DNA of 64,000 bases. It comes from Picochlorum sp. 'celeri' (taxonomy: Eukaryota > Chlorophyta > Trebouxiophyceae). Shown here one piece after another: positions 1 to 64,000 of this stretch. The position numbers and the translations under genes are program-made. The first letter of the stretch is position 1. Every line of letters begins with the position of its first letter. The stretch lies in assembly GCA_010909725.1 (NCBI GenBank), contig JAACMV010000018.1:620001-684000 (forward strand). The letters are read 5' to 3'. The notes under the pieces were generated by a model. That model made no database searches. It saw nothing but the letters and a program-made list of their open reading frames with translations, and had not been told where the DNA came from.

Positions 1-1201
<1,201 letters not shown>

Positions 1202-1301
1202 CTGTACAAAATACTCAGTCGTCAGCATACGAAGAAACCATCATCAGTATCATCATCCACTTGGGTACAGGTATATACGCACTCGTCTTCGAATTGACCC
1301 A

Positions 1302-1439
1302 CTAATTTCTTCTTTGTTGGAGCATATCAAGAATGTATGTTGAGGCGCGAATGACCACGATGGATAGGGCAAAGGCCTTCAAGTTTCCTTGCAATTCTTT
1401 CCTCGCTTGAACCGGATCAGGCTTTTGAGGTGCAAACAT
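1302..1439 (-). CDS. TOM5: TOM5-like subunit of the mitochondrial outer-membrane translocase
   Basis: A 45-residue protein that starts MFAPQKPDPVQARKEL and has one hydrophobic segment (about residues 22-40, ALSIVVIRASTYILDML) followed by a short basic tail. The order matches animal TOMM5: short N-terminus, D-P-x(3)-R/K helix, then a single membrane helix with an R-x-[ST]-x-[FY]-IL motif. TOM5 helps assemble the TOM pore and hand preproteins to TOM40. The gene is intronless and lies on the same strand as GFAT, its stop about 100 bp upstream of the GFAT start, and about 40 bp downstream of the next gene's stop. It is short enough for length-filtered gene finders to miss. The call rests on size, topology and a short motif, so a different small tail-anchored protein remains possible. 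Confidence 0.62.
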   Translation of the reverse strand: MFAPQKPDPVQARKELQGNLKAFALSIVVIRASTYILDMLQQRRN

Positions 1440-1480
1440 AGTTCTTGAAAAAAGATTTTCTGAATTATTATTCAATTCAA

Positions 1481-2257
1481 CTACAGACCATTAAAGATGA
1501 GCGTGTCCTTTTTCACATCTGCGGGATTGGTAGGTCCGCAAGGATTTGCTGATGCATTCCACACAGACACAGGATCCGTCGTCACATAGTACGGACAGTA
1601 GCATGTCGCATTGAACTTGTTTGCATCTGGCAGGTATGGACTTGAAGGACGTGCATCATAGCACGCAGCTGAATTACAATTGGTGTACGTCCCTCCATTG
1701 GGACACTGCACTTCTGCTGGGACATATCCTGCTGACTCGGCCCACTTGTTCGGATTAAAGGTGGATATAAAATCTGGATTTGCTTTCGAATAGAGCGTCT
1801 TGTCATTCATCTCTTTGCAGAAGAGAGCCTGATTTGGATTCTGCTCAGACCCAATAGAGCACACTGTTGTATTTGTTCTGTCCTTGCAGACCTGCTTCAT
1901 GGCATCCTTGATGGTCCGATCAAGGGTTCCTACGATCGCCCCTCTATTCAATACATTTTCAGGGTAGGAAAAGCACCCACACTCTGCCACGGGTGGATCG
2001 CTGTTGGGTACCTTGACGCATGTTGCATAGGCACATAATGCAAAGGGGCCTTTGCAATGCAATGCGCTCTTGGCATATAATTTCGTATTGCTTGCTTGAG
2101 GTACTGCATTATAGAATTGTTTCCAGTTTTGGGGTTTGACCGGGTAATCCCTTTGTTGTTGTACTGGGTCTTCAGTACTGCCACTCCAAATTCCTCGACA
2201 CTGACCGTATCTCGCGCTGAAGAGTATTGATGCGATGATTATTATCTGTAACTTCAT
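1481..2257 (-). CDS. Secreted cysteine-rich protein of unknown function
   Basis: I do not recognise this family. The reading frame is open upstream, but the chosen ATG (2255-2257) gives a classic signal peptide, MKLQIIIIASILFSARYGQC, and lies downstream of the palindromic TATA element at 2369-2392. The mature part (about 240 residues) has many Cys in patterns such as C-x(5)-LCAYATC, ECGCF, CKDR and CYCPYY. It also carries several N-x-S/T sites (NTT, NAT, NAS), as expected for a disulfide-bonded, glycosylated extracellular or vacuolar protein. There is no C-terminal GPI signal. It is divergently transcribed from CTNNBL1. Confidence 0.7.
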   Translation of the reverse strand: MKLQIIIIASILFSARYGQCRGIWSGSTEDPVQQQRDYPVKPQNWKQFYNAVPQASNTKLYAKSALHCKGPFALCAYATCVKVPNSDPPVAECGCFSYPENVLNRGAIVGTLDRTIKDAMKQVCKDRTNTTVCSIGSEQNPNQALFCKEMNDKTLYSKANPDFISTFNPNKWAESAGYVPAEVQCPNGGTYTNCNSAACYDARPSSPYLPDANKFNATCYCPYYVTTDPVSVWNASANPCGPTNPADVKKDTLIFNGL

Positions 2258-2368
2258 GATGGATAATTTTTTATTATATGGAAAGCGCGATTGCATCATC
2301 ATCATCTGGGTTGTACCAACAACTGGCAGGGGATTCACACATTGCATTTTGGCAAAACTCCAATCCTG

Positions 2369-2392
2369 GAGATCTCTTATATAAGAGATCTC
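2369..2392. promoter_or_regulatory. 24-bp perfect palindrome with central TATA element, probable bidirectional core promoter
   Basis: Each half reads GAGATCTCTTAT followed by its exact reverse complement, so the centre is TTATATAA on both strands. It lies between two divergent genes: 112 bp from the ATG of the secreted protein (minus) and upstream of CTNNBL1 (plus). A symmetric TATA box could position transcription both ways. The palindrome is seen directly; the promoter role is inferred. Confidence 0.5.
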
Positions 2393-2508
2393 GCCAGGAG
2401 GAGGTTGAAATTGAAAAGCCCATCCGATCCCATGATACGTCCGTGATGGTTTACATAACAAAAATAATAGTTAATCCGAACACATATGCAATAAATAATG
2501 TCGATGGG

Positions 2509-4405
2509 ATGATGGATGAGGAAAGGGTAAAGAGAAATATGAGTGAAGAATTGTTTGCAGCATCTTCTCAATTCCAAGGTTCTCGGGAGGGATACTATTT
2601 TGGATGCGGAGACAGGGGTGTGGGATATTATATGGATGATGTATATGGTACGAAGAAGCGGCGGAAGACGGATCGATTTGCAGAGGTACGAGGTGGTGAC
2701 GAATTACTTCAACTGGTTGAGAAGGAGGCTGGGATGTCGTCCCGTGGCCAGGATATCGATGCGAAGGGGTTGAAGAGGTTGCTTCAGAATCTAGAGAAGA
2801 GGTTTAATGTGAATGTGGAGCAGCGAGTGAAGTACTCTGGGGAGCCACAGAAGTTTATGGAGTCTGAAGTGGAGTTGGATGAGGCTGTGTGTGCTCTGAA
2901 TGTAGGTTGCATTCTTTTATGCATCTGAAGACATATATTTCATGTGGAGATGATATTTTTATGTGTCTATTGTTGTAGGCTGTGACTGCTTCCGGGAATT
3001 TATATCATATGCTTGCGAGTCCGGGTATTATTCAAATATTCTTGGCATTGGTTCAGCATGAGAATGGGGATATTGCCGCTGATACAATACAGCTCTTGTC
3101 AGAGCTGACAGAGGCGGATGCCGTTGAGAGTTTCGTACGTATATTCTTGATTGAATGAAGTGTTGATGTGTATCGAGTTGTCGTCACGCATAACATCAAA
3201 TGTATATATAGGAGGAGGAGGCTGGTGGCCTGATAGATGCCCTTTTGGAGGGAGGATTGGTTCGCGTTCTTGTACAGACGTTGGAAAAGCTTGATGAATC
3301 TGTTAAAGAAGAGGCATCAGCAGTGTATAGTGCGTTATCTGTATTGGAGAACTGCATCGATGTGAGGCCTGAATGTGCTCCTGGGGTGGCTGCGACAGCA
3401 GGTGTGATGGAATGGTTTTGCAACCGACTCAGCCCCAAGGCAGCGGTTGATAGTAATAAGCAGTATTCGTCAGAGGTTCTTGCTGTCTTGCTTCAATCCG
3501 CTGGTGTGGATGCACGGGTGAAGTTTGTTGAACTTGGTGGGGTCGATACGGCATTATTATCCATTGCTCCATACAGGTCCAAGCCGATGCAGACACCAGA
3601 GGAGGAAGAATTCGTAGAAAATGTTTTCGACGTGTTGTGTGCAGTGTTGATGGAAGACTGCGCAAAGCTGTCATTTTTAGATAATGAAGGAATCGAACTG
3701 ATGATTCTGATGATCAAGGGCCGAACTGCAATCAGAACAGCTGCAATCAAGTGTTTGGACTTTGCAACGACAAAGTTCAATAAAGCTTGCGAACGCAGCG
3801 TAAAAAAAGGTATACTTGCTGTTATTTTTGGTGTGTTTATGGGAAAGCTGAAAATTAAAAAGGGGGACAAAAAGATGAATAAGAAACATATGGAGACAAA
3901 TAGAAAGGAGGAAGAGATCCGATGTGTCTCAGTAGTAAATAACCTTTTTGTGGGACTTGTCGATGATGAGGAGGGCAGGGCACGATTGATCAGCAAATTT
4001 GTAGAATCAGAATATGAAAAATGTGATAGGTTGATTGAGGTTTTGGTAGAATATGCTTCTAAAGTTGCCGTCGAAGAAGAACGGATCGCCCATGTCTTTG
4101 GTCAGGGTGGGGTGGTTGATGAGGATGAGATACTTTTAGCGCGAATGGATGCAGGCCTTTTCACGCTTCAACAGTGTGCTCTGATTATTGCTGAACTTTG
4201 GGCATCCAAGGATCATGGATTGAGGAAGAGAATATTGCTCTTGCTACATCAGCACGAGTACACACTAGGGCTCATTCGAACATTGGTTGCAGAGTATGTA
4301 AAGTCTTTGGGCCCGATTGAAGAAGCAACGTCAGATGGCTTACACAACCCCCAACTCCATATTACCAGAGTTACAGAGTGCCTCGAAATGCTTGTTAATC
4401 AATAA
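2509..4405 (+). CDS. CTNNBL1: Beta-catenin-like protein 1 (CTNNBL1), armadillo-repeat spliceosome-associated protein
   Basis: Armadillo-repeat nuclear protein associated with the CDC5L/PRP19 complex of the spliceosome. Exons 2509-2901, 2979-3134 and 3212-4405; introns of 77 nt each, donors GTAGGT and GTACGT, both phase 0. Landmarks shared with human CTNNBL1: KFMESEVELDE, the L-x-ELTE region, LDESVKEEA, SEVLAVLLQ, a DRLIEV region, ARMDAGLFTLQ and AEYVKSLG near the end. A basic KKRRK cluster near the N-terminus could be a nuclear localisation signal. The frame is open up to 2278, but that ATG lies upstream of the TATA palindrome. Alternative starts are 2446, 2539 and 2632; 2632 gives the N-terminus most like the human protein. 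The stop lies 9 bp from the stop of the convergent neighbour. Confidence 0.9.
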
Positions 4406-4414
4406 ATATTGTAT

Positions 4415-5314
4415 CTAAACCTGTTGTAATGGGCGCTCCAACACCAATGTAACTGGGCCATCAGAGACATATGATCTTTTCATAGCAGCTGCCACATCTG
4501 AAAATTTTTGGCCATCGGCTCCAAAGACAACGATTTCTCTCTCAGGACCCTGTGCTATCAATGCCCCTTCTTTATATGTGACGACAGTCGTCGTTAGAGC
4601 TCTCAGTACATCACCAACAGCTGGAACCTTGTTGGAGATGGACGGGTCCAAGGCAGCTCTTTTACTCTGAGACTCCGCTTCGCTGTCGGGAATGAACTCT
4701 GCAACAAATACCCGCTTTAACCGTGGATCTTCTTCAAATATTATACCTAACGGTTTGGGAAGCGTCACAGTAACTAATTGGCTTGGCTCTCTCAAGATCT
4801 TGTCAAACAAATAGCTCTTGGGAAGGGTCCTCCCCACTGGGCCCACGTTAATCCGTATACACTCGTCATCAGGCCCTTGCTCTGTGAGCCATGGTGTATA
4901 TCGAACTGCTCGATATGCTATTTCGCCTTTCGCATCCCGCGCAACCAGACTTTCTTCGTCTGCATCAACTTCATACTTTGATGTTCCAGTATACTCATTG
5001 GAATCCAGGCTAACAATACCATCCCTTCGTCTACCGATCAAATATGCTGTGAAAGATCCAAAGACAAGCAATGGAATCGCAATGGATAGGATGAAGAATG
5101 TATCCTTGGATGCCTGGCATTCTTGATCAAAGCAGGTGGACACTGGTGGAACGAAAGCAAGAAAAGAGGATACGTGACACACGGTTTTCTCTGATGCACA
5201 TCTGGATTGTTTTCTTAAAATGCAAGGACTTTGGGTAATCCTGAGTGGATTTCGATGTCCGCCTAAAACCCGAGGTGCAATCTGAGCCCGTGAAAAGGAT
5301 ATCACAGGCTTCAT
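4415..5314 (-). CDS. Probable plastid-targeted membrane protein with a PDZ-like domain
   Basis: A 299-residue single-exon protein. The N-terminus (1-60) is rich in Ser, Arg and Cys and poor in acidic residues, like a plastid transit peptide. One transmembrane helix follows at about 72-92 (FILSIAIPLLVFGSFTAYLI), then RRR. The C-terminal half contains a PDZ-like core: VTVTLPKPLGIIFEED, VFVAEFIPDSEA, VPAVGDVLRAL and a final VTLVLERPL strand. The KPLGIIFEE segment corresponds to the carboxylate-binding loop region. Similar stand-alone PDZ proteins occur in plastids of green algae, but I do not recognise an orthologue. It is convergent with CTNNBL1. Confidence 0.6.
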   Translation of the reverse strand: MKPVISFSRAQIAPRVLGGHRNPLRITQSPCILRKQSRCASEKTVCHVSSFLAFVPPVSTCFDQECQASKDTFFILSIAIPLLVFGSFTAYLIGRRRDGIVSLDSNEYTGTSKYEVDADEESLVARDAKGEIAYRAVRYTPWLTEQGPDDECIRINVGPVGRTLPKSYLFDKILREPSQLVTVTLPKPLGIIFEEDPRLKRVFVAEFIPDSEAESQSKRAALDPSISNKVPAVGDVLRALTTTVVTYKEGALIAQGPEREIVVFGADGQKFSDVAAAMKRSYVSDGPVTLVLERPLQQV

Positions 5315-5426
5315 GGGGTACGACGATAAAGTTCCATGAATAGCAGTATCAACAAGAAAACTTGGAATTATTTATCATGATTGAAAAATTTGCAATTAGT
5401 CATACATGAAGTGCCTTCTGATACGT

Positions 5427-7391
5427 TCATTTTGAAAACGTTCCTTTGACAGGTACATCATAGCCAGATGAGCACATTCCGGTCTTTGGGTCTCCAGGAG
5501 ACCCAGGTGGGCAAGTCCATTCGACCACTTTCATGCATCCTGCATCCTCATGTTGCAAAAAGTGACAATGGACGACACTGATTCCGTAGTATGGGCCTGG
5601 CTGTAACCGAACTGGAATACTGGATCCTCTCACCATTGGTAAGAAGAGGGTGTCATGATAGTCACCTACTTCAAAATACTCTGTCCACCTGCTCCATGGG
5701 CGGATTGCCGAACTTGGGAGATCAATTATTTGGAATGGATTTGTGTGAAGGTGCAAAGGATGATTCCACAGCATGAACCATGACCATTCAACAATGCTAC
5801 CCATTGGAGCCTGAAGGGGTGCCTTGTCTGGGAATGAGAATTTCTCCCCTCCGATAGTGCACCCGACAGGGGAGCCTTGGAATGTTGCTCTTGAATCATA
5901 CACAATTTTATTTGTTGCTTTGTTAGCTTTGAGGTTGGCATCTCTGAGATCCGCAGCATAATCTGGTCTCAGAGGCCTGCATTTCTTTTGGCCAAGTGCC
6001 TCTTGCTCTTCACCCTTACTGACCTCGATAAAGGCAAGGGTGTCTTGCTTGAAGGAGTGGTCAATCATACTGTTGCCTCCTCCACCTCCTCCTCCATTGC
6101 CTCCACCATTGCCTCCTCCACCTCCTCCCATTCCTCCTCCTCCACCACCTCCTCCTCCTCCACCTCCAGTATTACCTGTCAAAAATGGAAGAGGCTCATG
6201 TCCTGAAGAGAGTCTCAACTTTTTTGAAACACTATTCGTGCAGCGCACAAGAACTTCCACTCGGCCCCCTGAAGGAAGTAACAAATAGCTGACCTGTCTG
6301 GGAATGGCCAATGGATACACACCATCCTTGGCAATCAGTTGCATTTCACACCCCTCTGCCACATCATCATTCTCATCAAGAATTTGTAATGCTGCAAATC
6401 GCTTGAATCCTGTCATAGCAAATCTCCATCTTTGCCATTCACCATCCTTCAATTTGATGGTTGGCTGCCAACCGCCATTGATAAATCCTAGATCCATTTC
6501 GCTGCCAGTTCCATATAGAGCTTTCTTTGAATCCTCGTCATCATCACAGCATAAAGCACTGTTTCCTACTTCTGACACCAATTGAATATTTGCGTCATTC
6601 CAAGGATCCGCTGACATTGGAGCAGCAAAAGTCATCAGAGAAATCTGTAGCAACACATCTGGGCTATCCTCCAGAACCTCTCGAATCTGCTTGCAACCGT
6701 TTGCATTTGGCAGCCATGCTGGGTCATCCTCAATGACGATCATCCCACTGGCAGAGTATGTCTGAGATGTGGTTGATCCATGCACATGTGGATGGTACCA
6801 ATGAACACCAGGTAAGTGATCCTTAGGTAACCTGGATGCCAGCCTCAAGGTTTTTGTTTTATCGCTTGCCTTTTTCTTTCCCTTTAGCACGAGGAAAATA
6901 TTGTCACCATTGGTCGTCTCATCCGTAGGATCCTGGTTATACTTTCCAGTAACAGCATGTAATCCATGAGTATGGAAGTTGGTATCGCCGACATTGTGCA
7001 TGAGATTTGTATCCGATGAGGTGGACACAATCAGGTCATTTGCAACATCCACTGTGAAGGAATCGCCACGCTTCAATCTCAGCGTTGGCCCGAATAAATG
7101 AACAGTCTTCCCTCCATCACCTGAGTATACTGGTGCATTGACATGCAGCAGGGTGCTCTTACCAATCTTTGCCTCGACTGTAGCTCCCAAGATGGTCACG
7201 TTGACATTGGGCTCACCCCCCTGAAGAATCTTGGCTCCGGGCAATTTGTCCAAATCAACCCCAGGCCCAGGGACTGATATGACTGGATATTTACCTTGAA
7301 CAGGCATCATCATCCCCATGAAAACGCTCACATAGCGCAGAAACTGTAAGACACCGAGCATTGTAATGACAGAGACAGTGCCAGAGTCCAT
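5427..7391 (-). CDS. Multicopper oxidase (laccase-like), secreted, with polyglycine insert
   Basis: A 654-residue single-exon protein with an N-terminal hydrophobic signal segment. All four copper-binding motifs of three-cupredoxin-domain multicopper oxidases are visible: HTHG (140-143), HWYHPHVHG (from 197), HPLHLH (about 550) and HCHFLQHEDAGCM (from 608). The last supplies the type 1 Cys and an axial-position Met. Family members oxidise phenolics, amines or metal ions and reduce oxygen to water; the substrate cannot be deduced. An unusual low-complexity tract of about 35 residues, nearly all Gly with a few Met and Asn, sits between cupredoxin domains 2 and 3 (DNA 6074-6172). There is no GPI signal or transmembrane tail. 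Its upstream region holds CRE, G-box and CCAAT motifs. Confidence 0.88.
   Translation of the reverse strand: MDSGTVSVITMLGVLQFLRYVSVFMGMMMPVQGKYPVISVPGPGVDLDKLPGAKILQGGEPNVNVTILGATVEAKIGKSTLLHVNAPVYSGDGGKTVHLFGPTLRLKRGDSFTVDVANDLIVSTSSDTNLMHNVGDTNFHTHGLHAVTGKYNQDPTDETTNGDNIFLVLKGKKKASDKTKTLRLASRLPKDHLPGVHWYHPHVHGSTTSQTYSASGMIVIEDDPAWLPNANGCKQIREVLEDSPDVLLQISLMTFAAPMSADPWNDANIQLVSEVGNSALCCDDDEDSKKALYGTGSEMDLGFINGGWQPTIKLKDGEWQRWRFAMTGFKRFAALQILDENDDVAEGCEMQLIAKDGVYPLAIPRQVSYLLLPSGGRVEVLVRCTNSVSKKLRLSSGHEPLPFLTGNTGGGGGGGGGGGGMGGGGGGNGGGNGGGGGGGNSMIDHSFKQDTLAFIEVSKGEEQEALGQKKCRPLRPDYAADLRDANLKANKATNKIVYDSRATFQGSPVGCTIGGEKFSFPDKAPLQAPMGSIVEWSWFMLWNHPLHLHTNPFQIIDLPSSAIRPWSRWTEYFEVGDYHDTLFLPMVRGSSIPVRLQPGPYYGISVVHCHFLQHEDAGCMKVVEWTCPPGSPGDPKTGMCSSGYDVPVKGTFSK
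6074..6172. repeat. Glycine-codon low-complexity tract inside the multicopper oxidase
   Basis: Imperfect CCT/CCA/TCC triplet repeat (plus strand), encoding a Gly-rich linker on the minus strand. It also creates an open frame of prolines on the plus strand, which is a shadow. Slippage-prone, so its length may vary between strains. Confidence 0.85.
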
Positions 7392-7564
7392 GCGGTACTT
7401 AACAACAACTGATGTATATATGTATCACGATCTGTATCCTTTCTTCCTCGACAATGAAGAAAAATAATTATTAATTTATTTTATTTTTGTCGGAACCCTT
7501 TTGGTAAGTGTGACGCGTTGATGAGAATGGCTCGGATCGACACGTTGACTGCATGTCGTAATAC

Positions 7565-7605
7565 GTGACGTCACAGGTCACGTGCTGTGCCCGTGGACCA
7601 CCAAT
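7565..7605. promoter_or_regulatory. CRE, G-box and CCAAT cluster upstream of the multicopper oxidase
   Basis: GTGACGTCAC (7565-7574, containing the bZIP/CRE core TGACGTCA), CACGTG (7579-7584, G-box/E-box) and CCAAT (7601-7605) lie within 41 bp. They are about 175-215 bp upstream of the multicopper oxidase ATG. The sites are seen; their use is inferred. The rest of the 7392-7852 gap shows no gene. Confidence 0.45.
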
Positions 7606-7852
7606 CAGATTGACAGTGTGTTGTGATGTGTACCCTTCCTTGTTGATTCAGTTCAGCGTAATGAATTGAATGTTGACAGTGTTACAAATACTATTGCCTG
7701 TGCAGTATGCTAAACCAAGGTTTGCTGATTGATTGAGCAATTTGAAAATTCTTCTGCCTACAGAGTGCATCAGCCACTTTGACAAGTCATTGCTGATGCA
7801 TGCGTTCTATTACCATTCCAGAGGAATCAAAACGTGTGTATACTAACACAGG

Positions 7853-9262
7853 TCAGTTAGGTCTGATTGATATTGGTTTTGCCGACATCATGGTGCCCTG
7901 TCCAGGCACATCATAGACGGCATATGTTGCTGTTCCGACAAACAGCTGCTCATGCGAAACAAAGGTAGTTTCTTTCTCAACATGCCCAACGATTGGATAG
8001 GGATGCAGTGGGCTCAGCAAACTTGGATCGATGTACACGTATGCATGCCGTTCAGATGAGTACTCATAGTTGTCCAATGGCCAATTCTTTTCCTCCTCAG
8101 GGAGAGGCTCCTCCACAGTTTCTGACTCTGCGTCAGGACTCCGACAGGAGTGTGGTATACAATCTCTGATGCCTTCAAACCATATGTGGTTCAGAACAAC
8201 TTCTGCTGATGGTCTTTGCGCAGGATCAACACGCAAAAGATCCTCAATGAGCGACATGGCAGCATTGTCAAATCCAAGGACTTTGAATTGGGTATTTTTA
8301 CTGTGGACTCCATCACTTGGCCCATGCTCACGAGCAGCTCTGTTCACATCTCTCATCTTTGATTCTAGATGAGAATCCATCCATTCTTGCTGCCTGTCAA
8401 CTGATGAAAACATAGTTTGACCCCCACATATACCGACGCCAAGCTCTCCAAAAGGCATCTCACCTCCGGATAAGAGGGAAAACAGGATGCACCCAAAGCT
8501 CCACATGTTGCCTTTATCTGTCACTACAAGTGCATTTTCTGAGCAATATACATTCTCGGGAGGACAGAAGCCATCTATTTCCCTCTTCGCGCCCTTTTTG
8601 ATGGGAAATGCCTTGCCCAACAAGGCTATTTCCTTTGCATTGTCTTGACCTGCCTGTATGGATGCCCGGGCTGCACCATCAGCAATTTGCAGAACAACTG
8701 ACTGCAAGTTCATCTTCTGATGCACACTATTTCCTGCGTGCATCTCGAGCAAATCTTCTGCAACGCTGTACAACATTGCTTTTATTTCCAGGAGGGTGAT
8801 GCCATGACCCCGTTCAGATTCCAAAAGGTCTGAGAGAGGAATAATTGGATCCTGTGCATCAGACTTGACAGCACTCGACTCCTCTGTCCCCTGACTTGAT
8901 GTCCACATGGTTGAATCCCCCCCAGAAGAATTCCAAAAATCCGTGTCTGTCAAAGCACTCGATCCGCTACCTACTCCAAGACTCCCTGTTGTGTCATTAC
9001 CCACAGAGGCACCATGTGCAGGGACTGCTGCATCAAAAAGTGTTTGAAGATTTTTCCTCACAACTGGCCTCTTTCTCTTCAGAGGACGCGATTCAGGACA
9101 TATTGTATACAAATCATCGCATTTGTTGCTATATCCATGGGGAAAAGTCCCATGGGCAAATTTCTGTCCCGCCTGATCTGATGTTCGAGTGGCCTCCCAC
9201 TCGCTCTGCTGCGAGTCGAGAGACTCGACATAGTCAGCCTTCTCTGGAAACTGATTCATCAT
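7853..9262 (-). CDS. Probable pseudokinase (protein-kinase-like C-lobe, N-lobe lost)
   Basis: A 469-residue single-exon protein. Residues 1-140 are low-complexity and acidic/Ser-rich with a basic RPLKRKRPVVRK stretch. From about 150 the sequence tracks a protein-kinase C-lobe: an alpha-E-like helix, then KGNMWSFGCILFSLLSGGEMPFG (the usual D-x-W-S-x-G), and RVDPAQRPSAEVVLNHIWF with the conserved late Arg. No Gly-rich loop, no VAIK lysine, no HRD and no DFG are recognisable. The HRD position reads as a V-H-Q-K-M-N-L stretch, and the D before WSFG is N. This suggests a catalytically dead scaffold. The C-terminal 90 residues resemble nothing I know. Kinase ancestry is fairly clear; inactivity is inferred from missing residues. 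Confidence 0.62.
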   Translation of the reverse strand: MMNQFPEKADYVESLDSQQSEWEATRTSDQAGQKFAHGTFPHGYSNKCDDLYTICPESRPLKRKRPVVRKNLQTLFDAAVPAHGASVGNDTTGSLGVGSGSSALTDTDFWNSSGGDSTMWTSSQGTEESSAVKSDAQDPIIPLSDLLESERGHGITLLEIKAMLYSVAEDLLEMHAGNSVHQKMNLQSVVLQIADGAARASIQAGQDNAKEIALLGKAFPIKKGAKREIDGFCPPENVYCSENALVVTDKGNMWSFGCILFSLLSGGEMPFGELGVGICGGQTMFSSVDRQQEWMDSHLESKMRDVNRAAREHGPSDGVHSKNTQFKVLGFDNAAMSLIEDLLRVDPAQRPSAEVVLNHIWFEGIRDCIPHSCRSPDAESETVEEPLPEEEKNWPLDNYEYSSERHAYVYIDPSLLSPLHPYPIVGHVEKETTFVSHEQLFVGTATYAVYDVPGQGTMMSAKPISIRPN

Positions 9263-9476
9263 ATATCTTCAAAATAACCTATAAACTTGTGAATATGCGG
9301 CAAATGTCTCTATCTATGAAAACGTCGCGACAGCAGTATCGCTGTCGATGCCAGAGTATCCCACACAACTGTTATTCTACCTGAAAGCAGCCAGAATTTC
9401 CTACATGATAATAAATAGTTCTTGATCCTCTCGTTCCATGAATATAACCCAAAAATTGGAAATAAACAATGACCTA
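9263..9476. other. Gap between pseudokinase start and transposon
   Basis: No gene seen. A 7-bp inverted repeat (CGACAGC at 9328-9334, GCTGTCG at 9341-9347, 6-nt loop) is the only structure noticed. It probably holds the pseudokinase promoter. Confidence 0.3.
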
Positions 9477-9975
9477 GACCCGAGGGAGCGCTTGCATTTT
9501 GAAATCGAGCGCGGTTCCATTCACTCTCTACGAGGCAAAGGCGAGTTCACAGGCCGGATGTCATAACTGCCGGTCGCAGTGAGCCCCTTCCCGTTGTAAA
9601 TCATCCCAAGTCCCCTGAAAAAATATGCTCACCGCAACCCCACTGGGGGCATTCATATTATTTATAATGATGTAATTGAAGGTTTTGGAGGCCATAATGG
9701 TTGTGTCCACCCGACATGGGGGTGTGCGGGGACCTTGTCAGAAAGATGCCCTGTTCAAAAGACGTCTGAGACAGTGCGAGAGGTGCGTTTCGGGGCGTTT
9801 CGCCCGTTGGTATCGAACTTAAAACTCTTATGGAGTATTTTGAGCCGCTATATGGTCGGTGAGATGGCGGCATCAGGCGGAACGAGTGCCCCAATTCTCA
9901 AACCTGGTGTTTTGAACCAGTTTTACCTAGCCTTTCTACCCATTCTGCAGTGAGGCCGAGGCCATCCATGGGTAC

Positions 9976-12900
9976 ATGATGAAAATATCAGACCATATGC
10001 GTGATATGGTGTGCGACTATGGGGCAACCTGCGCTTTGGTGGCGTGGTTGGGGCCTCAGAGGAGCATCTATGTCTCCAGAACAGGCAACATTGGCTACTC
10101 AGATGCCCCCGAAATCTGGGCATCTGTGCACCAAACCTTCATGAATTTGCTTCAAAAGTCCAAAGGTATTAAGGACATAGCCTTGCCCAGGATTCCTGTG
10201 GAGATATGCCTGTTTCAGGGGAGTAATCCCAACAGTCGTGTTGTCCAGCAAGGCTGGCACAACAAGACCAGATGCATTCAAAATGCATTCGAGAAGGTGC
10301 AATCCTTGACGAATCTTCCCGTGTACATTTCTATATCTGGATATAAGGGGGTGTTGCTGAAGAATGCCGCCGATCTGCGCGAATTATCAGTCCTAGATGA
10401 GGTGTTTCATTTTCACAACATGGGCAAGAGGTTTCCTCCTTTGGATATTGCACTTGCGCAGCAGCCCAAGGGCATGAAACGGCGGAAATTGTCCGAAAGT
10501 AGGATGATGACGAACTATTCCAGGAAAAGAACGAAGACCTGGGATGGAGAGCCGCTCTTAAGGCCTGGTTCTCTAGAGTGGTATGAGGACATGCTGAGAC
10601 AGGTCAAATACCCACCTGTGCAGCCACTCTGCAGACAGGAGCACATGGGGCATCGAGAATCCTTATCATGGGCGTGTATAGACTCGAGGAAACACGGGCA
10701 TGTGGGCGAATCTCTGAATCATATGATGTTAGTGAGGGTTGACTGCCCAGATGCCAAAGAGAGAAAATTTGAATGCAACTGTGATACTTACACTTCTGGC
10801 TACGACGAGGAGGGCGACTGTGTGCACGTTCAGTACTTGGAAAAGCACTATGATACCTTAAAGTCTGGCACATTTGGGGCGGCGCATGACGTGGTACAGG
10901 TAACTAGGAGGGATGGGACCTTTGTGGCATACTACTATGATGGGGGCTTTCTCAAAGTGGACCAGGCTGGTTGGCGGTGCTCCTTGTGTTCTCGAGACAA
11001 TCGCAGCTGTCGTCATGTTCAGAAAATATGTTCTATGAATCAAGAAGGTGCCGTGGCGCAGAATGCACGAGGCAATGGCAGTCAGGAGGTGTATGTGATA
11101 GACAGCAGGCCTGGCTCAGTAGAGTGGTATGTGGAGAACCACCCAGAAGAGGCACGAATAGATATGCCGATGCATGGCAGTGTGCTTGAAAGTATTCAGA
11201 GGATATATCACGCAGGTTTGAGCGCCTGGGAGCATCCTAGCGGCGAACGATACTTTGAAGGGCTTGCAGAACTGAAGCCTCCAAAGCCATCTAGGCAATG
11301 CTGCTGCCAGCAGGACTATGAGGACGCCAGCGGGCTCGTACTGGACTGCCAAGACGCCTTAGTATTCCTGAATCCCACGCGATATGATGCAGTGCACAAG
11401 AGATCCGTATACAAGTGGGTATGCCCCAACAGAAGGGCAGAGTGTGAAGTGCCATACATGGGGGTTCAGGATGGCCTGTGGAGAGCTTCGAACACGATGA
11501 TTATAGAGCTTCAAATGATGCAAGATGCCTATAATGCATCTGTTCTAAAGGGTGGTCAGTCTTTGGAAAGCCAGTGCGCGGATTTATGCAGCAGATACAG
11601 TGGGAAGCAGTTGTTTGGTGAGGATGGGGTACCTGGGGCCCCACTGGAAAAGCCCTTTATGGATGCCACGCTCTTTCGTAATGCTGCAATCCAGTTCGGT
11701 AAATGCACATCGTGGGCAATGAAATACGACGATGGGGATAAACTGGTGGAGCTAGAGAACCAGATGATGTGCCCTTGCTGCAAAGACTCCCCAAAGGTGC
11801 TGATCATGGATGGGACAAGCATGAGCATCAGATCCAGAGCTTGCTTCGCCGACAGCATCACGGCCACCGATGAGAACGGCAAGAGTGTTCCAAAGCTTCG
11901 GGGCAAAAGGGATAGGTCGTTCCTCAATGTAGACAAGGCCAGAAGAACAAGGAAAGCTAGGCTTTCCCTTGCTAGGCTGTTGCTGCAGTTCCAGAAGCGG
12001 ATCAGGAAGGCTCGCGACGCTGCGGGTCTGGAGGAATTTTGGAGGGATAAAGGACGACATTTAAGACAACTTGGAACCCTTTGGAATGTGGATTCCTTCG
12101 TGCAATGGGCGTTTGCTAAAGCCAAAGCCTGGGACTCCTCAGAGAGGCTTACCAGCCTGGCAGACTTCATCTTTTGCCTCGCCTCCGAGTCCCCCGCTGT
12201 ATCCTACATCACGTTGAGATGTTGTATTCTACTCAAAGAATGTTTGGAGAGCCGCACGGTCCCGAGTGGTGTGCTGTCGCAGCTGAGCAAGGAGGCCCCA
12301 CCCCTGTTCAAACTGCTGTTGACCATCAAGCGGCCTGGGGACTCTTGCGTACACATTCCGGCGGAATGGGGCAATCTTCTGAATGAATTAGTGACCCGAA
12401 TCGAGAGTACAAATGCTTTCCATGATAGATACACGCTGGAAAGCGAGCTTGGGAGTGGTGTCCCACCTCAGGGACCATCAATTCTGGATGGGTCATACCT
12501 ACATTCTGGCATCCTGACGGGCCTGCAGCGCGTCCGATCCAAGCCCCAATATCAGGCAGACTCGATGAAAGAGGAAGAGAGCGTTGACGGGAGGAAAGAT
12601 GCGTGTGAGCACGCGTTCTGCAAGCCTGGAGACAGGACAGGAGGGGTGTTCACCATCCTGTGTGAGCATGGTTTTGTGTATGCATCCTTCATCATCAAAG
12701 AAGCAGAAGGGAGGAAAGAACCATTTGCATTCATGACACAGTATCTCAGAAAAGCCCCGGAATACGTCATTTACGACAATGCATGCAACTTGCAGGACTA
12801 TTGCTTGAGCAGGGCACCATTGTTCTTCATGCACACCAAATTCTTCGTGGATGGCTTCCATTGGAGGAACCACAAAGCATGCAGTCTTGGATATATGATT

Positions 12901-13131
12901 AAAGGGTACGAAGACAAGTGGTTACAGGCGTTAAACACGCAAGTTGCAGAGCAGAACAACTCATCCTTGAAGAACCTGAAGGCCATGATGAGCAGAATGT
13001 CACAGAAATCGTTCATGACGCTCCTGAAGTCATTCATGTGTCATTGGAATTACCACAAGCTAAAAAGAATGAATATCGAGCAGAAACGAAAGCAGAGGAG
13101 GAACGGTTGGCCGTCCTCAGGTGCCATGTGA
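9976..13131 (+). CDS. KDZ-like (Kyakuja/Dileera/Zisupton-type) transposase with SWIM-like zinc motifs
   Basis: A 1051-residue open frame. Two SWIM-like zinc motifs are visible: ECNCDTYT...CVHVQ near residue 265 and CSLC...CRHVQ near 334. A further Cys-rich patch (QCCCQQDY, MMCPCCKDS) follows. The C-terminal third carries the transposase core: a KDACEHAFC region, VIYDNACNLQDYC (about 932), VDGFHWRNHKACS (about 959) and LNTQVAEQNNSSLKNLK. The D-x-AC and DxFHWxNHxxCS motifs recall KDZ-superfamily and related CxC-domain transposases of fungi, algae and animals. An acceptor-like TTCTGCAG just upstream (ending 9951) suggests a short 5' exon. The stop overlaps the convergent gene by 15 bp. Transposase identity is good; the exact superfamily is less sure. 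Confidence 0.7.
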   Translation: MMKISDHMRDMVCDYGATCALVAWLGPQRSIYVSRTGNIGYSDAPEIWASVHQTFMNLLQKSKGIKDIALPRIPVEICLFQGSNPNSRVVQQGWHNKTRCIQNAFEKVQSLTNLPVYISISGYKGVLLKNAADLRELSVLDEVFHFHNMGKRFPPLDIALAQQPKGMKRRKLSESRMMTNYSRKRTKTWDGEPLLRPGSLEWYEDMLRQVKYPPVQPLCRQEHMGHRESLSWACIDSRKHGHVGESLNHMMLVRVDCPDAKERKFECNCDTYTSGYDEEGDCVHVQYLEKHYDTLKSGTFGAAHDVVQVTRRDGTFVAYYYDGGFLKVDQAGWRCSLCSRDNRSCRHVQKICSMNQEGAVAQNARGNGSQEVYVIDSRPGSVEWYVENHPEEARIDMPMHGSVLESIQRIYHAGLSAWEHPSGERYFEGLAELKPPKPSRQCCCQQDYEDASGLVLDCQDALVFLNPTRYDAVHKRSVYKWVCPNRRAECEVPYMGVQDGLWRASNTMIIELQMMQDAYNASVLKGGQSLESQCADLCSRYSGKQLFGEDGVPGAPLEKPFMDATLFRNAAIQFGKCTSWAMKYDDGDKLVELENQMMCPCCKDSPKVLIMDGTSMSIRSRACFADSITATDENGKSVPKLRGKRDRSFLNVDKARRTRKARLSLARLLLQFQKRIRKARDAAGLEEFWRDKGRHLRQLGTLWNVDSFVQWAFAKAKAWDSSERLTSLADFIFCLASESPAVSYITLRCCILLKECLESRTVPSGVLSQLSKEAPPLFKLLLTIKRPGDSCVHIPAEWGNLLNELVTRIESTNAFHDRYTLESELGSGVPPQGPSILDGSYLHSGILTGLQRVRSKPQYQADSMKEEESVDGRKDACEHAFCKPGDRTGGVFTILCEHGFVYASFIIKEAEGRKEPFAFMTQYLRKAPEYVIYDNACNLQDYCLSRAPLFFMHTKFFVDGFHWRNHKACSLGYMIKGYEDKWLQALNTQVAEQNNSSLKNLKAMMSRMSQKSFMTLLKSFMCHWNYHKLKRMNIEQKRKQRRNGWPSSGAM

Positions 13132-14385
13132 AGGTTCTGGCAGGCAGGACACAGCATCAGTTCTCTCAACAGACCACTCTTGGCCTCCATCCCCTGACAC
13201 GGCCTCGCCCTGGCCTTCAACAACCTCCTCACCACAGCAATAGCGTCGATAGAACTTGTCAAGCATCGACTGCAGGAGGAGGAGCCTTGCTGTGGTCTGC
13301 TGCTGCCTGCAGTTGTGCTGGGCAAACTTGGTAAGGACATGCTCAACATCTGCATACGGAATGAAACAGAATTCCTGGTTCGGCTTATTCCTCATGATTA
13401 TTTTTTTTGATGTAAGTTCATCGACGGCCACATCTGTGAGTTTTGATACCAGTACTGCCTTTGGCAACACAAACTTGTTTGTCTTCTGTGTATGGTTCCC
13501 AAAATTCTTCACAGCAGGGTCACCAAACGCTTTCCTCAGACACCTTTGCAGGTCGTATTGCAGTACACAGAATCCATTCGAGATTCGACGTCCATATTTG
13601 TCCATCACTGCGTGTTCGCCCACCTTGATGTTGAAGAGATGGATGGTTTGGTCCACTGTGGCCCTGTCCCCATCACGTTGCTGCAACATGAACTCTAACC
13701 CTTTCGTGCTGACAGCATGAGCTTGCTCTGTCCCCACTACTGTCGTCCCGTAGAAACTGCATATCTCAATGTGGTCGTGCAAGCCCCCCGATGCTTCGTC
13801 CATGGCTGGCTCATCCACTCCAACTGCAGGGGTGTGGTCAACCGCTTCTGCCTCCTCTGCAACAAAGGATCCAAGCCCAAGGATGCACTGTTGCAGGTAC
13901 CGGGTCTTCTCTTGCCATGCATCGATTGCATGTTGCGATGTGATGACCAAGGGCGAAGCCAGCTCGACCACCTTTTGGGCATGGGCCCTGTTCCTGGACA
14001 ACTCACCCTCTAGCTGTGCTACTTGAGCCTGCAGGGAGGCACACCTTGACCTCTCTTCTTCGTGCATTCCCTCCATCTTTCTGCTCTTCTCATACCACAC
14101 CTTGACGTCACTATACAGGGCAGTGATGAGTTCCGGAAACCCTTCAGGAAGGCTATTTTTGGCCAAAATGTGGCCATTTTCCAGTCTTGGGTACTTCCTG
14201 GGAGGCTCCTCTTCCCGAGGTTTGAAAAATTTTCTCGGCGGTGCCGCCTTGTTTGCGCGACATGTATCATTATTCACTATATCTACATCGATTTCTTGGG
14301 TATGATCCGAATACGCGCGATCGGTGCCGCCGATCTCACGCGCAGGCACATCGTCCGCACTCGCATTCGGGGCAAAAGTTGGCAT
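13117..14385 (-). CDS. Transposon-associated protein of unknown function
   Basis: A 422-residue frame starting at an ATG (14383-14385) and ending inside the last codons of the convergent transposase. Residues 1-85 are disordered and basic (APPRKFFKPREEEPPRKYP). A coiled coil follows at about 100-150 (EERSRCASLQAQVAQLEGEL). A folded C-terminal half contains GRRISNGFCVLQYDLQRCLRKAF, FVLPKAVLVSKL and ADVEHVLTKFA. I recognise no domain. Its position within the element, with no other host gene nearby, suggests an accessory transposition or DNA-binding protein. A host gene trapped by the element is less likely. Confidence 0.55.
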   Translation of the reverse strand: MPTFAPNASADDVPAREIGGTDRAYSDHTQEIDVDIVNNDTCRANKAAPPRKFFKPREEEPPRKYPRLENGHILAKNSLPEGFPELITALYSDVKVWYEKSRKMEGMHEEERSRCASLQAQVAQLEGELSRNRAHAQKVVELASPLVITSQHAIDAWQEKTRYLQQCILGLGSFVAEEAEAVDHTPAVGVDEPAMDEASGGLHDHIEICSFYGTTVVGTEQAHAVSTKGLEFMLQQRDGDRATVDQTIHLFNIKVGEHAVMDKYGRRISNGFCVLQYDLQRCLRKAFGDPAVKNFGNHTQKTNKFVLPKAVLVSKLTDVAVDELTSKKIIMRNKPNQEFCFIPYADVEHVLTKFAQHNCRQQQTTARLLLLQSMLDKFYRRYCCGEEVVEGQGEAVSGDGGQEWSVERTDAVSCLPEPSHGT

Positions 14386-14440
14386 GAAATCCCTTGTTTT
14401 TCGCCTCTTTGTGGCTCAAAATCCCTCCAACTTTGATACT

Positions 14441-14449
14441 ATATATATT
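14441..14449 (-). promoter_or_regulatory. TATA box of the second transposon gene
   Basis: On the minus strand AAATATATATAG lies about 56 bp upstream of the ATG at 14385, a plausible TATA element. Motif seen; function inferred. Confidence 0.4.
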
Positions 14450-16024
14450 TAAAGCGGCAGTATTGCGCGACTTGCACACAAAAGCGCAATATGCTTGAGA
14501 AACAAGGACAATCGCACGTGCGTTTGAACACTATTCAAACTCTCCTGGCATTGTCAGCCAAACGATTTAAAATGTATTCAAACATACACTGTTGCAATAT
14601 CATGTGCAACAAGTATATACACACTACATACTATCACTCCCTTTTTTCTATGTTTTTATTACATCAGGGGCCTCGGCGAGTTTGAACGCGAGTGGCACGC
14701 CTGTTGCTTCGAAGCCAACCAAACACTCCCATCAACCCTCCCTCATGATAGGACATCACGTCAAGTAGGGCCATCAGAGGGACTCCCTCGTCCCCATCCG
14801 GCGCCCGCACAACACGTAAAATACGCCCTCAGACGACTAGGTTGAAGCAATGAGAGATATGTGACCTACCTGGAGCCCGTAGATAACGCCGGTCTCCCTG
14901 ACCCAGATGTGTTGGTGGTGACCTGGAGCCGCTGTGGTGTGACACGATCCTGGCCCAAACGATGGTTTTTGTGCACAGTTTTACGTAAATACTTAACAGT
15001 GTATAGAATATCACTGCTACTTGCGATTCTTTGTTCTACTATTTGAATAGCGGCTTGATGATTGGTCCACCAAGTGCCTATGCAGTATCGCAAGTTCTAC
15101 CTAAACTATCAACCTGGTATTCTACGCTCTTATGTGAAATACGATGCATATTCAATTCATATTGCTCAACTGTGAGCTACATCTGACATCTTCTGTGCCA
15201 GGACAGATTTCATCCGGTGGCTGCCCTCGACGGATTCCACGGGATTCGGGAATACTGGGAGACCCCACTCCATTCCATTCAAGGCACCAGATAAATCAGT
15301 CTATGTGTCTATCCATACGATCCAAGGTATCTATATGATGCTGATGGAGCGGTCTCCAGGGCGACATGGCCCAAATTTTCTGTGATGCTCTGTTGTTTTT
15401 ATCCCAAACCAGAAAAAGTTAAAAAGAGCAAGAAAGTGTTTGCCTTGCACGGACCCCCTAGTCGTAGGGTACCTTGTTGTCACTGAGTCGCCAAATTCAA
15501 ATGGCGTCATGTGGAACATGAATTGCCAGAATAGTCAGGACATCCCTGCTGCGGGAATCTGTGTTAGGCCGTACAATAACGCAGGTTAAAGGTCGCGCCA
15601 GCGCGCGCGCTTGGGAGCAGCGCGCACCCTCTGGTCTGAATTTTGGACGGACAGTTGCCTTGATGCTACCCTTGCCAGTCACCACCATCACAAAAGCAGC
15701 CGTACGATTCGAGTAGAGATTGAATATATATGTATAAAAACTTTGTTTTCGTCATATTCAGTCCAGGTGTGTTGCAGAATACCTAGCGACGAGGTAGATT
15801 CGGCCGAATAACTGAATTCCGTGCGAGCCTACAAAGACCAGCTCTCTGAAGTGAATCCATCTCTCTGATGTATCAATATACTCTCAAATTGATATTTTGG
15901 GCTACGTGTGCAGGATTGAGACGTTACGAGGTTCCACGGCGTTGTTCTGCGAGTTGTTGTTGAGTGCGATTAGATTGCAACGGTTTTACGGGGTGCAGCA
16001 TAGGGATTATCTCACAGAAGCAAT
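14450..16024. other. Long gene-poor stretch: transposon right arm and CDKB promoter
   Basis: About 1.6 kb with only short, unconvincing open frames. Features noted: near-repeats of CCTGGAGCC (about 14870 and 14930), and a GCGC-rich run at 15595-15625 next to the candidate terminal repeat. From about 15640 to 16024 lie the presumed promoter and leader of CDKB. No tRNA, rRNA or additional coding exon recognised. Confidence 0.4.
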
Positions 16025-17090
16025 ATGGTGCGATTAAAATGTCGTTTTGTCTCGTGGATGAGGATACCGGTGGTGGTGGTTGTTGTTGTATGTCGTCGTC
16101 GTCGTCTAGTTAAGTTCATCCTTGTATTTGCAGGATAATTACGAAAAGTTGGAAAAAATTGGTGAAGGTACCTATGGCAAGGTTTATAAAGCTCGAGATA
16201 AAACCACAGGAAAGATTGTGGCTCTGAAAAAGACGAGGTTGGAAATGGAGGAGGAAGGTGTGCCTTCCACAACACTGAGAGAAATTTCACTCCTTCAGAT
16301 GCTTTCAGAGAGCAATCACATTGTGCAACTGCTCTGCGTAGAGCATTTGGAAGAAAATAATAAGCCCTGTCTCTACCTTGTGTTCGAGTATTTGACGACA
16401 GATTTGAAAAAGTACATGGATAGGAATGGCAGAGGATCAAGCCATCCTCTTGATCCCAAGATTGTCCAGATAGCAATGTATCAGTTGCTGAAAGGGACCG
16501 CGCATATGCATAAATTAGGAGTGATGCACAGGGATTTGAAGCCGCAAAATTTATTGGTGGACGATTCCAATCCAGATATTCCTCTGATCAAGGTGGCAGA
16601 CCTTGGACTTGGAAGGCACTACTCTGTACCAATCAAAGCATACACCCACGAAATCGTCACTCTGTGGTACAGAGCTCCAGAAGTTCTGTTGGGAGCAACC
16701 CACTATGCACCAGCCGTTGATATGTGGAGCGTCGGGTGCATTTTTGCAGAGTTGGCAAGGAAACAAGCCATTTTCCCAGGCGATAGTGAATTGCAGCAGC
16801 TCTTACATATTTTCAAGCTTTTGGGAACTCCTAATGAAGGCGTATGGGAGAATGTTACTAAACTTAAGGACTGGCACGAGTATCCACAATGGAAGCCTCA
16901 GGATTTGTCCAAAGTTTTCCCTAGATTGGATGAGCATGGAATTGATCTCATGAAGAAAATGTTTGAATACGATCCAGCAAAAAGGATAACTGCAATGGAC
17001 GCATTGCAGCATCCATACTTTGATTCCTTGGATAAAGTTGCTGTGGATTTGTTGGAAAGGGAATCCATGAGGCAAGCCCATTTGGAGTGA
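16025..17090 (+). CDS. CDKB: B-type cyclin-dependent kinase (CDKB)
   Basis: Plant-specific mitotic CDK, 319 residues, complete. Exon 1 is only the ATG (16025-16027). The intron is 16028-16133 (donor GTGCGA, acceptor TTTGCAG, with GTC/GTT microsatellites inside). Exon 2 is 16134-17090, giving MDNYEKLEKIGEGTYGKVYKA. Seen: Gly loop GEGTYG, VALKK lysine, cyclin-binding helix PSTTLRE, HRDLKPQNLL, ADLGLGR (the CDKB form of DFG), a T-loop with THEIVTLWYRAPE, and the CDKB signature GDSELQQLLHIFKLLGTPNE. CDKB acts with cyclins A/B at G2/M and is confined to the green lineage. PSTTLRE, rather than PPTALRE or PPTTLRE, is reported from prasinophyte algae. Confidence 0.95.
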
Positions 17091-17214
17091 TCCCTGCCCT
17101 ATACAACACTGATTCTGAGAAAGAATAGGAATGATTCTGGGCTCAATCAATGATTACCTGTACCGACATACGCAATAATATATAATATTAAATTGATTTT
17201 GTTGCAAAATACAA

Positions 17215-19197
17215 TCAAGCTTGGAACATGCCCCACGCATGCTTGAGCACATCAAATATCATCTCAGCCCTTGTAAGTTGTTCCAAGCTGCCATTCTTTT
17301 GCTTCACTTTGTCCGGATGAACAACAAGATTGGCCTTCATGTACCATTTCCTCACACTTGCTGCTTCCATGATATCCACCACTGATGGGGATTTCCAGCC
17401 GGATCCTTCCCACATGACCTTGTCCATGGTACATAACAAGGACCGAATGTTATCCTTTTTCCCTGCACACCATTCATCAATCTCTGGACGTAATCTTTCC
17501 CGAATCATCACGCGTTCTTCCTTTTCAGAAGCATCCTTTTCTTCTTTATCCCTTGCCGCCGCTACTTGCTGAGCAATCCTTTCCTGCTCCCTAGCCATTC
17601 TTTGTTCACGAAGTTTCCTCCTGATTTCTGGCTCATTTCCTTGGTCAATGTCTCCCGAGGGAGCGCCCGTCGATTGTGAGACATTTACTCGAGGTGCACC
17701 AGTTTCCTGGAAAATATCTATATCATCTTGTTCATTTGGTGTAGGCTTGTGCGATCCAAACAAATCATCCTCCCACTGTGTATCCACTCTGGTAGATTTT
17801 CCATCCATATCTAGCAGATCAAAGGAGGATTCCTCCGGAACCTTGGTTACCGATTCTGAATTTCTACTATGATCTCCAACAACGTCATCGTATGGTGGGG
17901 GTGGGGCTGGCTCTTCATTCTGCACAGGACTCTCTTCCCAAATCATCTCATCTATGATTTGCTGCACGGCCATGCGATCAAATTCTTCCATAGCTGCCAG
18001 AGCAGCCATTCTATCTTCTGGAGTGACCGACATGAGCTGTTTTGCCCACTGTACATGGTGCTCTTCTGCCATGAAATCACTCATTGGGGTGTCAATGATA
18101 GATCGCTGTCTGGAATGCTTTTTGCGAGATGCACGAGCATCAATTCTAGATTGCACATCCCGAGCAATATTTTTACTTGTGTTAAAAAGCCACTTTTTCC
18201 CGATTTGTAAAGCTTTCGCTGCCTTGTGTCCAATGTCTGCCATAGCCTCTCCAGCATTGTGATGATGAGACAATGACTCTGGTTGTTTAGATGCAGCCAC
18301 GCTTGGCTGCACATCATCCCTCATGGACCTTTTCTCAAGATGTTCAAAGACTGGTAACGAGTTCCCTCGCGAGTGATTTGGAATATGTTCAGTTTCGAGT
18401 TCTCTGTATTCATGGGTTGAGCTTGCCACATCGGATTCACTTGGAATACTCTCATGCGTGACCTGCTCAATTTCACGAGAGGGCGTTCCACCAAAAATAT
18501 CAAGAGGATCCTTAACGATATCATTTTCTCCAGTCAACATTGCTTCTCGCGCATCCAGTGAGAGGAAAGGGTCATCATGAAGTTCAACATATTCATGACT
18601 CCCAGAACCTGGCTCCTGCTCGTCCATGGAATCTACTCCGATGCCAAACGGATTTTCCACCTTTGATTTTTCGTTCAAGTTAATATCTTCGAACCTTGAG
18701 AACACATCAACCCCACTGCAATGGCATGCAGAACACATCAACTCCTGCCACAAAAGTTGCCTCATCCAAAAACCAACATACCTGTCGCTATTCGAATCAT
18801 TTTTGACATCTCCCATCTCTAACTGAGACCAATCCAGATCATCAATCTGATGATGCATCATATCCTCGACCCCAGCAGCAGGTTCTTGCCACTTCTTCTG
18901 TTGGGCAGCTCCTGCAGGAAGTTGACTTTGATCTGTTTCTGGAGAACTCCGACTCGGCTTTGGTACATTTGAACCATGTTTCATATCAGTCCTCTTCATT
19001 GTCTTTAATGACTTTGGACGTGACATTATTGATCCCTCTACGCCATCGAGCCCGCTCAACAGCCTATCGAGAGACTCGGGTGCCCCGGACTCCCCCATAT
19101 ATCGCTCTAAAACACAAAATAAATCTTCTATGGAATTATAGTATTGTTTCCTCCGTCTCTCTTGACGCCTGCCACCTTCTGAGCAGCTTGGACCCAT
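17215..19197 (-). CDS. Auxilin-like J-domain protein (clathrin uncoating)
   Basis: The C-terminus is an auxilin-type J domain: IRSLLCTMDKVMWEGSGW, ASVRKWYMKANLVVHPDKVKQK and the closing VLKHAWGMFQA, with HPD intact. Auxilins recruit Hsc70 to strip clathrin coats. A charged coiled coil (KLREQRMAREQERIAQQ) precedes it. The middle is acidic and disordered with DPF-like adaptor-binding elements (DDPFLSL, NPFGIG). The ATG at 19195-19197 is preferred over the upstream GTG. A 66-nt segment at 18716-18781 has perfect splice signals (GTATGT...CCATTGCAG) but is in frame without a stop. If spliced, the protein is 638 residues; if retained, 660. An N-terminal intron may also exist. Divergent from the glutaredoxin gene. 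Confidence 0.82.
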   Translation of the reverse strand: MGPSCSEGGRRQERRRKQYYNSIEDLFCVLERYMGESGAPESLDRLLSGLDGVEGSIMSRPKSLKTMKRTDMKHGSNVPKPSRSSPETDQSQLPAGAAQQKKWQEPAAGVEDMMHHQIDDLDWSQLEMGDVKNDSNSDRYVGFWMRQLLWQELMCSACHCSGVDVFSRFEDINLNEKSKVENPFGIGVDSMDEQEPGSGSHEYVELHDDPFLSLDAREAMLTGENDIVKDPLDIFGGTPSREIEQVTHESIPSESDVASSTHEYRELETEHIPNHSRGNSLPVFEHLEKRSMRDDVQPSVAASKQPESLSHHHNAGEAMADIGHKAAKALQIGKKWLFNTSKNIARDVQSRIDARASRKKHSRQRSIIDTPMSDFMAEEHHVQWAKQLMSVTPEDRMAALAAMEEFDRMAVQQIIDEMIWEESPVQNEEPAPPPPYDDVVGDHSRNSESVTKVPEESSFDLLDMDGKSTRVDTQWEDDLFGSHKPTPNEQDDIDIFQETGAPRVNVSQSTGAPSGDIDQGNEPEIRRKLREQRMAREQERIAQQVAAARDKEEKDASEKEERVMIRERLRPEIDEWCAGKKDNIRSLLCTMDKVMWEGSGWKSPSVVDIMEAASVRKWYMKANLVVHPDKVKQKNGSLEQLTRAEMIFDVLKHAWGMFQA

Positions 19198-19361
19198 TGC
19201 AAAACAGTAGTGACACACTTTGAACGGTCAAAGAAACGTTTGATAGGTAGGTAAAATCCGAAGCCACGTGGCCCTACTTTGTCCCAACCGTGTCATCAAG
19301 ACCATTTTAATTTTCATACATCATCTATAGATCTATAATTGAATTAAAATATACTGGTAGA

Positions 19362-19921
19362 ATGAGCGCTCGAACGATCATTCCTTCGATAGCTAAAAAC
19401 ACTCGCTTTGGGTTGGCTCGAAGCAAAACTTCTTTGAGTACGTGGTGAATACGATCCCAAGATTGTGATATTATGCACAAATGATAGTGCATTACCAGGA
19501 TTTATGATTTCTAGAGGGCGTACTGACCAATGAGACACGGTGATACTACAACGCAGGGCCATTTCGAACTATAGGAGTTAGCTTGCAGGCCTCTTCCGCT
19601 GATCCTGTGTCACTGATCAAGCAGAAGAATGAAGAAAATCCAGTCATGGTGTATTCGAAGACCTACTGTCCATTCTGCTCGGAAGTCAAGTCTTTGTTCT
19701 CCAACCTGGCTGTTGATGCCAAAGTGGTAGACTTGGATACCCTTGCTGATGGCGATGCAATCCAGGACGCATTGATGGAGGTTTCTGGTATGAGAACAGT
19801 CCCACAAGTGTTCATCGGAGGGGAATTAGTCGGGGGATGTGATGATACCATGGGCGCGTACAGGAATGGCACACTTGTCACCCTGCTGAAATCTGTTGGA
19901 ATCACACCAAAGGCAGACTAA
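19362..19921 (+). CDS. GRX: Dithiol (CPFC) glutaredoxin, probably plastid-targeted
   Basis: Exons 19362-19437 and 19575-19921, joined by an intron with donor GTACGT in phase 1. The product is 140 residues. The N-terminus MSARTIIPSIAKNTRFGLA is basic and Ser/Thr-rich, a typical organelle transit peptide. The thioredoxin-fold core has active site YCPFCSEVK, the cis-Pro TVPQVFIGG and the glutathione-binding GGCDD. It reduces disulfides and glutathionylated proteins using glutathione. CPFC differs from the chloroplast GrxC5/S12 active sites of land plants, so plastid location rests on the presequence alone; mitochondrial targeting is possible. Its stop is 30 bp from the convergent Hikeshi stop. 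Confidence 0.9.
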
Positions 19922-19950
19922 TCATCCTTTTCTTTTTTCAATGCATTATC

Positions 19951-20505
19951 TTATATTATGTCTTTTTTCCTTGTCAAGAAATCAGGATCATTTCTCAAAC
20001 GGTTTGATATCCGATTGAACCATTTGTCTAGTACATTTGTTGGGCAAACAATCTGATCTGGGCCAACTTGGCTGACTCCCGAGTATGATTGCATGTATTG
20101 GAATAGATCCATCCCAACTCGCCTACAAAAGTCCTCTTTTGCTCCTATCTTTGCCCCATGCTTTGCGGATGCTTCCTCCAATGGCTCAATGCCAACACCA
20201 AGGATGATGGGATGGCTTGTGCCCTCCTCATTTCCCCATGACAGTGGCATCACATCCGAAGGATGTGAATTACTGACAAATCCTCGGAATACGAAATCAC
20301 TCCCTCCTATGGATGTGTACAGCGAGAGGGCTGCATCTGCTGGGAGAGAATTTGGACTTTCCAAGGAGAGGAAAACTTCCTTCAATGCATTCGCATTAGC
20401 ACCTACAGATGAGGATATATCAAATACAAACTGGGTCGGGCTTGTCTGTTGGAATGCTGTGGAATGAATGAGACAGCTGGTTCCAATGAAACTAATTGCA
20501 AACAT
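19951..20505 (-). CDS. HIKESHI: Hikeshi/OPI10 family Hsp70 nuclear import carrier
   Basis: A 184-residue single-exon protein aligned with Hikeshi over its whole length: an N-terminus of type MFAISFIGTSCLIHSTAFQQ, then FVFDISS, a FRGFVSNSHPSDVMPLSW segment, and a C-terminal CPTNVLDKWFNRISNRLRNDPDFL matching the conserved P-x-[ND]-V-x-x-KW[YF] region. Hikeshi carries Hsp70 into the nucleus during heat stress. The ATG at 20503-20505 is preferred to the TTG two codons upstream. The FG-binding surface cannot be judged by eye. Confidence 0.85.
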   Translation of the reverse strand: MFAISFIGTSCLIHSTAFQQTSPTQFVFDISSSVGANANALKEVFLSLESPNSLPADAALSLYTSIGGSDFVFRGFVSNSHPSDVMPLSWGNEEGTSHPIILGVGIEPLEEASAKHGAKIGAKEDFCRRVGMDLFQYMQSYSGVSQVGPDQIVCPTNVLDKWFNRISNRLRNDPDFLTRKKDII

Positions 20506-20853
20506 GTGCAATCGAGCGATGCGTTAGTCACAGCGATATAATAAGATGCATCATTTGGATATTCTAGATTTGTTGTAATATATAATTCTGGATCTCAGGT
20601 TTTGCTGGCTGTTGATGACTTCAATAAGGCATGCAATTTCTCTCTGGATGGGAGACCGACCCTTCGATGCCGGATTTGATAGGAAAGTATTTCGATCACC
20701 GTCAAACAATGATTTGATCGAAGAAGAACTACCGTTTCGTTACGCGTCGTAGTAGACTTTGTGAATGTGACCATCACAATGCGCACCACCGTTGAAGAAC
20801 ACGCGCTTCTCACCCCTTCCGGACAGTAAATTATTGCGATTTTCTACAGAAAG
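20506..20853. promoter_or_regulatory. Intergenic region between divergent Hikeshi and fasciclin genes
   Basis: 348 bp, presumably a shared promoter. No convincing gene or strong motif seen; GATTTGATAGG and GATTTGATCG near-repeats occur about 35 bp apart (20678 and 20712). Confidence 0.25.
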
Positions 20854-21672
20854 ATGAATCTTTTCAACGCAGGACTTGTTGCAGTTGGTACGTTGGGCAG
20901 TGACAGTGAATCGGCCAGAGATCTCGTTGGAGAACCACCCATATCTGACCTAACAACATTCCATGGATTACGCTTGCGAAACTCATAATCACAATATTAT
21001 GAATTTGATGCAGTTTTGGGAGCGGCTGGAGTATCCGCTGTGACCGTTGGCGATCTCCAAGGTGCTTTGTGCAGTCCAGGGGTGGAAGCACTTGGAGGGG
21101 AGCAATTCACCACACTGGTTGCTGCTCTTGATGCGGCCAAGGATGTGGAGCTGGGGGATATTCCATCTGATCAGAAACTTATACTTGTGGCACCAACCAA
21201 TGATGCCTTTGCCGCTGCTCTCAACGAGCTCAACGTGACAGCAGAGGCTCTCTTGAGTGATACCGATACTTTGGCCTCAATTTTGAGTGTGCACGTCGGG
21301 TTTGCTGAGAGTGACGAATCTACTTCCGCAGTTGACATTGCCAAGAGCAGCTTGACATTCATGGTTGATGGCCAAGAATCTCCTCTTGAATCTACCTGGC
21401 CAGTGGATGGCGAACAGGTTGCTGGAGTGTCTATTATGGGACCTGTCAACACTGCTGATGTTGCAACAGTGATCAGATGCGTGGGTGGAGAACAAACCTT
21501 GTTCGCAGCGGAAAGCGTGTTGCTTCCCCAGAGTTTGGCACCAACACCTACACCTACACCAACACCTACACCAACACCAACTCCTACACCAACTCCAGCA
21601 GGGTCAGCACCTGCCACATCCATGTTGGTGTCAGCTGGAGCTCTTGTGCTCGGTGCTCTCCAGTTCTTGTAA
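20854..21672 (+). CDS. GPI-anchored fasciclin (FAS1) domain protein
   Basis: Exons 20854-20887 and 21014-21672, intron donor GTACGT, phase 1. The product is 230 residues. Joining the exons yields a clean signal peptide, MNLFNAGLVAVVLGAAGVSA. One FAS1 domain follows, with the H1-like LILVAPTNDAFAAAL and the H2-like NTADVATVIRCVGGEQTLFAAESVLLP. After it come a Thr-Pro repeat (DNA 21541-21597), then AGSAPATSM and a hydrophobic tail (LVSAGALVLGALQFL), the layout of a GPI-anchor signal. FAS1 proteins mediate cell-surface or extracellular-matrix adhesion. The Thr-Pro linker is a likely O-glycosylated stalk, as in fasciclin-like arabinogalactan proteins. Confidence 0.88.
21541..21597 (+). repeat. 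Thr-Pro coding repeat of the fasciclin protein
   Basis: Hexanucleotide repeat CCAACA/CCTACA coding for alternating Thr and Pro. Slippage could change stalk length. Confidence 0.85.
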
Positions 21673-21855
21673 AGATCTGGTGAACAAGGCCGTATAGCAT
21701 GTTGAACCAGATTGTCAAGATTCCATACATGACAACCATGTCGTCAATGAGCATGCACTGCAGAGCAGTGAAAACTCGATGAACATTGTACAATTGCATG
21801 GTATTCATTCTTCACATCCAAAGTTTCTTGTTACATGTCGATAAGTCACACACAA

Positions 21856-22702
21856 TCACTTTTTACCAAACAGATTTCCCTTTTTCTTCTCCGGCTCGTC
21901 CGACCCGTCCGTCTCCTCTCGAGCATGTTGAATCATTTTCACTGCCAATGCTCCTCCTCCCAAGAGGACTGCTCCCATGAGCAACTTTGGAATAATACCT
22001 CCACTCCTGCAGCAGGTACAAAATTAGTTCCTCATTTCTTTTCATTCAACATGCAACACGCCAGTGTAACAATAAAACGTACTTTTTTGTGCTCTTTCTA
22101 CCCAAAAGGCTATCTGGGTTGCGGACCTGGTCTGGCTTCAAATAATTCATGGAGATTCTAATGAATCCACCATCCGCGCCCTCACCAGGCTTGAACAGTT
22201 CGAAATACTTGTCAATTGGAACAGCATCAAGGATATCTTTCATATAAATACCGCAAGCAGCCAACACAACAGAAGATGATTTTTCTCCAGGCTGCTTTGG
22301 CTTTGGCTGACACAAGAGGATTCGAAGCTCCCCAGACCCTTCAAAATGCTCCAGGGCCAACTGCTCCTCCCATGTCACAACCCCGCCAGCTACTCGTGAC
22401 ACGGATGTTTGCTTCTGCACCCAACATCCATAACCATGAGACCATACCCAACCAGAAAAACAGCAAGACAACTCCCACATACCTTGACAGGACGGGCCTT
22501 TGGTCCTCTAATCTCGACTGCATGCGATCATATCAAAGATTTAAAAACTGATTTCATCGTCATCGTATAGACAGTACTGGCACGTACTTTTGGCAAAGAC
22601 ATTGCGGACAGATTCATCCCAAACCTGGTCGTCATCCCCATTCTGACCTGCTGCTTCTAACACTTTCACCACCAAATATCCTTGCAGCTTTGATTCACTC
22701 AT
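21856..22702 (-). CDS. Small C2-like protein with C-terminal membrane segment
   Basis: Assembled from four exons: 22588-22702, 22483-22517, 22083-22414 and 21856-22006. Introns are 70, 68 and 76 nt with donors GTACGT, GTATGT and GTACGT, in phases 1, 0 and 2. The product is 210 residues. Residues 1-140 resemble a C2 domain: LQGYLVVKVLEA, VWDESVRNVFAKIEI, WEEQLALEHFEGSGELRILLCQ, and GGFIRISMNYL. Asp calcium ligands are not obviously conserved. A Gly-rich hydrophobic segment follows (LLMGAVLLGGGALAVKMI), then an acidic and Lys-rich tail, so it may be a tail-anchored membrane protein. I do not recognise an orthologue. Convergent with the fasciclin gene. Confidence 0.68.
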
Positions 22703-22993
22703 ATTGTATATTCTTTCGATAGTTCACGATCTGTAATAACCAATATGGCGAGCACTCGACCGTGGACACCTCGATCGGAGGTTGAATTTGCAAGGGCGAC
22801 TACAACAAGGTAGATGAAAAAACAATCAGTTGATCTAAAATATTTACTTGGAAATATATAAAAAGGAAAGTCCATGCGCCATGAGCATCAGTTGTCCGCC
22901 GAGGTGACATTTGAAAGATTCTTCGTTGTTGAATACAACCTCATCTCAAATCTCAACAGCAGTCTTCGTTCATCTGGAACATTGTCACCATGA

Positions 22994-24139
22994 TCACTTC
23001 GATCCCATCATCATCATACCACTGGTAGTACTCAGTTCGACATCGGCAACAGCAGAGTTGTCGAGTTGGCGGTATTCTCCTGTTCTCTTTGCCGCACTGT
23101 TGAACTGGACATCCCTCCCATACATGGCACTGTACACCTTTCTCATGATCAGTAAAAGAATAGCGCTTGCTGCACAAATCCATAGCATATGCATGACAAA
23201 TACTGCTGGTACCATCATTGTACCCCCCATGTAGTCTGGATCATATGCAGGGTCTGCTGTGAACATGATGAAGGCAGTTTGAATCCACCATACACCCTGA
23301 AGGAACGTGAGTATAGGCCTGAGTGATGCGACGACAATGTTACTCCGATGCGATGCTTCCGCCAACATGCTCAGGAATGTTGCAAAAATCTGTAATACGA
23401 GGATCAGATGCACCATGACCTCGATGGCTGGCCCTTTGAGATGGAACACGAGAAGGATACCTTGTACCAAGAATGAAAGCGAGAGAAACCCGAGCTCCAA
23501 GGACTCTGGTACTTGCGAGTAAAATCCAACTAAATCAATCACACCAGACGTTACGAAAGCTAGATACATTGCAGAATGCTGCCAATCGTTGATATTGTCC
23601 ACCACAAACTTGCCATCAGTTGCAATCAGAGTCCTCCATGATTCATGTCCCAACCACAACTCTCCAAGGATACCAAATGATGGTAGAATCACTTTCAACA
23701 AGGGCTCTAAAGGGATCCTTTGAAGCCAAATTGGACCAAAGAATACATAGTACCATGGCCTCGATGAAAACTTTCTATTCAGTGCTAGAGCCTTCAGGTA
23801 GGTGTCAAACATCGCCACTAACCACCACAGCCCCCATACCTGCACCATTCAAAGCATGAGACAATCACACATGTGTACGCATAATCGACTAACCAGTACA
23901 TGGGACTCTATCCTTGTCAACGTACCGCAAAGAAGAGTCCTGGGACAATGTGTCCCAGAAAAGCTCCATGCGTGTAATAGTAACTACCATCTGCATTTCG
24001 TCCTACAGATCCATGGTCATGGCCACCACTGCAATGGGATAAACACAAAGTGACACGTGAACGAATGAACGACTGTTACAAGTTTGAACACGTACTCGTG
24101 GCCCATGGCTTCACTTCCATGGTCATGTCCGTGATCCAT
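22994..24139 (-). CDS. TMEM45/DUF716 family multi-pass membrane protein with His-rich N-terminus
   Basis: Exons 24096-24139, 23926-24028 and 22994-23839; introns of 67 and 86 nt, both with donor GTACGT. The product is 330 residues. Spliced, it reads GHIVPGLFFAVWGLWWL, the hallmark start of the first helix in the TMEM45/DUF716 family. About seven hydrophobic helices follow and the tail is polar. The first 22 residues contain six His interleaved with Asp and Gly (MDHGHDHG..., GGHDHG), resembling metal-binding N-termini. The function of TMEM45 proteins is not well defined. Divergent from the cathepsin gene across about 205 bp. Confidence 0.8.
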
Positions 24140-24344
24140 TTTATCTACTATGAATTACTAATATAGTCTCGCTTGCTCAACTGACATGCACCTTGAACTC
24201 GCGCGTGTCTCCATGCTTCATGGGATCTTGTAATTAAGAGATCTGTAGAAGCGCTACTCTTCAGAGTCTCGTAGAGCATCCCAGAGTTTGACGAACATCG
24301 TGTTGAATATTTAAAACAGGATAAAGTATCCAGTGTATGAAATC

Positions 24345-25364
24345 ATGACAATGTGGGTGGAATTAACAATCCTGTTGCTGGCAACGAGTACCCTAGGTTC
24401 TGGCTTGACTGAGGGTACCAGAGGCACTCCGGTGCCTCGTATACACGTGAGAAAGGACACTGGTACAAGTACATTTGCTACAACTATTATTCGGGATTCA
24501 AATTACCAAGAAAAGATTGTTGGAGCCAGACCATACGTTGAGAAAGAGGAAGAATTGCCTGAAGAGTTCTTCTGGGGAAACGTGTCTGGAGGGAGAAATC
24601 TTCTCTCTCCGATACGAAATCAACATGTGCCAGTCTACTGTGGTAGTTGCTGGGCGCATGCAGCGACAAGTTCGCTGATAGATCGATATAATATAAAGAT
24701 GGATGGGGACTGGCCTGGTCCTCAACTATTGTCCGTTCAAAATGTTATTGACTGTGGAGAGGCTGGTTCCTGTCAGGGTGGCTGGGATTCTGGTGTATAT
24801 AGATATGCAGAACTGTATGGGATTCCGTCAGAATCATGTAATCCATATATGGCGGTAAACCAAGAGTGTTCGAAGCGCCATCAGTGCTATACGTGCTGGC
24901 CAGGGTCAACCCCTGATGCCAACTGCAAGAGCTTGAACGATTACAAGAGATTGACTGTGGTTTCCCATGGGAGAGTCCATGGAATCAAGGATATGAAGGC
25001 GGAGATCTATGAGAGAGGTCCAATTAGTTGTGAGATTGATGCCACTGGTGGACTTGATGCATACACTGGGGGCATTTATGCAGAATACAAGCCAGATGCG
25101 TCCTCTAATCACTTGGTTTCTGTGGTTGGATGGGGGAGAGAATATGGCACAGAGTACTGGATTGTTCGTAACTCGTGGGGTTTTGAATACGGTGAGGATG
25201 GATACTTTCGCATTGTGACAAGCAATGCATTTGATGGAACTGGTAACGACTTTAACCTGGGGATTGAGAGCAGCTGTGGCTTTGCTGTACCAGGTGATTG
25301 GCAACATGCGAGCACCTTTGAAAACCTCCCCCATGATCTGCGCCCACAGGTCATGGTTATGTAG
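24345..25364 (+). CDS. Cathepsin X/Z-type papain-family cysteine protease
   Basis: A 339-residue single-exon preproenzyme. The ATG at 24345 (MTMWVELTILLLATSTLG) gives a signal peptide; the upstream in-frame GTG is rejected. A short propeptide precedes the mature enzyme, as in cathepsin X. Catalytic elements: Gln in IRNQHVPVYCGSCWAHA with nucleophilic Cys, His in SSNHLVSVVGWG and Asn in RNSWG. The HVP stretch before the active Cys and the extra Cys-rich loop (QCYTCWPGSTPDANC) are typical of cathepsin X, a carboxypeptidase of lysosome-like compartments. Confidence 0.92.
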   Translation: MTMWVELTILLLATSTLGSGLTEGTRGTPVPRIHVRKDTGTSTFATTIIRDSNYQEKIVGARPYVEKEEELPEEFFWGNVSGGRNLLSPIRNQHVPVYCGSCWAHAATSSLIDRYNIKMDGDWPGPQLLSVQNVIDCGEAGSCQGGWDSGVYRYAELYGIPSESCNPYMAVNQECSKRHQCYTCWPGSTPDANCKSLNDYKRLTVVSHGRVHGIKDMKAEIYERGPISCEIDATGGLDAYTGGIYAEYKPDASSNHLVSVVGWGREYGTEYWIVRNSWGFEYGEDGYFRIVTSNAFDGTGNDFNLGIESSCGFAVPGDWQHASTFENLPHDLRPQVMVM

Positions 25365-25645
25365 CTGAGACGGGATACAGCAGACTTCAAGACAGTCTTT
25401 GACGGAGCATAACTGACAGAAGCAACAACAGCTGGCAATCCTCATGGCGATTGCCGTGGATTTCCGAAAAGAATTCGTGTGGGTTACAGCACCGGTGCTG
25501 GTCACCTGGCTGGTCACCAGTCCATCCACATGGCGAATGGATTGACTATTCTCGACGGAACACGACAACCGTCTCATATCAAAAATATTGTTTTTAAATA
25601 ATAACGCGATATTATTATTATTCCATCTCCAAACCCATACGAGGG

Positions 25646-25852
25646 ATGAATTCATCTTCCGGCAATAACTCTTCATCTCCAGCTTCCGGCAACACCGGTG
25701 GAGACTATCCAACATTGGTGACGGGTCCAGAGTACACGACCTACACAAGAAATTTATCTGATGACAGCAGATATGTTTACCAAGGGAAAGACTCCAATGG
25801 AGATATGACATGGGTCGACTATGGTCCAAAGAGTGCACAACAGAACAGGTAA
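25646..25852 (+). CDS. Small hypothetical protein
   Basis: A 68-residue frame with ATG start, Ser/Asn/Gly-rich at the N-terminus and a more ordered end with several aromatics (YTTYTRNLSDDSRYVYQGK, MTWVDYGPKSAQQNR). No domain recognised. An AT-rich, TATA-like stretch lies 30-70 bp upstream. It fills an otherwise gene-free gap of about 0.8 kb. A spurious frame is possible. Confidence 0.4.
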   Translation: MNSSSGNNSSSPASGNTGGDYPTLVTGPEYTTYTRNLSDDSRYVYQGKDSNGDMTWVDYGPKSAQQNR

Positions 25853-26158
25853 AGGACCACTTGGTTCTTTAGTCAATTGTGTACACTGTAGGAGTAGTAG
25901 TTTTCTATTTCTATTCAAGCGTTGTAACAATATGATTTGAGACACTGTTCCATCTTGATGACGTGAGGGATGCCCCTCGTATCGTATATCTCAAAGTGAT
26001 TTGGTGGTATGAAACTTTGTTCTTTCCCACCTCGCCGAGGTGAGCTCTAGTTCTGCATATGCTTGATTCTCACTCGGATGTTATTGTCCCCCATCCATCA
26101 AGGCATTCCATTCTTTACAATTTCATTAAGTTTAGTGTATTTTCTACGATATGTCAGT

Positions 26159-26989
26159 ATGAGAAGAAGCATATCAATCGTGCCCTACTGTCCCACATTT
26201 TCGAATCGACCACAACTGCGGCATTGTTGCCAGCGTACCACTGGCAGGAAGAGATATATTGTCGTGAGTGGTGCATACAAAGATCCTTACTCTATATTAG
26301 GTGTTTCAAGGACAGCGAGTAAGAGTGATGTGAAGAAGGCGTACAGGAAGAAAGCGTTGCAACTGCACCCAGACGTTAATAAGGCACCAGATGCTCGAGA
26401 AAAGTTCATGGAGTGCAAGAATGCGTATCAAGAAATCATAGCTAATAGAAGGAGTGATTCATTCGATAAGGAACCCCGTCGAGCTTCAGGGACACGACAA
26501 AATGAGCCTCGACGGCAACAGGAGAAGGAGGAGGAGTTTTATGGTTTGGGTACGTGGTTGATTGTATGACTCCGTTGTTTCTAGATGTATCATCGATGCG
26601 CCATGTATTGTCCGCAGGAGATTTATTCAGAGACCTAGAGCAGGAATGGGCTACATCGCAGGGGATTTCAGGGGAGCCGAAAGGCTTGTGGGAAGAGCTT
26701 GCTGATATCGGCGAAGAATTTGTCGAATTTTTAGAAAAGGTATCCCCCAATGACCCGTTTCTATATTGTTCAACACATGTTTCGAGACAAGATATAACTC
26801 GTGTTACTCATGAATACAACGTAGGGTATTGGAATCGATAGCAAAACTCCCCAAAGTTCAGCACAGAATACACGGGATGAGGAGGCAAGGACACGATACA
26901 GGGCTACACCGCAGGATGGCACAAAACCTACTCGGAAATTGGATATAGATGAGGAACTTGAAGAATTGAAACGCAAAATGGGACTTTAA
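26159..26989 (+). CDS. Plastid-type DnaJ (J-domain) protein
   Basis: Exons 26159-26549, 26618-26739 and 26825-26989; introns 68 and 85 nt (donors GTACGT and GTATCC). The product is 225 residues. The N-terminus [20 protein letters not shown] is basic and Ser-rich, like a transit peptide. The J domain starts [20 protein letters not shown] and contains HPD ([10 protein letters not shown]). The remainder lacks the Gly/Phe and zinc-finger regions, so this is a class C J protein. An amphipathic acidic segment ([19 protein letters not shown]) and a C-terminal charged helix ([16 protein letters not shown]) follow. It should stimulate a plastid Hsp70; the client is unknown. Confidence 0.82.
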
Positions 26990-27009
26990 ACGATTAAATT
27001 GTGATAAAA

Positions 27010-28232
27010 TTAGAGGTCATCCTCCTTCTTTCCGAATGAGAAGATTGATTTAATTGCATTGATAGCCCCTTCGTTGATGATTGGCTCGTCGTATTTGTTT
27101 ATCAATGGCTTGAATTTATCGCTTTTTCTCAGAGCCTCCAGGTTTGGATCCCTGCGAATCTTATCAAAATCCTCAAACCCACTTGCCATGGCAGCATCCA
27201 GCGCTTCGAGACCATTGTCAACCTGTCCAAGTGTGGAATAACAGCATGCGATGTTGTACTGAGTAATTCTGTACACTTTTGTTACGCGAGAGAAGTCATC
27301 TCCGACATAGTTCTTTGGCTCCATGGAGAGAACATTCTCAAAACCAATGAGGGCTTCTTCAATTGTGCCAGACCTGAACTTGGCAAGGGACTCATCAAAC
27401 AGCTCTCTCCTCTTCCTCTCTGCCTCCTTTCTGCTAATATAGTTTCGCTCCTGCATTTCTTTTGTTCCCATTCCGTAATTTCCTCCGGCTCTCTCCTCCC
27501 TAAACTGCCTCTCAGCCTCTGTAAGCTCTTCCTCCTCCAGTGCAGACATGTCACCATAGTTGCGCTTCAATCGAAGATACACCTGACCATTTCTCGTCTT
27601 AATGGCGTAGATGACCTGTCCGAAGTTCAAAGCATCCCACACATCTCCTCCAAAGGACGCGCTTACCTTGACAACTTTGTCTCCAGGGGTGATATCACTG
27701 GATGTGTTTCCCATGGCTGGATTTGAAGCAATCACATACGCACCCCCATCGTTTCCACGAGCAAATTTCACACCGAGTGGCTTGTCAAGATACACCTCGT
27801 ATTCTTCCTCACCAGATGTGGCCTTTGTTTGCACAGTCTCTGAACTGCTTGCCGAGACCCTCCCTGGGAGAAGCGCCACAGGCACCTGTCTCTACAACAC
27901 CACCCACACATTTCAACGTCAACCTCCCACCGTGATAACCCGAATTATGGACGAAAATTTCATTTTAATCCAAATATTAATGGCATTCTCTATGCATCCG
28001 CACCTGCATCACCCCTTGTCTCAACGTGACATTTCCACCCACAATTTTGGAAACCGATCGTCTGCAGCAAAAGACATCAGATCATCCTCACAGACATCTA
28101 TATAACCCAATCATACAGTAATCTAGATCTCAAGGACCACACAGATCAGCACAGTTTCCAAACAAACGGGACGTACTGATTTCCACGCTGCACAACTGGA
28201 AGTGCTACAGCAGTCTTTGTGGATGCAATCAT
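27010..28232 (-). CDS. MET1: MET1/TEF30-like thylakoid PDZ-TPR protein
   Basis: Exons 28177-28232, 28004-28061 and 27010-27885; donors GTACGT and GTGCGG. The product is 329 residues. Exons 1-2 encode a plastid presequence ([17 protein letters not shown]...). Then comes a PDZ domain opening with [16 protein letters not shown] and containing [18 protein letters not shown] charged linker follows, then a TPR-like region ([52 protein letters not shown]). In Arabidopsis MET1 and Chlamydomonas TEF30 this architecture belongs to a stroma-side thylakoid protein that assists photosystem II supercomplex assembly and repair. Divergent from TIC100 across a 253-bp shared promoter. Confidence 0.85.
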
Positions 28233-28485
28233 TGTAGATCTCTTCGCTATGTAACAACAGGATGAGAAAGAAAAATGGGTACAGAGTGATAGCGGACAGA
28301 ATTGAAAGTGATCAAGTCCTATCAAGACGAACATATCAAATCCTATCAACAAAATATTTCATGGGACTCGCCCAGCCGTCTTCGCTCATCCAGGCGACAG
28401 GCCAGGATATATCATCCAATGCCGCAATTCTGATAGGACATTCTACAAATACAGTCATAAGACGTGTAATAGAGTACAAGAGATA
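28233..28485. promoter_or_regulatory. Shared promoter of MET1 and TIC100 with a thrice-repeated octamer
   Basis: TCCTATCA occurs at 28317-28324 and 28341-28348 (24-bp spacing), and inverted as TGATAGGA at 28431-28438. The motif contains a GATA core. Both flanking genes encode plastid proteins, so co-regulation is an attractive inference. No gene is seen in this gap. Confidence 0.45.
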
Positions 28486-30088
28486 ATGGATAACGACCCT
28501 AACGCTCCTCCTACTGCTAAAAAGGTCGGGAAGGCTTCTAATGCTGAATGTACGTCTGCTTGTCTTTATGATACACGATTGCAGCCATGCCACATTCAAT
28601 ATGCGAATCAATCTGATTGGATGTGGTAGTTGTGGGGCATAAGGCTCTATCGTGAAGGCCATCCCTGGTGATAGCGTTGGCAGTTTGGCGTCCACGCTGC
28701 CAATTGTGACTCTTTGCGTTTGTATGTTGGCGATGCGCTGTCGATGACTTTATTTTATATGTATGAATCTGTAGCGAGAAGCCCCAAAGATCCACAGTGG
28801 TGGTTGGCTGGGTCTGTGCACCCGTACGCCCCATTTGTCGGAAATGCTTTGAAATGGGAGAGTTATGTCTACGATGATGGATCAACGTATGTGCTTATGA
28901 GTGCGAGTGTTAGTTATGTAGTATATTTGCTAATGGATGTGCGATACCTGCAGATACGAGGGCACAATGCTCTTGGATGTACCTCATGGGAAAGGAACTA
29001 TTGTCTTTGGAAATGGATTTGGAGGAGGCATTCAGAGGCCAGAAAAGAATGATAAGTACGAAGGCGAATTTGATACAGGATTTGCGCATGGGCTTGCTCA
29101 GTACACACACACGTCCAAAGGGAAATTGTTTAAAGGAGAGTACAATGTTGGACAGCGACATGGATGCGGTGCAGAGTATGATATGAGTCCATTTTTGAAG
29201 AAAGTCAAAGGAGGAATGGACCCATCGCAGGCATGGGAGGAAACAAAGGATACGATTGAAAGTAAGGCAAAGTACGGAACGTGGCTTAGGGATGCATTCT
29301 TTACTGGGCCAGATGAGAGCGGGCGATGGTGCCACATCAAAGAAATCACGTATGTTGTTGTCATGCTCTGTGTGAGAATTGCACCATGTAGGTTTATTAC
29401 TATATCATTACGTTTGTCTTATTGCAGGGGAACAGTCCAGGAAGTAGACGAAGTTGTGGAAAAGGTTAGGATGTTCCAGTACAAACCAGATGGTGAGGTG
29501 ACCCTTCGCTTTGCTAGGGATGCAAAAGGGTTCCCTGCACCATTGATGCAGGATCCTGTGCATTATCCACATGGATCTGCATTCCTTGCCCCAGGTCCTT
29601 TGGGGCTGTGTCATTCAATCCCGAATGATTCCAAGTTGAAGAATGCCATGTCAAAGGCAGCAGCAGTGCAGCAGCATATTCATGACATGTACAATATCCC
29701 CGAGAACCCAGAGCCGGGATCCATTCTGGAAAAAGCAATGAAACTTTGGAAGAAGAAGCAAGCTAGAAAACAGAAGGCGCTTGAGAAGAAACTCCAAAGA
29801 GAGATGCAGCGCATTCGCAGAACAGAAGCTGCAGTTGCAGACGATGAGGGAGCAGCTAGTGCAGACATTGTAAAAGAAGAGGCTAGCCCTCAAGTGGAAG
29901 AAGAAGAGATTGATGATGATGACCTGATTGCGTTCGGTGAGTCTGGACAAGGAAGCAATGGCCCTAGCATAGTTGCCAGTGCATCTGTTGGACTCTCCAG
30001 AGCTGTGATATCAATGCAAAAAGCCCTTCATGCAGCTAGGATCAAAGCACCTCGCTTACCAAGCTTCTCATCTCACAGGAATCAATAA
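28486..30088 (+). CDS. TIC100: TIC100-like MORN-repeat protein of the chloroplast protein import complex
   Basis: Exons 28486-28549, 28775-28886, 28954-29349 and 29428-30088; introns 225, 67 and 78 nt, phases 1, 2 and 2. The product is 410 residues. MORN-type repeats: YDDGSTYEGTMLDVPHGKGT, DKYEGEFDTGFAHGLAQY, FKGEYNVGQRHGCGAEY. After them comes VEKVRMFQYKPDGEV and a DPVHYPHGSAFLAPG segment. This matches the arrangement in plant TIC100 (ARMFVNKPDG, then DPQHPY and WMAPG). TIC100 is part of the large TIC complex with TIC20, TIC56 and TIC214. The protein is shorter than in land plants and ends with a Lys/Arg-rich coiled coil and an acidic tail. The first intron was placed by frame and by PPT/AG signals; an extra exon within it is possible. 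Confidence 0.7.
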
Positions 30089-30135
30089 TTATAGTCACTT
30101 TACAGCTGTAACAGAAAACAAAATCTAAAATATCA

Positions 30136-30690
30136 TCATGATGCATGCTTTGCCAACCAACTCAAGGTGACATCCAAATTATTCTTATTCTTGCAGGATA
30201 TACTGTACAGACAGACCTCTCTATCCTTCAAGCTCCTCAGTTCTAGTCTACTGATCAATTCTTGCGAACTCAACGCCCCTTCCAAGTCATTCTTATTACC
30301 CAGAACAAGAAGTGGTATCCCATGCAACGATGCTCGACCCAACAATTCGTGTAAATCCTGCTTCGCAACATCAATTCCATCATAATCCGCTGAATCCACC
30401 ACAAAGACAATTACATGAACCCCACGGCAGTAGCGCTCCCACATGCTTCGAAATCTTGGCTGACCTCCCAAGTCCCACATCTTTATGGTCACCCCTTGCT
30501 TCGTTACTTTGCGCATATTAAACCCTACAGTTGGTATCATTTCTTCGTTGAAATCTCCACCGGATAATGCCGTGACAAGAGATGTCTTTCCAGCGTTTTG
30601 TAGTCCCACCAAGGACATTTCCATCTCCTTTGAGAAGAACAGGCTCTTCAGGTACTCCCATAGAGCCTCCCACCAGCTGAATAAACCCAT
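30136..30690 (-). CDS. ARL8: ARL8 small GTPase
   Basis: A 184-residue single-exon ARF-like GTPase. Seen: N-terminal amphipathic/aromatic helix [20 protein letters not shown]-loop GLQNAGKTS, switch [10 protein letters not shown], switch [22 protein letters not shown], and GNKNDL. The N-terminal helix without an N-myristoylation consensus and the [13 protein letters not shown] sequence are typical of ARL8. ARL8 associates with lysosomes or vacuoles and links them to motors. Divergent from SQD2 across 321 bp. Confidence 0.93.
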
Positions 30691-31011
30691 AGTGTAGATG
30701 AATTAATTTAAATAGGTTTGGAGGGAATTGTTACTCCATTGTATGGGCAGTGCTTGAAATGATCTTTGAGTGAATTCAAGCAGGGTTGCATGTCTAAATT
30801 AAGAATTAAAAAGCATCCAAAAGCACCATGAAGAATCTAGAGATTCCTATACAGATTCCTGACCCTCTACCTCCATCAGCAACTTTCTTTTTCTCCAATT
30901 TTTTGCATACGAATATATCATCTTGTGTGTCTGCTCATAGGGAGACCAGTACCAGTTGAGTCAACGACGCTGCACGTTGTCATCAATCAATAAAATTTGC
31001 AATACGTAGAG
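30691..31011. promoter_or_regulatory. Divergent promoter region between ARL8 and SQD2
   Basis: 321 bp without a gene; no distinctive motif seen. TCTAGAGATTCC just upstream of SQD2 leader sequence is the only partial repeat noticed. Confidence 0.25.
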
Positions 31012-32472
31012 ATGGCATCACGCGTGTGTATTGGTCAGAATTCCTGTTATAAAACTGTAGCAGGAATTCCTTTGAGAAATGTGAATCGCCTGGGATATCA
31101 TCATGGCAGTGTCCAGGTGGGAAAGGTTGAGGTTGCCAAGAGGTGCCTGGCTAAGAAATCCTGGCGAATCGAGACTGCTGCTGAAGGAATGTATTCTGAC
31201 ATTGCTCCAAATGTTCCAAAGAGAGTATGCATCATGGTGGAGCCCAGTCCTTTTACCTATGTTTGTGGGTATATGAACAGATATAGGAACACAATCAAGT
31301 ATCTGACAGAGTTGGGCTGTGAGGTCATGGTTGTCGCTCCTGGGAAGGGGGTTAGTGTGCCTGGAGTGGATACATCTGCCTTTGTCGATCAGCCAGAGGA
31401 ATACTGCGGGGCACGTGTAGTAGAGGCGTTCAGTTTCAGCTTCCCCTGGTATGGTCCCCTGCCATTATCGTTTGGACTGTCGCCAAGGATTTACAAGGAG
31501 ATCAAAGAGTTTAATCCAGACGTGATTCATTGTAGTAGCCCTGGAGTTATGTGGTTTGCAGCTTTACTTTACTCGAGGTTCTTGAAAGCTCCATTGGTGT
31601 ACTCGTACCATACTCATGTTCCACAGTACATGCCCAATTACAATTTTGGTGCATGGTTGGTGCCCTTGATGTGGAGCATTATTCGTTTTTTCCATAACGC
31701 TGCTCACCTGACGTTGGCGACATCATCCGTATTGGCAGAAGAGCTTGCCGAAAATGACGCACCTGGCAAGGAAGGAGTATCTGTTTGGAAGAAGGGCGTG
31801 TGCTCAGAGACTTTCCACCCTAAATTTGAATGTGAAAAGATGAGAGAACGTTTGACACAGGGCAACCCCGAGGCACCACTCTTACTTTCTGTTGGACGAT
31901 TGGGATTTGAAAAGAACCTGACATTTTTGAAAGGAATTCTTGAAAGAAACCCTGGGGCCAGACTTGCGTTTGTTGGGGATGGACCTGCTAGAGAGGAGTT
32001 GGAGGAGTACTTCAAGGGGACCCCAACGTATTTTGCTGGATTGTTGATGGGAGAAGAATTGGCAGCAGCGTATGCGTCAGCTGATGTCTTTTTGATGCCA
32101 TCAGAGTCCGAGACACTTGGCTTTGTGGTGTTGGAAGCCATGGCCAGTGGAAAGCCAGTTGTTGCTGTGAGGGCTGGTGGGATTCCAGACATTCTGACCA
32201 AAGAGGGAGAAACAGGTTTTCTTTATGAGAGTGAAGATGTGGATACGGCCTCCTCGCTTGTTCAAAAATTGCTGGGAGATGAGCAATTGAGGCAAAAAGT
32301 TGGTGAAGCTGCTCGGGAGGAAGTAGGATTATGGGACTGGAGAGCTGCGACAAAGCATCTCATGCATGTACAATATCCAGCAGCGATGGCCGCAGCAGCT
32401 ATGTACTATGGCAAAGCTGTATCAGAATCTGTTGGACAGATGGATATGGGGAAGACTGCCCAAGCGTACTGA
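31012..32472 (+). CDS. SQD2: Sulfoquinovosyltransferase SQD2 (plastid sulfolipid synthase)
   Basis: Transfers sulfoquinovose from UDP-sulfoquinovose to diacylglycerol, the last step in making the thylakoid lipid SQDG. 486 residues, intronless. The ATG at 31012 is preferred to the upstream TTG. Residues 1-60 form a basic transit peptide. The GT4 (GT-B) core shows FTYVCGYMNRYRNTIKYL, HCSSPGVMWFAAL, YSYHTHVPQYMP, WKKGVCSETFHP, LLSVGRLGFEKNL, and the nucleotide-sugar motif PSESETLGFVVLEAMASGKPVV. These match cyanobacterial and plant SQD2 throughout. Its presence is strong evidence for a photosynthetic plastid. Confidence 0.95.
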   Translation: MASRVCIGQNSCYKTVAGIPLRNVNRLGYHHGSVQVGKVEVAKRCLAKKSWRIETAAEGMYSDIAPNVPKRVCIMVEPSPFTYVCGYMNRYRNTIKYLTELGCEVMVVAPGKGVSVPGVDTSAFVDQPEEYCGARVVEAFSFSFPWYGPLPLSFGLSPRIYKEIKEFNPDVIHCSSPGVMWFAALLYSRFLKAPLVYSYHTHVPQYMPNYNFGAWLVPLMWSIIRFFHNAAHLTLATSSVLAEELAENDAPGKEGVSVWKKGVCSETFHPKFECEKMRERLTQGNPEAPLLLSVGRLGFEKNLTFLKGILERNPGARLAFVGDGPAREELEEYFKGTPTYFAGLLMGEELAAAYASADVFLMPSESETLGFVVLEAMASGKPVVAVRAGGIPDILTKEGETGFLYESEDVDTASSLVQKLLGDEQLRQKVGEAAREEVGLWDWRAATKHLMHVQYPAAMAAAAMYYGKAVSESVGQMDMGKTAQAY

Positions 32473-32607
32473 AATGTGGCATGCACGGATCTTTTTGATG
32501 TTGATTCCTAGCACACAATGATATTTGATATTTTTGTTTCCTTTACGATGCTTCTCCTTTTGATTTGATTTATTTGATCTGTAAGTGAATACAAGTTTGT
32601 GTATAAA

Positions 32608-34110
32608 TCATCCTTTTTTCTTCGCTCTCTCACGATCCCGTTTGATCTTCTGATAAACTTTCCTGCATTGTCTATCTGTTCTGCCAGGCAAGAGTTTTGC
32701 AATTTTTGCCCACGGTATTCTACCAGTATACTTTGCCACTTCGTTGACAACTATATCGCGCTCTTCTTTCGTAAATGCCACTTCACTTTGCACATTTGGA
32801 TCTAAATGATTCACATAGCGCTCTCTACATTGAACTTCAGTTCGCCCCGGAACAAGTTTGGCAACTTTAGACCATTCCTTACCACTGATTGCCACTGCTT
32901 TTAGCAGCATTTCATCTTCACTTTTGCTCCATGGTCCTTTTTTGGCAACCAAAGTTCCCCCCTCTGTCCCCTGTTGGTGTTTCCTCCACATATACATGAG
33001 TTTATTGGCAGGCCAGGCACCTCCAAACTCACTCTCAATTCTTTTCCAAGCCTGGCCATGCTCTGCTACAAGCTTCTGGAGCTTTAATGTATCCCGCTCG
33101 GTCCAATCTACATTTTTTTTATCGCTTTGCTGTTTTTCTACCTGTATCTTTTCGTATTGGCGAAGGCAGTCAATGGGGACACGGCCTGGAAGACGCTCAG
33201 CAACAAGAATCCAAGAGTGCTCTCCATGTTGCTCTACATATTCAAGTAACTTCTGATTCTCCTCCTGACTGAACGGACCATCTTTTCTTAATGGATTAAC
33301 TCTATTCATCCATTGCAATTTGCATTCCACGCCTGTGCGTGAAGCAAGGTGTCTCGATGCCAAGGTTGCCCACTCACCATCAGTGAAAGTCTCTGCTATT
33401 TCTAATATTTTTGGTGATTCCAATGACAGAGATCTCATCGGTCTTTGCATCTTCTCAAAATCCTCTATAGTATCAACAGACTTGAGCATCTCATTTGTCA
33501 TACGCTCCTTGGCAATCTCCTCAACACCCTTTCGAAGGCTCTCACATTCATCAGGAGCCCAAGCACCTGATCTGTTCACAAGAGGAAGATGTTTGGAGAT
33601 GAATATCATAGAACTAGCATCTTTATAGCCAGGTAATTTTTCACAATTTGCATGGGCCCAAAACCAAGATTTCCCGGAGTATTCCATCTTTGTATTCCCC
33701 ACAGAGTATGTATGAGGAACAGATGCCTTTTTCCTTTTCCTCAACACTGACAAATCCAGCATGTCTTGTATGGCATCACGAGATACCCTAGACTTCTCAA
33801 CAGTACTCAGAAGAAGCTTAACTCTATCTTGCAGCTGTATATTGACTTCCAATGCACGTTCAACGCGAGCCTTTTTACTCCAACTTGGCATAGCTTCGTC
33901 CAAATAGAGCACACTCTCGTCATGATGATGCTTTATTTCATCGTCGCTTGAATCCTTTATTTCCGTTCTATCGATATATACGAAATCTTCTCCCAAGAGT
34001 TTCCTGATTTCCTCATTCTCCGCTTCATACGCAGCATTTTGCTGCCTGAGAGCCTCAAGCTCGTCCAATTCAAATGGTTGAACGCCCTCTTCTGAGGAGC
34101 GTTTCCCCAT
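32608..34110 (-). CDS. SNAP190/SNAPC4-like multi-repeat MYB protein
   Basis: A 500-residue single-exon protein. Four consecutive MYB/SANT repeats occupy about 220-500: KDGPFSQEENQKLLEYVEQHG, VDWTERDTLKLQKLVAEHGQ, KKGPWSKSEDEMLLKAV and FTKEERDIVVNEVAKYTG, with a degenerate half-repeat before them (FTDGEWATLASRHLASRTG). The N-terminal coiled coil (LEALRQQNAAYEAENEEIRKLL) fits a subunit-binding region. 4R-MYBs of this kind are the DNA-binding subunit of SNAPc, which drives snRNA transcription. A general MYB4R factor is the alternative. Start ATG at 34108-34110. Confidence 0.8.
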   Translation of the reverse strand: MGKRSSEEGVQPFELDELEALRQQNAAYEAENEEIRKLLGEDFVYIDRTEIKDSSDDEIKHHHDESVLYLDEAMPSWSKKARVERALEVNIQLQDRVKLLLSTVEKSRVSRDAIQDMLDLSVLRKRKKASVPHTYSVGNTKMEYSGKSWFWAHANCEKLPGYKDASSMIFISKHLPLVNRSGAWAPDECESLRKGVEEIAKERMTNEMLKSVDTIEDFEKMQRPMRSLSLESPKILEIAETFTDGEWATLASRHLASRTGVECKLQWMNRVNPLRKDGPFSQEENQKLLEYVEQHGEHSWILVAERLPGRVPIDCLRQYEKIQVEKQQSDKKNVDWTERDTLKLQKLVAEHGQAWKRIESEFGGAWPANKLMYMWRKHQQGTEGGTLVAKKGPWSKSEDEMLLKAVAISGKEWSKVAKLVPGRTEVQCRERYVNHLDPNVQSEVAFTKEERDIVVNEVAKYTGRIPWAKIAKLLPGRTDRQCRKVYQKIKRDRERAKKKG

Positions 34111-34220
34111 ATTCTTACTATTTTCAGTGTTTAACAATTATAATAGTATGATTATTTCTCAGCATGACGAGTAACGGCATTGAATCAGCCAATCTCAATT
34201 TGATGGCAGAGTTACACAAT

Positions 34221-36746
34221 CTAGTTGGGTCTGCTGCTCACAGTTCCATCGTCGTTCACATAGTATCCCCTTGATGTTTCAACAAAGTTCTGGCCATTCA
34301 TCACAGAAGGCACGGCTTCCGATGTTCTCGGCGGCGTGGGGTCTTCGAAATCCAAATACCTACCATTTCTCCTGTCATAAGACAGTGAACAGTTGCCAAT
34401 GGTTCCAGCTGCTTTATTTCTCACTTTCCTGACCAAGATCTCCACAGAATCAGGAGATTCTCCATCAGGATCTCTATTTCTATGAATCACAATACCATTA
34501 TCAGCCTTGTTGATAAAATGAGCGGATCCAGATATATCATATAAATTGGGTGCTTCTCCTTTCCACTGATGCAGTTGCCTAGGATGTGCAACAAACCACA
34601 CATGGACACCTGCTGTTTGAGCAAATCTCTTCACTTTGGTCAGCATTTTACTAACGTATTCTGTTTCACTCATAGAAGAAGGCCGCTGATGATCTAGCTC
34701 ATTGTACGGATCAATCACGAGTCCTCTAATGCCATAACGATAGACTGCTGCTCGTGCTATATCTAAAACCCAATCCACACTTGGCAATTCGTCATCCTCG
34801 TAGCGAATCAAATGAAACCTGTCATCCACCCAATCCATCGCACTATCAAGCTCCTCGAAAGACATTCTAGGAGTACCCTTACTATATGGCAAATCGAAAA
34901 AAGGTTTGCCAACATACTTCTCTGCCAGCTGCCTTGCATGGTCTGTTGCCCTCTTCTCCATCGAGCACATGGCAAACTGCCATCCCTGTTGCTCGGACAA
35001 ATTACAAAGCAATGCGTCAATCCATTCACTTTTACCGCTATTTGGTACCCCAGTCACGATGGTAAGTTCTCCTGGCACTACTCTGTAGTACCTGTCTAAA
35101 GTGGGCCACCCTGTCTTTACACCTTGGCCATCTTTCAGTTCCAGGTAGTAATACTTCATAATATCGTCATAATACTCATGAAACCTTAAAAGACCTCGTA
35201 TTGGCAGGGGCTCGGCGCTTTCTACGAAGTTTTGTAACATCTTTGGTCCATCTTTCATGAGCACTTCATTGGCATCTTTTCGATACCATGCCGGGTCTGG
35301 CTGCCCTGGCTTGACAGATTCCGTTTCTGTTTCAGATACATCGAAATTTCGTTCGTCTCCAAATGTCCTTGCAATGAATTCGTGGTCTTCTCGAGTGAAA
35401 GGCCACCGTACCCTCCAGCATCTCTCTCTACCAAGCCTTCTTGCCAACTCCTCTGCCAAAGCATCACCTGGTGCATCATTATCTGTCGCGATGATGATCC
35501 TGACAGCTTGATCCAACCAAGCCCTTGAATTCCATAGATATGAATACTTTGTATCCTCTTCTGCTGTGGGCAACTCACCCTCCTTCACCCTGGCAGGTGC
35601 CCCATCTGGCACACTCACAACATTGGTGACTCCTGCTTCTTCCATGGCAAGTTTGTCCATTTCACCTTCGACAATTATTATCTCACTTTCTCCCACAACG
35701 TCATTGAGTCCATACAACATCTTTTCAGCCCCTTTCACTTGCCAAAATCTCTTGTCTAGGGATCTATATTTCACATTCACAAGCGTGTCATGTGTGTGAT
35801 ATGGAAAGCCAATGACTCGAGACTTTTTCTTCAACATCGGATCGTATGTTTCAACGCACGAAACTCTGTTGCGGTCGAGTGTCTCCTTTCTGATGCCTCT
35901 GGAAGAGAAGAAATCCAACATTTCTTGGGTCAATGGCTCCAATTGCACTTGAGGACGCACAATGGGTTCCTCCTTTCTCTTTCTTGAAGATGGCGGAACT
36001 AGAAAACCTGCCTTGCTTGCTACATTTTTATTGTCGGCATGACATCCCCCGGAGAAGCCACAAGTTGCCCGAAAGCAGTTCCACTTTGCAGACTTCTTCT
36101 CTGGATCGATTGTCACACTCAAACTCTTTTCTCCACTGCTGCCACCTTGGCATTTCGGACACAAAACTCGGTGTTCTCCAGAATTATACGTTGGAAGGTC
36201 AATCATATGCTGCTTTAGAGCATTTTCAATACTATTGGCTGGCATCGCGTTTCTTTCTTCATCCTTCTTTGGCTCCACGCTAGGCTTTAATTCCTGTGGA
36301 GGATTTTTTGCCGTCAACGAGACATATCGGTCGGCTGTCCTTCTTTGTGGCAATGGAATCATACGATCGAGTTCGCCTTGCTCAGGATGCTCCGGGTCAG
36401 CTGTGTACAACAACTTTTTGGCAGATTCAAAACCCTTCATCCCATGATTCTCAGGCTTCCTCATCAACCTCGCAAATTCAGACTCCGGTATACCCATCTC
36501 TTTCAACCTTGGCCCATCCTCAAGCAAACGCGGAAGGACATTAGCCTTGGCCAAGGCAAGCAAATACTGCCGATGACGAAACTCTACAGGAGGCTCTACC
36601 TTCTCCCCTCGCTCCTCTTCGATATTCCTTGCTCGAACCGGTTTCTGATTGAATCCTGCATTACAAACCATTACATTGGTCACCACGTATTCGAGTTTTC
36701 CACACGTGTTTGCATGTTTGAGACAGGAAGTAGAACTGCATTGCAT
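34221..36746 (-). CDS. TWINKLE: Twinkle-type organellar DNA primase-helicase
   Basis: 841 residues, intronless. The zinc-binding primase segment has CPKCQGG...CFRATCGF. The TOPRIM fold follows: IIIVEGEMDKLAMEEAG, VVSVPDGAP and IIIATDNDAPGDALAEEL. The RecA-like helicase has Walker A TGVPNSGKSEW, a Walker B-type LVIDPYNELDHQRP and VWFVAHPRQL. This domain order is that of T7 gp4-like Twinkle; plant homologues keep an active primase and serve mitochondria and/or plastids. The ATG at 36744-36746 is used; an in-frame GTG lies 45 bp upstream. The first 50 residues are Cys-rich and uncharged, plausible as presequence. Divergent from CCT1. Confidence 0.92.
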   Translation of the reverse strand: MQCSSTSCLKHANTCGKLEYVVTNVMVCNAGFNQKPVRARNIEEERGEKVEPPVEFRHRQYLLALAKANVLPRLLEDGPRLKEMGIPESEFARLMRKPENHGMKGFESAKKLLYTADPEHPEQGELDRMIPLPQRRTADRYVSLTAKNPPQELKPSVEPKKDEERNAMPANSIENALKQHMIDLPTYNSGEHRVLCPKCQGGSSGEKSLSVTIDPEKKSAKWNCFRATCGFSGGCHADNKNVASKAGFLVPPSSRKRKEEPIVRPQVQLEPLTQEMLDFFSSRGIRKETLDRNRVSCVETYDPMLKKKSRVIGFPYHTHDTLVNVKYRSLDKRFWQVKGAEKMLYGLNDVVGESEIIIVEGEMDKLAMEEAGVTNVVSVPDGAPARVKEGELPTAEEDTKYSYLWNSRAWLDQAVRIIIATDNDAPGDALAEELARRLGRERCWRVRWPFTREDHEFIARTFGDERNFDVSETETESVKPGQPDPAWYRKDANEVLMKDGPKMLQNFVESAEPLPIRGLLRFHEYYDDIMKYYYLELKDGQGVKTGWPTLDRYYRVVPGELTIVTGVPNSGKSEWIDALLCNLSEQQGWQFAMCSMEKRATDHARQLAEKYVGKPFFDLPYSKGTPRMSFEELDSAMDWVDDRFHLIRYEDDELPSVDWVLDIARAAVYRYGIRGLVIDPYNELDHQRPSSMSETEYVSKMLTKVKRFAQTAGVHVWFVAHPRQLHQWKGEAPNLYDISGSAHFINKADNGIVIHRNRDPDGESPDSVEILVRKVRNKAAGTIGNCSLSYDRRNGRYLDFEDPTPPRTSEAVPSVMNGQNFVETSRGYYVNDDGTVSSRPN

Positions 36747-37158
36747 ACAAGCACAACGCACGTTGCCCCCTGTTGTTCCAAGTCGATGCACAACGAATGC
36801 ATCCTCTCACTACTTGTTCAATACTTTTTTTTCTGTACAACAGCATGGAGTTCATCGTATTCTGGCGACTTTTTCCTGGTATGTTCATACTGCCCCTGGT
36901 CTGCTACTCAAAAATAATCGCCTTGCATGAATCATTGAATCATCGTTTTTTAACCACTATGCTTTATTTATTTTTTTTCCTTGACATGTAGCAGGGATGC
37001 AGTTCGACTGGAAAACATTCCAGCCCATTTCCGTAAATAGATGTGTTTGCCTGAATCAATCCCACCGACCGAAACACCCACAAATACCCTCCACTCTGTC
37101 ATTTTCTGATTGAATATCAATCTATATTTGTCAGCACGAGACGAAGAAGAGGAACACA
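36747..37158. promoter_or_regulatory. Divergent promoter region between TWINKLE and CCT1
   Basis: 412 bp with no convincing gene. A T-rich stretch at 36960-36980 is the only compositional feature noticed. Confidence 0.25.
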
Positions 37159-38862
37159 ATGACAGGGCCTCAGTTACAAATTCAAGGAGAGCGTTTCAGT
37201 GGGCAAGACGTCCGCTCACAAAACACGACGGCAGCTTTGGCTGTTGCAAATGTTTTGAAATCTAGTCTTGGTCCAGTGGGTTTGGATAAGGTATGTTTCA
37301 ATAGAGTGGCTGTTCAAAGTAGACTGATTGACGGTGTTTGACGGTGTGGGACGCAGATGCTCGTGGATGACATTGGGGATGTGACAATAACAAATGATGG
37401 TGCTACAATATTGAAGTTATTGGAGGTGGAACATCCTGCGGCGAAGATTTTGGTGGAGCTTGCCGACCTTCAAGATCAGGAAGTGGGTGACGGGACAACG
37501 TCTGTGGTCATCGTAGCTTGTGAGCTGCTCAAGCGCGCGAATGAGCTCGTGAAAGCCAAAATACACCCTACGTCGATCATTAGTGGCTATCGTCTCGCTA
37601 TGCGCGAGGCATGCAAGTATGTGAAGAACACACTGGCACGAGATGTGGGTTCTTTGAATGAAGCAGTGCTTTTAAATGCTGCCAAAACGTCCATGAGCAG
37701 TAAAGTGATCGGGGGGGACTCGGATTATTTCGCATCTCTGGCAGTAGAGGCTGTTACATGTGTCAAGTCTATCAAAGACGATGGCAGAGTCCACTACCCA
37801 GTGGGTGCCATCAATGTGCTGAAAGCCCAGGGGAGGAATATGAGAGAAAGCAGGGTTTTGGACGGATACGCATTGAATTTAGGTCGAGCTGCTCAGGGTA
37901 TGCCAAAACATGTGTCAAATGTGAAAATAGCGTGCCTTGATATGAACTTGCAGAAGGCACGCATGGCAATGGGAGTGCAAGTCTTGGTCACTGACCCTGC
38001 TGAATTAGAAAAGATTCGTCAAAGGGAAAGCGATATAACCAGAGAGAGAATCCAAAAAATACTGGATGCTGGTGCAAATGTGATACTGACAACGAAAGGA
38101 ATAGATGATATGTGCTTGAAGTATTTTGTAGAGGCGGGTGCTATTGCCTGCAGGCGGGTTGCACGTGATGACATGCGAAGAATTGCCCGCATGACCGGCG
38201 CGACAATTGTTTCTACTCTTGCGGATGATGAAGGCAATGAATCATTCGATTCAGAATGCCTAGGATCTGCTGAAGAAGTGTACGAGGATTCCATCTCTGA
38301 CAATGATATGATTCTAATTAGAGCTCACTCGACAGCAGAGGCGAGAGCTGCAACTGTTTTGCTGAGGGGTGCGAACGATTACCTCTTGGATGAGGTTGAT
38401 AGATCCCTTCATGACGCATTCTGTATCGTGAAAAGAGTGTTAGAGAGTGGAAAGGTGGTTCCAGGTGGCGGAGCTGTTGAATGTGCTCTCAGTGTGCATC
38501 TGGAAAGTTATGCAACCACCCTCGAGAGCAGGGAGCAATTGGCCATCGCAGAGTTTGCTGACGCACTGCTTGTCATTCCAAAGACATTGGCTGTAAACGC
38601 TGCTAAAGATGCAATCGAGTTAGTTGCAAAACTTAGAGCATATCATCACGCGGCACAGGAGGCTGGTCAAGGAAAAGAGCACTTGGCTGACTATGGGTTG
38701 GATCTAATCAATGGTGTGGTGAGGAATAATGTTGAAGCAGGAGTGCTAGAACCGATGCTTTCCAAGGTCAAGATGATTCAATTTGCGACAGAGGCAGCAA
38801 TTACAATTTTAAGAATCGACGATCTTATTCGATTGGATGAAGATGAAGAGCCACAGGAATAG
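37159..38862 (+). CDS. CCT1: T-complex protein 1 subunit alpha (CCT1)
   Basis: Alpha subunit of the cytosolic chaperonin TRiC/CCT, which folds actin and tubulin. Exons 37159-37290 and 37357-38862, intron 66 nt (GTATGT), 545 residues. Group II chaperonin signatures: [26 protein letters not shown], the ATP-site [18 protein letters not shown], and the late [10 protein letters not shown]. The segment [20 protein letters not shown] distinguishes the alpha subunit from its paralogues. Length is normal for the family. The stop lies about 30 bp from the stop of the convergent eIF3g-like gene. Confidence 0.96.
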
Positions 38863-38891
38863 CTATGATCATAGCTAGAATCTTGCTTTCC

Positions 38892-39398
38892 TTAGTGGGG
38901 TGAATTGATGGATGGGGCCCACGAAACATATAAAATCATGTGGTCATATCTAAACCCATCAAGTATATCAATTGCTCGCTGGGCATCCTTAATGTCTGCG
39001 AAAAAGACATAAACATTTCCAACAAAAACCCCACTAGGGTTCCTGACCATGTAAATTCCCTTCACATGTCCAAATTTTCCAACAAGTTCGAGGATTTCAA
39101 CCTCCTCTGTATCCTCGGGCATATTGGTGATTCGCACTGTCTCGTCCCTGACGCGCCCACATTTTTGTCTCCGTATAGTCTCCTTGTTCTGCTTCTCGAT
39201 GTCTCTCTGTGCAAGAGCCTTGGCAAGCAGCCGCAAAGACAATTGTCTCCTAGCCCGACGACCAGCTCTTGACTTGCTTGTCTTGTCCTTTCCTGCAACA
39301 AAAAATAGGTACCCATATGTGAACCTACCCTGCATACGAAGTGTCACATATGCATATTTATACATGAAAAAAAGATTCTATGCGAATGTACCTTTCAT
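38892..39398 (-). CDS. Minimal eIF3g-like RRM protein
   Basis: Exon 1 (39392-39398) carries only ATGAAAG. The intron is 39293-39391 (GTACAT...GTTGCAG) and exon 2 is 38892-39292; 135 residues. The N-terminus is very basic (KGKDKTSKSRAGRRARRQL). The C-terminus is an RRM that opens ETVRITNMPEDT and ends with the F-x-YDHMILYVSWA element characteristic of eIF3g (YDHLILNVEWA). The zinc knuckle and N-terminal half of normal eIF3g (about 290 residues) are absent. It may be a reduced eIF3g, a paralogue, or another RRM protein. The RNP1 motif is weak (GNVYVFF instead of GFAFISF). Confidence 0.6.
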
Positions 39399-39497
39399 AT
39401 TGTCCAATCACGAGAGAGGTAATGTCTCGGTTTGAATTCAGTTGGTGATCTGCGGGAGTCTTTTCACTCGATACCGAGATACTTTGACTAATGGTGG

Positions 39498-39824
39498 TCA
39501 CGAAAAAAAGTAAAGATGATCGTTACTTTTATAGAAATCTTTTGGTAGTACGAAACAGTTCAGAGCTGAGGACACATCATCGATGGCCCCAACGTCTGGG
39601 CGTTTCAAAGAGCGCGACGTTGCGATGCGCGCGCGTGATTTGCGCCATTTGCCTTCTTGCAAGATTCCAGCATGCTCACCCTTTACTGAAACAAACAAGT
39701 ATCGAAATTTTTTGGTATCAGTGAAATAACTAGGGTCAGTGAGTCCCGTGGCGAATTTGAGAATTTTCTTGAAAAAAGGACCACGGCGAGTGGGTTTCTC
39801 GAAACTATGACGAAGATCTGGCAT
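39498..39824 (-). CDS. Small basic hypothetical protein, doubtful
   Basis: 108-residue frame from an ATG (39822-39824): MPDLRHSFEKPTRRG onward, rich in Lys and Arg, with KFRYLFVSVKGEHAG in the middle and no known domain. It overlaps a CG-rich patch (about 39605-39650). It lies in a gene-poor region, and there is nothing beyond the open frame to support it. Confidence 0.22.
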   Translation of the reverse strand: MPDLRHSFEKPTRRGPFFKKILKFATGLTDPSYFTDTKKFRYLFVSVKGEHAGILQEGKWRKSRARIATSRSLKRPDVGAIDDVSSALNCFVLPKDFYKSNDHLYFFS

Positions 39825-40116
39825 TTTCTTCCGACTCAATAATGATTGTTATCTTCCCGTTCTTATTATCACTTTTTCGCAGACGACAGGTTCTCGTGGA
39901 GAATTTATGGAAACGAATTCCTCGCGCTTTTCTGAGCGAGCGTACTTGATGTGGTGTTCGCACGATCTCTGCCATTCATTTGGTATCTTCTTTTGATTTT
40001 GGGTGCTTCTTGGAGAGAAACTCTTGTGTGCTAGGAGAAAGAAGCTCCGCCGTCGGAACCCCAACTTTAATATATGTCAAGAAATTCAAATGTGCAATTG
40101 CCCATGGGCTCTAAAC

Positions 40117-40203
40117 AGGGAAAGGCCGGGAGTTCGAATCTCTCCAGAAGCACGAAAAAATTCTATGCTTCTGTAGTTTAGTGGTTATAATATTCCTTTA
40201 GTA
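40117..40203 (+). tRNA. tRNA-Thr(AGT): Circularly permuted tRNA-Thr (anticodon AGT)
   Basis: The 3' half precedes the 5' half. 3' half 40117-40152: A38, GGGAA (39-43), AGGCC variable loop, T-arm GGGAG/TTCGAAT/CTCTC, acceptor CAGAAGC and discriminator A. A 14-nt linker follows (40153-40166). 5' half 40167-40203: acceptor GCTTCTG, TA, a D-arm with GTTTAGTGGTTATAAT, then A26, stem TTCCT and loop TTAGTA ending at A37. Joined across 37/38, the halves form a standard cloverleaf: all 7 acceptor pairs match, and the anticodon loop TTAGTAA is that of tRNA-Thr(AGT). The upstream CTAAA (40111-40115) can pair with TTTAG of the 5' half, as expected for a bulge-helix-bulge-like processing site. A T5 run (40210-40214) would end Pol III transcription. 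No CCA is encoded. Confidence 0.85.
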
Positions 40204-40209
40204 GCACTC

Positions 40210-40214
40210 TTTTT
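40210..40214 (+). terminator. Pol III T-run terminator of the permuted tRNA
   Basis: TTTTT seven bases after the 3' end of the 5' half, in the correct place for RNA polymerase III termination. Confidence 0.6.
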
Positions 40215-40429
40215 GCATTGTATGACCGAGAGATTAATTAATTCGTCCATGGCAAGGCCTCGATGACACGCAGTGTTTTGTTCTTCCATGGAATTCCCAA
40301 TTGGAATACCTTGCAAGATATGCGACACAAGAGTCGTTACATGTTTTCTTCGGTTTTTATTTCTGTAGGCTGTACGAAGTACTGTTGATTGATTCACGTT
40401 GAACCATCAGATATCGCCAGGGTCTGAGC

Positions 40430-40540
40430 CAAGATCTTGCTCGATATGGATCCGGATCCAAGGCCCCATCGTATGCCCATCATCTTGGAAGATCAGGCAT
40501 ATTACCAAGATTTTTTCCCGAGCAGAACTCTTCCCTGCTC
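40430..40540. other. Cluster of short palindromes and hairpins in a gene-free region
   Basis: Within 110 bp: CAAGATCTTG (40430-40439), the 14-bp palindrome TGGATCCGGATCCA (40447-40460), ATCTTGG/CCAAGAT arms (40482-40488, 40505-40511), and GAGCAG/CTGCTC arms (40520-40525, 40535-40540). The rest of 40215-40784 holds no gene that I can support. Confidence 0.4.
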
Positions 40541-40784
40541 ATCATCTTGCCTTTGGGCCGGACTAATACAGATGACGAGCTAAGAATATACATTGTCATC
40601 AATGTCTATACAATTTAATGTCCATCAAGAAGCAGATGACTGGGCAATTAGACAGTCAGTCTCATCCCAGAGAGGCCTCCAAATTGCCGCATCATGGGGC
40701 CATTCCTTTCTGGATGCAGCGCACGACATAATGCAGACGCAGTCACAAATTTCGCTCAGTGTCCAATTTTAGCTACCCAAACAA

Positions 40785-41187
40785 TCAGCTACGAAACCGT
40801 CGAAGATGCTCCTGTAACTCCCTCATAGAGCTAAAGCCCTGAAGTGTCAAGGGTGAGACAAACACTTGAGACATGTCCTTCACTATTCTCACCTTTGCTA
40901 CTTCGTCCCTACATCTGCATATAGTCATTACAGATGAAACAAAAGCCACAATGAATGGCCCCACAGGCGGTCAAAGTGTCGTACATGGCACAGGTGCTCA
41001 TCTGCGACGCACATGAGAGGCAGAATACATGAGCACAAGGATCCAATAGCCCAATCATATCACTTGGAAAATCGCAATTTGAACAAAAGTATGAAGATTT
41101 CTTGGAATGCTGCCCGCCTGGTTCAGTATTATTGGGGCCTATGGTTTTCTCTAGTTGAGCCGAGAACTGTTCTCTTTCAGCATCCAT
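40785..41187 (-). CDS. HAKAI: HAKAI-like RING-type E3 ubiquitin ligase, compact
   Basis: Exons 40985-41187 and 40785-40914, intron 70 nt (GTACGA...TATGCAG, phase 2), 110 residues. The spliced RING reads CSNCDFPSDMIGLLDPCAHVFCLSC, then STCAICRDEV, giving the C-x2-C, C-x-H, C-x2-C, C-x2-C spacing. HAKAI proteins share the CDxP...GR/LxxPCxHxFCxxCA core and a following strand segment (here VRIVKDMSQVFVSP). In plants HAKAI is a component of the N6-methyladenosine mRNA methyltransferase complex. The zinc-finger end of plant HAKAI appears reduced: the second half has few Cys/His. Divergent from CPSF73. Confidence 0.72.
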
Positions 41188-41381
41188 TGTATTCTCTTTC
41201 TAGAAATCTTTTTTTTTCATATACTGGATTCGCAATATTGCAGACCTCTATCAGAAATCATTTGCTTTATTTAATTCACAAATTAAGACAGTCTTGGATC
41301 ATGATTGCTCATGGAGGGGTACAACTCATCACAAGTGCCGAAGACGGCATCGAAACTTGGATACTAATAATCAAAATCAAA

Positions 41382-43514
41382 ATGTCAAAGGATGAGGTGA
41401 GGGTTTCCGGTGGTGCTATCGACAACGTCGAAATAATTCCACTGGGAGCTGGCCAGGAGGTGGGACGGTCATGCATTATCGTCAAGTACTTGGATAAGAG
41501 AATAATGATGGATTGTGGCATTCATCCTGGGTTCTCGGGGCATGCGTCGCTTCCATTTCTGGACCAAGTAAACCTTGCAGAGATTGATGTGATGCTGATT
41601 ACACACTTTCACCTGGATCATTGTGCCGCTGTTCCCTTTGTTGTTGGCCATACGAATTTCAAAGGTAGAATATTTATGACTCATCCGACAAAGGCAATTG
41701 CACATACCTTGCTCAAAGATTTTGTGAAATTAAGCAAGTCTCAGAACTTCTTGTATGGGGATAAAGATGTGGAGGCTGCGACACAGAGAACAGAGGTGAT
41801 CGACTTTCAGCAAACCATAGATATAGATGGAATCAAGATAACGGCGTATCGAGCCGGGCATGTTTTGGGCGCAGCGATGTTTATGGTGGAGGTTGCTGGA
41901 ATGAGGTGCTTGTATACGGGGGATTATTCTCGCGTCGCAGATAGACATATGCCGGCAGCTGATTTACCAGTGAGTATGAGACCTGACATTGTCATTGTTG
42001 AATCCACATATGGTGTATCTCGCCACTTACCACGGCGAGAGAGGGAGGAGAAGTTTGCCACCATGGTACATTCAACAATAGCAAAGGGTGGAAGAGTTCT
42101 CTTGCCTGTTGTAGCCCTTGGGAGAGCACAGGAGCTGTTATTGATTCTCGAAGAATATTGGTCGAAGCACCCTGAGCTCCATGGTGTGCCAATTTATCAG
42201 GCAAGCGGCCTTGCTAGGAGAGCTATGACAGTGTACAGGAGTTACATTGAGATGATGAATGATGATATCCGTGAAGCATTCACCACAGCCAATCCTTTCA
42301 AGTTCAAATATGTGACTCATTTAAAATCGACAGGGCAATTTGATGATGTTGGGCCTTGTGTTGTGATGGCAACTCCATCAATGCTGCAGAGTGGAATGTC
42401 ACGAGAGCTGTTTGAGAACTGGTGTGGGGATCCCAGAAATTGCGTCGTGATCGCAGATTTTGCAGTTCAAGGAACATTAGCGCGAGATATTTTATCGAGT
42501 CCAAGCGATATACTGTCTAGATCAGGAGCACGCCTTCCATTGCGCTGTCAGGTGGATGCTATCTCATTTTCTGCTCATGCAGACTTTCCACAAACTTCTG
42601 AATTTCTGGACTCGCTGTCTCCCCCACATGTAATACTTGTTCATGGCGAAGCAGCAGAGATGGGAAGATTGAAAAAGGCACTTGAACAACGCGCTGGAGC
42701 TCTTGGAATTTCCAGGACAGTGTACACACCAAAAGTAACTCAAGCTGTTTTAATTGCGCATGCCCCTCGTAGGACTGCACAAATCGTTGGATCTCTTGTT
42801 CAGGCAACAGAAATGGGAGTAGCAACAAAGAAAATACAAGGTGTCGCCGTGAAACGAGGAGCAAGCATTGCCATTATGAATCAGGAAGATTTGCCAAGAT
42901 ATACCAAACTCCACACAGGATCTGTCACCCAAAGACAATCAATAGCACTGCGTAGAGACTTTTCTGACGTTAGGCTTGCCCTTGAACTTACATTTGATGA
43001 TATTGCAGCAGTAGAATCTGCTCAGACTGAGCATGAAGTTTCGCTTAGGATAGGAGACAGTGTCACAGTCACCCATAGCACTGCTACAAAAGATAGAGTA
43101 CTGCTTGAATGGCTCGGTGGCACAGAAGCCGATATGATTGCCGACGCTGTCATAGCTATGGTTTTGCAATCTGCAGGAGAACCTGCAGGTATCTGCGACG
43201 CAGAAGAACGAATGTTGGCCGCCATCAAATCTGGAGACAACCAGGGTGCAGTACTCGCAGAAATGGGGCTGGTTTCCAAACTGTTGGATGCACAATTCGG
43301 CAAGACGAGAATAGACGAGAAACAAGGAATAATATTTGTGGACGTAGATGGCAAGCATGTGATCCTAACAACAGACCTCGACACTGGTGATGTCGATATC
43401 AAATGTGCAGACACTCAACTCAAGGCAAGAGTGGAACGAGCAGTGTCTCGAATACATACAGCCGTCCATCCAAGCAAAATAATGATGCAAGACTCGATAT
43501 CTCCAAAATTGTAA
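41382..43514 (+). CDS. CPSF3: CPSF73 (CPSF3), pre-mRNA 3'-end endonuclease
   Basis: Metallo-beta-lactamase/beta-CASP nuclease that cuts pre-mRNA at poly(A) sites. 710 residues, intronless. Start ATG at 41382 (MSKDEVRVSGG); the open frame upstream to 41013 overlaps the HAKAI gene on the other strand and is rejected. Motifs: HFHLDH (75-80, motif 2), GAAMFMVEVAG and YTGDYSR (motif 4), ESTYG, the beta-CASP GRAQELLLILEEYW, and SFSAHADFPQ and HGEAAEMGRL (motifs B and C). The C-terminal domain that dimerises with CPSF100 is present. Convergent with TOM7. Confidence 0.95.
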   Translation: MSKDEVRVSGGAIDNVEIIPLGAGQEVGRSCIIVKYLDKRIMMDCGIHPGFSGHASLPFLDQVNLAEIDVMLITHFHLDHCAAVPFVVGHTNFKGRIFMTHPTKAIAHTLLKDFVKLSKSQNFLYGDKDVEAATQRTEVIDFQQTIDIDGIKITAYRAGHVLGAAMFMVEVAGMRCLYTGDYSRVADRHMPAADLPVSMRPDIVIVESTYGVSRHLPRREREEKFATMVHSTIAKGGRVLLPVVALGRAQELLLILEEYWSKHPELHGVPIYQASGLARRAMTVYRSYIEMMNDDIREAFTTANPFKFKYVTHLKSTGQFDDVGPCVVMATPSMLQSGMSRELFENWCGDPRNCVVIADFAVQGTLARDILSSPSDILSRSGARLPLRCQVDAISFSAHADFPQTSEFLDSLSPPHVILVHGEAAEMGRLKKALEQRAGALGISRTVYTPKVTQAVLIAHAPRRTAQIVGSLVQATEMGVATKKIQGVAVKRGASIAIMNQEDLPRYTKLHTGSVTQRQSIALRRDFSDVRLALELTFDDIAAVESAQTEHEVSLRIGDSVTVTHSTATKDRVLLEWLGGTEADMIADAVIAMVLQSAGEPAGICDAEERMLAAIKSGDNQGAVLAEMGLVSKLLDAQFGKTRIDEKQGIIFVDVDGKHVILTTDLDTGDVDIKCADTQLKARVERAVSRIHTAVHPSKIMMQDSISPKL

Positions 43515-43592
43515 GCCAATCTAATATTACATGATGCTATATAACGCGCCACGCAGCGAGAAACAACAAAATGGAATTCAGTCAGACGACGA

Positions 43593-43766
43593 CTACATTG
43601 GTCCCAGAACCTGTGCAAGGCTAGGCTTGGGATCCGTACAAGTCATCCCAACTACTATAATTGTAGGGATGAAACCCCAATGAACAGCCTTCTTGGCATA
43701 CGGACTGGCCTTTTCCCACGCACGGGAAACTTGTTCCTTGATACGCTCAGACGCCGATGATCCCAT
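43593..43766 (-). CDS. TOM7: TOM7, small subunit of the mitochondrial outer-membrane translocase
   Basis: 57 residues from the ATG at 43764-43766 (an upstream in-frame TTG is ignored). The C-terminal half, HWGFIPTIIVVGMTCTDPKP, closely follows plant and animal TOM7 (HYGFIPLVIIIGM...PKP), including the GFIP turn, the single membrane helix and the PKP end segment. TOM7 regulates TOM complex assembly. The N-terminal amphipathic helix is basic (RIKEQVSRAWEKASPYAKKA). Intronless. Together with the TOM5-like gene it makes two small TOM subunits in one window. Confidence 0.88.
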   Translation of the reverse strand: MGSSASERIKEQVSRAWEKASPYAKKAVHWGFIPTIIVVGMTCTDPKPSLAQVLGPM

Positions 43767-44129
43767 CACAAGTGTTCCTTTATTGATATTTTTTATCAAT
43801 GATGTATCGAATCTCTGCGGATCAGGTGAATTTTGACAGATTTCAACAATGATAAAAGGACATTTGTCGTGTTTAGAACATTAGAATATCCACCCGATGT
43901 GACCACACCTGGCCATGTGAGGGGTGTGACATCGATGATAATAGCATTAATTCGTTATAATTGTTAATACAAAGTGGTACCACGTAACGTGGTCACGCCT
44001 CGAGACTCGACTGTTGTTGTCGTTGACCTTCACGTTCTGTTATACCAGAGAAGACAGGTGCTGATTTCACCCTTTCCTTTGTATTTATTCATAAAACTAT
44101 ACAATCAATAAAGACGTCGGTGTCAAGCG
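43767..44129. promoter_or_regulatory. Divergent promoter region between TOM7 and P4-ATPase
   Basis: 363 bp without a gene. It holds ACCACGT-A-ACGTGGT (43979-43993), a 15-nt near-perfect palindrome with two ACGT cores typical of bZIP/bHLH sites, and GACGTC at 44113-44118. Confidence 0.35.
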
Positions 44130-47100
44130 ATGACGTCGCTCAGGGTTGATGTGCCTGATGAGGAAGACAAAGCGTCTTCAAGCTCTCAATCTGGGAATAT
44201 GAGGAGGAAGAAATCAGATGAGCAAGGGACGAGTAATTCTTGGACTATGAAGGGTATTTTACAAAGTCCTGGTGCGATTATGAGCAGTCTTTCCAGGAAG
44301 AAGTTTGAGGACTTTGGGAGAAGGTCAAGTGTGGAACCGTACTCCAGGGCGGCCGATATGGCAAAGTATCGCTCTACCTTAGAAATGCGTGATAGTCGTA
44401 AAGAAGGCGAGAAGTCCGGCAAGTCTGGCAAGGAGAAGAAACACAAGCCAGAGTTTAGGGAAATCCATTTTGAACCCAAGGTGTCCCAAAACCCAAACTT
44501 GGAGGCATTTAGGAAGGAGGACAATCGAGTCGTCACAAGTAAATATAATATAGTGACGTTTTTACCCATCTTCTTGTTTGAAATTTTCAATAGGGTGGCA
44601 TATTTGTATTTCCTGATCCAAGCCGGCCTTTCGTGGTGGAGTGTTGTATCTCCCTACAGTGGCATAGGAGCAACAATGGCTTTGGTGTTTGTGTTGCTTG
44701 TGGCCGGGGTTAAAGCAATCTGGGAGGATGTCAAAAGGCATAGAGAGGATGAAATTTTGAACAAGAGCATAACACATCGATTGCTTCCTGATGGAAGTGT
44801 TGAAGATATTTCGTGGACTGATGTTAAAGTTGGTGATGCTATCATGGTGAAGGACGGGGAGAATTTTCCTGCAGACCTGCTTTGCTTGTATTCTGATCTA
44901 AAGGATAACGTTTGTTTTATTAGGACGACAAACTTGGACGGAGAGACAAACCTGAAGATTCGAAAGCCTGTAGACCTGAAAGACGGAAATGAGCATGTTA
45001 CGTATCAGGATTTGCTCGATCTTGACTTGACTTTAAAGGCAGAAAATCCAAATTCAAATCTCCATAGCTTCAAAGGTACTATAACGGTAAGGAACCATGT
45101 CTATAAGGACATGTCTTTGTCGCCCAGCGAAGATGATTCCAAACCATCTCTTGATATTCCAGTGACGATGAATGAGATGCTTCTTCGAGGATGCACCTTG
45201 AAGAATAGCAATCATATCGTTGGTTTGGTGGTTTACGCTGGGAAGGAGACTCGCATTCAGAGGAATTCGACCAAAACACCCTTGAAGATTGGTTCATTCG
45301 ACAGATTTCTGAATTTTCAGATTTCACTTGTGATTCTGATGCAGTTGGCTATGTGTATTGTTTTGGCGGTTCTCAATTATGTTTGGATCAGAAATACTGG
45401 CGTGAATCATCCGTATCTGGCGTTGACTTTTTATGTGGAGGGTGTATACTCAAATGGCTTTGTCCAGATTGTTCTAAACTTTTTTACCTTTTGGATTTTG
45501 CTTTCATACCTCGTGCCAATATCTCTTTTCGTGACACTTGAGATCGTCAAATTCTGGCAGGGCTTTATATTCATCAATTTCGACAAGATGATGAGAAATC
45601 CAGTAACCAAGGAGCATGCAATCTGCAGAAATTCGAATCTGAATGAAGATTTGGGTAAGGTTGAGTATGTATTCAGTGATAAGACAGGTACATTGACATC
45701 CAATGAAATGCAATTGAGGCGTATATCAATAAAAGGAGATATATATGGAGATATTGAGAAGAGATTGGAGGATGACCAGGATGTTGTTGGGATTTCAGCT
45801 CTGAAATACTTTGATCAGCGATTATGTACGGCAGCAAAGGTGATGATGGGCCTTCCACTGCTAGACTCGGCAATCAGCAGAGGTGGAAGTTCGAAACAGG
45901 TCATGGCATTTCACAGTAGCAAACCTAGTGTGGGCACAGCGACAGACCTGGGGCTACCCCATCAGAGTGTGAATTTGGAGGATTTCCGGATAGAAGATGA
46001 GGAGCCTGGTAGCCCAAAACCCTCAAAGGATAGCGAATTGGAGCTGACACCACAGTCTGCACTTGCTTTAGGGCATCATATGACGGATTTTTTCACAAAT
46101 ATCTGCCTGTGCCATTCTCTCATCTTGGAGAGTACCGCTGATTCAGACAAGCCAATTTACCAAGGACCATCACCAGATGAAGTAGCCTTAGTTGACGCAG
46201 CAAGACAGCTTGGATTTGAATTTGTGAAGAGATCACAAGGTAACCTCACTCTAAATATGCTGGGGAAAGAAGTGACGTATGAGATTTTAAATGTTATGGA
46301 ATATAGCAGTGACAGGGGCTGCATGTCAGTTGTTGCCCGTACTCCAGATGGATCGATACGGCTGTATTGCAAGGGCTCGGATACAAAAGTAATGGCAAAA
46401 ATCCGTGAAGGGACAGATAAGAATTTGTTGACAAAAACTGACAATGATTTGCATACATTTGCTCGAGAAGGCCTTCGCACATTGGTGCTTGCCTCAAAAG
46501 TGATCCCTGAAGATGAATACAATGAATGGGACAATCGCTATCAAGAGGCATCTTGCCTTTTCGAAGGAAGAGATGATGCCCTCAATGAACTCGGACTTGA
46601 GATCGAAAGAGATCTTGAGCTGATTGGAGTGACAGCAATAGAAGACAAACTCCAAGAAGGAGTTCCAGCAGCGATCGAGACGCTCTTAGATGCTGGAATG
46701 CGTGTGTGGATGATCACCGGAGATAAGCAAGAGACTGCGGTTAATATCGCAGTATCCTGTAACCTTGTGAAAGATATTGAGAATCTCATAACAATTAATG
46801 TTGGAGATTCAGAAGGTATGTACCCTGTAGTGTGTCTATTTTTGCTTTGACATCATGTGAATGCCAAGAGATTTCTGTTTTTTTCAGATCCGGAGAAATA
46901 TGCCATGGAAATGCTACAGGGTGCTGAGAAAAGGATCTTCCACAAGTACACCCAGGAAGTTCAATCAGTCACGGATATTGAACAAATACCAGATTCGTGG
47001 CAAGGGGGCGAGCTGACCATTGATGGACCAACGTTGACGCATGTATTGGGCGATGATAAAATGAAATGGAAGTTAGCACAGATTGTAGCCAGGTGTAGTG

Positions 47101-48368
47101 GGGTTGTGGTCAGTCGTTCTAGCCCAAGTCAGAAAGCTTCTGTCATTCAGATGATGAAAGAGTACGAAATGACAAAGGCTGCTGGAAATAGCAAAAGATT
47201 CATCAGGTGGTATAAAAGATATCGAAGGAGACTTCAAGGGAAAATGCTTTCAATTGGTGATGGTGCCAACGATGTCGCCATGATCCAAACTGCAGATGTG
47301 GGTATTGGAATCATGGGAAAGGAGGGACGCCAGGCCGTGAATAGTTCTGACTATGCAATTTCTCAGTTTAGATTCTTAGTACCACTGCTCCTAATCCATG
47401 GAAACTTGTCGTACTATCGCCTGTCTCGTCTGATTAAATACTCTTTCTATAAGAACATCACGTTTGCTTTTGTGATGTTTTATTACCAGTTCTATAATGG
47501 TTACTCTGGGCAGGCATTAGTGGACTCTATCACAGCAGCAGTTTTCAACGTGGTTTTCACATCTTTGCCAATTCTTTTATTTGCAGTCCTGGACCGGCCT
47601 GTTGGATCGTTATCTGCTTTCATCCGCTATCCGCAGCTTTATGACAAGAGGAATAACAAGTCTCTGACAACACTTTCATTCTGGAAATCTGGAGTTTTCC
47701 TGGGGATTGTTCATGGAGCAGTGTGCTTTTTCATTCCATATTATTGCGTCACGACTCTAGGTAGACGTTCAATCACAGATGTATATTCGCTTGGTAAAGT
47801 GACCTTTGCAGCACTGCTTGGTGCAGTAACTCTGGAGGTGGCTCTGATTGCACGCTATTGGACATGGGTATTCTTTTGGATTGTTCTCCTATCGTACTTC
47901 CTCATGTACCCATATTTCCTCATCTTCCCATATGTTGAGCTGGCATTGAGCTTTTACGATCCGGCCAACATTGGTGTAGCCATACAAGTGCTAGGCTCAC
48001 CAGTCTTTTGGTTTGTTATTCTTGTTTGCTATGTCATAACTTTTGGAATGCGATTCATAGAGAAGACGGTGCAGTGGGTATTTTACCCACATGATTCAAT
48101 GATTCTGGCTGAAAAGGAGCACATTGGTGAAAGAAAAGGAAAGCATTTGTTATCAGATTTGTCAGGAGCAAGTGCCCATCGCCTGCGAGCTCTTGCCACG
48201 ATTGGTCGAGATAGTCGCCCAGTACACGACTCATCAGATGTACTTGATGAGACAGAAATCACGCAGCAGTCTATATCTGCCGACGGCGAAGAAGTGTCCA
48301 GCGCCCCAAATGAGACTGATTCTATTCAAAACTGGGCCTCTTTGAATTCCAGAAAAGTCCCTGTGTGA
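44130..48368 (+). CDS. P4-type ATPase (aminophospholipid flippase)
   Basis: Flips phospholipids to the cytosolic leaflet of Golgi, endosomal or plasma membranes. Exons 44130-46815 and 46888-48368, intron 72 nt (GTATGT...TTTTTCAG, phase 1); 1388 residues. Seen: NLDGETNLKIRK (actuator region), the P4-specific VPISLFV in helix 4, phosphorylation site DKTGTLTSNEM, nucleotide-binding KGSDTKVMAKI, TGDKQETAVNIA, and GDGANDVAMIQTADVGIGI. About ten membrane helices. The N-terminus (1-120) is Lys/Ser-rich and disordered, as in plant ALA and yeast Dnf proteins. A beta subunit of the Cdc50/ALIS family would be expected elsewhere. Confidence 0.95.
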
Positions 48369-48476
48369 TTTCTACTTTTGAATTTGTGTTGTTCCCATTG
48401 CACCATGAAGAGCATCGTATCTTTTGAGATGCTCGACATTTCTTATTGTAACGCAACAGTCTGAATATAATGAGGG

Positions 48477-48565
48477 ATCTCTCATGAGAGATACTTGGAA
48501 GCAGTATCCTCCTTCTGATGAGAGAAGTTGAGCAGCCGATCCCATCCAACCCTGCATGGGATCGG
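48477..48565. other. Hairpin cluster downstream of the P4-ATPase
   Basis: The 16-bp perfect palindrome ATCTCTCATGAGAGAT (48477-48492), a CTTCT/AGAAG hairpin near 48510-48528, and 10-bp arms CCGATCCCAT/ATGGGATCGG (48536-48545, 48556-48565; 10-nt loop). No gene in 48369-48960. Confidence 0.45.
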
Positions 48566-48975
48566 ACTCAGCTTGGCAATGCCCCTGCCGCCGACTGACA
48601 GACATTCCACACAGAAGCCATTCACGCTCCCTGTCACCAATAATTTCAAATAGTATTTATATATATATTACAAAAGGTGCGTCATTATCTCTAGATCATA
48701 ACGAGAGGTACCTCGTTGCCCACTTGGCTTGTGACGGCAGGAGCAGCCATGAAGAACTCATGTTCACTGCATGCCCCACAAACGCATGCTAGCAAAGTTG
48801 GAATGGCTCTGTTGTTGAAAAATCTAAAGTCAAGTGCGGCACATGGGACAGAATGATACAGTCGTCGTCTTTCTCTAGAGAGCAGCCGTACTGTCGTCCG
48901 AGCACTCAGCGAAGCATGCTCAAACAGATAGCCTCGAATATAGAATACTAATGAGATAAAATATCTATTATGCAG

Positions 48976-49314
48976 ATGGCAAGAGATAAGAAGACCTCTG
49001 TGGTCGCCAGGGAGTACACAATCAACCTCCACAAGCGCCTGCACGGAGTCACCTTCAAGAAGCGTGCACCACGTGCGGTGAAGGAGATTAAGAAATTTGC
49101 TGGAAAGGTTATGCAGACTAGCGATGTGCGTGTAGATGTGAAGCTCAACAAAGCCATCTGGAGCCAGGGTATCCGCAATGTTCCAAACAAGTTGCGCATC
49201 GTTATTCAGAGGCGAAGGGATGAGGAAGCTGAGGATGAGGCCATGTACTCTTTGGTCACCCTTGCAGATGAGCAGGTCTTTGCCAACAGAGGTGTTGTTT
49301 GCATTGAGAGCTAA
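48976..49314 (+). CDS. RPL31: 60S ribosomal protein L31 (eL31)
   Basis: 112 residues: [40 protein letters not shown] in order (two adjoining pieces of the family consensus), then [20 protein letters not shown], the eL31 signature near the polypeptide exit tunnel. Sequence just upstream (TACTAAT branch-like element, then ATTATGCAG) looks like an intron end in the 5' leader. I therefore chose the ATG at 48976 over the one at 48970, which would lie inside that intron. Convergent with RPL27. Confidence 0.93.
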
Positions 49315-49421
49315 TCGTGCAATGTTAGAATTTAGATGTGTGTAAAAAAATACTCATTAGCAGCATGTGTACTCACAAGTTACACCTCTATACGAAAAAT
49401 ACATTATCTAGAATCATATGA

Positions 49422-50090
49422 TTAGAAGCGCAGTTTCGTGAAGAACCATCTGTTCTTACCGCTCTTGAACTTCTCCTCGAGGATGCCCTTGGCCTCCTTG
49501 TTGGCCTCCTTGCGCTTTGAGCTGTTCTCCAAGCAGTCATGGGTGATCACATTCTTCAAGTCAGCGTCCAATGTGTAACGAGTTGGCATCAAGTGCTGAT
49601 AGTTAATTACCTTGGTGAAAGTCTTCAAGCTAGAGCGGCGTGCCTGCTTCAATTGAGAAGACTTCTTAATTACTTTTCTTGGCTCCTTGGCCAGACCGCA
49701 CACCAGGGCGTGCCCATACGAGCGGCTACCATGACCATCGTCATAATTCTTGACAATGACCGCCTTTTTACCGGCGAATCTACCGCTAAGAACAATAACG
49801 ACCTTTCCAGGCTGCACACAATACATACAAGTCAATGAGGCGTGAACTCAAATGCTCTCGCGTGCGTGTCCCCGTGTCGCTCTCCCAAGCTCCCGTTTCC
49901 AACCCACGCCATCCATACCGCATATACAAATGACATAACACATTGCAGATAATTAGGGCGGCCTGAACGCATCCAGGCACGTGGCGGCATCCCACCTTCC
50001 ACTGCCGCCGTCCAGGAGAGCGCCGAACTCTAGTCTTTCCAAATCAGATGCAGCGTCGACAAACGAACATACCTTGAGGAACTTCACCAT
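49422..50090 (-). CDS. RPL27: 60S ribosomal protein L27 (eL27)
   Basis: Exon 1 50073-50090 (MVKFLK), intron 49812-50072 (261 nt, GTATGT donor), exon 2 49422-49811; 135 residues. The product shows [40 protein letters not shown], the basic [18 protein letters not shown] and the closing C-terminal [11 protein letters not shown], all eL27 hallmarks. The intron is the longest in the window. I looked for box C/D or H/ACA snoRNA signatures in it and saw none I could defend. Confidence 0.96.
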
Positions 50091-50132
50091 TTTGTATACA
50101 AATACCTATTTTTACTTGTCCGATTGCGCGAA

Positions 50133-50220
50133 GAGAGATGATATGGCATATCATCTCTCATTGGCCAAGGACCAAACATCCTTGGCCTTTCAGTCCCATC
50201 ATGGATTGGCATTGATGGGA
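50133..50220. other. Three consecutive hairpins upstream of RPL27
   Basis: Arms: 13 bp GAGAGATGATATG around one base (50133-50159); 8 bp GGCCAAGG/CCTTGGCC (50163-50170, 50180-50187); 8 bp TCCCATCA/TGATGGGA (50194-50201, 50213-50220). The palindrome ATTGATCAAT follows at 50257-50266. No gene in 50091-50471. It could be a structured RNA or a small mobile-element relic. Confidence 0.45.
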
Positions 50221-50471
50221 ACATCAGCCCAGAAGCACAGAGGCCACTACAGCGCAATTGATCAATCGGTTGTATCGCCAGTCTTCTTCCGATCTAAAAT
50301 CGAAGAAATATACATCTTACCGAGTGGATGCAGATAGCTGTATAATCTTCACGTCCACCAGACGATACGTACAAAATAGAGGGTGCTGGCTTTGGTGCCT
50401 CCAATAGACACGCTATACTATCCTGGGTACAGAAGATTGGTTACATACACATATTAATTGTATAGTATACA

Positions 50472-51728
50472 ATGATACATGTGGTAGGAGGGTCACGCGT
50501 TGGCATGCCACTGCCACTGTGTGCTCGTTGTCAGAAGAAAAACTCTCACCAGGCTCTTGGTCAAGGTCTTGGAATTCGAAGAGCAGAAATGGGTGTAATT
50601 AATCCTTTTCGAGGTATAGGTACACATAAGACACAGCGTATACTCATCGCCCGGGATGGGACAGCATCTCTGAGTGGAGAGGGTGGTGCTCAGGATGGCT
50701 CTGAGAGTACAGAGGTTCATGAGGATGAACACTCTACAGGCGGGGCACAACAGAAGGCAACCAGTAGCTTGACCAAGAGGGCTATATTTGGAAGTATTTT
50801 AGGGGTATCTGCTGCCGTCATCATCGTTATTGGCGGGTGGCCATTTGCTGCCGTGACATGTTTGTTGGCATATCAGTGCTCACAAGAGTTTCTTGGGCTT
50901 GTGAATGCAAAAGGAATATCAAAAGGCATGATTCCTCCGCCTCCGTTGGTGAGTTCTGCCATCAGCCTGATGTGTGTGGGGCTTTGTGCGTGGTCTTTTA
51001 TGTCTGGCGGTAAGATGGCATCTGCTATGGCAGTTGCATCATTTTTGGTCCTTAGTTTACAACTCGTTGCGGTGGAAAAGCCGAGGTTTGCACAACTAAC
51101 ATCATCTGTATTTGGCCTCTTGTATTGTGGTACGTGCATTTTTTAATGTGTATCATAATTTGATGGAATCCACATTGAATTCCTGGTCTACTTGCTTGCA
51201 GGTTACTTGCCAAGCTTCTGGATAAAGCTTAGACTTCTTGCCATTCCCGCCAGCAATAGCTATCTATTACAGTCGTGGCAGGGCGTTATGGGCGGTGTGA
51301 CCCATGCAACAGTTGGGCTTGTGGCAACCTTTACTGCAGTTGCCTGCATCATTGCTGCTGACACGGGTGCATATTTTTGCGGTAAATCTCTTGGGAAAAC
51401 ACAGCTTATCAGTGTGAGTCCGAAAAAGACTGTAGAAGGAGCTATTGGTGGTTTACTGTCGAGTATTTTGGCAGCAGTTACGTGCTATAGATTTTTGGGC
51501 TGGCCAGACAGCACGTTAGGAGCGGTGGCATTAGGGGTGATTGTATTTATTAGCAGCATTTTTGGAGATCTAATTGAGTCAGTAATAAAGAGAGACGCGG
51601 GTTTGAAGGATGCAAGTAATCTGATTCCGGGTCATGGTGGGCTCCTGGACAGATTGGATAGTTACCTCTTTACAGGTGCTTGTGTTTACTTCTTCATGAG
51701 ATTCTTCTTGGTAGGATTTGGGGTTTAA
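50472..51728 (+). CDS. CDS: CDP-diacylglycerol synthase (phosphatidate cytidylyltransferase)
   Basis: Makes CDP-diacylglycerol from CTP and phosphatidate, the precursor of phosphatidylglycerol and phosphatidylinositol. Exons 50472-51129 and 51202-51728, intron 72 nt (GTACGT), 394 residues. The catalytic signature is at the C-terminus: SVSPKKTVEGAIGG, then SIFGDLIESVIKRDAGLKD, NLIPGHGGLLDRLDS. Multiple membrane helices. The N-terminal 100 residues are soluble with a possible plastid presequence. Together with bacterial-like architecture this suggests the plastid isoform (CDS4/5 type) that feeds thylakoid phosphatidylglycerol. Confidence 0.92.
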
Positions 51729-52118
51729 TGAATCAAGATTGTAATTCACTTGATGGAGTATCACTCCAAGACTTTTCTTTCATTCCTCCATACCGTGGCC
51801 AGAAATTCGTTGCAAACGATTGATCTCTCCTCATGAGGATTTCAAATTTGAAAGATTTAAATCTTCATCTACCAAAAAAAAAATATACTTGGACACACTC
51901 AGTGTAGCCGATGCGCTGGTGATTAAATCGTTTGAATCAAATCGTCGTTGAAACGATATTTGAGTCAAAAAATATTCATTTGAGGACTAAGACAAGAGCA
52001 CGAGTAGAGTAATCGCGTTAGACTTTGCTGAGCGCATGCATCTGTGTACTCCCGCAACTCCGTCTTCGCGAATCTGGAAACTCTCCATCCCGCATCAACT
52101 TCAATTATCTGATTCAAT
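51729..52118. other. Intergenic region upstream of PurM
   Basis: 390 bp, AT-rich. Imperfect repeats of AAATCGTTTGA and AAATCGTCGTTGA near 51927-51950 and AAATTTGAAAGATTTAAA at 51850 are visible. No gene or RNA recognised. Confidence 0.25.
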
Positions 52119-53529
52119 ATGATGATTAAATTACCACAAGAACGTCCGATATATACCCCAACTCGGACATCTTTGAGGAGAACGAGGCTAGTTCAGTGCA
52201 ACTCAGGCAGTGGAGGTCTCAGTTACAAATCTGCTGGAGTTGACATTGAAGCTGGCAATGAGCTTGTCAAGAGGATTCAAAAATTGAACCCTAGCATCGG
52301 TGGCTTCAGCGGCATGGTGCCTTTCGGTAGGTTTTGGAGCTGTGGCCAGATCCTGGAATGAGCTGGCATTATGATGTTGTGATCTATTGCTGCAGGCGAC
52401 TCTTTCTTGGTAGCTGGAACGGATGGAGTTGGAACGAAACTCAAACTTGCATTCGATCTGAATAAGCATGATACTGTCGGGATCGATTTGGTAGCCATGA
52501 GTGTGAACGACATTATCACATCTGGAGCAAAGCCAATGTTTTTCCTCGACTATTTTGCAACAGGTAAACTGGATGTCGACACTGCCGAGCAGGTACGATA
52601 CATGCAAGCTGAATTTGTGGTATGCAAACCAAATTGCAATGTTCCACTCATCCGTTCATAGGGTGGAATGATCATGAGTTTGCGACAGTATTGTTTGGCA
52701 ACTGATTTCCACAACAGCTCAGCCATAGCTGAGGGAGGAATGATCCCCAAACGACACCTCAGGTGACTGAAAACACTTTTAAAATTTCCTGACATTGATG
52801 TAGGTCGTCAAAGGCATCGTGGATGGATGCAAGCAATCCGAATGTCAGCTCCTAGGCGGTGAAACTGCTGAAATGCCAGGATTCTATGCTGATGGTGAAT
52901 ATGATTTGGCTGGATTTGCGGTTGGTTCTGTCCTGAAAAACAAAGTAATAGATGGATCGAGAATACAGGCTGGGGATGTGATATTAGGATACAAATCAAG
53001 CGGAGTTCATTCCAACGGATTTAGCTTGGTCCGTAAAGTTATCGAAATGTCGGGGTCAGACTTCAACCAATCAGTGGAATGGAGTGATCAATCTTTGGGC
53101 CTGACCCTTTTGACTCCCACAAGGCTGTACGTGAAGGATGTTATGAATTTAATCGACATGGTAGACGTCAAGGTACGAGTTGTGTCTTCATCTGCACCTG
53201 TGCCAGGGCACTCATGTGATGTTTTTCTTGGACAATTGCAGGGCCTTGTTCACATTACAGGAGGAGGATTCCCGGAAAACATCCCTCGAGTTATTCCCAA
53301 GGGCCTTGGAACGCGAATATTCAACAACTCCTGGGAAATCCCCCCCTTGTTTAAATGGATTCAGGAAAATGGAAACATCGTTGACTCTGAAATGTTTTTG
53401 ACGTTCAACATGGGTATTGGAATGATTGCTGTTGTCTCCCCATCAGACGCAGAAAAAGCATTGTCCTTGGGAGTGGATGCAACGATCATTGGAGAAATAG
53501 TTGAAGGTGGGGGAGTAGATATTGTTTGA
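52119..53529 (+). CDS. PURM: Phosphoribosylaminoimidazole synthetase (AIR synthetase, PurM)
   Basis: Fifth step of purine synthesis: FGAM plus ATP to AIR. Four exons, 52119-52326, 52396-52592, 52804-53172 and 53242-53529; introns 69, 211 and 69 nt; 353 residues. Motifs: [74 protein letters not shown]-like [14 protein letters not shown] and [14 protein letters not shown], tracking bacterial PurM end to end. The N-terminal [21 protein letters not shown] is an organelle-type presequence; plant purine synthesis is plastidial. It is monofunctional, unlike the animal trifunctional enzyme. Confidence 0.95.
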
Positions 53530-53821
53530 TCGGTTCAAGTGTAAGCTAGCAATCTAAGGCAATTGATCAAGAGTCGTGAGGACGGTTGACCAATCCTTGT
53601 ATGATCTCTAGCGTCTCAAGCACAGAATGAATTCTATTAAACATTTTTAGGCTTCAAATGTTGAGTTTTAGTGTCCATTGATACTCCATAGCAAACACGC
53701 TCGCGCAGAACACGATGCGAAAGCACTGTTGTTGACATTTTGGAAACAATTCTTGACGACTGACAGTAACGCATCCACAAAGCTACAAATTAGCATCTAA
53801 TACTCTTTTCTATCGGCAAGT

Positions 53822-56800
53822 ATGGCAGGAATTCCTGATAAACAGTCAAATCTGCATTCTGTTGGCTCCCGCGTGTGGTTGCGTGACTTGGAGCACGGCT
53901 GGGTCCGCGGAGAGGTCCTCAGGCTCCATGAAGACGGGAAATTGATTGTGGAGATGGAAAATGGCACTGAAGAATCATTCGACGAGTCTGAGATACCGCT
54001 GCAGAATCCGGGGGAACGAGGGGTAGAGGTTGGTTGTGTACATGTATTTTGTGCTCAGAATCACATCTGACATTGTAATGAGACTGCAGGATATGATTAC
54101 CCTGACCTATTTGAACGAGCCTGGAGTACTTTGGAATTTGAAAGTAAGGTATCAGCAGGACGATATTTACACGTACACTGGTTCCATTTTAATTGCTGTC
54201 AATCCGTTTACACCAATGCCTCACCTGTATGGCACACACATGATGGAGCAATACAAAGACGCCCTTCAGGGAGAACTCTCACCGCATGCATATGCCATTG
54301 CTGACGCTTCTTACAAGCAGATGATAACGAATCGCAAAAGTCAGGCCATTCTGGTGAGTGGAGAATCTGGTGCAGGAAAGACTGAGACAAGCAAACATAT
54401 AATGCAGTATCTTGCCTGGTTGGGAGGAGAGCTTGATCGATCAACGATTGAAAAAGATCGAAATATCGAGCAAAAAATACTAGAATCGAATCCACTGCTA
54501 GAAGCGTTTGGAAATGCAAAAACTGTGAGGAATGACAACTCATCCAGATTTGGGAAGTTCACTGAAATTCAGTTTGATCAAAATGGTAGGATTTCAGGAG
54601 CAGCGATCAGAACATATTTACTGGAAAGATCACGAGTTGTAAGCGTCCTAGATCCTGAAAGAAATTATCACATATTCTATCAGATCTGTGATGGTGCTTC
54701 TGAAGAGGAAAGGAAGGCGTGGAATCTTAGAGAAGCCAAGGATTTCTCTTATCTCTCCTCCAGTTCTTGTTTCGAGCTAGATGGAGTCAACAATGCAGAG
54801 GAATATATCGTATGTCCCTTGGTTTGTATGGTTCTGAAAGGAATATGAGATGTGCTAACAAATTAACATTGCTACTTGCAGAAAACAAGGCATGCAATGG
54901 ACGTTGTTGGAATACCCAGAGAAACACAGGAGTGCGTCTTTAAAGCTGTTGTTGCAGTCCTTCATCTCGGTAACATTGTTTTCGAAGCAGTCGATGATGA
55001 TGAATCAAAAGTCGCAAGCATAGGCGAGGAATCGTTATGTACTGCTGCAAGCCTTTTAGGGGTCCCTGTGGAAGGATTGAGAAAAATTCTGACGACACGA
55101 ACCAGGAAAACTGTCGATGGGCCAATCATTAGTCCAATAAATGTAGATGCTGCGATAAATACAAGGGATTCTTTCGCAAAGACTCTGTACAGTCGTACTT
55201 TTGACTGGCTTGTTGAGTGTATTAACAAGTCAATTGGGCAAGATCCATCTCCATCTTCATTAATCGGTGTTTTGGATATTTATGGCTTTGAAGAATTTGC
55301 TAGGAACGATTTTGAGCAGTTCTGTATAAACTTTGCAAATGAAAAGCTCCAACAGCACTTCAATCAGCATGTCTTCAAAATGGAGCAAAAGGAATATGAG
55401 GATGAAGGCATTGAGTGGAGCTATATCGAATTTGTCGACAATCAGGATGTTTTAGATATAATCGAAGGTTCAGGCTCAAATCGCTCGAAGATATCGGGAA
55501 TCCTCGATTTACTAGACGAGAGTTGCAAGTTTCCCAGATTCACCCACAAGGACTTTTCGCAAAAGTTGTACTCATCAGATTTCATCTCAAAATCCAACAG
55601 ATTTTTCAAGCCGAGGTTATCTGAAACTGAATTTGCAATTCAGCATTATGCTGGCAAAGTTCAATACGATACACTCAACTTTTTAGAGAAGAACAAAGAT
55701 TTCATTGTATTTGAGCATCAAGAACTTTTGAGCCAGTCAACTGAAGAATTTGTGTGCCTGTTGTTCCCGCATGAGGAAGCATCAGGTTCACAAGCATCTG
55801 TTAAATTCAGTTCAGTGAGCTCTAGATTTGGTAAGCAATTGTCAGAGCTGATGCTATCACTCCAAGAGATGGAACCTCACTACATCCGTTGCATCAAGCC
55901 AAACAAGGATGGTGTCCCGATGGAATTTGACAATTCTAGCGTACTCCAGCAACTTCGCTGCGGTGGTGTTCTTGAAGCTGTGCGAATATCTTGTGCTGGA
56001 TATCCATCAAAGCGTACGTATGAGGAATTTTATGATCATTTTTGGATGATGTGTTTAGATGCTGGTGATCTGGAGGAGAAGGAGCTTTCCAAGTACATCA
56101 TTGACAAGCACCTGCCTCAGAAAGATACTCAATTCGGTAAAAGCAGAGTATTTCTTAGAGCCGGTCGGATGGCTGAATTGGAGAAGAAACGAATGGACTT
56201 GCAAAACAGTTCAGCCACCATTATTCAAGCTTATGTCAAGTCATGGCTAGCTGAGACATACTATATGAAGGCAAAAAGCTCCATACTCAAGATTCAGTCC
56301 AATTGGAGGAGTTATATTGCTCAGAGAGAGCTTAACAGAAGAAAGCGTGAGAACGCGGCCATCACAATTCAATCCAGATATAGGTCCTATCAAGCAAGGA
56401 AGCGATTGTTAAGTGTCATTCATGCTGTGGAAACCATCCAACGAGCGTACAGATCTTATGTGCATGCAAAGGCTTTGGAAGCTAGAAAGAGAGACTTGGC
56501 CTCTCTGAAGATTCAATCAGAGTGGCGAGGATATTTGGCTCGCAAAGAGTACCAAGGTTATCTTAGAGTTGTGGTCTTAGCTCAGAGTTTGTGGAGAGCC
56601 AAGATGTCTCGAGAAGAAGTTGCCAGAAGACGCATGGAGGCCCGCGAGAGTGGAAAATTAATGAAGGATAAAGAAGCGTTAGAAAGTAAGCTTGAGAAAC
56701 TCAGGGTTATATCAGAAACAGTGACAAACCAAAGAAATGATTTAAGGAAGCAACTTAAGGAAGAAAAGGCTGCCAAGGAGAAAATGCAATCAGAAATGTT

Positions 56801-58631
56801 AGCCCAGATCTCAGAAGCAAACCAAAAAGCATCCAGGCTAGAAATGATGCTGTCCGCTGCTAATGAAAACCATCGTACAGAGACAGAAAAGCTAAAAGAG
56901 CGCTTGTCGAAAGCAGCCCGTGATCATCAGCAAGAGAAGGATCTCTTGCTGCAGGAGCACCAGAAGAAAGAGCAAGCCCTCGTGGAGCAGAAGAAACATT
57001 TTGAGGGCATCAAAAGTCAATTGCTTAAATCTTCAGAGGAATTAAAAGGGAAAATTTCGGAATTAGAGGCTCAACTTGAAAAGTCAATGGCTCAGCGAGA
57101 CAAGGCTAGGGAAGAAGCACAAATTGCAAGTGGTCTTCAGGGACAGGGAGCAGTGATGGGTACTCCCATGTCAGGTCATCTGGTAATGTCAAGGCCTGCA
57201 TTGTCTGGAGAAAGCTATAAGGACGTGAAGAAGCCAAGGAGCCCATACGCTCGCGAGCATATTTCTGACATGGATCGCAGGCAGAGAGAGATTCTTGCGA
57301 AACAGCAGCAATTGCTGAGAGAACAGAGAATTGCAGACCAAGAGCTTCTTATGTCAGCACTGAAAGCTGATCTTGGATTCCAGGAAAAGCGCCCAGTTGC
57401 AGCAATCGTTGTTTTTAGATCTTTTGTTCATTGGAAAGTCATTCAGCAGGACAAGGGGACGATATTTGAAAGAGTAAGCGAGGCTATTGGTCGGCAGATT
57501 GAGGCCTGTCCAGATGACAACCGCAAGTTAGGTTACTGGCTTACAAATACTTGTGCACTCTATTATCTGATGCAAAGGCACACCAAACCAGCTGGTACAG
57601 CGGGAGAGAATGGCATCACAGCACGTCTACGCCTTTCTGGTCAGCAGGCAGCAAAAGGTCTTCTTGCCACAGCTGCTTCCTATTTGACAAGATCTCCAAT
57701 AAAGCCTGGTGATGGACCAGATGCTTCTGCCCACGGAGGAACAAATGGCCTCTCTGTTCAATTTGAAGCCAGATATCCTGCACTGCTGTTTAAACAGAGA
57801 CTAGGAGTATTTGTCCAAGAAATATTCCCAGGGTTGCGAGACAACATGAAGAAGGAAATTTCAGGACAGCTAGGAATCTGCATGAACATGTCCAACACGC
57901 ATGGGGGAAGATCTGCAGCAAGGAGAGCATCTAAAAATCCCCACGACCATGAGAATGAGCATTTACTTCCTTGGAGAGAGATTCTGAAATCCTTCACAAG
58001 TTTACTGGATGTTCTCAAGGAAGACTACGTGCCTCACCTGCTTGCTTCCAAATTGATGGAGCAACTGTTCACGATAATCAATGTGAATCTATTTAATCAG
58101 TTGATGCTAAAGAGAGATTGTTGCTCCTTCAGTAACGGAGAATATGTCAAATTGGGGCTCGGAGAGGTGGAGCAATGGCTTGAGAAAGCTGGACATGAAT
58201 GGGTTGGGAATTCATGGGATAGTTTATCCCATCTGAGGCAGGCTGTGACCTTCCTAGTCATTCATCAAAAGGCAAAAAAGTCTTTGGATGAAATAAGAAA
58301 AGATCTGTGCCCGTCTTTAACTGTGCAGCAAATATACAGGTTGAGCACAATGTATTGGGATGACAGGTTTGGCACTGAATCGGTCTCCCATGAGGTGCTA
58401 TCTGAGCTCAAAATAATCATGAATTCTGCTGGACAGCAATCCCAAAACCACTCTTTCCTGCTTGATGAAGACTCTGCCATTCCCTTTTCCGCAGAAGAGC
58501 TTAGCAGGACATATGATGGGCTGAATCTGCTTCAGTCAATTCGAGTGCCAGAGCCACTCCAGCAGTCTGATGACGAGAGGAAGGATAGATTCCAGTTTTT
58601 AACCAAAAATTTGATAACTCCATCAGTTTGA
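53822..58631 (+). CDS. Class XI myosin heavy chain with DIL domain
   Basis: Actin motor for organelle transport. Exons 53822-54028, 54090-54809 and 54882-58631; introns 61 and 72 nt. The first donor, GTTGGT, is weaker than most. 1558 residues. Order: SH3-like N-domain ([19 protein letters not shown]), motor with [12 protein letters not shown], switch [10 protein letters not shown], switch [10 protein letters not shown], relay and actin-binding [13 protein letters not shown], about six IQ motifs (e.g. [29 protein letters not shown]), a coiled coil of about 150 residues, and a C-terminal DIL (dilute) cargo domain ([38 protein letters not shown]). Plant-type class XI layout. Confidence 0.96.
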
Positions 58632-58739
58632 TTACCATATTGTAATATTATGAATAGATTATGTTGTCTGGAAGAGCTGATTTCGCGAGTTGTCAGTTGA
58701 AAGGACCCTGACGATGGAAAAGTCCAACAAACGGGGACC

Positions 58740-59454
58740 ATGAACAACGCTGAGGACAGACACCCTCAAATACCTGGCCCAGCGGGAGATGATAATATAC
58801 CTGTTTCTTTGACAGGAACCCAGCCTTTGGGATTGGCAGAAAGTGGGCACAACCAAGCAACTGACTCAGCTGGTGGGAGCAAGAAATCTCTCTGTCATAG
58901 TTTGAAAACTTGCGAAGCTCAAAATGTGACTGTTGAAGTCCTGAAAATCACTCCCAGTATCAATGGAGAGACTTCTTTGCTTCTGAAAGATGCTGTTGGG
59001 GTCATGAAGGCCTCGTTGACAAAGCAAGCAACAAGCTATTTAGGATCCATACATGTCGGGGATATCCTGATTCTCAACAAGGTATGACTATCACTTCTGC
59101 TCATTTATTATTCCATCAAGATTCTGCCATCACCTGACAGCGTCTTCTGTGTCCTCGAAGGTGTACATTGTGGCATCAGGCCACTACAATCCTGTTCGTT
59201 TAGTATGCATCGATGTTACCTCAGTCTCATCGAGACACGAGTCTTCGTATCAAAAGTTGCATAACGAATCTCGAAACACAAATAATCATGATCTATACCA
59301 GTTCACTGACAGTGATACCGATCAGAAATCCATGCCATCTTCACCAAAGCAATTTCAGAATGGAACAGCAACACAGATGGATGATTTACAGACGACGTCT
59401 CCCCCAGAAGACGAGATAGACGCTCTGTTTGATGGTCTAGAAGACCCATTCTAA
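58740..59454 (+). CDS. HROB: HROB/MCM8IP-like OB-fold homologous recombination factor
   Basis: Exons 58740-59081 and 59161-59454, intron 79 nt (GTATGA...CGAAG), 211 residues. Near the N-terminus is QIPGPAGDD, matching the FPGPAG motif of HROB. The core is an OB fold with TSLLLKDAVGVMKASLTK, LGSIHVGDILILNKV and RLVCIDVTSV, resembling the DUF4539 domain of HROB (KDPTGEM...GSVLLLK...YLNV). The C-terminus is acidic (EDEIDALFDGLEDPF), like a protein-interaction tail. In animals HROB recruits the MCM8-MCM9 helicase for repair synthesis. The acceptor CCTCGAAG is unusual; ACCTGACAG, 20 bp upstream, is the alternative. Confidence 0.66.
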
Positions 59455-59710
59455 AGCGAGTCACCATTTGTGGCAATGACTCATTCTCAGCCAACTCAGT
59501 GAGTCTGTAGCACAGATACGAAATGATCACTTCTCTCCTTCTCGTCACAATAATGGGGCACAAAGAAGAATACCCGCATTTTATTTAGGATGCAATCAAT
59601 AAGTATACATTTATGTACATATATACAGTACACGATGCAATAATGAAACACAGGGCGTCTCGAAAGACAGCACTGCCTTGTACAAAGTATTGAATGCCCT
59701 TGATAGGAGC

Positions 59711-61029
59711 ATGAATCAGAGGATAGAACTTAGTCCAATTGATAGTACTGAAAATTTTGGTGATAGGCCAGTGGCGATGCCTTTAGATGATGATGAAACA
59801 GAGACAACGAGGCTGTTACCGGACTCGACAGCTTCAAGCAAACACGAGGAGCCACAGGAAGAGTTGGTACGAGTGGTTTAGAAAATCTGTTTTGAATTAT
59901 TTATTCAGTCTAAATAATGCTTGCCTGATGTCATGCCAAATAATAATCTGTGTGCAGAGAGGTAGACAACTGTTTTTCTACCGTACGCGTCGAGTCTTGG
60001 GTTTCTTGCTAGCAAATTGGTATAAATTTGTCATCTTGGGGATATTCATAGCTCTCATTGTTCTCGTGTCGATTCATGTACGTGGCGGTGGTTGAGAAAG
60101 AGGGTCTTTTTGTGTGCTTGAGTCTCACAATCTTTTTGTTGGTGCAGGGGTTTTCAATCTTTGGGACCATTCTGGCCTGGTTCAAGAATAGGAATGGGTG
60201 GGGTGGATGGGGGGTATATGTCGGATTTTATACCGCGATTGTAGCCCTGTATTTTCCCGGAGTCGTCTTCATCATGGGTGCTGGGTTTGTGTTTGGGTTC
60301 TGGAGGGGATTGCTAGCTGTGTGGATTGGAGGTGCCATTGGCCAGGCATTGGGATTTTTGCTCGCGAGGTACCTTTTGCGAGACTGGGTGGAGTCTTTTG
60401 TTCATCAGAAATGGAAGAAATGGAAATATATTGACGCGGCCATAGAGCATGATGGGTGGAAGTTAGTTCTGATCATGCGCCTTTCTCCCATTATCCCTTA
60501 CAATTTGCTAAACATTGCCATGGCGACTACAAGTATGCACTTTTGGTCCTTTTCAATTGTATCTGCTATAGGTATAGTGTTTGAATGCGGGATTTTCTGC
60601 TACATTGGGACTATCGCTGATAGCATAACCTCGATTGTCTCTGGGCAGACTGGCAAGCCAAAGGCAATTCAGTGGGTCTTACTGGGCCTGTCGATTACCA
60701 TGGGCGTCATTGGAGCATTTTTTGTTAGTTTTATGGTGCGACGAGCTATTAGAAAAGCTGAGGAATTATCAGTATTGGACGATGATGATAGAGTGAGCTC
60801 GCCCATACCTAGGTTGCACACCCTCTCTCCTGAGAGGCTGCTGTTTTCCAAACCTTCCTCCGTGAATGACGAGATGGATAGCGACAACGATATGGAGCGC
60901 GGTCAGCGTATCACCAAGTTTAAGTCATCACCTCGCACACTGAGTGTTGATTCGTTAGATAGTGATCCAACAGGACAATTGAGTGCAAAGAGCAACAGGA
61001 GGAAATCCAGAACAGAGGAGTTCTACTGA
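59711..61029 (+). CDS. VTT-domain (SNARE-associated Golgi/TVP38-TMEM64-like) membrane protein
   Basis: Exons 59711-59866, 59958-60077 and 60148-61029; introns 91 and 70 nt; 385 residues. The N-terminus is acidic and cytosolic. A first membrane helix (WYKFVILGIFIALIVLVSI) precedes the VTT fold: FPGVVFIMGAGFVFGFWRG, GGAIGQALGFLLARYLLRDWV, LIMRLSPIIPYNLLNIAMATT and FECGIFCYIGTIADS. The F-x-R-[LF]-[ST]-P-[IL]-x-P-[YF]-x-[LI]-xN signature is that of TVP38/TMEM64 proteins. Related VTT proteins (TMEM41B, VMP1) scramble lipids. The start may lie further upstream, as the ATG used follows 33 open bases. Convergent with PP7. Confidence 0.85.
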
Positions 61030-61080
61030 AAAATAAGTCGTTCTCAATAAGCCGCACAACTTTCTTTTACATTACTGTAA

Positions 61081-62610
61081 TCACGAGGCAACTTCTTCCC
61101 CTTCAATACCTGCTGCATGTGAGGTATCTGACATCCCAGAGACATCAGCACCTAGCTGTTCAAACTCATCAGAGTCAGAGTCTGGGACATCCAAATCATA
61201 GTAAGGTGTCACATGTGGTCTGGGTAATACTGCCTCAAATTGTCTTATCTCAGGGTTTATATAGTCTGGGGCCTTCAGGATAAATACAGCTGCCTTGTTC
61301 TTGTATCTAGATGCATCAGGGTTGATGAATTGGGGATAGTCTGGTGCACTGAAAACAGTCATCAAAACTCCTTCTGACGTTTCATGATCTGTCGTATATC
61401 CTTCCAGCATATTTGGCATTTCTGGTCGTGCTTCTCGAGCATCTGGTCCTTCATGAGATCTAATAATGAGCTTAAGTTTGTTCTCTCTCAGGAAACACTG
61501 CATTGATCATAGAATGGACTAAACCCTTATGTATATATATCAGGCAGACAAAATACAAGCCAATGACATACCTCAGTCACCTCTGGACCGAACACCATCC
61601 CAATTCCTCTTCCATCATTTTCTTTGAATCCTGATTCTTTCGCTGGGTCGCTCCACAAGACGTCAGCAGCAAGCTTACTCTGTCCAAAACCGCTTGGGTC
61701 CAAGCCTCCCTTAGAGCCATGCCTCAAATCATCAATGGAACCCACCACAAAATCTTCTGCACTCAGCATCTCAAATATGAGATAAAATAATAGTTCAACG
61801 ACGTTTGAAAATTCTCGCACGCACCAGTATGCTTTCTTTTCTGACCAGCCCTGGGCGTGTGACGGAATAACCCCCCATGTAAAACCAAGGTGTTTCTACT
61901 GATCAATGCAGCCAAGGGAAGTGCCTTGAAAAGCTGCTTACAAGCAGCAAAAATACTCTGCACCGCAATAGTGATCACATAATTGCTTTCGTGGAAAACA
62001 AATTAACACTCATTTACTGCATACCTTGCCAGCAGTCTTGCCATACTTTGTCTCCACCTCCTGTTTGAACCCATACATGATTGCGCATGTAGCAGTCTCG
62101 TGATTTCCCCGAATTATATGCACATGGTCAGGAATTTTCAACTTGTGTACACAGAATAAAAGCAAGGTTTCAAGGCCCCATGCTCCCCTGTCCACCATGT
62201 CTCCATTCACAATGTATCGTTTTGACTGTGATGGATCCCCAGCAACTCTAAACAATTCACAAACATCGTGAAACTGACCATGAGTATCCCCAACAACGAC
62301 AACATCAGGATTCGTGTGGTCAGGAATGATCTACAACGTCATACATGTCACGATAATGAAGAAAACCAAGGTCAACGAGATGTATGAAGCCCCACCAACG
62401 CACCTCCACCAAAGTTGCTTCCTTCGCTACAATCGCTTGAGTTCGACGCAATATATCCAATACAAAGTCTTTGGGAAGATATTTTCTTAAATGAACTGGA
62501 TTCGCATGTGTATATTCATGCAAGGAACGTCGAAATGAAGCAACAAACTCGTCGTCAACAACCTCAGGAATCGCATCAATTGGGGTCAATGTCACCATAT
62601 TCTCTCTCAT
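61081..62610 (-). CDS. PP7: PPP-family serine/threonine phosphatase, PP7 type
   Basis: Five exons: 62404-62610, 62025-62330, 61825-61957, 61572-61756 and 61081-61497; introns 73, 67, 68 and 74 nt; 415 residues. Two donors are GTGCGT. Catalytic PPP motifs are intact: GDTHGQ, GDMVDRG, GNHET, LVLHGGLF and SAPDYPQF, with RSHEGPDAR before the last. The HGGLFRHTP region and insert, DVLWSDPAKESGF, RGIGMVFGPEVTE and the PRPHVTPYYD tail resemble plant PP7 more than PP5 or PPEF, and there is no TPR or EF hand. Land-plant PP7 has been linked to light and heat responses. The C-terminus is acidic. Confidence 0.82.
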
Positions 62611-62888
62611 CTGTATCTATGTGATAATGTCAATATAAAAAAATAGAAGATACCAGAGCTACGCAAACATGCTTTGATATGGCCTTGTTCCTGGTAGTTG
62701 AAACCATATCGTCACAGATCCGTTCGGACGGATGTTTTCATTGACCAGCCCTGCCGAGACATCACGATGGCCGCTCCCCATAGCAAATAGCATTTACTAT
62801 TTACTTTAGACATTGGTGTGGAAGAATATTGGTCGACATATTGCATTATTCGTTCTTTTCTTCTGATCTCTCTACTAAGAAAACGGAA
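62611..62888. promoter_or_regulatory. Divergent promoter region between PP7 and the CysQ-type nucleotidase
   Basis: 278 bp with no gene and no distinctive motif that I could identify. Confidence 0.25.
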
Positions 62889-63877
62889 ATGTCGCTTGAT
62901 CTATCAGTTACACAGACTATTTCATGTGAAGCAGTGGTTGCGATTGCTGAGGATGCAGCAAAAGCAATCCTAGATGTGTATAATTCAAAGGTGGGTCAAC
63001 CTCTGGAGTTGCTCTTTCCAGCAAAAGCAAGGTGCTTTGACGTATTTATTGTGTAGGACGAGGATTGGAGCGTCGAGATGAAGGCAGATGATTCTCCTTT
63101 GACTCGAGCAGATAAAGAAGCCAATGACATTATTTGCAAAGGCCTCGCTGCTCTAGGTATGTGAGCATGGTGTGTGTCTTATTGTCTTGTGTTATATTGG
63201 CCATCAATGTATCTTGTGCAGCTCCTCACATTCCAATCGTTTCTGAGGAAAATAGGCAAGTTTCGTTTGATATCAGGAAGAATTATCAGTATAGCTGGTG
63301 CGTGGATCCTTTGGATGGAACAAAAGAGTTTATCAAGAGGAATGGGCAATTCACAGTCAATATTGCATTGTTAGAAAATGATACGCCCATCTTAGGCGTT
63401 GTTCAAGTGCCAGTATCAGGAAAAGTATATTATGCTGCCAAAGGCCAAGGTGCTTTCGTGAAGGAAGGGCCAAGTGCACCTGCTACACAAATCCACGCTG
63501 CCAAGTTTTCCATGGGTGAGAAGGGATTGACAATCGTTGGGTCTGCATCGCACAGCTCTGCCGCGACAGAGGAGTTTATATCGAGATTTGATGAGCCAAA
63601 GTTTGAACAGCTAGGAAGCTCGTTGAAGCTACTGATGGTGGCCGAAGGTGTCGCTCATGTATACCCAAGACTAGCTCCAACATCTGAATGGGACACTGCT
63701 GCAGCACATGCCATAGTGACGGAGGCCGGAGGAGTTGTCCTCCAAGCGGGTAGGTGTGACAATAAAGGTGTAGCTTTGGAAGATTGGAAGGAAGTTCTCC
63801 CCAAAGAAATGAATGTTGTGTACAACAAGGAGCACCCATTGAACCCTTACTTTGTTGTCTATGGCCAGCGGATTTAA
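62889..63877 (+). CDS. CYSQ: CysQ-type 3'(2'),5'-bisphosphate nucleotidase
   Basis: Hydrolyses 3'-phosphoadenosine 5'-phosphate, the by-product of sulfotransferase and sulfate-assimilation reactions. Exons 62889-62990, 63057-63156 and 63222-63877; introns 66 and 65 nt; 285 residues. Metal site: WCVDPLDGTKEFIKRNGQFTV (shown as two overlapping family motifs, DPLDGTKEF and the strand after it), upstream ADKEAND and SEEN, and downstream SEWDTAAAHAIVTEAGG. This is closer to bacterial CysQ than to the larger SAL1/HAL2 enzymes. No obvious presequence. The last 120 bp of the window hold no further gene. Confidence 0.92.
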
Positions 63878-64000
63878 TGCTCTTGAGAGGTATCATTGAA
63901 TTGGAAAGACACTTACTTGTCTGAATGTAACAACTGTCGTAGAGAGCCATGTGTAAACCATTGCTCTTGCTGTAATTGCAACTTGCATTGGCAATGTGCT

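Follow-up and report, generated by a model that had tools for sequence, protein, structure and literature searches.

Structure of the locus

The window analysed here, a 64,000-nt stretch of one contig of Picochlorum sp. 'celeri', contains at positions 40117-40203 a tRNA-Thr(AGT) gene in circularly permuted order, the two halves of the tRNA meeting between positions 37 and 38. The gene is flanked on one side by CCT1 (ORF 37357-38862, 100% identical to a Picochlorum sp. BPE23 protein) and on the other by an ORF starting at 41013, whose product we take to resemble a CPSF73-type protein. The features of the locus are as follows.

40066..40076, + strand: TATA-like stretch TTTAATATATG, upstream of GAAATTC, identified by reading the sequence only
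40081..40087, + strand: GAAATTC, candidate external promoter element, beginning 36 nt before the 3' half and present at other tRNA genes too
40111..40114, + strand: CTAA leader strand of the predicted 4-bp central helix of a bulge-helix-bulge (partner 40198-40201), in the register common to most of 17 permuted genes
40115..40117, + strand: predicted 3-nt bulge, with a putative cut at 40116/40117 (AC^A38)
40117..40152, + strand: 3' half of tRNA-Thr(AGT), positions 38-73, from the R2 model and a stem check; the same in the other haplotype
40132..40140, + strand: T-loop/B-box, upstream of the A box, by sequence reading and a B-box pattern match
40153..40166, + strand: intervening sequence of 14 nt with no T run of at least 4; one indel relative to the other haplotype
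40167..40203, + strand: 5' half of tRNA-Thr(AGT), positions 1-37, from the R2 model and a stem check
40174..40185, + strand: D-arm/A-box, downstream of the B box, by sequence reading
40198..40201, + strand: TTAG exon strand (positions 32-35) of the predicted central helix, from the pairing test
40202..40204, + strand: predicted 3-nt bulge, with a putative cut at 40203/40204 (TA^G)
40210..40214, + strand: T5 run, likely RNA polymerase III terminator; T runs lie behind all 17 permuted genes

The 3' half comprises the 3' strand of the anticodon stem, a 5-nt variable loop, the T arm, the 3' acceptor strand and A73, with CCA not encoded. The 5' half holds the 5' acceptor strand, the D arm, the 5' strand of the anticodon stem and the loop bases TTAGTA, in which the anticodon AGT occupies 40200-40202. 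Reordered, the halves form a 73-nt tRNA with a 5-nt variable loop and an anticodon loop TTAGTA/A, pairing in 7/7 positions of the acceptor stem (GCTTCTG/CAGAAGC), 5/5 of the T stem, 5/5 of the anticodon stem and 3/4 of the D stem. An initial annotation of this DNA had described a permuted tRNA-Thr(AGT) with halves at 40117-40152 and 40167-40203 and a 14-nt gap, forming a complete tRNA of 73 nt with seven acceptor pairs, a 5-nt variable loop and a loop split at 37/38. Each of these elements is present, all coordinates and counts agree exactly, CTAAA at 40111-40115 can pair with TTTAG at 40197-40201 as proposed, and the T-run noted behind the gene is the T5 listed above. The annotation had also held that tRNA finders miss such genes, and ARAGORN and Rfam (gathering score) both report zero tRNAs in the window, with no tRNA in ordinary order on either strand.

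A covariance model, R2, was built from nine ordinary tRNAs of the same genome permuted at 37/38 with random spacers, and contains zero real permuted genes. It recovered the expected match in 31/31 sources of one run and 9/9 of another. The window gene scores 64.0 bits (E 5.3e-18) and the runner-up within the window 7.9 bits (E 4.3), and chance is excluded as the source of the match. A second permuted gene in the window was rejected, the best remaining match scoring 9.2 bits with model R1 and 7.9 bits with R2.

Permuted tRNA species in the genome

The genome comprises 27,412,692 bases in 30 contigs, most of which pair as two haplotypes (e.g., C18/C14, C19/C11, C5/C20); the phased diploid assembly of Picochlorum celeri is described as 27.43 Mbp in two sets of 15 scaffolds with 46% G+C (PMC7225527). 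A DNA search with the window locus recovered the C14 allele as well as another permuted gene, Thr(CGT), present on C19 and C11, and a search with the 5' half (up to 3 mismatches) added permuted Thr(TGT) genes on C5 and C20. The remaining members of the set were found by running the models on loci around B-box sequences. In total, 17 permuted tRNA species were identified, each in both haplotypes (34 loci, 26.9-64.0 bits with R2): Thr AGT, CGT and TGT; Ala AGC, CGC and TGC; Arg TCT and CCT; Leu CAG, AAG and TAA; Ser GCT and AGA; Gly GCC; Cys GCA; Tyr GTA; and elongator Met CAT. Every isoacceptor found for Thr (three) and Ala (three) is permuted, as are the sole Cys, Tyr and elongator Met species found.

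All 17 genes have complete acceptor (7/7) and anticodon (5/5) stems, with D stems of 3/4 or 4/4 (one haplotype); the T stem is 5/5 in 31 accepted loci (32 parsed). Their spacers range from 11 to 58 nt. Bases that we presume to be identity elements are kept, including G3:U70 in the three Ala species, U73 in Cys, C1:G72 in Tyr, and the discriminator bases G73 in both Ser and A73 in the three Leu species.

The count of 17 is a lower bound, since the survey covered particular B-box forms and the 37/38 junction only; other junction types would be missed because the search model was built for 37/38. Five B-box patterns occurred at 88, 99, 53, 136 and 50 places over both haplotypes. For four of them approximately one haplotype was inspected, with known tRNAs left out (90 + 24 + 27 loci), and for the fifth, TGTTCGANYCA, 13 of the 100 places among the matches listed were inspected. 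A looser pattern gave 333 places, 100 of which were among the matches listed; places with a purine at position 60 were left out. For Met(CAT) (L157) and Ser(AGA) (L091/L177) the parser chose a wrong register, and the halves were assigned manually, guided by the length of the loop, the anticodon and the discriminator base.

Several candidates were rejected. Two loci on opposite strands of C8 (L063/L065) share a 3'-half-like sequence with a perfect T arm but lack a convincing 5' half whichever order is assumed; with an acceptor stem of 6/7, an anticodon stem of 4/5 (parser) and no sensible A box, they were kept out of the count. Their scores of 27.2 (R1) and 29.4 bits (R2) exceed those of the accepted Ser(AGA) loci (26.7 and 26.9), so that score alone fails to sort the weakest members. 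R1 matches of 12-19 bits (L127, L066, L128, L077, L081, L047, L055, L153, L154 and fragments) were also rejected; four are ordinary intron-bearing tRNAs, and the rest have no convincing 5' half, several lying near contig ends. A Cys tRNA reported by ARAGORN over the permuted Gly gene (L052, L169) had no Rfam match and was discarded. Searched with Rfam, the doubtful loci and the Ala(AGC) locus yielded only two hits, to tmRNA models; both fall on Ala(AGC) and score below their cut-offs.

Ordinary tRNA genes

Ordinary tRNA species number 22 per haplotype, of which 10 are uninterrupted and 12 carry an intron in the anticodon loop. Several intron-bearing anticodons were read by hand where ARAGORN differed (Arg CCG, Arg ACG, Leu CAA, Ser TGA, Pro TGG). 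With 17 permuted and 12 intron-bearing species, 29/39 assigned species need a splicing endonuclease. This inventory lacks Val AAC/CAC, His, Gln TTG and some further species. One further locus, L119:230-298 (C14:382335-382403, minus strand), scores 40 bits to Rfam tRNA and was left out of the 22, as it has no clear anticodon loop. It also shows a weak match to the plastid leader RNA family on the other strand and is possibly an organelle-derived insertion.

Permuted Thr(AGT), Thr(CGT) and Thr(TGT) are all the threonine tRNA genes found in the genome. The 5' half of the window tRNA occurs with up to 3 mismatches at 14 places, six of which are the permuted Thr genes (AGT, CGT and TGT in two haplotypes). 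The other eight comprise six loci with no tRNA by ARAGORN or R2 and two that share the matched string with an inspected partner. A search with the tRNA family model, which scored 63 of 866 candidates and gave 34 matches at E 0.001 and 36 at E 10, returned no ordinary Thr gene. Intact ordinary tRNA-Thr(AGT) genes, several of which, together with a lack of reads across the 37/38 junction, would in the initial annotation's view have pointed to a pseudogene rearrangement, were thus found by neither the 5'-half search nor the family search. Because the inventory is incomplete, an ordinary Thr gene whose 5' half differs strongly may have escaped notice. For alanine, the 3' half matched six places with up to 3 mismatches, all permuted and with zero control matches, and no ordinary gene was found. 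All threonine codons are used in six ORFs of the window (ACT 48, ACC 34, ACA 89, ACG 29). The inosine-34 form of an A34 tRNA-Thr would read ACU, ACC and ACA.

Sequence constraint between haplotypes

Comparison of the two haplotypes over the 14 non-Ala genes, with each indel taken as one change, gave 1/1072 changes in the tRNA halves against 18/384 in the spacers and 67/3080 in the flanks (Fisher p 4e-10 and 6e-8). The window gene and its allele differ at 0/73 positions of the halves, by one indel in the spacer, at 4/120 positions upstream and at 0/100 downstream. The tRNA parts therefore do not mutate as fast as their neighbouring sequence. Constraint is thus evident on the halves and absent from the spacer, as expected of a permuted tRNA gene but not of a pseudogene. 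Constraint on the halves further implies a mature and presumably aminoacylated tRNA.

The three Ala genes, which were left out of these sums, differ in behaviour, with 29/216 changes in the halves, 25/91 in the spacers and 117/660 in the flanks. The haplotypes of Ala TGC (L053/L171), CGC (L068/L168) and AGC (L135/L150) are hyperdivergent, at 13-21% in the flanks and 13% in the halves; flanks of the other permuted genes differ by approximately 2%. Changes fall in the D arms, and the acceptor stems, G3:U70 and the anticodon arms are kept. Judged by contig offsets and a match in the flank, the Ala(AGC) pair is oppositely oriented and separated by approximately 6 kb, and its members are therefore not simple alleles. 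Ectopic gene conversion or an inversion is a possible source of the Ala divergence.

These comparisons bear on whether the locus could be a rearranged pseudogene, i.e., functionless leftover fragments of a broken tandem tRNA array. Such fragments would look alike at first, and one proposed origin of permuted genes themselves is a tandem duplication that then lost its outer halves (PMC3978253). Against this, the two haplotypes hardly differ in the halves but do differ in the spacer, the same order recurs in 17 species with the halves complementary every time, and searches with tRNA halves (up to 3 mismatches) found no ordinary Thr or Ala gene able to take over. We regard a pseudogene as highly improbable.

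Transcription signals

In these genes the elements of the internal promoter are reversed relative to the usual arrangement, with the B box ahead of the A box. A T run of at least 4 occurs within 41 nt downstream of 17/17 permuted genes, compared with 17% of random 41-nt stretches of the window, and in 0/17 spacers (1.9 expected). The spacer is thus free of a terminator and a terminator follows the 5' half, sequence signals that fit a single transcription unit.

It is very unlikely that the tRNA is instead a split one, with halves transcribed separately, joined in trans and lying side by side by accident. Trans-spliced tRNAs are known in archaea, and a bulge-helix-bulge could join halves in trans. 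Yet in each of the 17 genes the two halves are neighbours on one strand and follow the same order, T runs of at least 4 are absent from all 17 spacers, and spacers of 11-58 nt would leave scant room for a separate promoter.

The motif GAAATTC (up to 1 mismatch, 20-75 nt upstream) is found at 10/17 permuted genes and 13/22 ordinary genes, compared with 11% of random stretches of the window, an enrichment that is descriptive only because the motif was picked from the same upstream regions. The window gene carries an exact match. GAAATTC, often with a TATA-like stretch just upstream, is a candidate external Pol III promoter for tRNA genes in Picochlorum. If ordinary and permuted genes shared such a promoter, it would account for how the permuted ones are transcribed, as a review has suggested for algae (PMC3978253).

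A broader reading, which we put forward tentatively and hold to be somewhat less probable than an even chance, is that tRNA transcription has been freed from the order of the A and B boxes, with an external TATA-like stretch plus GAAATTC (mostly 20-45 nt upstream) driving both kinds of gene. Whole isoacceptor families (Thr and Ala, together with the sole Cys, Tyr and elongator Met species seen) could then have drifted into permuted order, so that decoding of at least five amino acids would have come to require the splicing endonuclease, and the same escape would have occurred independently in red and green algae.

A repeat of approximately 111 bp (L150:381-491) lies approximately 60-125 nt upstream of several tRNA genes, with copies in L005, L006, L016, L017, L018, L021, L024, L053, L171 and L223. 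The copies are mostly 96-100% identical (84.5% in L024) and adjoin both ordinary (Asp, Asn, Phe, Lys) and permuted (Ala) genes. The repeat may be a mobile element targeting Pol III genes; if so, the permuted order gives no protection.

Splicing motif and predicted processing

The initial annotation had suggested a relaxed bulge-helix-bulge at the junction. At the window gene the sequence supports this with a CTAA/TTAG helix and 3-nt bulges, and the motif corresponds to the relaxed and not the strict form, as no outer helix is seen. Across the set, a register was tested in which cuts fall after position 37 and before position 38, bulges are 3 nt, and positions 32-35 pair with leader positions -3 to -6. 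The central helix has 56/68 pairs over the 17 genes in this register and 23-34 in seven other registers. When leaders were swapped among genes, 41.4 +/- 3.2 pairs were obtained, and 0/20000 swaps reached 56. Anticodon positions 34-35, which vary among genes, pair in 24/34 cases compared with 14.4 +/- 2.8 (p 3e-4). The helix is 4/4 in 8/17 genes, the window gene included, 3/4 in seven and 2/4 in Cys; Ser(GCT) has 1/4 in the fixed register and 4/4 with a bulge one base longer. The Met(CAT) and Ser(AGA) rows are less independent in this test, because their leaders had already been inspected by eye before the registers were set by hand. Energy folding alone lends no support to the bulge-helix-bulge cloverleaf, evaluated without class II variable-arm pairs and spacer pairs: the minimum-energy fold is lower by 2.7-27.8 kcal/mol in 17/17 precursors.

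The genome encodes homologues of the splicing endonuclease subunits Sen34 and Sen2, with a Sen34-like gene on C7/C24 and a Sen2-like gene on C10/C16 and in five further places. The latter belongs to a repeated segment of 3.2 kb or more, whose four compared copies (L139-L142: C10, C12, C16, C21) are 99.9-100% identical; there are seven places in all, C9, C25 and C26 being the others. These copies could reflect segmental or subtelomeric duplication, or an assembly effect.

We conclude that the window locus is almost certainly a working nuclear tRNA-Thr(AGT) gene, circularly permuted and of type II (junction 37/38). RNA polymerase III would produce one transcript comprising leader, 3' half, spacer, 5' half and trailer. 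The halves would fold to a cloverleaf in which the anticodon loop pairs with the leader as a bulge-helix-bulge, the step to which the pairing results above lend sequence support. The Sen2/Sen34 endonuclease, homologues of which are present, would then cut at 37^ and ^38, and a ligase would join 37 to 38 to form a circular pre-tRNA, by analogy with other algae. RNase P and tRNase Z would excise the 14-nt spacer that links the acceptor strands, with CCA added to the product.

The tRNA could be made in this way and yet owe part of its selective value to the circular intermediate, for example through its stability or as a checkpoint for nuclear export; a review names protection of the circle from degradation and its retention in the nucleus as possible benefits (PMC3978253). 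We consider this unlikely, though less so than the pseudogene or the split tRNA: the spacers differ among genes in sequence and in length (11-58 nt), and also between haplotypes, and a sequence-specific role of the spacer is accordingly not seen.

Comparison with known permuted tRNA genes

Permuted tRNA genes are of a known kind; a 2014 tabulation holds 34 of them in seven organisms, with at most 11 per genome (PMC3978253). The pathway drawn from Cyanidioschyzon merolae and prasinophytes leads through a circular intermediate to CCA addition, with RNase P and tRNase Z probably acting in between (PMC3978253). What is unusual here is their number, together with ordinary Thr and Ala genes not being seen. 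The host groups listed in the initial annotation, prasinophytes among them, are known to carry such genes, but the list was too narrow, as the present host is the trebouxiophyte Picochlorum and the window gene one of at least 17.

C. merolae is one of the nearest known parallels. In that alga 11/43 tRNA genes are permuted, among them Thr(AGT) and Thr(CGT), both of type II (PMC3978253). The two systems share the order of halves, the 37/38 junction for both of these Thr genes, a spacer of tens of bases, a TATA-like stretch upstream, a T run behind the 5' half and a CCA that is not encoded (PMC3978253). They differ in that C. merolae junctions fall at 20/21, 37/38, 50/51 and 59/60 (PMC3978253), whereas here 17/17 lie at 37/38, the junction for which our model was built. 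C. merolae has 11 permuted genes (PMC3978253), compared with 17 species here and ordinary Thr or Ala not found; a splicing endonuclease is needed by 34/43 genes in C. merolae (PMC3978253) and by the 29/39 assigned species given above. As C. merolae is a red alga, an independent origin is likely.

Prasinophytes (Ostreococcus, Micromonas) share the green lineage with Picochlorum, and in these and the chlorarachniophyte nucleomorphs the junction is 37/38 in all but one case (PMC3978253, PMC4494063). Cys(GCA), Leu(TAA), Ser(GCT), Ser(AGA) and Arg(TCT) are permuted both in that set and here (PMC3978253, PMC4494063). Those genomes carry two to six permuted genes each, none of them Thr or Ala in the published table (PMC3978253). 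Auxenochlorella UTEX 250-A resembles Picochlorum in belonging to the same class (Trebouxiophyceae), in its streamlined phased diploid genome and in having permuted tRNA genes; its tRNAscan-SE set was incomplete, and the permuted genes were found afterwards (PMC12633428, PMC12636532). Archaeal split tRNA genes and intron-containing tRNA genes follow the same bulge-helix-bulge splicing logic. Intron-containing genes keep their halves in normal order and split genes have separate transcripts, whereas here the order is reversed in an apparent single unit.

In the SENEW3 genome, tRNAs were annotated by tRNAscan-SE (PMC11092101), and the listings and passages covered by the literature search, those of PMC12301720 and PMC13353863 among them, show no description of permuted tRNA genes in Picochlorum. 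The 17 species are the largest permuted set in the literature found, a comparison that covers the sources above with the exception of the Auxenochlorella number (Supplementary Figure S1 of that work). Finders of the ordinary kind would miss 17/39 assigned species.

With at least 17 permuted genes, making basic parts of the translation machinery in this alga appears to depend on splicing through an RNA circle. The phased diploid genome provides a natural mutation experiment, in which constrained halves can be set against free spacers. Picochlorum, a small and fast-growing laboratory alga, is thus a system in which to ask why tRNA genes permute and how Pol III starts on them.
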